Positions 1 to 39,287 of a DNA stretch of 39,287 nt are shown piece after piece (position 1 is the stretch's first letter; each line of letters starts with the position of its first letter). The position numbers and the translations under genes are program-made. Source of the DNA: Eubacteriaceae bacterium. GTDB lineage: Bacteria > Bacillota > Clostridia > Peptostreptococcales > Anaerovoracaceae. The notes beneath the pieces were generated by a model that did not search any database, had not been told where the DNA came from, and was given only the letters and a program-made list of their open reading frames with translations. The stretch is from NCBI GenBank assembly GCA_028727785.1, contig JAQYNQ010000113.1:1-39287 (forward strand). The letters are read 5' to 3'.

Positions 1-242
1 ATTGAACATTTCTCGCTGAACACTTTTGGGCTGTCCACATGACATGCCTCCATCTTAGGTCCGACCTCGAAGTAAAGAGCACCGTTACCTTCTATTTTGA
101 CTTTTATGCTGTAGTTCAGGCTTGCAGCCGAGACACCATCAAAACTTACTGATCCCAGCAGTACTGCCATGAGCAATATGCATATTGATCTGAGAAGTCG
201 GCTTTCGCCTGTGATAACAGACCTGTTTAATATTTTTGTCAT
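1..242 (-). CDS. 5' part of a putative secreted protein with signal peptide-like N-terminus; truncated by window edge
   Basis: Minus-strand ATG at 242..240 opens MTKILNRSVITGESRLLRSICILLMAVLLGSVSFDGVSAASLNYSIKVKIEGNGALYFEVGPKMEACHVDSPKVFSEKCS..., open to the window edge; hydrophobic segment followed by an A-S-A-type cleavage region. Confidence 0.5.
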   Translation of the reverse strand, partial: MTKILNRSVITGESRLLRSICILLMAVLLGSVSFDGVSAASLNYSIKVKIEGNGALYFEVGPKMEACHVDSPKVFSEKCS

Positions 243-325
243 AAGTATACCTTCTTTCCTGAACGGTTCTGTGCCAAGTCAGCCGGATTATTATGACTGG
301 AAGTAAATGTAAATATAATTATAAA

Positions 326-355
326 GACCTTGTATGAGGAATACAAGGCCTTTTG
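326..355 (-). terminator. intrinsic terminator, possibly bidirectional, after the yprB-like gene
   Basis: CCTTGTAT-GAGGA-ATACAAGG perfect 8-bp stem (328-348), T-rich flanks on both strands. Confidence 0.6.
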
Positions 356-377
356 AAATTTACCATATATTAAAATA

Positions 378-1361
378 TTACTTGTCTAAGAGTGCAAGGA
401 GAAATGCATTGATTTCCATAGGATTGAATCGGCCCCTGTTATTTACAATAAGGTAACCGTTGGTCACTGCCGGGTAGTTTTCAATTTTACTGATGCAATC
501 ACCCAGAATCATGTGAGCATCAAAGTACATAGCACCGGCTTCAACTTCGCAAGGAATAATAATTTCAGCATCGCCACTTGCAGCATCCATAACTATGGAG
601 TAAGGCCGGTCCATGGTTGGAAACGAAATATAGTCTACAGGGTCACAGTGCTGCTTTGCCATGATATGAAGCTGGCGGCCTTTTAAAGTTATTCTGTTAA
701 TGTTCAGATTACCTGCAGGAAAACCCAGTTTGAACATTGCACTGTGAAAATCTGAAGAGGCAATGACAGGGAGCAGCTTGTACAGCTGAATCAGGTCGTC
801 GTGATTATGAAGCAGGATTTTGCGTTCAAGATCGAAAGACCTGGTTTCCATATAGCGTTCATAAAGCTTTACACTTTCCCCGCCGGAGATTTCATCTTCT
901 CTGGATTGAGAGAGACCCATATACCTTTCCACGCTTTTCTGGCTAAGACTTGGAAGCACATCTCTAAGATTAGAATGGCCGTTTAGAACGAGGTACAGGT
1001 CAAGATTGTATAAATTGTCAGGGAATCTTAATCCATGCTTCTTTGCACGTGTTTCCATGAACGGAATATCAAAGTGTTTTCCGTTATATGTTATGATGAA
1101 ATCCACATCCCTAAGAATCTTCATTGTTTTCTCAATGATTTCTTTTTCGTCATCAGGCTCATTGGCAAAAAGCTGAATGACACGGGCATCCTCGCCATAT
1201 CCAGGATAAATCAGAATACCGGATATTACAACCTTATATGAAGCAGGCATCAGACCGGTGGTTTCAATGTCAAAAACAGCAAGTTTCTTCCTGCCAAAAT
1301 ACATGGAAAACATTTTGGATGTGTACGGCTTGAGTTTAATCCCTTCTTCAATAAATTTCAT
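378..1361 (-). CDS. YprB-like ribonuclease H-like / DEDD 3'-5' exonuclease domain protein
   Basis: 327 aa; FDIETTGL motif, 'DFIITYNGKHFDIPFM' and 'HNHDDLIQLYKL' are exonuclease motifs typical of the YprB_RNaseH-like family. Confidence 0.8.
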   Translation of the reverse strand: MKFIEEGIKLKPYTSKMFSMYFGRKKLAVFDIETTGLMPASYKVVISGILIYPGYGEDARVIQLFANEPDDEKEIIEKTMKILRDVDFIITYNGKHFDIPFMETRAKKHGLRFPDNLYNLDLYLVLNGHSNLRDVLPSLSQKSVERYMGLSQSREDEISGGESVKLYERYMETRSFDLERKILLHNHDDLIQLYKLLPVIASSDFHSAMFKLGFPAGNLNINRITLKGRQLHIMAKQHCDPVDYISFPTMDRPYSIVMDAASGDAEIIIPCEVEAGAMYFDAHMILGDCISKIENYPAVTNGYLIVNNRGRFNPMEINAFLLALLDK

Positions 1362-1418
1362 GACAGCCTCCAGAAAAATATTCTTTTCAACAAATAATTA
1401 TCCCTAAAATTCATCCGT

Positions 1419-1449
1419 AAAACAAAATAGACCGCAGGGGTGCAGTCTA
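1419..1449 (-). terminator. intrinsic terminator of candidate ncRNA
   Basis: 9-bp stem (one G-U), CCCC loop, TTTTGTTTT tract on the minus strand. Confidence 0.6.
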
Positions 1450-1510
1450 CTTTGTTCAAAAGGGGTATTGGGATTAGAGATTATTGAGGTTATCAGGGGG
1501 ATAACCTCAA
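1419..1510 (-). ncRNA. candidate C-rich small RNA or 5' leader/attenuator
   Basis: Immediately downstream of a good promoter: 5' hairpin TTGAGGTTATC-CCCCT-GATAACCTCAA (1510..1484), unpaired C-rich linker AATCCCAATACCCCTTTTG, then hairpin TAGACTGCA-CCCC-TGCGGTCTA followed by TTTTGTTTT. No coding capacity in this RNA is apparent. Confidence 0.5.
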
Positions 1511-1514
1511 GTAA

Positions 1515-1543
1515 ATTATACAAAACTTGGGCGAAAAATGCAA
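1515..1543 (-). promoter_or_regulatory. sigma-A-type promoter for candidate ncRNA / yprB leader
   Basis: Minus strand TTGCAT (1543..1538), 17-bp spacer, TATAAT (1520..1515). Confidence 0.65.
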
Positions 1544-1657
1544 GAATAAAAAACAAAAATCCCTTTATTGTCGTAAAGTTTTGATACAAAATGAGATTCT
1601 TTCTTGTTATAATTGCCACATAGAGATTACTGATTACATACAAGAGGAGGAATTGGA

Positions 1658-1918
1658 ATGGAAATCTTAAAAGTATCAGCAAAGTCAAACCCTAATTCAG
1701 TAGCAGGAGCATTAGCAGGTGTTCTAAGAGAGAAAGGCGGGGCTGAAATACAGGCAATTGGTGCCGGTGCTTTGAACCAGGCAATCAAAGCCACTGCAAT
1801 CGCAAGAGGTTTTGTTGCTCCCGGGGGAATCGATCTGGTGTGTGTTCCGGCGTTCACTGATATTCAAATTGAAGGCGAGGAACGAACTGCAATTAAGCTG
1901 ATCGTGGAGCCAAGATAA
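1658..1918 (+). CDS. spoVS: stage V sporulation protein S
   Basis: 86 aa MEILKVSAKSNPNSVAGALAGVLREKG...AIGAGALNQAIKATAIARGFVAPGGIDLVCVPAFTDIQIEGEERTAIKLIVEPR; characteristic SpoVS sequence; RBS AGAGGAGG upstream. Confidence 0.97.
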   Translation: MEILKVSAKSNPNSVAGALAGVLREKGGAEIQAIGAGALNQAIKATAIARGFVAPGGIDLVCVPAFTDIQIEGEERTAIKLIVEPR

Positions 1919-1945
1919 TTGTTAAACCCGAATAATTGCTAATAT

Positions 1946-1993
1946 GAACGCAAGCTTTCATGCAGACAACATGAATTCTTGCGTTCTTTTTTT
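1946..1993 (+). terminator. intrinsic terminator after spoVS
   Basis: GAACGCAAG...CTTGCGTTC stem followed by TTTTTTT. Confidence 0.75.
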
Positions 1994-2055
1994 CTAAAAT
2001 CATTGATAAGCTTTCACAAGTCAGATATAATTTAAGAGTTAAGGAGGTGCAATCA

Positions 2056-2589
2056 GTGACATTCGAGGAAAAAATCTTAGAATCTGAAATGATATACGAA
2101 GGCGCAATTCTAAACCTTAGAAAAGACAAAGTAACTGTAAAAACAGGTACAGCATATAGAGAAATAGTTGAACATAACGGCGGTGCGGTAGTAGTTGCAG
2201 TCACCGATGAGAACAAAGTGTTAATGGTCAAGCAGTACAGAGTTTCTGTACAGAGAGACGTTCTTGAACTGCCTGCGGGTAAAATTGACAGAGGCGAAGA
2301 TCCCATGGCAGCGGCTGTCAGAGAGCTTAAGGAGGAAACCGGCTACACACCGGGAAAGACTGTACATCTGATCAGCTCATATCCAAGTATCGGATACACT
2401 CAGGAAATGCTGCATATTTATCTCTGTACAGATCTTACACCGGGTGAGACGAACTGGGATGAAAATGAAATGCTTGAAATTTATGAGTATGATTTTGACC
2501 GGCTCATGGACATGATTGCCAGAGGTGAGCTTAAGGACGGTAAGACTCAGCTGGGACTGCTGATGGCTAAACAAGTACTTGGATTATAA
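2056..2589 (+). CDS. nudF: NUDIX hydrolase, ADP-ribose pyrophosphatase family
   Basis: Nudix box GKIDRGEDPMAAAVRELKEETGY; AAGGAGG at 2041-2047 favours the GTG at 2056 rather than the listed GTG at 2047, which overlaps the RBS. Confidence 0.85.
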   Translation: MTFEEKILESEMIYEGAILNLRKDKVTVKTGTAYREIVEHNGGAVVVAVTDENKVLMVKQYRVSVQRDVLELPAGKIDRGEDPMAAAVRELKEETGYTPGKTVHLISSYPSIGYTQEMLHIYLCTDLTPGETNWDENEMLEIYEYDFDRLMDMIARGELKDGKTQLGLLMAKQVLGL

Positions 2590-3043
2590 GTACTTCCAGA
2601 AAACTGGATGTTAACAGAATTCCAAACCCTGCAAAGTATGACCTGATTTTTGTGTTTTTTGATTTATCAAAACCTATAAGCAGCAGGTATGCATACACCG
2701 GAATTTTGATCAGGCTTCGCGGCAGAAGGACAGCCAGGCAGAGAATGAAGCTCTGTGTGAGCATAAGATGTGCTGCTGTGAATCCCAGGGCATAGGCTTT
2801 GCAGGCAACTATGAGAAAGTTTATGGGTAGGAGAACAGTGCTTCGTGCAAAGAGAAAAAAGGCAAGGACTACGAGTAAATCTGTACGGATGTACGACAGC
2901 AGATCCTGAAAAATGCTGCCGGAAGTACAGCCGGATATGAGCTTAGGAAGATCATCTGCAGGTAAAGCAATTCTCGTGAATACGCCGGCAGAAAGCAGGA
3001 TTACCAGTGTCAGTCCTGCAGAAACAATGATTTTTTTGTTCAT
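2567..3043 (-). CDS. SpoIIM-like multi-pass membrane protein
   Basis: 158 aa, several TM segments; 'NFLIVACKAYALGFTAAHLM...LAVLLPRSLIKIPVYAYLLL' resembles the SpoIIM core; location between nudF and a xerD-like gene matches the Bacillus nudF-spoIIM-xerD neighbourhood, but on the opposite strand. Confidence 0.65.
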   Translation of the reverse strand: MNKKIIVSAGLTLVILLSAGVFTRIALPADDLPKLISGCTSGSIFQDLLSYIRTDLLVVLAFFLFARSTVLLPINFLIVACKAYALGFTAAHLMLTQSFILCLAVLLPRSLIKIPVYAYLLLIGFDKSKNTKIRSYFAGFGILLTSSFLEVLIIQVLV

Positions 3044-3102
3044 AATCAGACTCCTTTACCTTTTATTAGTATGTACGAGCTTAGAATATATGAGGAATTA
3101 AG

Positions 3103-3993
3103 ATGGAGATAAGAAAATTTATCGACTATTTAAAGGGAGAGAAAAAAACATCTGCAAACACATGTGATGCATATTTTCGTGATTTGAATGCTTTTCGCAT
3201 TTTTCTTACAGAACGCGGTGTGACAGATATGAGTGAGGCAAGTTCCGCGGATGTTGCCGCATATTTGATGACGTTGAAAAATGAGGGAAAGACGAGAGCT
3301 ACTGCAAATCGAAAATTATCTTCTATTAGAAGCTTTTATAAATATATGCAGAGACTTGGAGAGATTCAGGTTAATCCTACTGAGGATATTAAGTCGCCTC
3401 GCATTGAACGCAGAAAACTGGAATACCTGACTGTTGAGGAAGTTGAGCATCTGCTGGAAACTCCGGATGATTCCGTTAAAGGAATCAGAGACCGTGCAAT
3501 TCTTGAGGTTATGTACGCGACGGGAATCAGAGTTTCAGAACTTATAGAACTGAGAGTTCGGGATGTGAACTTCAGAATGGGTTTTGTCACCTGCAATGGT
3601 GAACACGGGCGTGCAAGAATTGTTCCTATGGGTTCAATAGCAAGACGTTCACTGGATGACTATATGCTAAAAAGCCGAAGCATTTTCATGGAGGGCAAGG
3701 ATGAGAAGAACCCGGATGGTCCTCTTTTTGTAAACTATCAGGGTGAGGCTTTTTCCAGACAGGGACTCTGGAAGGTTTTGAAGAAGTATGGCGAAATTTG
3801 CGGCCTTGGAGACAAGCTTACGCCGCATATTCTGCGCATAAGCTTCGGGGTACATATGGTTCAGAACGGTGCGGATCTGAAATCTCTACAGGAACTTATG
3901 GGAAATGAAGATATTATGGCCATGGAAATTTTCCTTTCTGTATCTAAAAATAGAATCAAGGATGTGTACGATAGAACACATCCGCGTGCATAG
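3103..3993 (+). CDS. XerD-like tyrosine recombinase with degenerate active site (predicted non-catalytic)
   Basis: 296 aa with N-terminal SAM-like and C-terminal recombinase domains ('ATGIRVSELIELRVRDVNF', 'LTPHILRISFGVHMVQNGADLKSLQELMGNEDI', tail 'KDVYDRTHPRA'). Catalytic Tyr position is Phe277, H270-equivalent is Asn268, core Lys position is Glu167. Confidence 0.85.
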   Translation: MEIRKFIDYLKGEKKTSANTCDAYFRDLNAFRIFLTERGVTDMSEASSADVAAYLMTLKNEGKTRATANRKLSSIRSFYKYMQRLGEIQVNPTEDIKSPRIERRKLEYLTVEEVEHLLETPDDSVKGIRDRAILEVMYATGIRVSELIELRVRDVNFRMGFVTCNGEHGRARIVPMGSIARRSLDDYMLKSRSIFMEGKDEKNPDGPLFVNYQGEAFSRQGLWKVLKKYGEICGLGDKLTPHILRISFGVHMVQNGADLKSLQELMGNEDIMAMEIFLSVSKNRIKDVYDRTHPRA

Positions 3994-4017
3994 CCAGGAA
4001 AATACAGCAAAAAAAAC

Positions 4018-4046
4018 TTGCAAAAGCTGTGTTTTCGTGGTAAAAT
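4018..4046 (+). promoter_or_regulatory. promoter of rplS
   Basis: TTGCAA - 17 bp - TAAAAT. Confidence 0.7.
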
Positions 4047-4132
4047 AAACGCGTTGTAAATTCGGGCGGTCCTCTGTAAGAGCATTAGGGCTATTGCAAG
4101 AACGCTTCGTAGGGTAAGGAGGATACTATACA

Positions 4133-4471
4133 ATGAACATTTTAGATGCAGTTGCACAGGATTATCTGAAGAAAGAAATCCCTGCTTTTAACGTTGGTGA
4201 CACTGTAAGAGTACACGTTAAAATTAAAGAAGGAAACAGAGAAAGAATCCAGAACTTCGAAGGTTTTGTACTTAAGAGACAGAACGGCGGAATCGCTGAA
4301 ACTTTCACAGTAAGAAAGATTTCATCCGGAGTTGGAGTAGAAAAGACTTTCCCTATTCACTCACCATGGGTTGAAGAAATCGAAGTTATCAGAAAGGGTA
4401 ACGTAAGAAGAGCTAAGCTGAACTACATGAGAGGCAGAACAGGTAAAGCTGCTAAAATTAAGAGCAAATAA
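4133..4471 (+). CDS. rplS: 50S ribosomal protein L19
   Basis: 112 aa; '[92 protein letters not shown]'. Confidence 0.98.
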
Positions 4472-4490
4472 GCTGAATTATAGCAAAATC

Positions 4491-4526
4491 AGAGGATTGC
4501 AGATGCAGTCCTCTTTTTTCTTTTTT
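4491..4526 (+). terminator. intrinsic terminator after rplS
   Basis: AGAGGATTGC-AGAT-GCAGTCCTCT stem followed by T-rich tract. Confidence 0.85.
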
Positions 4527-4538
4527 AGCGAATGAACA

Positions 4539-4567
4539 TTTACATTAATTGCGGAAATTGGTATAAT
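4539..4567 (+). promoter_or_regulatory. promoter of rbgA-rnhB
   Basis: TTTACA - 17 bp - TATAAT. Confidence 0.7.
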
Positions 4568-4608
4568 GTCTTACGTATGGGATTATCACAGCAAAGGAGG
4601 AGATTTAC

Positions 4609-5451
4609 ATCGGAAATTTAGATAATATCAATTGGTATCCGGGCCATATGAAGAAGACTCGAGAGCTGATAGCGGAAAATCTGAAGATGGTTGATCTTGT
4701 AATTGAGGTCATTGACGCAAGAATTCCGTCTTCTAGCAGAAATCCTATTATTGATGAGCTTGTAAACGGGAAGAAAAGAATCATTATCCTTAATAAAAGT
4801 GATCTTTCAGACGTTAAAGAAAATGAAAAATGGGCCGATCATTTCAGAAAGCAGGGGAATCAGGTGCTTGCAATGAACTGCATGACCGGTACCGGTGTAA
4901 ATCAGCTGTACAAGATTCTTAATAAGGAACAGGAAGAAAAGAACAGCGGACAGATGAGAAACAGGCCGCTTAGAATGATGATTGTTGGCGTTCCAAACGT
5001 TGGAAAATCATCACTCATAAATAGAATGACAGGGAAGAAGAGTGCACAGACAGGAGACAGACCGGGGGTTACAAGAGGAAAGCAATGGCTTGCACTAAAA
5101 AATGGAATGCAGCTTCTGGATACTCCGGGAATCCTGTGGCCAAAATTTGAGGATCCGAAAGTAGGCCTTAATCTTGCATTTTGCGGATCGATTAAAGATG
5201 AAATTATGGATACAGCAACTCTGGCACTGGAACTGATTGATGTTCTTGGAGAGGATTATCCGGAACTTCTGATGGAAAGATACAAGCTGGATGAGGTTGT
5301 AGAAATGCCACTTGAAAATATGGAAGAGATTGCACGGAAAAGAGGATTTATCCTTGCAGGCAAGCGTATAGACTATGAAAGATGCGGTCGGACTGTTCTT
5401 GATGAATTCAGAGCAGGAAAGATCGGCAGCATCACACTGGAACGTTTGTAA
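4609..5451 (+). CDS. rbgA: ribosome biogenesis GTPase RbgA (YlqF), apparent ATC start
   Basis: Circularly permuted GTPase motifs NKSD, GVPNVGKSSLIN, DTPGILWPKF; in-frame N-terminal NINWYPGHM (family-typical) lies upstream of the first ATG (4648); AAAGGAGG at 4593-4600 sits 8 nt before ATC at 4609; no in-frame ATG/GTG/TTG between the stop at 4564 and 4648. Confidence 0.9.
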   Translation: MGNLDNINWYPGHMKKTRELIAENLKMVDLVIEVIDARIPSSSRNPIIDELVNGKKRIIILNKSDLSDVKENEKWADHFRKQGNQVLAMNCMTGTGVNQLYKILNKEQEEKNSGQMRNRPLRMMIVGVPNVGKSSLINRMTGKKSAQTGDRPGVTRGKQWLALKNGMQLLDTPGILWPKFEDPKVGLNLAFCGSIKDEIMDTATLALELIDVLGEDYPELLMERYKLDEVVEMPLENMEEIARKRGFILAGKRIDYERCGRTVLDEFRAGKIGSITLERL

Positions 5452-5510
5452 GTCGGCACCTGACAGTCGATTCAGGATGAAATGACATAAAACAGAAAAC
5501 AGGTGGTAAA

Positions 5511-6188
5511 ATGGCAAGAATGACTAAGACAGAAAGAGAAGCATTTCTCAGGCAGAGACTTATAGAAATGCAAGGCTATGAGAATGAGCTGAAGGCCAAA
5601 GGTTATCGGTTCATTGCAGGAGTAGATGAGGTTGGCAGAGGTCCACTGGCCGGACCTGTGGTTACAGCTGCAGTGGTTTTGCCCGACAACTTTGACATTC
5701 TGGGAATTGATGATTCCAAGAAGCTGACAGAGAAAAAGAGAGAGGCACTTTTCGACGTTATTTTAGATAAAGCGGTGTGCTACGGCATAGGCATTAAAGA
5801 CAATAGTGTCATAGACCGGGTGAACATTCTCCAGGCAACAAAACTTGCAATGGCTGAAGCTATTGAGAACGCAGACCGAATGCTCAGAGAGAAAACAGGT
5901 GAAAGTATAGAGTTTGTTCTTTTTGATGCAATGAAAATAGATGCGGTAGAGAAACCGCAAATGTCACTGATCAAAGGTGACAGCAAAAGCCTGTCTATTG
6001 CAGCAGCATCCATTGTTGCCAAGGTGACAAGAGACAGAATGATGGTGGAATATGATAAGGTGTATCCGTACTATGGATTCAGCAGCAATAAGGGATATGG
6101 AACAAAAGCCCATTATGAGGGACTGCAAAAACATGGTACTACGCCGATACATAGAGAAAGCTTTTTAGGGAGTTTTTACAATAAATAG
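5511..6188 (+). CDS. rnhB: ribonuclease HII
   Basis: 225 aa; 'FIAGVDEVGRGPLAGPVVTAAVVLP', 'DDSKKLTEKKRE', 'KGDSKSLSIAAASIVAKVTRDRMM'. Confidence 0.97.
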   Translation: MARMTKTEREAFLRQRLIEMQGYENELKAKGYRFIAGVDEVGRGPLAGPVVTAAVVLPDNFDILGIDDSKKLTEKKREALFDVILDKAVCYGIGIKDNSVIDRVNILQATKLAMAEAIENADRMLREKTGESIEFVLFDAMKIDAVEKPQMSLIKGDSKSLSIAAASIVAKVTRDRMMVEYDKVYPYYGFSSNKGYGTKAHYEGLQKHGTTPIHRESFLGSFYNK

Positions 6189-6215
6189 GCACGTAAGATT
6201 TTAGGAGGTTTTAGA

Positions 6216-7892
6216 ATGGAAGTAAAGAGCGATATTCAGATTGCGCAGGAAGTTGAAATGTACAATATCAGGGAGATTGCAAAGGCTGCGGGAATTGACG
6301 AAAAGTACGTTGAAATGTACGGAAACTACAAGGCAAAAGTCGATTACAAAATGCTTGATGACATGGCAGATGTACCTGATGGAAAACTGGTGCTGGTAAC
6401 TGCAATTTCACCGACACCTGCAGGAGAAGGAAAGACTACTACATCTGTAGGTCTTGCAGATGCCCTTCACAAGAAGGGAGTAAATGTAATGGTTGCCCTT
6501 CGTGAGCCTTCACTGGGACCTGTATTCGGTGTAAAAGGCGGAGCAGCAGGTGGTGGCTATGCACAGGTTGTTCCTATGGAAGACATAAACCTTCACTTTA
6601 CCGGTGACTTCCATGCTATAGGTGCAGCAAACAATCTGATTGCAGCTATGCTGGACAATCACATTCAGCAGGGCAATGAATTAAACATCGACCCAAGATC
6701 AATTACATGGAAGAGAGCTGTTGACATGAATGACAGACAGCTGAGAAGAATTATCGACGGTATGGGCGGAAAAATGAGTGGCGTACCTAGAGAAGACGGT
6801 TTTGAGATTACTGTGGCAAGTGAAATCATGGCTATTCTTTGTCTGTCCAAGGATATTGATGATCTGAAGGAAAAGATAGCAAGCGTTATTCTTGGATACA
6901 CATATGCAGGTGAGCCGGTAACAGTTAGAGATATCAAAGCTCAGGGAGCTGCAGCTGCTTTACTTAAAGATGCTCTTAAACCTAACCTGGTACAGACTCT
7001 TGAAAAGACTCCGGCATTTGTTCACGGTGGACCTTTTGCAAACATTGCTCATGGATGTAACTCAATTATGGCAACAAGAATGGCTCTGAAGCTGGCAGAC
7101 GTTGTTGTAACAGAAGCAGGTTTTGCAGCTGACCTTGGAGCAGAAAAGTTTGTGGACATCAAGTGTCGAAAGGCAGGTCTGAAACCTTCTGCATGTGTAG
7201 TTGTTGCAACTGTAAGAGCGTTAAAGTACCACGGTGGCGTTGCTAAGAATGACCTTAATGAAGAAAACCTTGAAGCTCTAGAAAGAGGTCTGCCAAATCT
7301 GTTACAGCATGTTGAAAATGTTACCAAAAACTATGGCCTTCCTGCAGTAGTTGCAATTAACGAATTCCCAACTGATACTGAAGCGGAAATCAAGCTTGTT
7401 GAAGAAAAATGCAACAACCTGGGCGTAAATGTTGTTCTGAGCCAGGTTTGGGGCAAAGGTGGACAAGGCGGAATTGCTCTTGCTGAAGAGGTTTTACGTC
7501 TGTGCGAAGCTGAAAATAACTTCCAGTTTGTATATCCTCTGGATATTTCAATCAGGGAAAAGATTGAAATGATTGCCAAGAAAGTTTATCGCGCTGATGG
7601 AGTTATCTTCGAAGCAAATGCACAGAAACAGATGGCACAGCTTGAAAAACTGGGATTTAACAACATTCCGATCTGTATGGCAAAGACTCAGTTCAGCTTC
7701 TCTGATAATGCATCACTTCTTGGTGCACCAAGAGGATTCAACATTACAGTTACTGATTTGAAGGTTGATGCAGGTGCAGGATTTATTGTTGCAAAGACCG
7801 GCAACATTATGACAATGCCGGGTCTTCCAAAGGTTCCTGCGGCAGAAAAAATTGACGTAGACAACACCGGTAAGATTACAGGATTGTTCTAG
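6216..7892 (+). CDS. fhs: formate--tetrahydrofolate ligase
   Basis: 558 aa; '[24 protein letters not shown]', '[39 protein letters not shown]', '[13 protein letters not shown]'; RBS AGGAGG. Confidence 0.98.
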
Positions 7893-7902
7893 AACAAAAT
7901 AT

Positions 7903-7950
7903 GGGGCGGCAGCAGCGGATTAATATTCTGTTGATGTGACGTCCCTTTTT
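7903..7950 (+). terminator. possible intrinsic terminator after fhs
   Basis: GGGGCG...CGTCCC (one G-U) followed by TTTTT; long loop. Confidence 0.4.
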
Positions 7951-8012
7951 ATTTATAATATACGAAATATTGCTTTGCCATGTCGATCAGATGGCTATAG
8001 GAGACTACATAA

Positions 8013-9308
8013 ATGAATGTAAAAAAATTAAAGAGAATTCTGCTTGTGGCTATTACTGTTTCAGCATCATCAATGATCAGCTTTAATATTTTGACTACAG
8101 GCTTTATTGTAGCTATGTCGGTTTTGATAATGGGAATCTTTATCTATTGTTACAGAGACATGAAGGGCCATCATATCGCCTGGATGGTGGCAGTATGTTC
8201 TCCTGTGTTCCGATGGGCTATTATGACAGTGCAGAATGGGTTTTCGTGGAATGGTATTCTGGAAGTTCTGCCTGACTCAGTTTTCTTTCTGGCGTACGGC
8301 GTGGTTTATGCTATAGCATATAAGTATATAATACGAGAGGAGCGAAATCTAAGTAACTTCTTTTTTGTTGTTTTATTATGTGACTGGACAGGGAACTGCT
8401 GTGAGGTACTGACCAGAAGCCTTTTGAGCAGCTCTATGCTGATGTCATCAGAGTATTTCCTTCTGTTTGGTCTTATTGCTGTACTCAGAACAGGACTGGT
8501 GCAGCTGATAGGCTCATCCATAGAATACTATACCGGATTTCTTCTGCATCAGGAACGGGATGAAATGTTTAAAAAACTTTTGAATCAGGCTTCGGTTTTT
8601 GAAAGTGAGGTTCGGGTTATGGAGAAGAATGTGGGGGAAATAGAGGTGGTTATGCGCAAGGCGTATGCACTCCACAAGGACACAGAAGACTCGGGGCTTG
8701 ACAGAGAAACAAGGACAAAGCTCCTTGATATCGCTAAAAGTGCCCATGAAATAAAGGGAGACTACATGGCGGTAATAAATACATTGAAGGACGTTTATCT
8801 TAACGAGTTCAAAAGGGAAAAAATGCTTCTGAGTGAAGTTATTTCCCTGGAAAAACAGAATGTTATGTCCCTGGGAAGAAGTCGCGGATGCACCGTTTCC
8901 GTGGACTTCAGGGTCAAAACTGACTTCGATCTGGAATCACCTTTTAAACTGATGTCCGTAGTCAGAAATATTTTTACCAACTCCATGGAAGCAGCTGATG
9001 GATACAAAGTTTACATAAATGTGCTGGTGGAATCAGACAGAAACAACCCAGAAATATGTAAGCTGTCATTTGCGGATAATGGATGCGGAATAGAAGAGGA
9101 TAACCTTGAATTCATTAGAACAGAAGGGTTTTCGACTAAGTTCAATGAAGAAACAGGGAACATACAGCGAGGACTGGGACTTCCGGTTGTCTGTGATATA
9201 ATTGAAAAAGAATACAGTGGAACAATAGATATTGAAAGTACTGTGGGGAAAGGAACGACAATTACAATTAGAATTCCTGTAGAAAAATTGGGAGAAAAAG
9301 TAGCATGA
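8013..9308 (+). CDS. membrane sensor histidine kinase, GHKL family (GlnK/DcuS-like)
   Basis: 431 aa; about 6 N-terminal TM segments, 'AHEIKGDY' phosphoacceptor-like motif, ATPase motifs 'NSMEAADG', 'DNGCGIE', 'RGLGLPVVCDII'; ATGA overlap with the downstream response regulator. Confidence 0.8.
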   Translation: MNVKKLKRILLVAITVSASSMISFNILTTGFIVAMSVLIMGIFIYCYRDMKGHHIAWMVAVCSPVFRWAIMTVQNGFSWNGILEVLPDSVFFLAYGVVYAIAYKYIIREERNLSNFFFVVLLCDWTGNCCEVLTRSLLSSSMLMSSEYFLLFGLIAVLRTGLVQLIGSSIEYYTGFLLHQERDEMFKKLLNQASVFESEVRVMEKNVGEIEVVMRKAYALHKDTEDSGLDRETRTKLLDIAKSAHEIKGDYMAVINTLKDVYLNEFKREKMLLSEVISLEKQNVMSLGRSRGCTVSVDFRVKTDFDLESPFKLMSVVRNIFTNSMEAADGYKVYINVLVESDRNNPEICKLSFADNGCGIEEDNLEFIRTEGFSTKFNEETGNIQRGLGLPVVCDIIEKEYSGTIDIESTVGKGTTITIRIPVEKLGEKVA

Positions 9309-10150
9309 GATATTACATTGTAGACGATAATATAGGAACAGTAAAAAGCCTTGAGAATATTATTAAATCAAAGAAGCTTGGAAGCGTATGCGGTTACTCA
9401 ACATCACCGGAGATTGCTATAGGTGAGATTTTGGAGGACAGACCGGATATAGTTCTTGTTGACTTCCTTATGGGTGATATGGACGGAGTTGAAATGATTG
9501 AAAAAATCAGAATGAAAAACGAAGAAATCTGCTTCGTGATGATTTCCAAGGTTAGCGACAAGTCTATGATTCAGACTGCGTACACAGCAGGAATTGAATT
9601 TTTTATTAACAAACCCATTAATATTGTAGAGGTTGAGACTGTTCTCAACAAGGTTATGGAAAAAATCCGGATGAGCGGAATGCTGAGCCAGCTAAAAAAC
9701 ATTATGAGCTCGGCAGATTCTATGGGAAGCAGCAAAGCGACTTCTGAAGCACCTAAAACAAGCTACAAGGATATTGACCACCTTCTTTCCAACCTGGGCA
9801 TGTTAGGGGAAAAAGGGTGCCAGGATATCAGAAGGGCATATAACTTTATGATTGAAAATGACCGTGAATATGGTAAAAGTGTTATGGCTCATCTTGAGGA
9901 GTCCGGCGATGATTCTGCAAAAAACATAGAGCAGCGAATGCGGCGTGCTATTAAGAAAGGACTCACCAACACAGCAAATATTATGCTGGATGATTCATAT
10001 AGTGATATTGTGGACTTGTATGCCCGATATGTGTTTGATTTCAGTACCATCAGGGAGGAAATGAACTGCGTGTCTGGGAAAAGCATTACCGGCGGAAGGG
10101 TGAGCATAGCTAAATTTATGGACGGCCTGGTACATTTCAGCAAGGGATAA
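9305..10150 (+). CDS. response regulator with YcbB/GlnL-type C-terminal domain
   Basis: 281 aa; receiver 'YYIVDDN...ILVDFLMGDMDGVEM...MISKVSDKSM...INKPINI' then a C-terminal region of YcbB-domain type ('GMLGEKGCQDIRRAYNFMI... RMRRAIKKGLTNTANIMLDD'). Confidence 0.75.
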   Translation: MRYYIVDDNIGTVKSLENIIKSKKLGSVCGYSTSPEIAIGEILEDRPDIVLVDFLMGDMDGVEMIEKIRMKNEEICFVMISKVSDKSMIQTAYTAGIEFFINKPINIVEVETVLNKVMEKIRMSGMLSQLKNIMSSADSMGSSKATSEAPKTSYKDIDHLLSNLGMLGEKGCQDIRRAYNFMIENDREYGKSVMAHLEESGDDSAKNIEQRMRRAIKKGLTNTANIMLDDSYSDIVDLYARYVFDFSTIREEMNCVSGKSITGGRVSIAKFMDGLVHFSKG

Positions 10151-10180
10151 AACGATAATCTCTTTTCCACAGATAAAAAT

Positions 10181-10210
10181 TTTATTTGAGTATTTTTGAG
10201 TTTTTTTGAA
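10181..10210 (+). repeat. three 10-bp direct repeats, putative response-regulator operator
   Basis: TTTATTTGAG / TATTTTTGAG / TTTTTTTGAA, i.e. TTTGAR-N4-TTTGAR-N4-TTTGAA, ending 10 bp before TATAAT (10221-10226). Confidence 0.6.
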
Positions 10211-10271
10211 AAGGCGAACTTATAATTTCCTCAATAAGATCGTTATCTGTTAACGAAAGGAGATTTTTATT

Positions 10272-11771
10272 ATGTTGGATAGTTTTGCTAATTGGATTAA
10301 CGGTTATTTATGGGCACCGGCGCTGGTTTATCTGGCAATAGCCGTAGGACTTTTCCTTTCAATCGGATTAAAGTTCCCGCAGTTCAGGCTGATTAAGGAT
10401 ATGGTACGTCAGCTGACTAAGGGATCAGGAAGTGAAAGCGGGGTTTCCTCATTCCAGGGTTTCTGCATGGCTCTTGGCGGAAGGGTAGGAACAGGAAATA
10501 TCGCAGGTGTTGCCAGTGCAATTGCAGTTGGCGGACCTGGTGCTGTTTTCTGGATGTGGATTATCGCACTGGTTGGAGCCGGTTCTGCTTTCAGTGAATC
10601 AGCTCTTGCTCAGGTTTACAAAACCAAGGCATTAGGTGAGTATCGCGGCGGACCTGCTTATTACATTGACAGAGGTCTGAAATGTAAACCTCTTGCAATT
10701 GCATTTGCCCTTGCTACTATTCTTGCAATGACTATTACAGGACCTACTGTTCAGGCTAATGCAATTTCAACTGCTTTCAAGGGTATCAACCTGAATGTAA
10801 GTCCTATGATTGTTGGAATTATTGTTGCTGTATTATTCCTGGCCGTAACACTTGGCGGCGTTAAGAGAATCGGAACATTTGCAAGTTATGTTGTTCCGGT
10901 TATGGCAGGCATCTATCTGATTCTTGCAATTATTATTCTTGTTGTGAATGCAGGTAATATTGTACCTATGTTCGCTCTGATATTCAAATGTGCTTTCAAT
11001 CTTGAAGCTGCATTTGGCGGTGTATTTGGCTCATGTGTAATGATGGGCGTAAAAAGGGGTATATATTCTAATGAAGCAGGATGGGGCTCAGGAGCTCACG
11101 CTGCTGCAACTGCTGAAGTTTCTCATCCTGCAAAACAGGGTCTGGCACAGGCATTTTCTGTATACGTTGATACTCTGCTGGTATGTACTGCAACTGCTCT
11201 TATGATTCTGTCAACGGGCTGCTATAACGTTTATGACGGCAGTGGTGCAGCTGTAGTAGAAGGACTTGCCGGAGTAGAAGCCGGACCCGGTTTTGTTCAG
11301 GGAGCAATAGACAGCCTGATTCCAGGCTTTGGAGCACCTTTTATTACAATAGCCATGTTCTTCTTTGCTTTCACAACACTGTTATCCTTTGCGGTATATG
11401 CTGACGCAAACTTCCAGTTTATTCTGGAAAAGGCAAATGACAAGGTTAAGAAGGCTGCTTATGTGGGAGGATGTGTTATCATTGCGGGTCTTGCTCTTAT
11501 GGCTTCTATGAAGGATATGACAACTGCATGGAACTACGCCGATGTGGGAGTTGGTCTGACATGCTGGCTGAACCTTCCTGTACTTGCTCTTATGGCTCCT
11601 AAATCATTTAAGCTTCTAAAGGATTATGAAAATCAGAAGAAGAAGGGCCTGGATCCTGTATTCGTACCTGCTGATATAGGATTCGAAAACTGTGAGCTTT
11701 GGGACGAAATCGTTGCTGAAAAGTATCCTGATCTTCTTGAAGCCAAGAAAAATGCTGAGCTGCAGTCGTGA
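10272..11771 (+). CDS. sodium:alanine/glutamine symporter, AGCS family (GlnT-like)
   Basis: 499 aa multi-pass protein; 'FQGFCMALGGRVGTGNIAGVASAIAVGGPGAVFWMW', 'KRGIYSNEAGWGSGAHAAATAEVSHPAKQGLAQAFSVYVDT' are AGCS signatures. Confidence 0.93.
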   Translation: MLDSFANWINGYLWAPALVYLAIAVGLFLSIGLKFPQFRLIKDMVRQLTKGSGSESGVSSFQGFCMALGGRVGTGNIAGVASAIAVGGPGAVFWMWIIALVGAGSAFSESALAQVYKTKALGEYRGGPAYYIDRGLKCKPLAIAFALATILAMTITGPTVQANAISTAFKGINLNVSPMIVGIIVAVLFLAVTLGGVKRIGTFASYVVPVMAGIYLILAIIILVVNAGNIVPMFALIFKCAFNLEAAFGGVFGSCVMMGVKRGIYSNEAGWGSGAHAAATAEVSHPAKQGLAQAFSVYVDTLLVCTATALMILSTGCYNVYDGSGAAVVEGLAGVEAGPGFVQGAIDSLIPGFGAPFITIAMFFFAFTTLLSFAVYADANFQFILEKANDKVKKAAYVGGCVIIAGLALMASMKDMTTAWNYADVGVGLTCWLNLPVLALMAPKSFKLLKDYENQKKKGLDPVFVPADIGFENCELWDEIVAEKYPDLLEAKKNAELQS

Positions 11772-11805
11772 ATTGCATTAAGATTCATTGATTCATCTCG
11801 GTTAG

Positions 11806-11853
11806 AATAAAAAGTAAATCCGGATGAACTTTATGATGTTCATCCGGATTTAC
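11806..11853 (-). terminator. intrinsic terminator, mainly for the leu operon (convergent with the symporter gene)
   Basis: Perfect 16-bp stem GTAAATCCGGATGAAC / GTTCATCCGGATTTAC (11814-11853), with TTTTTATT following on the minus strand. Confidence 0.75.
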
Positions 11854-11903
11854 AAAAGGAATTATTATTGGTTAGTTTGATTCAAAGTCATGCTGTATCT
11901 GAA

Positions 11904-12986
11904 TCAGATACGAGCTGCAATCAGATCACCGCATTCTCTGGTACCGACAAGAGTTTTACCCTCAGACATGATGTCAGTTGTGCGGTAACCTTCTTTCAGA
12001 ACCTGCTCAACAGCATTTTCAATTGCATTTGCTTCCTCGTCCATGTCGAAAGAGTAACGAAGCATCATTGCAGCAGAAAGGATTGTTGCAATAGGATTTG
12101 CAATGTTCTTGCCTGCAATATCAGGAGCACTGCCGTGACTTGGTTCATACATTCCGAACTTGTCTTCGCGAAGAGAAGCACTGGACAGCATTCCGATAGA
12201 ACCTGTAACCATGCTGGCTTCGTCAGATAAAATATCGCCGAACATGTTTTCCGTTAATATTACGTCAAACTGCTTAGGGTTTCTTACAAGCTGCATTGCA
12301 GCGTTGTCAACAAGCATATGCTCGTACTCAACCTCAGGGTAGTCAGCCGCAACCTCCTCGACAACCTTTCTCCATAGTCTGGAAGTGTCAAGAACGTTGG
12401 CTTTGTCAACAGAAGTAACCTTCTTTCTGCGCTTCATAGCAATATCAAAACCTCTTTTGGCAATTCTTCTGATTTCTGTTTCGCTGTAGCTCATGGAATC
12501 TCTTGCTACAAGCTCACCATCTTCTTCTTCAGTTGAACGCTTTCCGAAGTAAAGACCACCGGTCAGTTCTCTCATAATCATCATATCAAAACCGCCTTCG
12601 GTCAGCTCCTCCCTCAGAGGACATGCGCCCTTAAGCTCCTCGTACAGATAAGCAGGTCTAAGGTTAGCGAAAAGACCCAGTTCCTTTCTGATTTTCAGAA
12701 GGCCCGCTTCAGGTCTCAGGCTCGGGTCAAGCTTGTACCAGGGAGAAGTGGAAGTGTTTCCGCCAATAGAACCAAGTAGAACGCTGTCGCTTGCTTTTGC
12801 AATCTCCAGAGCCTCGTCACTTAGAGGAACACCATAAGCATCAATAGAACAGCCACCCATTAAAATCTGAGTGTAATTGAATTTATGGTTATATTTTTCA
12901 GCAACAGTATCTAAAACCTTCATAGCTTCTTCAACAATTTCAGGTCCGATACCGTCACCTTTGATTACAGCAATATTTTTTTCCAT
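11904..12986 (-). CDS. leuB: 3-isopropylmalate dehydrogenase
   Basis: 360 aa; '[20 protein letters not shown]', '[17 protein letters not shown]', '[31 protein letters not shown]'. Confidence 0.97.
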
Positions 12987-12992
12987 CTTTTC

Positions 12993-13475
12993 TTATTTTC
13001 CCTTCTTTGCATTTACGTAGTTTACCAGACCTTCAGCATCAATCATCTTCTGAAGAAATTCAGGGAAAGGCTGAGACTGGTAAGATTCACCCTTGGTAAC
13101 GTTAGTGATAACACCTGTTCCGAAGTCTACAGTAACTTCGTCGCCAACTTCAATTTTTTCAGCAGCTTCCACACATTCCATAATAGGAAGACCGATATTT
13201 ATAGCGTTACGATAGAAAATACGGGCAAAACTTTTTGCAATGATGCACTTGATACCGGCTGTCTTAAGGCAAAGAGGGGCGTGCTCTCTGGAAGATCCAC
13301 AACCGAAATTGTGTCCGGCAACCATAATATCGCCTTCCTCTACAGTTCCTGCAAAGTCAGGGTCGATATCAACCATGGCGTGGCTTGCAAGCTCTTTTGC
13401 ATCAAAAGAGTTAAGGTAACGAGCAGGGATGATTACATCAGTATCAACATTGTCTTTATATTTGTAAATTTTCAT
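12993..13475 (-). CDS. leuD: 3-isopropylmalate dehydratase small subunit
   Basis: 160 aa; '[14 protein letters not shown]', '[42 protein letters not shown]'. Confidence 0.96.
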
Positions 13476-14749
13476 TATAGTTCACCTACCTTTTCAGGAT
13501 TAGCAATGTAACCTGCGATTGCACTTGCTGCCGCAACTTCAGGAGAAGCAAGATAAATAAGAGATTCAGTATCACCCATACGACCGACAAAGTTTCTGTT
13601 GGTTGTGGATACACACTTTTCACCCTTAGCCATTACTCCCATGTGACCGCCCATGCAAGGACCGCAGCTAGGTGTATTAAATGCACAGCCTGCATTAATA
13701 AAGATTTCTGCAAGACCCTGCTGGATACATTCTAAGAAAATTTTCTGAGTTGCAGGAACAACCATTACACGCACATTTCTTGCAACCTGATGCCCTTTAA
13801 GAATAGCAGCAGCCTTCTGAAGGTCTGAAAGACGACCGTTAGTACATGAACCGATAACAACCTGATTGATGTAAATCTTATCCATTTCTTCAATCTCATC
13901 GATTGTGTGTCCGTTACCCGGAAGATGAGGGAAGGAAACAGTTGGTCTGACTTCATCCAGTTTAATTTCGATAACTTCTTCATATTCAGCATCTTCATCT
14001 GCCTCGAAAACTTCGTAAGACTTGACACCTGCTTCTTCCATGTAAGCAACAGTCTGGTCGTCAACAGGGAAGATACCGTTCTTTGCACCTGCTTCAATGG
14101 CCATATTTGCAATAGTAAAGCGGTCATCCATAGTCAGGTTGGCAATGCCGTCGCCTACGAATTCCATTGATTTGTAAAGAGCTCCGTCAACTCCGATCTT
14201 TGTGATGATGTGAAGAATTACATCCTTGCCGCTTACATATTTTGAAGGTGCACCTGTCAAAACAAATTTAATAGCACTAGGTACTTTGAACCAGTTTTCT
14301 CCTGTTGCCATACCTGTAGCAATGTCAGTAGTACCAACACCGGTTGAAAAAGCGCCAAGTGCTCCGTAAGAGCATGTGTGAGAGTCGGCACCGATAATGC
14401 ACTGCCCCGCAGCTACAATTCCTTTTTCAGGAAGAATAGCATGTTCAACTCCGCATTTACCCTGTTCCATATGATGAGTAAGTCCCTGAGCTTCTGAAAA
14501 GTCAAGAATTGCCTTGGAGTTCTCGGCAGATTTAATATCTTTGTTTGGTGTAAAATGGTCAGGAACAAGAACTACCTTATCCTTATCAAATACCTTATCA
14601 GCCATCTGATAGAAAATAGGTAAGGCCATAGGTCCGGTAATATCGTTAGCCATAACCACATCCAGCTTTGCTTCAATAAGCTGGCCTGCAACTACCTTGT
14701 CCAGACCTGCATGAGCAGCCAGAATTTTCTGTGTCATAGTCATTCCCAT
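13475..14749 (-). CDS. leuC: 3-isopropylmalate dehydratase large subunit
   Basis: 424 aa aconitase-family protein; '[26 protein letters not shown]', '[16 protein letters not shown]', '[33 protein letters not shown]'. Confidence 0.97.
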
Positions 14750-14814
14750 TGGAATTTTCCTCCTTTATATCAAAACTCATAGACCGGCGCCGCCACAAGT
14801 GGACGGCGTCAGGA

Positions 14815-16536
14815 TTATTTTACAAAGTGAATTCTTTTATTCATTCTGTTAAGTGCACGTACCAGAGCGTTTACAGAAGCCAGGATGATGTCATCGTGAG
14901 TACCGATACCCCAGTACTGATTACCCTTAGGATCTGCAATGCAGACATAAGCGGCAGCCTGAGAGTTGGAATCAGCACTGATAGCGTGTTCTGAATAAGT
15001 TACGAATTTATAGTCGAAGTGGTAGTCTGTCTTGCGAAGAGCATTGGATACAGCGTCCAGACGACCGTTACCGTCAGCTTCCAGATTATAAGTTGTACCG
15101 TCAATAATTGCTCTCATCTTAACTGTCATACCGTCAGCACTTGCACTCTTAGTAGAAGAGAAGTGGCTGAAGGTTGCATCGACAATGTCGATAGGAGAAA
15201 AGTCGTTAATATATTCAGCTTCAAATGCCTTGAAGATATCCTCAGGCTGAAGCTCTTCGTGATGTTTGTCGGAAATATCCTTCATCATATATCCGACTTC
15301 AGCCATCATAGCCTTAGGAATTGTGTAGCCGAAGTTACGTTCAAGGATATATGCCACACCGCCCTTACCGGACTGGCTGTTGATTCTGATAACGTCTCCG
15401 TCATATTCTCTTCCCACATCATGAGGGTCAAGTGGAAGATAAGGAACAGTCCATTTTGAAGGATCAGTTTCTTCACGCCACTTCATGCCTTTAGAAATAG
15501 CATCCTGGTGAGAACCTGAAAATGCTGCGAATACAAGCGCTCCACCATAAGGCTGCCTTGGGCTTACAGTCATGTTGGTGTACTCTTCGTAGTGAGCTAC
15601 AACATCAGGCATGTCTTCAAAGTCCAGTTCAGGGTCTACACCGTGAGTATACATGTTCATTGCTAAAGTCACGATGTCAACGTTACCGGTTCTCTCACCG
15701 TTACCGAAAAGTGTACCTTCAATTCTGTCTCCTCCGGCAAGAATACCAAGCTCTGCATCGGCAACACCTGTACCTCTGTCATTATGAGGGTGAAGTGAAA
15801 GAATAATGTTTTCTCTTCTGTGAAGATTCTTACTCATGAATTCAACCTGATTTGCAAATACATGTGGCATTGACATTTCCACAGTTGCAGGCAGATTGAT
15901 AATTACCTTATTATCTGGTGTAGGTTCCCATATGTCGATAACTGCGTTGCAGATATCAAGCGCAAACTCCATTTCAGTACCTGTGAAGCTTTCAGGGGAA
16001 TACTGGAAACGGAAGTTGGTTCCTGTTTCAGCGGAATACTTTGCAGCATATTCCTTCAGCATCTTTGCACCGTCGACTGCAATCTGAATTATTTCCTCCT
16101 CAGATGCCCTGAACACCTGCTGTCTCTGAGCAAAAGAAGTTGAGTTATACAGATGCACGATTGCATTCTTGGCACCCTTTAGAGCTTCGAAAGTTCTTTC
16201 TATTATGTGTGCTCTTGACTGAGTCAAAACCTGAACTGTTACATCGTCAGGAATAAGATTGTCATCTATTAGCTTTCTAAGAAATTCGTATTCAGTTTCG
16301 GAAGCGGCAGGGAAGCCAACTTCAATTTCTTTGAAGCCGAGCTTAACGAGGTACTGAAAGAAGTCTACTTTTTCTTCTAGACTCATAGGAACGATCAAAG
16401 CCTGGTTACCGTCACGCAGGTCTACACTGCACCAGATCGGTGCTTTTTCAATATGGTCTTTCTGAGTCCATTCGTATTCGTTTGCTTTCATTGGAGGGTT
16501 GAAATATCCCACCTTGTACTTGTTGTAATTTTTCAT
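14815..16536 (-). CDS. leuA: 2-isopropylmalate synthase (long type)
   Basis: 573 aa; 'PIWCSVDLRDGNQALIVPMSLEEKVDFFQYLVKLGFKEIEVGFPAASETEYEFLR', 'LHPHNDRGTGVADAELGILAGGDRIEGTLFGNGERTGNVDIVTLAMN'; C-terminal allosteric-type domain. Confidence 0.96.
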   Translation of the reverse strand: MKNYNKYKVGYFNPPMKANEYEWTQKDHIEKAPIWCSVDLRDGNQALIVPMSLEEKVDFFQYLVKLGFKEIEVGFPAASETEYEFLRKLIDDNLIPDDVTVQVLTQSRAHIIERTFEALKGAKNAIVHLYNSTSFAQRQQVFRASEEEIIQIAVDGAKMLKEYAAKYSAETGTNFRFQYSPESFTGTEMEFALDICNAVIDIWEPTPDNKVIINLPATVEMSMPHVFANQVEFMSKNLHRRENIILSLHPHNDRGTGVADAELGILAGGDRIEGTLFGNGERTGNVDIVTLAMNMYTHGVDPELDFEDMPDVVAHYEEYTNMTVSPRQPYGGALVFAAFSGSHQDAISKGMKWREETDPSKWTVPYLPLDPHDVGREYDGDVIRINSQSGKGGVAYILERNFGYTIPKAMMAEVGYMMKDISDKHHEELQPEDIFKAFEAEYINDFSPIDIVDATFSHFSSTKSASADGMTVKMRAIIDGTTYNLEADGNGRLDAVSNALRKTDYHFDYKFVTYSEHAISADSNSQAAAYVCIADPKGNQYWGIGTHDDIILASVNALVRALNRMNKRIHFVK

Positions 16537-16573
16537 TTTTCATACCTCGCCTAATTATAATTTTTATATATAT

Positions 16574-16602
16574 AATATATATGAAGTCAGTTTTTTTGTC
16601 AA
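16574..16602 (-). promoter_or_regulatory. promoter of leuA operon
   Basis: Minus strand TTGACA (16602..16597) - 17 bp - TATATT (16579..16574). Confidence 0.75.
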
Positions 16603-16610
16603 GAAATTAA

Positions 16611-16628
16611 TTTGTGGAACTACACAAA
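16611..16628. promoter_or_regulatory. inverted repeat between divergent leu and ilv promoters (candidate operator)
   Basis: TTTGTG-GAACTA-CACAAA perfect 6-bp arms; a weaker copy TTTGTG-N7-AACAAA starts 33 bp downstream (16644-16662). Confidence 0.5.
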
Positions 16629-16669
16629 AAAGCAAAAAGATTCTTTGTGAAAAAATAACAAATTTATTG

Positions 16670-16698
16670 TTGACATTTTCCTCAAAAAGATATATGAT
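16670..16698 (+). promoter_or_regulatory. promoter of ilvB operon
   Basis: TTGACA - 17 bp - TATGAT; start codon at 16736 leaves only a short leader. Confidence 0.8.
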
Positions 16699-16735
16699 TA
16701 TAACTGCTTAATAATAGAGAGGAGACTTTACGGAC

Positions 16736-18397
16736 ATGAAATTGACAGGATCACAAATTGTTTTGGAAGTGTTACTGGAACAGGGTGTTGACACAGTATT
16801 CGGTTACCCTGGAGGAACAGCTCTCAACATTTATGATGAACTGTATAAGTACAGTGATAAAATAAACCACGTTCTTACTGCTCACGAACAGGGCGCCAGC
16901 CACGCCGCAGACGGATATGCAAGAGCGACAGGAAAGACCGGTGTAGTAATGTCTACCAGCGGTCCGGGAGCAACTAACCTGGTAACAGGTATTGCTACTG
17001 CATATATGGACAGTATTCCGATTGTAGCTATTACATCAAACGTTCCTGATAATCTAATCGGAAGAGATGCTTTCCAGGAAATCTGCATTACAGGTGTTAC
17101 AATGCCTATTACAAAGCACAACTTCTTTGTTAATGACATTGATGAACTTGCAGACACATTAAGAGAAGCATTCAGAATTGCAGGCAGCGGAAGAAAGGGT
17201 CCGGTTCTTGTAGATATTACTAAGGACGTAACTGCTGCAGTAACAGATTATGTAAAGAAAGATGCGGTTGAACCTTCACCGCTTCCAATTATAAAAGATG
17301 AAGACGTTGATGCTATCGCTGCGATGATCAACAAGGCTAAGAAGCCGGTAGCATATATCGGTGGCGGTGTAGTTGCATCAGATGCTGCCGAAGAAGTAAG
17401 AGCTTTGATTGACAAGTGCAATATTCCTGTTACATATACACTTATGGCAGCAGGAGTTATCGGTCACGATCATCCGATGAATCTGGGAATGCTTGGAATG
17501 CACGGTACTATTTCTGCTAATAAGGCTATCAGCCAGGCAGATTTCGTTCTGACACTTGGCGCAAGATTCAGTGACAGAGTAGCTCTTAACACTAAGAGCT
17601 TTGCCAAGAAGGCTGACATCGCTATGGTTGATATCGACAAGAGTGAAATCAACAAGAACGTTGAAGTTGATGTAAGCTGCATCGGCGACGTAAAAGATTT
17701 TGTAACCAAGCTTTTACCAAAGGTAAAGGAAGCAGAACATCCTGAATGGGATGAGACAATTACTCAGTGGAAGGAAAAGGAGAGAGTTGTCAAGGCACCC
17801 GGATGTAAGCTTCACCCTTCAGAAATCGTTGAAATTATGTGCGATAAGGCTGAAGATGATACAATTTATGTAACAGACGTAGGTCAGCACCAGATGTGGG
17901 CTGCACAGTACATTAAACATAACGCTGCCAAGAAGTTCCTGACAAGCGGCGGACTTGGAACTATGGGATACGGATACGGAGCTGCAATCGGAGCACAGAT
18001 TGCCTGCCCTGACAACAGAGTAATCCATATTACAGGAGACGGTTCCTTCCACATGAACTTAAACGAGGCATGCACCGCTGTAAGCAACAACCTTCCTATT
18101 ATCACAGTTATCATGAACAACCAGGTATTAGGTATGGTTTACCAGTGGCAGACAATCTTCTACGATAAGAGATTTTCAAACACAACTCCTGAAAGAAAGA
18201 CTGACTTTGTAAAGTTAATCGAAGCTTTCGGAGGTACAGGCTACAGGGCAGAAACTCCTGAAGAGTTTGCTGAAGCTATGGACAAGGCTCTTATGGCTGA
18301 CGGTCCTGTATGGATTGACTGCAGAATCTCCAGAGAAGAAAGAGTTCTTCCTATGATTCCGCCGACTAAATCTGTTGAAAGTATGATTATTGACTAG
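16736..18397 (+). CDS. ilvB: acetolactate synthase large subunit
   Basis: 553 aa ThDP enzyme; 'GSQIVLEVLLEQGVDTVFGYPGGTALNIYD', 'TSGPGATNLVTGIATAYMDSIPIVAITSNV', 'TGDGSFHMNLNEACTAVSNNLPIITVIMNNQVLGMVYQWQ'. Confidence 0.97.
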   Translation: MKLTGSQIVLEVLLEQGVDTVFGYPGGTALNIYDELYKYSDKINHVLTAHEQGASHAADGYARATGKTGVVMSTSGPGATNLVTGIATAYMDSIPIVAITSNVPDNLIGRDAFQEICITGVTMPITKHNFFVNDIDELADTLREAFRIAGSGRKGPVLVDITKDVTAAVTDYVKKDAVEPSPLPIIKDEDVDAIAAMINKAKKPVAYIGGGVVASDAAEEVRALIDKCNIPVTYTLMAAGVIGHDHPMNLGMLGMHGTISANKAISQADFVLTLGARFSDRVALNTKSFAKKADIAMVDIDKSEINKNVEVDVSCIGDVKDFVTKLLPKVKEAEHPEWDETITQWKEKERVVKAPGCKLHPSEIVEIMCDKAEDDTIYVTDVGQHQMWAAQYIKHNAAKKFLTSGGLGTMGYGYGAAIGAQIACPDNRVIHITGDGSFHMNLNEACTAVSNNLPIITVIMNNQVLGMVYQWQTIFYDKRFSNTTPERKTDFVKLIEAFGGTGYRAETPEEFAEAMDKALMADGPVWIDCRISREERVLPMIPPTKSVESMIID

Positions 18398-18408
18398 AGA
18401 GGTGCGAG

Positions 18409-18912
18409 ATGTTTAAACCATTGAAGAAAGAAATCGTAAGTGTTCTGGTTGATAACCAGGCAAACGTTTTGACTAGAGTAGTAAGCTTATTTGGAAGAAG
18501 AGGATTTAATATTGACTCTCTGACAGTATCAGCTACTAACGATCCAAACTTATCAAGAATTACAATTGTGTTCAGCGCTACAGAACAGAAGATGCAGCAG
18601 ATTCTGACACAGACGGAAAAGCTGGAAGTTGTAAAGAGCATTTATGTTCTTAACAGAGAAAACAGCTTATACAGAGAGCTTCTTCTGATAAAGATTGAAG
18701 CAGATCAGTCTCAGCGTACAGCTATTAAAGAAATCGTTGACATCTTCAGAGGAAAGATTGTCGACCTTTCAAGAGAGAGCCTGATTATTGAGCTTACAGG
18801 TACGCCTGAAAAGCTAGATGGATTTATGGATGTAATTCAGGATTACAAAATTGCTGAAGTATGCAGAACCGGTATTACCGGAATCGAAAGCCATCCTAAG
18901 AAATTAAAGTAA
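18409..18912 (+). CDS. ilvN: acetolactate synthase small subunit
   Basis: 167 aa; ACT domain 'KEIVSVLVDNQANVLTRVVSLFGRRGFNIDSLTVSATNDPNLSRITIV'. Confidence 0.95.
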   Translation: MFKPLKKEIVSVLVDNQANVLTRVVSLFGRRGFNIDSLTVSATNDPNLSRITIVFSATEQKMQQILTQTEKLEVVKSIYVLNRENSLYRELLLIKIEADQSQRTAIKEIVDIFRGKIVDLSRESLIIELTGTPEKLDGFMDVIQDYKIAEVCRTGITGIESHPKKLK

Positions 18913-18929
18913 GATTAAAATTTATATGA

Positions 18930-19946
<1,017 letters not shown>

Positions 19947-19992
19947 TCGATTATAGTTAACGATAACAACGAATAACGAGGTATACATTATT

Positions 19993-21663
19993 ATGGCAAG
20001 AAGAAGTGATAATGTAACCAGAGGTATAGAAAAGGCTCCAATGCGTAGCCTTTTTTATGCTATGGGTTACACTAAAGAAGAACTTGAAAAACCATTGATC
20101 GGTGTAGTTTCCGCTCACAGTGAAATCGTACCCGGACATATGCACTTAGATAAAGTAACTGAAGCTGTTAAAGCAGGTGTCAGAATGGCAGGAGGAACTC
20201 CGATCATGGTTCCTGCAATCGGTGTCTGCGACGGTATTGCAATGGGTCACGTTGGAATGAAGTATTCTCTGGCTTCTCGTGAGCTTATTGCTGACAGTGT
20301 GGAAACTATGGCTATGGCTCATCAGTTTGATGGTCTGGTTCTTGTTCCAAACTGTGATAAGATTGTTCCGGGCATGGTAATGGCTGCAGTAAGAATGAAT
20401 ATTCCTGCTGTTGTTTGCTCGGGTGGTCCTATGATGAGCGGTCTTGTAGGCGGAGTAGAAACCTCTCTATCCAAGATGTTTGAAGCTGTCGGAGCACGTA
20501 AGGCTAACATTATCGATGATGCAGGTCTGGAAGATTTTGAGCTGAACACATGTCCGGGCTGCGGATCATGCTCCGGAATGTACACTGCAAACTCAATGAA
20601 CTGCCTGTGTGAAGCTATCGGTATCGCTCTTCCGGGCAACGGAACTATCCCTGCTGTTCACAGCGGAAGAATCCAGCTTGCAAAGTATGCAGGTATGGCT
20701 ATCATGAACCTGGTTGAAAAGGATATCAAAGCCAGAGACATTATTAACGAAAAGTCTATCAGAAACGCATTAGCGTGTGACATGGCTCTTGGATGTTCAT
20801 CTAACAGCGTACTTCACCTTCTGGCAATCGCCCATGAGGCAGGAGTAGAGCTGAACCTTAAACTGTTCAACGAAATGAGTGCAAAGACTCCTAACCTTTG
20901 CCATCTTGCTCCTGCAGGCGATACTCACATGCATGACCTTAACATTGCAGGTGGTGTTCAGGCAGTTCTTGCTGAGTTAAACAAGAAGGGTCTGATTGAC
21001 ACTTCATTAATCACAGCTAACGGTAAAACAGTCGGTGAAAACATCGAAGGTAAATACATAAAGGACAACAACGCTATTAAGAGCGTGGATGCTCCATACA
21101 GTGAAACAGGCGGAATCCAGATTATGTGGGGTAACATTGCTCAGCAGGGTTGCGTAGTTAAGAGAAGTGCTGTAGCTCCTGAAATGCTTGTTCACAGTGG
21201 ACCTGCCAGAGTATTTGACTGCGAAGACGATGCTATTCAGGCTATTTATGACGGAAAAATCGTTGACGGTGATGTAGTAGTTATCAGATACGAAGGCCCT
21301 AAGGGCGGCCCTGGTATGAGAGAAATGCTTAACCCTACAAGTGCTCTTGCAGGAATGAAGCTTGATAAGACAGTTGCACTTATTACTGACGGTCGTTTCA
21401 GTGGTGCCAGCCGTGGTGCTTCTATCGGTCACGTTTGTCCTGAAGCTGCCTCCGGTGGTAACATTGCTCTGATTCAGGAAGGCGATATTATCGAAATCGA
21501 TATTCCTGGTGCAAAGATTAACGCTAAGGTTTCCGATGAAGAATTTGAAGCAAGACGTGCAAAGGCAGTATTCAAGCAGCCTGATGTGAAGGGCTGGCTG
21601 TACAGATACTCCAAACTTGTTGATGAATCTAGCCATGGAGCTGTTATGAGGAGTGATTTCTAA
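19993..21663 (+). CDS. ilvD: dihydroxy-acid dehydratase
   Basis: 556 aa; '[19 protein letters not shown]', '[36 protein letters not shown]', '[24 protein letters not shown]'. Confidence 0.97.
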
Positions 21664-22883
21664 TGAGTGAAATGCTTTCACTTGCGGCTTTCGAGGAAGC
21701 TACAGAAATAGTTAAGAAAGCTGCAACTGAGACTAAGCTGGTATACAGTGAGTATTTCAGCAGTCAGTGTGGCAACAAAGTATATCTGAAACCTGAAAAC
21801 ACTCAGGTAACAGGTGCATATAAAATCAGAGGTGCTTATTATAAAATAAGCACTCTGACAGATGAGGAACGTGCAAAAGGATTAATAACCGCTTCAGCAG
21901 GCAATCACGCTCAGGGTGTAGCCTATGCAGCGAAGGCATATGGCTGTAAGGCAGTCATTGTAATGCCTACAACTACTCCTTTAATGAAAGTTAACAGAAC
22001 TAAGAGTTATGGTGCAGAGGTAATTCTTCACGGTGATGTTTATGACGAGGCTGCAGCTTACGCTCTAAAGCTTGCCGATGAAGAGGGATATACCTTTATC
22101 CATCCTTTTGACGATCCTGCTGTTGCAACAGGCCAGGGCACAATTGCCATGGAGATTATAAAAGAACTTCCTCTTGTGGACTATATTTTAGTTCCTGTTG
22201 GAGGAGGCGGATTAGCTACAGGTGTTTCCACTTTAGCAAAGATGATGAATCCTAAGATTAAGGTAATTGCAGTTGAACCTGCCGGTGCCAACTGTCTTCA
22301 GGAATCATTAAAGGCAGGAAAGCCTGTAACTCTCGATGGTGTCAGCACTATTGCAGATGGTACAGCTGTAAAAACTCCGGGACAGGTAATCTTCCCGTAT
22401 CTGCAGCAGAATATCGACCAGGTTATCACAGTACAGGATGACGAACTGGTTGTAGCCTTCCTTGATATGGTTGAAAACCACAAGATGGTAGTTGAGAATT
22501 CAGGTCTTCTTACTGTAGCAGCCCTGAAGCAGCTCAACTTTAAGGATAAGAAAGTAGTTTCTGTACTGAGTGGCGGTAATATGGACATTATTACAATGTC
22601 TTCAGTTGTTCAGCACGGTCTGATCAGACGTGAACGCATCTTCTCTGTTTCCACATTACTACCTGATAAACCGGGAGAACTTGTAAATGTTGCAAGTATT
22701 ATTGCCGGCAAGCAGGGTAATGTAATCAGACTGGATCACAACCAGTTTGTAAGTACAAACAGAAGTGCGGCCGTTGAACTGAAAATTACTATGGAATGTT
22801 TCGGCTCTGAGCACAAGCGTGAAATTATACATGCTCTTCAGGAAGCCGGATACAATACACAGGAAACTACAGTAATGATGTAA
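21663..22883 (+). CDS. ilvA: threonine ammonia-lyase (catabolic-type size, C-terminal ACT domain)
   Basis: 406 aa PLP enzyme; 'YLKPENTQVTGAYKIRGAYYKI', 'ASAGNHAQGVAYAAKAYG', 'VGGGGLATGVSTLAK'; TAATG overlap with ilvD. Confidence 0.92.
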   Translation: MSEMLSLAAFEEATEIVKKAATETKLVYSEYFSSQCGNKVYLKPENTQVTGAYKIRGAYYKISTLTDEERAKGLITASAGNHAQGVAYAAKAYGCKAVIVMPTTTPLMKVNRTKSYGAEVILHGDVYDEAAAYALKLADEEGYTFIHPFDDPAVATGQGTIAMEIIKELPLVDYILVPVGGGGLATGVSTLAKMMNPKIKVIAVEPAGANCLQESLKAGKPVTLDGVSTIADGTAVKTPGQVIFPYLQQNIDQVITVQDDELVVAFLDMVENHKMVVENSGLLTVAALKQLNFKDKKVVSVLSGGNMDIITMSSVVQHGLIRRERIFSVSTLLPDKPGELVNVASIIAGKQGNVIRLDHNQFVSTNRSAAVELKITMECFGSEHKREIIHALQEAGYNTQETTVMM

Positions 22884-22910
22884 TCAACGTAATACTTACT
22901 TTATTCTTAG

Positions 22911-22943
22911 AAATCCCCCCAGATAAAATATCCGGGGGGATTT
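22911..22943 (+). terminator. strong hairpin after ilvA (possible terminator)
   Basis: Perfect 10-bp stem AAATCCCCCC / GGGGGGATTT (22911-22920 / 22934-22943); only a short T run follows directly. Confidence 0.6.
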
Positions 22944-22979
22944 CCACATGTGACGGGTGCAGTCGTTTTTTTTAATCCG

Positions 22980-23008
22980 TTGCAATTCTATGAACCAGAG
23001 AGTACAAT
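22980..23008 (+). promoter_or_regulatory. promoter upstream of the D-cysteine desulfhydrase-family gene
   Basis: TTGCAA - 17 bp - TACAAT. Confidence 0.6.
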
Positions 23009-23071
23009 AATATTAATCGTATCGTAACAACTGATAGGATACTTTATAAAAGAGTAAAGGAGAATTTTACA

Positions 23072-24106
23072 ATGACACTGGGAAAAGAAAAAGTTAACTA
23101 TTTAAATACACCTACACCACTTACCCGTCTGGACAGAATCTCAGAAGATCTGGGTATCAACCTGTACCTTAAACGAGATGACATTACCAACTTCGGAACG
23201 GGCGGTAACAAGCTGAGAAAACTGGAGTACTTTGTGAAAGACGCCCTGAATCAGGGGGCAACCTGCCTGCTTACAGTTGGAGGAGCACAGACCAATCATG
23301 GCCGCCTTACAGGAGCCGTAGCAGCAAAGTATGGAATGAAAGGGGTTATTGTTTCCGTAGATCCATATCCGGGTGAAATCTCAGCAAACCTGCTCCTTGA
23401 CGGAATTATGGGATGCGATGTTTATCTCGTCAGAGAGGAAAACTTCCCAGGCATGACCGAGGATGAAATCCTTGAGCAGGAAGTTGGCAGAATTACAGCA
23501 GAACTGGAATCACAGGGAGAAAAAGTTTACTACATACCTATGGGCGGTTCCAATGAACTGGGTATTCTCGGCTATTACGACTGTGCCGTGGAACTGTACG
23601 GGCAGACCGAGGCTCTTGGCCTGGACAATGTAAGAGTAGTTACTACCTTTGGAAGTATGGGAACCTACATGGGTCTGCTGACAGGAACAGTAAATGAAAA
23701 TCTGCCCCTTCATATCACAGCAGTAGATATTTATCCAAAAGAAAAAGGTGCAAAGACAGAGGCACTGGAATATTTCAACCGGGTAAAAGAATTCTATGGA
23801 CTTGAAGCAGAGCTGACTGAAGATGATCTTGATATTACTGAAGACTACATTTTCGGACAGTATAACAATGCGGTAAAAGAAGTCAGGGAAGCCATTTACT
23901 ACATGGGAAGAATGGAAGGTATTATTCTGGACCCATGCTATACAGGAAAGACATTTACCGGTCTGCTTGATATGGTAAAGAAAGGAACTATCAGACAGGG
24001 CGAGAACGTTGTAATGATTCATACAGGCGGAATTCCGGGAAATTATACCAAGCACCACAGAGTCGAAATGGAAAAAGAACTGAGCGAATATATTCATATT
24101 GTTTAG
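23072..24106 (+). CDS. D-cysteine desulfhydrase / 1-aminocyclopropane-1-carboxylate deaminase family PLP enzyme
   Basis: 344 aa; 'NTPTPLTRLDRISEDLGINLYLKRDDITNFGTGGNKLRKLEYFVKDALNQGATCLLTVGGAQTNHGRLTGAVAAKYG'. Confidence 0.85.
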   Translation: MTLGKEKVNYLNTPTPLTRLDRISEDLGINLYLKRDDITNFGTGGNKLRKLEYFVKDALNQGATCLLTVGGAQTNHGRLTGAVAAKYGMKGVIVSVDPYPGEISANLLLDGIMGCDVYLVREENFPGMTEDEILEQEVGRITAELESQGEKVYYIPMGGSNELGILGYYDCAVELYGQTEALGLDNVRVVTTFGSMGTYMGLLTGTVNENLPLHITAVDIYPKEKGAKTEALEYFNRVKEFYGLEAELTEDDLDITEDYIFGQYNNAVKEVREAIYYMGRMEGIILDPCYTGKTFTGLLDMVKKGTIRQGENVVMIHTGGIPGNYTKHHRVEMEKELSEYIHIV

Positions 24107-24121
24107 TAAAAAGGTGAAAAA

Positions 24122-24757
24122 ATGGTTATAAAAAATGAAAAAAAAGTAAAGCGTATTGCCAATATATTTGCTGTTGCAGCTATAATTATCGTTCTGGGGT
24201 TCATATTGGTGGATAAGGGAAAAGCTGAACCTGAATTTGATCTGAATGTTGTTGGTGTAGGCAAGTATCATACCGCGGTGGCGCTGGAACCGGGAGATGA
24301 AGCGGAAATCGACGCCTGGAATGATCTTTTTGTTATGGTTAAGGGCAAAGAATACGGCAGTACTCCTTCAATCTGGTTTGATGTAACCATTGGGGACAGC
24401 CTGGATAAGCTGGCTGAAGAATGCAATCTGAAAGAGGGATACGCAATAATTAATTCTGAAGTTCCAACAGAAGAACACGACGGTACCACTGATGTAATAG
24501 ATGTTCCGTACTCTAAAAATTTCTTTGAGAAATATAAGGGAGAATATCTGGATGCGATGATTTATATCGGCTACAATAAGGTCGAAGAAGCTTCAGAAGA
24601 AGACGCAACAGGTCTGGTAAACGGCAAATGGGCACAGGTTCCTGCTGATGAGATCATGGATGCAGACCTAATATTTGGTTTCGATATAAACGGAATGGAG
24701 GATCAGGCTGTTAACCCGGGCGAAGTGATAAAAATAATAATCAGGTATAATAAGTAG
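24122..24757 (+). CDS. hypothetical membrane-anchored/exported protein
   Basis: 211 aa; basic N-terminus plus one hydrophobic segment (IANIFAVAAIIIVLGFILV), acidic extracytoplasmic domain; no family recognised. Confidence 0.7.
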   Translation: MVIKNEKKVKRIANIFAVAAIIIVLGFILVDKGKAEPEFDLNVVGVGKYHTAVALEPGDEAEIDAWNDLFVMVKGKEYGSTPSIWFDVTIGDSLDKLAEECNLKEGYAIINSEVPTEEHDGTTDVIDVPYSKNFFEKYKGEYLDAMIYIGYNKVEEASEEDATGLVNGKWAQVPADEIMDADLIFGFDINGMEDQAVNPGEVIKIIIRYNK

Positions 24758-24764
24758 AATTAAA

Positions 24765-26513
24765 GTGATAAATGTTATGATTAGAGAATTTGTTAAGTTT
24801 TATAAGCCGCATATTAAGCTTTTTGCCATAGATATGACGGCAGCATTTATAGTGGCATGCTGTGATTTGTTTTATCCGGTAATTGCAAAAAATATAATAA
24901 ATGACTACGTGCCCAATAAAAACATAAGATTGTTTATTACATGGGCTGTAGCTCTGCTGGTTATTTATATAGTAAAGGCTGTACTGAACTATATAATCCA
25001 GTACTGGGGACACATAGTCGGTGTTAGAATGCAGGGAGATATGAGACTGGTGCTGTTCAGACATCTGCAGAAGCTGCCCTTCTCTTTCTTCGATGAAAAT
25101 CAGACCGGTAAAGTTATGAGCAGAATGGTTAACGACCTGTTCGAAATATCAGAACTGGCACACCACGGACCGGAGAACCTGTTCCTCTCTCTGATAATCC
25201 TTGCAGGAGCGTTTATTATGCTGGCTCAGATCAACCTGGGACTGACATGCATAGCCTTCATTATCCTGCCATTTATGATACTCTTTGCCTTTAAGAGCAG
25301 GAAAAACATGACAGATGCATTTAACGCATCAAGAGTAGAGACAGCAGAAATCAATGCAAGCATAGAGACTGCAATTGCAGGTATCAGAGTATCCAGAGCA
25401 TATACAGCAGATGAACATGAAAGCAGAAAATTCAATAAGGCCAATGAAAATCTGAAGAATGCCCGCTACAAGGCATATAGAGCCATGGGAATATTCAATT
25501 CAGGAATGGGACTGTTTATGGATCTTCTGTATCTGGTTGTCCTGGCTGCCGGAGGTCTGTTTTTCTTCTACGGAAAGATTAACGCCGGAGAGTTTGCGGC
25601 ATACCTTCTATACATATCCATGTTCCTGAAGCCGGTGAACAAGCTGGTAGCCTTTTACGAACAGTTCCAGGAGGGAATGTCCGGTTTCAGAAGGTTCAGA
25701 GAAATAATGGCTGTTCCGGAAGAAGAGGAGCCTGAAGGTGATAATGCAGATATCAAAACTCCTTTAGAGGGGCATATCCGCTTTGAAAATGTAACCTTCA
25801 GCTATGAGAACAGTGATTCAAAGGAGGATATTCCACCTGTAATCAGCAATCTGACACTGGACATTAAGCAGGGAAGAACACTTGCACTTGTAGGACCTTC
25901 GGGAAGCGGAAAGACGACAATGTGTCATCTGATACCGCGATTCTACGACGTGGACAGTGGCAGAATAACCATAGATGGAATAGATATCACTGAAATGACA
26001 AGAACCTCACTGAGAAAAAATGTGGGAATAGTGGCGCAGGATGTTTTTCTTTTCAACGGAACTATCAGAGAAAATATTGCCTACGGTGATCTTGATGCCG
26101 GTGAGGAGGAAATCATTGAAGCGGCGAAAAAAGCCAATATCCACGACTATATCATGACCTTGGAGGATGGTTATGATACACAGGTGGGAGAGAGAGGAAT
26201 CAAGCTGTCGGGAGGACAGAAACAGAGAATATCTATTGCCAGAATATTCTTGAAGAATCCTCCGATACTGATTCTGGACGAGGCGACTTCTGCTCTGGAC
26301 AATGCAACAGAGATGATGATTCAAAAGTCACTTGAGGAGCTGAGCAGAGGAAGGACAGCTATCATTGTTGCTCACAGACTGTCAACGATTAAGAATGCTG
26401 ATGAGATTATTGTTCTGACCAACGAAGGAGTAGAAGAACGAGGTACTCATGAGGAACTTGTTGCGGCCGGCGGCATGTATGCAGGCCTGTATCAGTATCA
26501 GTTTAAGGAATAA
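24765..26513 (+). CDS. ABC transporter, fused permease and ATPase (exporter type)
   Basis: 582 aa; six-TM domain then 'LVGPSGSGKTTMCHLIPRFYDVDSG', 'GERGIKLSGGQKQRISIARIFLKNPPILILDEATSALD', 'AHRLSTI'. Start uncertain (GTG 24765 or ATG 24777). Confidence 0.9.
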   Translation: MINVMIREFVKFYKPHIKLFAIDMTAAFIVACCDLFYPVIAKNIINDYVPNKNIRLFITWAVALLVIYIVKAVLNYIIQYWGHIVGVRMQGDMRLVLFRHLQKLPFSFFDENQTGKVMSRMVNDLFEISELAHHGPENLFLSLIILAGAFIMLAQINLGLTCIAFIILPFMILFAFKSRKNMTDAFNASRVETAEINASIETAIAGIRVSRAYTADEHESRKFNKANENLKNARYKAYRAMGIFNSGMGLFMDLLYLVVLAAGGLFFFYGKINAGEFAAYLLYISMFLKPVNKLVAFYEQFQEGMSGFRRFREIMAVPEEEEPEGDNADIKTPLEGHIRFENVTFSYENSDSKEDIPPVISNLTLDIKQGRTLALVGPSGSGKTTMCHLIPRFYDVDSGRITIDGIDITEMTRTSLRKNVGIVAQDVFLFNGTIRENIAYGDLDAGEEEIIEAAKKANIHDYIMTLEDGYDTQVGERGIKLSGGQKQRISIARIFLKNPPILILDEATSALDNATEMMIQKSLEELSRGRTAIIVAHRLSTIKNADEIIVLTNEGVEERGTHEELVAAGGMYAGLYQYQFKE

Positions 26514-26549
26514 AAAATATAGTTTTGTGCGTTAATGAGAGGAAAAGAA

Positions 26550-27212
26550 ATGTATAAAATTAAGGACTTGTTTGATTTGGAACATACAATGGCTAAGGAG
26601 TACCTGGAAGGCTACACTTATCCGTGGGAAGCTTTGAAGGGAATCAAAGACATGATTATAGAGCTTGGAAAGAAACTTCCTGCTGACGAATATGAGGAGG
26701 TTTCTGAAAACGTATGGGTTCACAAAGATGCAAAGGTTTTTCCAAGTGCATATCTGGGGTCACCATGTATTATCGGTGCGGGAACTGAGGTAAGACACTG
26801 CGCCTTTGTTCGCGGATCTGCTCTGGTTGGTGAAAACTGTGTGGTAGGGAACTCTGTTGAACTTAAAAATGTTATTCTCTTTGATAATGTTCAGACTCCC
26901 CATTATAACTATGTCGGCGACAGTATTTTAGGGTATAAGAGTCACATGGGTGCTGGTTCAATTACTTCCAATGTGAAGAGTGATAAGAGCCTCGTAGTTA
27001 TTAAGAATGGTGACGAGAAGATTGAAACCGGAATTAAAAAGGTTGGTGCCATGCTTGGTGACAATGTGGAAGTTGGCTGTAACAGTGTCCTGAATCCGGG
27101 AACTGTTCTTGGAAGAAGGGTTTCTGTATATCCTACTTCATGTGTAAGAGGAGTGATTGAAGAGGACTGCATTGTTAAGGTAAGCGGTGAGGTTGTTAAA
27201 AGAAACGCATAG
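26550..27212 (+). CDS. left-handed beta-helix (hexapeptide repeat) acyltransferase/nucleotidyltransferase-like protein
   Basis: Hexapeptide repeats 'VWVHKDAKVFPSAYLGSPCIIGAGTEVRHCAFVRGSALVGENCVVGNSVELKNVIL...GDNVEVGCNSVLNPGTVLGRRVSVYP'; ATG 26550 follows GAGAGGAAAAG. Confidence 0.75.
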   Translation: MYKIKDLFDLEHTMAKEYLEGYTYPWEALKGIKDMIIELGKKLPADEYEEVSENVWVHKDAKVFPSAYLGSPCIIGAGTEVRHCAFVRGSALVGENCVVGNSVELKNVILFDNVQTPHYNYVGDSILGYKSHMGAGSITSNVKSDKSLVVIKNGDEKIETGIKKVGAMLGDNVEVGCNSVLNPGTVLGRRVSVYPTSCVRGVIEEDCIVKVSGEVVKRNA

Positions 27213-27237
27213 AAATGAAAATTATGAGGACAGAAAA

Positions 27238-28050
27238 ATGTATAATAAACTGATGCAATGTTTGAGAAGCGTAAGAGAGAAAACCGACTTTGTACCTGAG
27301 GTGGCTTTGATATTAGGTTCCGGTCTGGGAGACTATGCCGACGGAATCGAAATTGTTGACACTGTTGATTATTCTGATATCGAGAGCTTCCCGGTGTCTA
27401 CAGTGCCGGGACACAGAGGCCGGTTCGTATTCGGTTATGTGGAGAAGACTCCGGTTGTGATTATGCAGGGTCGTGTTCACTATTATGAAGGCTACGACAT
27501 GAAAGATGTTGTACTGCCGACTCGTCTTATGGGCCTGATGGGTGCAAAGAAGATTCTGCTTACAAACGCGTCCGGAGGCTGTAATCCGGACTTCAGGGTA
27601 GGTGATCTTATGATGATAACTGACCATATTACTACAGGGGTTCCAAGTCCGCTGATCGGACCTAATATTGATGAACTGGGACTGAGATTTCCGGATATGA
27701 GCCAGGTGTACAGCAGACGACTGCATCAGATTATAAGATCCTGTGCCCAGGAGTGCGGCATCGATCTTAAAGAGGGGGTTTACGTTCAGTTTACAGGACC
27801 GAATTTTGAAACTCCCGCAGAGGTCAGACTGGCACGAATCTGGGGCGGAGACACTATTGGAATGAGTACTGCCTGTGAGGCAATAGCGGCTCACCACATG
27901 GGAATGGAGGTTTGCGGTATATCCTGCATTACTAATTTAGCTGCAGGCATCTCAAAGACAGCAATTACCCATGAGGAAGTGCAGGAGACTGCAGACCGGG
28001 TTGCTCATGTATTCAGGGAACTGGTAACTAAGATTGTAGTAAGGATGTAA
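27238..28050 (+). CDS. punA: purine-nucleoside phosphorylase
   Basis: 'EVALILGSGLGDYAD', 'VPGHRGRFVFGYVEKTPVVIMQGRVHYYEGYDMKDVVLPTRLMGLMGAKKILLTNASGGCNPDFRVGDLMMITDHI'; MYNKLMQ start preferred over the overlapping listed start. Confidence 0.93.
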   Translation: MYNKLMQCLRSVREKTDFVPEVALILGSGLGDYADGIEIVDTVDYSDIESFPVSTVPGHRGRFVFGYVEKTPVVIMQGRVHYYEGYDMKDVVLPTRLMGLMGAKKILLTNASGGCNPDFRVGDLMMITDHITTGVPSPLIGPNIDELGLRFPDMSQVYSRRLHQIIRSCAQECGIDLKEGVYVQFTGPNFETPAEVRLARIWGGDTIGMSTACEAIAAHHMGMEVCGISCITNLAAGISKTAITHEEVQETADRVAHVFRELVTKIVVRM

Positions 28051-28053
28051 TTT

Positions 28054-28611
28054 ATGGAGTATGATACTAAGCAGTTTGAAGCTTTAGCATGGAAAAAAAT
28101 CGGTACTGAGCATATTGTGCAGAACCGGTGGATTGATTTCAGAGTGGAGGAATACCGGTTTCCTGATGGGTCAAGCAGAGGCGGTTTTTATACTTTTTCA
28201 AAACGCAATTTTGTCGTAATTGTTGCCAGGGCTGAAGATGGCAGATACATATGTGTTTGGCAGTACAGGCAGGGAATTGATCAGGTTACCTGCGAGTTTC
28301 CTGCAGGTGGTATGGAAGAAGGCGAAAACCCTTTGGAATGTGCCAGGAGAGAACTTATGGAGGAAACCGGATTTTGCAGTGACAACTGGACTGAACTGAT
28401 TACAATTCCGGCAAACGCAACGATTTGCGATAATATTGTGACTGTTTTCTTTGCTGACAGCTGCGTAAAGACAGGAGAGCAGAATCTAGATGATACAGAA
28501 TATCTGAATGTGGAGCTTGTAGATGAGGAAGAACTGGAAAAACGTATTTTTAGCGGAGGATTTCAGCAAGGTGACCATGTTATGGGATACCTTCTCAGCA
28601 AGAGACTGTAA
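28054..28611 (+). CDS. NUDIX hydrolase
   Basis: 185 aa; Nudix box 'GGMEEGENPLECARRELMEETGF'. Confidence 0.88.
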   Translation: MEYDTKQFEALAWKKIGTEHIVQNRWIDFRVEEYRFPDGSSRGGFYTFSKRNFVVIVARAEDGRYICVWQYRQGIDQVTCEFPAGGMEEGENPLECARRELMEETGFCSDNWTELITIPANATICDNIVTVFFADSCVKTGEQNLDDTEYLNVELVDEEELEKRIFSGGFQQGDHVMGYLLSKRL

Positions 28612-28620
28612 GTAAATAAT

Positions 28621-28678
28621 AGCGTCCCGAACTTCTCCAAAGTGCATAAGCACGGAGAGTCCCGGGACGCTGTTTTTC
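28621..28678 (+). terminator. intrinsic terminator after the NUDIX gene
   Basis: AGCGTCCCG..CTCC...GGAGAG..CGGGACGCT followed by GTTTTTCTT. Confidence 0.8.
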
Positions 28679-29884
28679 TTATATGCTCATTTGTCTGATA
28701 AACTGCTTGGCTGTACGTGGGCTGCGGCCGTTTGCACGGATTGCAAATGCCTCAGCACGAACAAGAAGCTGATCGGTAACAGGAACGTTGTACTCAGCAG
28801 CAAGCTGCGAAACAATTTCAAGATAAAGGTCCTTGGCAGGCTTGGAGAATGTTATATTCAGTCCAAAACGTGCCGAAAGACTCATTGTTTCCTGCATTGT
28901 GTCATTGACGTGCAGGTCGTTACCCATTCGGCTCTCAAAAGTTTCAGCAATCAGGTGACGCCTGTTGGTTGTGGCGTAGATTACAATGTTGTCCGAGTGA
29001 CTGGTTACACTTCCTTCAAGAATCCCTTTCAGGTAGCAGTAGTCGTCATCATCATGGCTGAAACTCAGGTCGTCGATAAAGAAGATAAACTTAAGCGGAT
29101 TGTCAGCCAGATATTCGATTATCTTTGGGATTTCAGAAAGCTGGTACTTATCAAACTGAACCAGGCGGACACCCTGATCAAATAATGCATTTGCACAGGC
29201 TTTGATAGTGGAAGATTTACCTGTACCCGCATCACCATACAGGAGAACATTGGCAGCGGCCTTGCCGTCAGCAAGGGCCTGAGTATTTGCCAGAACCTGC
29301 ATGCGTTCGCGCTCATAGCCGTAAAGCTTGTCAATCGTAATCGGGTCAGCTTTTACGATAGGAACGAGAGTTCCGTCCTTTGGAACATAGCTGCCATATA
29401 CGGAAAACATGCCGTAGCCTCGAGTCTTCAGGTTGTCCAGCATGTGGATATATGATGCTTTAATGTCAGCTTCAGAAGTATCCCATGACGGAAGAAAACC
29501 GTCGTAGTCAATTACTGATTTCAGGTCCTCAGATTTCAGGTGAGCAAACTCCTGCAGAGTATCAAGTTCCACCATCAAAGCTTCCTCAAGAGCAGGGGAC
29601 ACGCCTTTTCCTGAAAGTCTGGCCTTAAGATAGCTGTTCTCGTCATTCTGAACATACTGCTTCACGTAATCTGTAAGATTTCCACCTTCATTGTAGATGG
29701 AGTTTACAAATGATGCGTAGATATTAACGATGTCCACATCAAAGGGGTCTGCGTGACCTGATGTTTCTGAATCCAGAGAAGCAATCATCCAGTGGAATGT
29801 GCTCATCATTTCAGTTTCTATAAAAGAACGGAAGACTGAAAAGCTATTCAGCCTCCGATCTAATTTTTTTAAATAATTCAACAT
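28679..29884 (-). CDS. DUF815-family AAA-type ATP-binding protein
   Basis: 401 aa; Walker A 'LLYGDAGTGKSSTIKACANAL', Walker B-like 'KFIFFIDDLSF', 'IYATTNRRHLIAETF'. Confidence 0.85.
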   Translation of the reverse strand: MLNYLKKLDRRLNSFSVFRSFIETEMMSTFHWMIASLDSETSGHADPFDVDIVNIYASFVNSIYNEGGNLTDYVKQYVQNDENSYLKARLSGKGVSPALEEALMVELDTLQEFAHLKSEDLKSVIDYDGFLPSWDTSEADIKASYIHMLDNLKTRGYGMFSVYGSYVPKDGTLVPIVKADPITIDKLYGYERERMQVLANTQALADGKAAANVLLYGDAGTGKSSTIKACANALFDQGVRLVQFDKYQLSEIPKIIEYLADNPLKFIFFIDDLSFSHDDDDYCYLKGILEGSVTSHSDNIVIYATTNRRHLIAETFESRMGNDLHVNDTMQETMSLSARFGLNITFSKPAKDLYLEIVSQLAAEYNVPVTDQLLVRAEAFAIRANGRSPRTAKQFIRQMSI

Positions 29885-29899
29885 ATGTAATGTCTCCGA

Positions 29900-30970
29900 T
29901 TATTCTACAGGAACTGTCCAGCCCATGAAGTCCTCGATTTTTCCTGTCTGGATTCCGTAGATTGTGTCATACATTTCCTGAGCGATAGGTCCGATTTCGT
30001 TGTTGTTGATAACCATCTTTTCACCCTTATACAGAAGCTCGCCAACAGGGGATACGATTGCAGCAGTTCCGGAAGCGAACATTTCCTTAAGCTGTCCTGC
30101 TCTGTAAGCTTCTTCAAGTTCGTCGATGGAAATCTTTCTTTCTGATACCTTGTAACCCTTATGCTTGCAAAGAGCAATGATTGAGTTTCTTGTAATACCC
30201 GGAAGGATTGAACCGTTAAGTTCACTGGTAACAACTTCATCTCCGATTACGAAGAATGCATTAGCTGCACCGATTTCTTCGATGTATTTTCTGTGGATTC
30301 CGTCTAACCATAGAATCTGTTCATAGCCTTTTTCATGTGCAATTTCCTGAGCCTTCAGAGATGCTGCGTAGTTTCCTCCGCATTTAGCTTCACCTGTACC
30401 GCCCTTTACAGCTCTTACATATTCATCTTCAACATACATCTTAGTAGGAGCAAGACCGTTTACAAAGTAAGGTCCTACAGGACTTAAGATAATCATGAAT
30501 TTGTATTCAGTAGCTCTTCTAACGCCTAGGAATGGTTCGGTTGCGATGATGAAAGGTCTGATGTAAAGTGCAGTTCCTTCGCCCTTTGGAATCCAGTCCT
30601 TATCAACCCTTACGATAGCCTTTACAGCTTCAACGAACAGTTCTTCATCCATTGGAGGAATGCAAAGTCTGTCATTTGTGTTGTTAGTTCTCTTAGCGTT
30701 CATATCAGGTCTGAAAAGCTGAACTCTGCCTTCAGCAGTCTCATATGCCTTCAGTCCTTCAAACATTTCCTGACCATAGTGGAATACTACAGCAGCAGGA
30801 TCCAGTGAGATCGGTGCATATGGTTCAATTCTGCCGTTGTGCCAGCCCTTTTCATCAGTATAATCCATGATGAACATGTGGTCTGTCATAACTGTACCGA
30901 ATCTCAATCCTTTGGATTCTGGCTTCTGTTTAGGATTCTTAGTTAATGTTACCGGAAAATCGTATTTCAT
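29900..30970 (-). CDS. ilvE: branched-chain amino acid aminotransferase
   Basis: 'FHYGQEMFEGLKAYETAEGRVQLFRPDMNAKR', 'GTGEAKCGGNYAASLKAQ', 'EQILWLDG'; MKYDFPVTL start at 30970 (RBS GAGGGA) preferred over the longer listed ORF. Confidence 0.95.
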   Translation of the reverse strand: MKYDFPVTLTKNPKQKPESKGLRFGTVMTDHMFIMDYTDEKGWHNGRIEPYAPISLDPAAVVFHYGQEMFEGLKAYETAEGRVQLFRPDMNAKRTNNTNDRLCIPPMDEELFVEAVKAIVRVDKDWIPKGEGTALYIRPFIIATEPFLGVRRATEYKFMIILSPVGPYFVNGLAPTKMYVEDEYVRAVKGGTGEAKCGGNYAASLKAQEIAHEKGYEQILWLDGIHRKYIEEIGAANAFFVIGDEVVTSELNGSILPGITRNSIIALCKHKGYKVSERKISIDELEEAYRAGQLKEMFASGTAAIVSPVGELLYKGEKMVINNNEIGPIAQEMYDTIYGIQTGKIEDFMGWTVPVE

Positions 30971-31048
30971 AATATATCCCTCTTTTCGTATTAAATAAAT
31001 GCCTATACTCTTCAATAAGCATGTTTCAAAACTATTTTTCCTTTATAT

Positions 31049-31077
31049 ATAATACTCCTCAATTTGTAGGGTGTCAA
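31049..31077 (-). promoter_or_regulatory. promoter of ilvE
   Basis: Minus strand TTGACA (31077..31072) - 17 bp - TATTAT (31054..31049). Confidence 0.7.
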
Positions 31078-31215
31078 CAATTTTAATGTGGAGAATTTAG
31101 TGGGATTTAACAAAAATTACGATTTTTTTTGTTGAACTTTTGTCGCTGTTCATAAGATTGAGATCGTGATATAATGGATAAAAGCGAAGTGCTAAAGAAG
31201 AGAGGTGCAAAAGCC

Positions 31216-32313
31216 ATGAAACAGCATGAGATTACAGAAAGAGGTCCACTTCTGAAGGCAGACGGAAGCCTTAGAGAACCCGGCTATGCAAAGAAACTGC
31301 TTCTTGATTATGACCGCAGTGCGATCCGTGCCGGCAGATTCAGAATCAAGGAATGGGACTATTATCTTGTAGCCTGTGATGAGTTTGCAGTAGCGCTGAC
31401 AGTTGCAGACAATTCATATATGGGGCTGGACAGCATATCACTGTTAGACTTCAGAATTCCATGGGAACACACAAACAGTCCCATTGCCTTAATGACTTTA
31501 GGAAAAAAGAATCTTCCGGCAACCAGTGCAGAAGGCGATGTTTGCGGGAAAGGGAAGAAATATTCCATAGAATTCAAGAATAACGGGTCAGAGCGTGTTT
31601 TGGTATTCTCAATGGAAAACTTCTGCGACGGAAAATCTATAAAAGGTGAGATTCATCTGGACTGTCCGGAGACGGAAAGCATGGTAATTGCAACACCTTT
31701 TGCAGGTAAACCTGAAGCTTTTTACTACAATCAGAAGATTAACTGCATGCCGGCTCGGGGCATTGTACAGTTTGGTGATGAAGAATATGTTTTCCAAAAA
31801 GATCGCAGCTTCGGCGTCCTTGACTGGGGACGTGGCGTCTGGACATACAAGAATACATGGTACTGGGGCAGTGCCAGCGGCCTGGTAGACGGCGTACCTT
31901 TCGGGTGGAACATAGGATATGGATTCGGTGATACTTCAGCAGCGACGGAGAACATGGTTTTCTACAATAACAAAGCCCACAAGCTGGGAAATGCAACCTT
32001 CAACATTCCAATGAAGAACAAGAAATATGTGACTCGCGGCAGCTGCTGCGGTCCGTCGGGAATAGAAGCTGATACTATGGATATGGTGGAGGACTACTTA
32101 AGCCCATGGTCCTTTACGTCAGACGACGGTAGATTTGAGATGGTCTTTCAGCCAATTATAGACAGGGCAGCATGTACTGATCTGAAGCTGATCTGTTCGG
32201 ATCAGCACCAGGTTTTTGGCAGATTTACAGGTAAAGTCATTTTAGACGACGGCATAGAAATAGAGGTAAAAGATTTTATCGGTTTTGCTGAAAAAGTAAT
32301 GAATAAATGGTAG
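31216..32313 (+). CDS. DUF2804 domain protein
   Basis: 'ITERGPLLKADGSLREPGYAKKLLLDYDRSAIRAGRFRIKEWDYYLV...', 'DRSFGVLDWGRGVWTYKNTWYWGSASG'. The TATAAT at 31170-31175 overlaps the listed start (31174), so ATG 31216 preceded by GAGAGGTG is preferred. Confidence 0.8.
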   Translation: MKQHEITERGPLLKADGSLREPGYAKKLLLDYDRSAIRAGRFRIKEWDYYLVACDEFAVALTVADNSYMGLDSISLLDFRIPWEHTNSPIALMTLGKKNLPATSAEGDVCGKGKKYSIEFKNNGSERVLVFSMENFCDGKSIKGEIHLDCPETESMVIATPFAGKPEAFYYNQKINCMPARGIVQFGDEEYVFQKDRSFGVLDWGRGVWTYKNTWYWGSASGLVDGVPFGWNIGYGFGDTSAATENMVFYNNKAHKLGNATFNIPMKNKKYVTRGSCCGPSGIEADTMDMVEDYLSPWSFTSDDGRFEMVFQPIIDRAACTDLKLICSDQHQVFGRFTGKVILDDGIEIEVKDFIGFAEKVMNKW

Positions 32314-32321
32314 ACTTTCTC

Positions 32322-32350
32322 TTGAATTTTAGGTGCATCTGGTGTAAAAT
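32322..32350 (+). promoter_or_regulatory. promoter of T-box-valS
   Basis: TTGAAT - 17 bp - TAAAAT. Confidence 0.75.
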
Positions 32351-32356
32351 ACATTG

Positions 32357-32608
32357 GATAACTTAATAGAGGCGTTGAAAAAGAGGAGTAAGCGTGACAA
32401 CACTTTACAGAGAATCGGGTTCGTGGCTGAGAGACCCTTAAGAACGTATCCGCTGAAGGTTGCTTTGGAGCCTGATAGATAAAAATGAGAGTCACATCCC
32501 GGTGAATACTGCCGGAAATCAGATTACAGATGTCTGACAGATGTGGAACAAAGGTGGTACCGCGGAAATTTTCGTCCTTTGCAGTTTGATAACTGCAAAG
32601 GATTTTTT
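32357..32608 (+). ncRNA. T-box leader of valS
   Basis: T-box/antiterminator motif AAGGTGGTACCGCGG (32551-32565), terminator TCCTTTGCAG...CTGCAAAGGA-TTTTTT (32575-32608), probable specifier GUA (Val) in AGAAC-GTA-TCC (32446-32448). Confidence 0.93.
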
Positions 32609-32651
32609 AGTAAATAAGAGGATTTTTGGAAAGGAGACGTTTGAAAAGAAC

Positions 32652-35393
32652 ATGGAAAAGAATTTAGCTAAAAATTATAATCCTAAAGATTTCGAAGACA
32701 GAATTTATCAGATGTGGGAGGAAAAAGGCGCTTTCAGAGCAGAAGTTGACCCTGAAAAGCAGCCGTTTGCAATTGTAATGCCACCTCCAAATATTACAGG
32801 ACAGCTGCATATGGGGCATGCACTGGACCAGACCCTTCAGGATGTTCTGACAAGATGGAAGAGAATGCAGGGATACAGTGCGCTCTGGCTGCCGGGTTCT
32901 GACCACGCAAGTATCGCAACTGAAGTAAAGGTTGTAGAAAAAATCAGAGAAGAAGAAGGTAAGGAAAAGGAAGACCTTGGTCGTGAAGAATTCCTGAAGA
33001 GAGCATGGGCGTGGAAGGAAGAATACGGCGGAAGAATTACCAGACAGTGCCGTAAGCTTGGCGACTCCTGTGACTGGAGCAGGGAAAGATTCACTATGGA
33101 TGAAGGCTGCAACAAGGCAGTTAAGCACTTCTTCGTAAAACTGTACGAAAAGGGATTAATCTATAAAGGAAACAGACTTATCAACTGGTGTCCTCAATGC
33201 GGAACTTCTCTTTCTGATGCTGAAGTAGACCACGAAGATAAGAACGGCATGTACTGGTACTTCAGATATCCTGCTGCTGAAGAAGGCGGTCAGGATATAG
33301 TAGTTGCAACATCCAGACCTGAAACAATGTTCGGAGACGTTGCAATCGCTGTACACCCAAGCGATGAAAGATATAAGGATATGGTTGGCAAAAAGGTTAT
33401 CCTTCCACTGGTTGGAAGAGAGATTCCTATCATCGCAGACCAGTATCCGGATCCTGAAAAGGGTACAGGTGCAGTAAAGATTACTCCTGCTCACGATCCT
33501 AACGACTTTGAAGTAGGACAGAGAGCGGATCTGGAAAGCCTGTCATGCATCAATCCAGATGCTACAATGAACAGCCTTGCAGGAAAGTACGAGGGCATGG
33601 ACCGTTACGAATGCAGAAAGCAGTGGGTTGCTGACCTTGATGCTGCAGGATATCTTGTAAAGACAGAAGAAAAGGTAATTCCGGCAGGTACATGCTACAG
33701 ATGTCATACAGTAATAGAATCTATGCTTTCAGACCAGTGGTTTGTAAAGATGGAAGAGCTTGCCAAGCCGGCAATTGAAGCTGCTAAGTCAGGCAGATTG
33801 AAGCACGTTCCTGAAAGATTCGAAAAGACTTACCTTCACTGGCTGGAAGAAATCAGAGACTGGTGTATTTCCAGACAGCTGTGGTGGGGTCACAGAATTC
33901 CTGCATGGTACTGCCAGGAATGCGGAGAAATCATCGTATCGGAAGATACTCCACATACCTGTACAAAATGCGGAAGCACAGATCTGAAACAGGATGAGGA
34001 TGTTCTTGATACATGGTTCTCATCAGCACTGTGGCCTTTCTCAACCTTAGGCTGGCCTGAAAAAACTCCTGAACTGGACTACTTCTATCCAACAGATGTT
34101 CTGGTTACAGGATATGATATTATCTTCTTCTGGGTAGTAAGAATGGTATTCTCAGGATGTGAAACTATGGGAGATATTCCTTTCCATGATGTTTATATCC
34201 ATGGACTTGTAAGAGATGCTCAGGGAAGAAAGATGAGCAAGTCCTTAGGCAATGGAATCGATCCTCTTGAAGTAATCGACCAGTATGGTGCTGACGCATT
34301 AAGATTCATGCTTACAAACGGTATCACACCGGGTAACGACATGAGATTTACTGAAGATAAGATTGAAGCTGCAAGAAACTTTGCAAACAAGCTTTGGAAT
34401 GCCTCAAGATTCGTAATTATGAACCTTCAGGACGAAGACGGAAACTTCAGAGAACTGGCAAGGTGCTGCGCAGACTGCTGCGGAATGGCTTGCGGGGACA
34501 CAAACAATTTCAGCAATATTGCACTTAGAGATGAAGATAAGTGGATTATCAGCAGAGTTAACGAAGCAGCTGACTATGTTACAAAGGCTCTTGAAAAGTA
34601 CGACCTTGCGTTAGCAGGACAGAGAGTACACGAACTTATCTGGAACGAATACTGCGACTGGTACATCGAACTGGTTAAGAAGAGACTGTGGTCAGATGAT
34701 GAAGAGGACAAGAAGGTTGTAAGATTCGTTCTTGTAATGGCTCTGAAGAACATGCTTGAAATGCTTCATCCATTCATGCCATTTATCACAGAAGAAATCT
34801 GGTCATTCCTTCCACACTCAGACTGTGAAAGAGAAGGAAATCCTGACTGCTTCCTGATTAAGGCAAAGTGGCCTGAATTTGACGAAAACAGAGTCTTCAC
34901 AGAAGAAGAAAACAAGATTGAGGTTGCAATGGAGGCAATTCGTGCAATCAGAAATATCAAAGCTGAAGCAGATGCAGCTCCTAGCAAGGCTCTGGATGCG
35001 TTCATTTACGCAGAAGAAGAAAAAATGGATGTTGTCAAAGCCGGCGAAAGATATATCAGAGATCTTGCCAACATTAAGAACATTACTTTTGTAACTGACA
35101 AGAAAGATGTTCCTGAAGAAGTAATGTCAGCCGTAATCAGCGGTGCAGAAATCTTCATTCCTCTTGACGAGCTTGTGGACTTTAACGCTGAATTTGAAAG
35201 ACTGACTAAGGAAAAGAAAAAACTTGAAGGCGAAGTAGCAAGAGTAAAGGGTAAGCTTTCAAATCAGGGATTCATTTCAAAGGCTCCTGAAAAGGTTATC
35301 AACGAAGAAAGGGAAAAGCAGGTTAAGTATGAAGCACAGCTTGCAGGAGTAGTTGAAAGACTTGAACTTGTTGCAAAGAAGCTTAACAAATAG
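32652..35393 (+). CDS. valS: valine--tRNA ligase
   Basis: HIGH-type '[21 protein letters not shown]', '[16 protein letters not shown]', '[49 protein letters not shown]', C-terminal coiled coil; listed start at 32541 translates part of the T-box, [16 protein letters not shown] at 32652 preferred. Confidence 0.96.
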
Positions 35394-35426
35394 AATATTT
35401 TAAGGTAGAGAAAGAGAAGATAATCA

Positions 35427-36791
35427 ATGAATGCGGTAGAAAAAATTGGAGAATTTTTAAAATTCGGAAGCGTTCTTGGCCTGGAAAGAATGAATGTCCT
35501 CCTTGAAAAGCTGGGCAATCCGCAGGATTCTCTTAAGGTGATACATGTTGCCGGAACTAATGGCAAAGGCTCTATCTGCAGGTATATTTATGAGGTGTTA
35601 CAGGCCGGAGGGTATAAAACCGGCCTCTACACCTCTCCTTATATAGAGGTTTTTAACGAAAGAATAGAGTTTGACCATGAATACATTTCTGACAGCGACC
35701 TGGAGATTTATACTGACAGGGTCATAGAAAAGGCTCGCGAAATGGTTGACGAGGGTCACGACTCGCCAACAGAATTTGAAATTACAACAGCAATAGGTTT
35801 CCTGTATTTTGCAGAGAAAAAAGCTGATTACGTTGTTCTGGAGGTTGGACTGGGCGGTACAGGGGATTCAACTAATGTAGTATCCAAACCTGTTGCCTCT
35901 GTTATTGCATCTATTTCTCTGGATCACACTGACAGACTGGGAAACACAATCGCTGAAATTGCTGCTGAAAAGTCGGGAATAATAAAAGAAGGGTGTCCTG
36001 TAATTACCAGTGCAGCAGATCCTGAAGCACTTGATGTAATTACAAGAACTGCTATTATGAAGCATGCACCGATCTATTACAGCAAAGACGGAAAGTTTGA
36101 GGTACTGGAGGAAAATCTTCACGGGTGCATCTTTATGGCTGTTCCGCCTGTAAACGATGCCTGCACATGCAGTGGCTGCAGCGGCTGTAAGACCGATGAC
36201 TCAGGAAGTGCCGGGGGCGTGTGCGGAGCCGGCACTGCCGGATACGTGCTTCAGATTGGGATGCTTGGCAGACACCAGATAGAAAACGCTATGGCTGCTT
36301 TGACGACTTTAGTTGTAGCAAGAGAAAACGGAGACATTGACATTTCAGATGATGCTATCATCCGTGGTTTTGCTGAGGCAAAGCACATCGGACGTTTTGA
36401 AATAATGCAGGAAAAGCCATATGTAATTATTGATGGCGCTCATAATGCTGATGGTTCAAGAGCACTTAGAGATGCTGTGGAAAAGTTTTTCCCGGGAAAA
36501 AAGGTTCAGATGGTTGTGGGGATGCTTGCAGACAAGGACGTTGAGCGTGCTCTGACAAATTTCAGAGCTGTTGCCGAAGACTTTATTGTTACAGAGCCGG
36601 ATAACCCTAGAAAGATGTCGGCAGAAAAGCTTGCCGGAATAATTCGCGGCACAGGAACTGAAAATGTGACTGTGGCTTCTGGCGTTAAGGAAGCGGTAAA
36701 TATGGCAAAGGAAAGGTTTGCCGACTACGATCTTACTTTATTCGCGGGTTCGCTATATTTAATTGGTGAAATAAGGGGGATGCTTAAGTAA
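35427..36791 (+). CDS. folC: bifunctional folylpolyglutamate/dihydrofolate synthase
   Basis: 454 aa; 'HVAGTNGKGSICRYIYEVLQAGGYKTGLYTSPYIEVFNERI', 'LEVGLGGTGDSTNVV', 'IDGAHNADGSRAL'. Confidence 0.95.
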   Translation: MNAVEKIGEFLKFGSVLGLERMNVLLEKLGNPQDSLKVIHVAGTNGKGSICRYIYEVLQAGGYKTGLYTSPYIEVFNERIEFDHEYISDSDLEIYTDRVIEKAREMVDEGHDSPTEFEITTAIGFLYFAEKKADYVVLEVGLGGTGDSTNVVSKPVASVIASISLDHTDRLGNTIAEIAAEKSGIIKEGCPVITSAADPEALDVITRTAIMKHAPIYYSKDGKFEVLEENLHGCIFMAVPPVNDACTCSGCSGCKTDDSGSAGGVCGAGTAGYVLQIGMLGRHQIENAMAALTTLVVARENGDIDISDDAIIRGFAEAKHIGRFEIMQEKPYVIIDGAHNADGSRALRDAVEKFFPGKKVQMVVGMLADKDVERALTNFRAVAEDFIVTEPDNPRKMSAEKLAGIIRGTGTENVTVASGVKEAVNMAKERFADYDLTLFAGSLYLIGEIRGMLK

Positions 36792-37237
36792 TGTTTCAGT
36801 TAAGAATGAAGCAGACTGACGAGTACGAGAGACTTGTAAAGTTTTTTGTGGAGCAGGGTCTGGAATTTGACGGTGATGAGGAAGTTGACACTGATATAGT
36901 CAGATGCTACAAAGTCACACATGGAGAAGATCACCTGGTTGGAGGTTTTGTTATTGCAAAGCGCCAGGGAGAATTTATTATCGACGGCATTGCTGTAGAG
37001 CCTGTGTACAGAAAGATGCAGGTGGGCAGAATCATGCTGGAAAAAGCTATAAAGGTGGTAAAGGAGCTTGGCGGAAAAGGAATCTGTCTTGTTGCAAGAG
37101 CGCCGGGATTCTTCAGAAAATATGGTTTTACTACTGTGGCTCCTGAGGATGCACCTGACTTTTTTGAATGCAGGCATTGCCCGCAGTATCAGGTGAGCTG
37201 CCATCCGGAGGTTATGAGATTGGAGTTTGATGAATGA
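36791..37237 (+). CDS. GNAT family N-acetyltransferase
   Basis: 148 aa; 'IDGIAVEPVYRKMQVGRIMLEKAIKVVKELGGKGICLVARAPGFFRKYGF'; TAATG overlap with folC. Confidence 0.85.
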   Translation: MFQLRMKQTDEYERLVKFFVEQGLEFDGDEEVDTDIVRCYKVTHGEDHLVGGFVIAKRQGEFIIDGIAVEPVYRKMQVGRIMLEKAIKVVKELGGKGICLVARAPGFFRKYGFTTVAPEDAPDFFECRHCPQYQVSCHPEVMRLEFDE

Positions 37238-38010
37238 TGAATGAACAGAACTTCCATATTGTTCTTCAGGGCATTCTGGATGTAGGCGAAGAGATGATGG
37301 TTGCCGGAGCTGAAATCTATCGTGTAGAGGACAGCATAGAGAGAATGTGCAATGCATACGGAGCTAATCCGGGAAGAAGCAATGTTTTCATTATTACAAG
37401 CAATATTCAGGTGACTATTGAGGCGCCTAATGGAGAAATTATTACACAGATAAGAAGAATTCTTCGCAGCGACGTGAATTTTGACAGACTGGCAAGGCTT
37501 AATGACTTGTGCCGCAGAATCTGTGCAACTACCCCTGATGTAGATGAACTTCAGGCTGAACTTAATAAGATTATGAGCAAAGCGGATCAGAGGTGGCCTG
37601 TAAAATTCCTGGGTGGAATACTGGCAGCAAGTTTTTTCGCCATTTTCTTCGGAGGATCTGTTATGGATGCTGTGGCAACCGGAATAATTGCATTTCCTAT
37701 TGTTTTGCTGCAGAATAAATCCAGACTGAAAAATGACAATAAGATTGTATTCACCTTCTATTTGTCTGTAATTGCCGGTGTGCTGTCTCATCTCATGGCT
37801 ATGCTGGGGATTGGCGACAGCTGTGATCACATAATGATCGGATGTATAATGCTGCTGATTCCGGGAATTGCCCTGACTAATTCTGCAAGAGATATTCTTA
37901 TGGGGGACACTGCATCGGGACTTCTGCGCTTTGCGGATTCTCTTATTAATGCTGTGGTTATTGCCTGTGGATTTGCACTTAGTATGGTACTGTTAGGGGG
38001 GCTGATATAA
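37234..38010 (+). CDS. threonine/serine exporter ThrE-type, N-terminal-domain subunit
   Basis: 258 aa; 'GEEMMVAGAEIYRVEDSIERMCNAYG' then TM segments; paired with the following small membrane protein. Confidence 0.85.
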   Translation: MMNEQNFHIVLQGILDVGEEMMVAGAEIYRVEDSIERMCNAYGANPGRSNVFIITSNIQVTIEAPNGEIITQIRRILRSDVNFDRLARLNDLCRRICATTPDVDELQAELNKIMSKADQRWPVKFLGGILAASFFAIFFGGSVMDAVATGIIAFPIVLLQNKSRLKNDNKIVFTFYLSVIAGVLSHLMAMLGIGDSCDHIMIGCIMLLIPGIALTNSARDILMGDTASGLLRFADSLINAVVIACGFALSMVLLGGLI

Positions 38011-38460
38011 ATGAATGATATTATTGTCCAGCTTGTAGCAGCCGCTCTTGGTTCAGTAGGCTTTGCACTGATTCTGAAGGTGAATAAAAACCTTCTTATT
38101 TACGCAGCTTTAGGTGGACTTATTACCTGGGGAATATATCTTCTGGTATATGAGTATTTCCCGAGTCTTTTTATTGGCAATTTTGTGGCCTCCATATTTG
38201 TAGGCCTGTATGCGGAGATTATGGCAAGAGCGAAGAAAATACCTACCACAGTTTTCCTTACATCTGCAAGTATTCCTCTGATTCCGGGAGGCAGGCTGTA
38301 CTATTCTATGGCAGGTCTTGTTTCTTCTGACGGGGACATGTTTGCAGAAAATGCCAAGGCGACTTTGCTTATTGTTCTGGGAATTGTAGTCGGTCTGGTT
38401 GTAACGGCTATTTTTACAAAGTATTTTTACAGGATCATTAACGGGCGCGGGAAAATATAA
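38011..38460 (+). CDS. threonine/serine exporter family membrane subunit
   Basis: 149 aa, four or more TM; 'PTTVFLTSASIPLIPGGRLYYSMAGLV' motif of this family. Confidence 0.85.
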   Translation: MNDIIVQLVAAALGSVGFALILKVNKNLLIYAALGGLITWGIYLLVYEYFPSLFIGNFVASIFVGLYAEIMARAKKIPTTVFLTSASIPLIPGGRLYYSMAGLVSSDGDMFAENAKATLLIVLGIVVGLVVTAIFTKYFYRIINGRGKI

Positions 38461-38518
38461 GCATATTTTGTTCTGCCGGTAATAGACTTTAATAAGGTTT
38501 TACCGGGAGGGGAAAAGA

Positions 38519-39151
38519 ATGTTAATATCAGAAGCGGGACTGGAGACTAACACAGTCCATTTATGTGGTGAAATTATGGAGGCACCGGTGTTCAGTCATG
38601 AAACATACGGCGAATCCTTCTATACTTTTATTCTGGGTGTGGAGCGAAACAGTGGCTATGAGGATAAACTCAATGTTATGGTATCTGAAAGGCTTCTCTG
38701 TTTCTACAAACTAACACCTGGAGATACTGTTCTTGTATCGGGTCAGATAAGGACATACAACGAGCAGGTAAACGGGCGGAACAAACTGATAATTGTAGTG
38801 TTTGCACGGGAAATGGAAATTGTGGACCGGGATGAAGGACACTTCAATCAGGTATACCTGGAGGGTTTCATCTGCAAAACCCCCATAGGTCGGGTGTCGC
38901 CGCTGGGACGCAGAATCTGTGATATTATGCTGGCGGTGAACAGAATGTATAACAAATCTGACTACATACCATGTATTGCCTGGGGACGAAATGCTATTTT
39001 TGCAGAGAAGCTGTCCGTTGGCGATAAAATCTCTCTGACTGGGAGAATGCAGAGCCGTGAATATGGCAAGCGAATGGACGATGGAAGCTGTGAAACTCGC
39101 ACCGCCTTTGAAGTTTCTATTTTACAGCTTGAAAACTGTCGTGAGTGGTAG
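38519..39151 (+). CDS. single-stranded DNA-binding-like protein with tandem OB-folds
   Basis: 210 aa; two OB/SSB-like units ('VHLCGEIMEAPVFSH...GDTVLVSGQIRTYN' and 'VYLEGFICKTPIGRVSPLGRRICDIMLAVNRMYNKSDYIPCIAWGRNAIFAEKLSVGDKISLTGRMQSREY'). Confidence 0.75.
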   Translation: MLISEAGLETNTVHLCGEIMEAPVFSHETYGESFYTFILGVERNSGYEDKLNVMVSERLLCFYKLTPGDTVLVSGQIRTYNEQVNGRNKLIIVVFAREMEIVDRDEGHFNQVYLEGFICKTPIGRVSPLGRRICDIMLAVNRMYNKSDYIPCIAWGRNAIFAEKLSVGDKISLTGRMQSREYGKRMDDGSCETRTAFEVSILQLENCREW

Positions 39152-39197
39152 TAGAATTAATTTCGTATGAAACAAAAGAGGAAAGGAATAGACACGT

Positions 39198-39287
39198 ATG
39201 TTTAATAAAGATGCAACAGATAACAGCAAATAAAATGTTGACAATTACGAATTTATAAAGAAAGCTTCTCCAAAGGTAGGAGCTCTT
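39198..39287 (+). pseudogene. 5' end of a truncated gene with an in-frame TAA at codon 12 (possibly SpoVAC-like)
   Basis: ATG at 39198 after AGAGGAAAGG; frame reads MFNKDATDNSK-stop(39231-39233)-NVDNYEFIKKASPKVGAL to the window end. Confidence 0.35.

Follow-up and report, generated by a model that had tools for sequence, protein, structure and literature searches.

The 39,287-nucleotide stretch of DNA analyzed here (the window), which comes from a gut Clostridia bacterium, encodes a XerD orthologue (xerD') that is almost certainly catalytically dead and that is under strong purifying selection. We propose, seriously but tentatively, that this vertically inherited XerD has become a non-cleaving DNA-binding protein, which has ceded dimer resolution to an XerS-like enzyme and has kept the unloading of SMC.

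Catalytic residues and locus of the XerD orthologue

The ORF at 3103-3993 begins with ATG and encodes 296 amino acids without interruption. In an NCBIfam profile search, XerD (TIGR02225) was its best Xer family at 301.7 bits, compared to 254.8 bits for XerC. The match spanned residues 5-296 of the protein and positions 2-290 of the model, which is the whole model, at a score just under the TIGR02225 equivalog cut-off of 329.6. Alignment to E. coli XerD placed R148, K172, H244, R247, H270, and Y279 opposite R143, E167, H242, R245, N268, and F277, so that the catalytic set reads R-E-H-R-N-F compared to the canonical R-K-H-R-H-Y. This alignment bore out all six assignments made in an earlier sequence-only reading of this DNA, along with the spacings of 24, 26, and 9 residues between catalytic positions and the codons given for the three replaced residues (Table 1). 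The presence of RISF in place of RHSF, noted in the same reading, is also real; relatives carry RTSF or RNSF, which implies that the His of this motif had already changed family-wide.

Table 1. Features of the window and of the focal genome discussed in the text
Feature	Position	Strand	Basis
nudF (NUDIX hydrolase), conserved upstream neighbor	2047..2589	+	profile match, synteny
Membrane protein, sub-threshold SpoIIM match, divergent from xerD	2567-3043	-	profile match
xerD' (XerD orthologue, 296 aa, R143-E167-H242-R245-N268-F277)	3103..3993	+	ORF, NCBIfam profile, alignment
Glu167 (gaa), replacing catalytic Lys (E. coli K172)	3601..3603	+	codon read, alignment
R219-Q220-x-x-W223-K224, DNA-recognition helix	3757..3774	+	conservation across 134 sequences
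Asn268 (aat), replacing second catalytic His (E. coli H270)	3904..3906	+	codon read, alignment
Phe277 (ttc), replacing nucleophilic Tyr (E. coli Y279)	3931..3933	+	codon read, alignment
C-terminal tail, residues 282-296, ...KDVYDRTHPRA	3946..3990	+	majority-residue conservation
rplS (ribosomal protein L19), downstream neighbor	4133..4471	+	named from sequence and position; synteny with relatives
XerS-like recombinase, 375 aa	own genome C69:20803-21927 (L002 1144-2268)		profile match, position after miaA

Phe together with Asn or Thr, and with Glu or Gly in place of Lys, was found in three other separately assembled relatives whose proteins are 77-85% identical to that of the window. In a XerD tree built after removal of the active-site columns, these R-E/G-H-R-N/T-F assemblies and the window formed one clade (SH-aLRT 100). 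Sequencing error as the source of the Phe, Glu, and Asn residues was ruled out by the same Phe in three independent assemblies. The sequence-only reading had raised the prospect of close relatives with R-K-H-R-H-Y beside a relaxed copy here; instead, the genus sisters of the clade carry R-x-H-R-H-Y, in which Lys is gone and the second His and Tyr are present, and the copy in the window is not relaxed.

Loss of Lys extends well beyond this clade. Lys is missing genus-wide, and 46 of the 49 order-level relatives lack it; the commonest catalytic state in the family is R-E-Q-R-H-Y, and all six residues are kept in 1 of the 49 order-level relatives and in 17 of 135 clostridial copies. The catalytic Lys was counted from the conserved hairpin Arg, because hairpin indels make raw alignment columns misleading; counting in this way restored Lys in several lineages. 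Bacilli and other phyla contributed five XerD copies (L074, L080, L092, L095, and L107), all with a complete set. The second Arg is kept in all 135 clostridial copies and Tyr in 129 of them, which implies that most XerD proteins without Lys may still cut. Tyr was lost three times, each time within the family of the window (the window clade, G023, and G035). In several Lachnospiraceae (loci L104-L106, L108, and L111-L114), the XerD encoded at the nudF locus shows Arg changed to Lys and the first His changed to Cys, with the Lys hairpin deleted and Tyr kept; this pattern represents an independent erosion of the active site in a different style.

The gene had been assigned to a nudF/spoIIM/xerD locus. 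The nudF part of this assignment stands, and nudF also adjoins xerD in two Bacilli loci (L080 and L092). The spoIIM part does not, since the gene concerned lies on the opposite strand and its weak PF01944 match falls below the curated cut-off; among the loci compared, this membrane protein is confined to the genus. The position of the xerD locus is retained throughout the family.

Selection on xerD' and retention of its DNA-reading parts

The dN/dS check proposed in the sequence-only reading pointed to purifying and not relaxed selection: ratios within the clade were ≈0.05-0.09 in pairs with computable dS, where dS was saturated or nearly so and the figures are accordingly rough. The pN of XerD was ≈1.6-2.5 times that of the XerS-like enzyme in the clade, and 1.5-1.9 times in genus pairs that keep Tyr; the XerS-like protein shows slower amino-acid change than XerD. 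The closeness of the clade ratio to that of the Tyr-keeping pairs implies that loss of the nucleophile brought no neutral drift.

Conservation was high in parts of the protein that read DNA or meet other subunits. Of the stretches tested in the family, the C-terminal tail was the best conserved, with a majority-residue conservation of 0.91 compared to 0.67 for the whole protein; the C-terminal helix of Xer enzymes touches the neighboring subunit. In the recognition helix, R219 and Q220 were found in 134/134 aligned sequences, W223 in 133/134, and K224 in 132/134. The equivalents of K224, which are K290 in XerH and H225 in E. coli XerD, contact a base of the site (PMC5241119). The window protein has these four helix residues and the HPRA tail of the XerD family, and the two phosphate-binding Arg residues, the recognition helix, and the tail stayed fixed while the active site eroded. 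An AlphaFold2 model of the protein had a pLDDT of 88, with XerA and XerD as its top PDB matches; at a pTM of 0.64, the placement of the two domains relative to each other is less sure. Catalysis is abolished in Cre K201A and blocked in Cre Y324F, and both mutants still form synaptic complexes (PMC4381057), so that DNA binding without cutting is expected for a dead XerD.

Purifying selection, fold, recognition residues, tail, and kept locus give good support to the earlier suggestion of a retained pseudo-recombinase that perhaps binds DNA without cleaving it. A pseudogene was rejected on dN/dS and the conservation pattern; the intact ORF had previously been taken to argue against simple decay.

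The XerS-like recombinase and the search for dif

The focal genome (1.93 Mb, 98% complete, 137 contigs) encodes only three tyrosine recombinases, which are xerD', an integrase-like protein (contig C76), and a 375-amino-acid XerS-like protein (C69). Unlike in XerCD-dif systems, there is no XerC partner among these three, nor is there an intact XerD. A true XerC or XerD elsewhere in the genome, as envisaged in the sequence-only reading, was thus not found, and the XerS-like enzyme is present instead. Like XerS of streptococci and lactococci, the 375-amino-acid protein is a single, complete tyrosine recombinase. XerS was its best named family, but unlike XerS itself, it scored 153.5 bits, below the XerS cut-off of 267; judged by this profile match, it is best described as XerS-like rather than XerS. 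Its gene overlaps the end of miaA, with a YnbB-like gene of the methionine gamma-lyase family next downstream, an arrangement conserved through the order. Because of the overlap with the upstream miaA, a recombination site cannot lie between those two genes.

Of 61 relatives, 56 carry the XerS-like gene, 55 of these 56 in a single copy; among good assemblies, it is present in 43 of 44. R-K-H-R-H-Y was present in 30/30 complete copies (30 rows including the query; one further copy was cut off). This universality and the complete active site suggest that the XerS-like enzyme resolves dimers, and we found no description in the literature of the miaA-linked XerS-like gene as a dimer-resolution candidate. 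All three Tyr losses of XerD fall in genomes with the XerS-like gene. The XerS-like gene is present without XerD in eight order-level genomes, most of which are 96% complete or better, which implies that the XerS-like enzyme does not need XerD. An exception is G047, which has a XerD with R-N-Q-R-H-Y and no XerS-like match.

A general rule that presence of the XerS-like gene means an eroded XerD was weak. In the class sample, where absence of XerS-like denotes no match at E ≤ 1e-30 to the protein of the window genome, the XerD active site was intact in 3 of 57 copies with and 14 of 78 copies without the XerS-like gene (p = 0.035, uncorrected). The other 64 of these 78 also lack the full R-K-H-R-H-Y, and three or more active-site changes were equally common with or without the XerS-like gene. 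Erosion of similar depth where there is no XerS-like match implies that replacement by the XerS-like enzyme is not the whole story. Where XerS-like is absent and XerD still has Tyr, XerD may be active, or another recombinase may be used.

Pattern matches to canonical dif in 61 genomes, whose assemblies are fragmented, were no more numerous than those to a reversed control, and the sole exact match in the 137 contigs of the focal genome lies inside a coding sequence; this pattern search of those genomes demonstrated no XerD-type binding site. In one family member, G026, whose XerD reads R-A-Q-R-H-Y, an intergenic near-perfect palindrome (TTTACATAATAACGTATTATGTTAACC) lies at ≈1930-1960 of locus L266 (G026 C1:384500-388500); with XerD-type arms on both sides, it is a good candidate for a dif-like site.

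A possible role in condensin unloading and its alternatives

SMC unloading by B. subtilis XerD is reportedly independent of the catalytic residue, XerC, and dif (the work of Karaboja et al. in 2021). B. subtilis XerD (RipX), which is orthologous to the window protein and shares its family and nudF-xerD neighborhood, serves both in dimer resolution and in SMC unloading; by contrast to the window protein, which has lost its active site and any XerC, it recombines actively in a pair with XerC. In the second of these roles, it acts as a site-specific SMC unloader at the terminus (PMC8242196, PMC12322038). The window protein is a vertically inherited orthologue of this bifunctional protein, here minus the recombination half.

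A different arrangement is found in streptococci, where XerDL is encoded beside scpA-scpB and lacks the full catalytic set, and XerS resolves dimers. XerDL is shorter and belongs to a separate family, whereas the window protein has the full length of XerD and resembles it throughout. Against NF002685 (245 positions), which we take to be a model of the streptococcal XerDL group, it scored 46.6 bits compared to a cut-off of 178.

Condensin (SMC) unloading seems to us the most likely single role for the dead XerD, at a little under an even chance. ScpA and ScpB are encoded on contig C77 of the focal genome. ScpA scores separate 24 order-level genomes outside the family by the presence of XerD: they are at most 102 bits in the 8 that lack XerD and at least 114 bits in the 16 that have it (p = 1e-4, kinship ignored; RNase HII control, p = 0.19). 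The eight XerD-less genomes thus have the eight lowest ScpA scores of the 24, including one without ScpA and ScpB. The contrast agrees within three families (f2, f3, and f12), and the association as a whole represents a small sample of ≈five family-level groups. ScpB and the XerS-like protein shift in the same way, more weakly, which implies that part of the ScpA association may be general lineage divergence. In most of the 16 XerD-bearing order genomes outside the family, xerD and scpA share a strand and lie within ≈15 kb of each other, a proximity that may be old synteny. It does not extend to the family of the window, where xerD lies away from scpAB wherever both were placed; two genomes of the family, at 92% and 86% completeness, encode XerD with no ScpA or ScpB detected. 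In G060 (order-level, 99% complete), the XerS-like gene is present and none of XerD, ScpA, and ScpB was detected.

We suggest that the XerS-like enzyme, encoded after miaA as a single copy with a full active site, would resolve chromosome dimers alone, and that the chemistry of XerD would then no longer be needed. Erosion of the active site went in steps, beginning with Lys in most members of the order, followed by the second His and Tyr in the focal clade. The dead XerD would still bind XerD-type half-sites and would unload SMC-ScpAB from the chromosome arms in the terminus region.

The same evidence of retained binding without cutting would also fit a role unrelated to SMC, either in regulating transcription locally or in organizing the terminus in general. 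P. aeruginosa XerC Y272F keeps a non-enzymatic role in pyocin control, where a transcriptional role has been proposed (PMC9431673). Non-cutting roles of this kind, as a repressor or terminus organizer, are possible, but they do not predict the ScpA association, and we regard them as rather unlikely. That the dead XerD serves as a non-cutting partner of the XerS-like enzyme, assembling the synapse or ordering cleavage like one subunit of XerC/XerD, would suit the co-occurrence of the two genes in most of the order and the exceptional conservation of a tail used in subunit contacts of Xer synapses. However, this partnership is improbable given that XerS and XerH act alone, that the eight XerD-less genomes keep the XerS-like gene, and that G047 has XerD with no XerS-like match.

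Continued decay toward loss, in a relic not yet frame-shifted, has in its favor that several order-level genomes have no XerD, so that loss is tolerated in some lineages; given the low clade dN/dS (with dS near saturation), orthologues free of internal stops, and an almost invariant recognition helix, we consider it very improbable. We give even less credence to the view that the protein, at least in the Tyr-keeping relatives, still recombines DNA by means of an unorthodox active site. The near-constant Tyr and invariant second Arg of clostridial copies would agree with activity, and a minority of tyrosine recombinases have Gln or Tyr at the position of the first His (PMC4381057), but the window protein lacks Tyr, Lys, and the second His, and Phe cannot attack a phosphate.

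If the condensin-unloading proposal is true, a lineage in which XerD stays under selection with Lys, His, and Tyr gone would show SMC unloading alone to be sufficient for upkeep of the gene. As a naturally cleavage-dead XerD, it is a test case for condensin release. It is conceivable, though we would not count on it, that in much of the class Clostridia XerD no longer serves recombination and has specialized as a sequence-specific non-cutting DNA-binding factor, probably a condensin unloader, with lineages at successive stages of loss and one group, which includes the focal genome, without the nucleophile; this would amount to a natural separation-of-function experiment, in which a non-recombination role alone sustains XerD. 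The automatic label "site-specific recombinase" on clostridial XerD is unsafe, and the widespread, little-described XerS-like gene after miaA probably encodes the dimer-resolution enzyme of the whole order.
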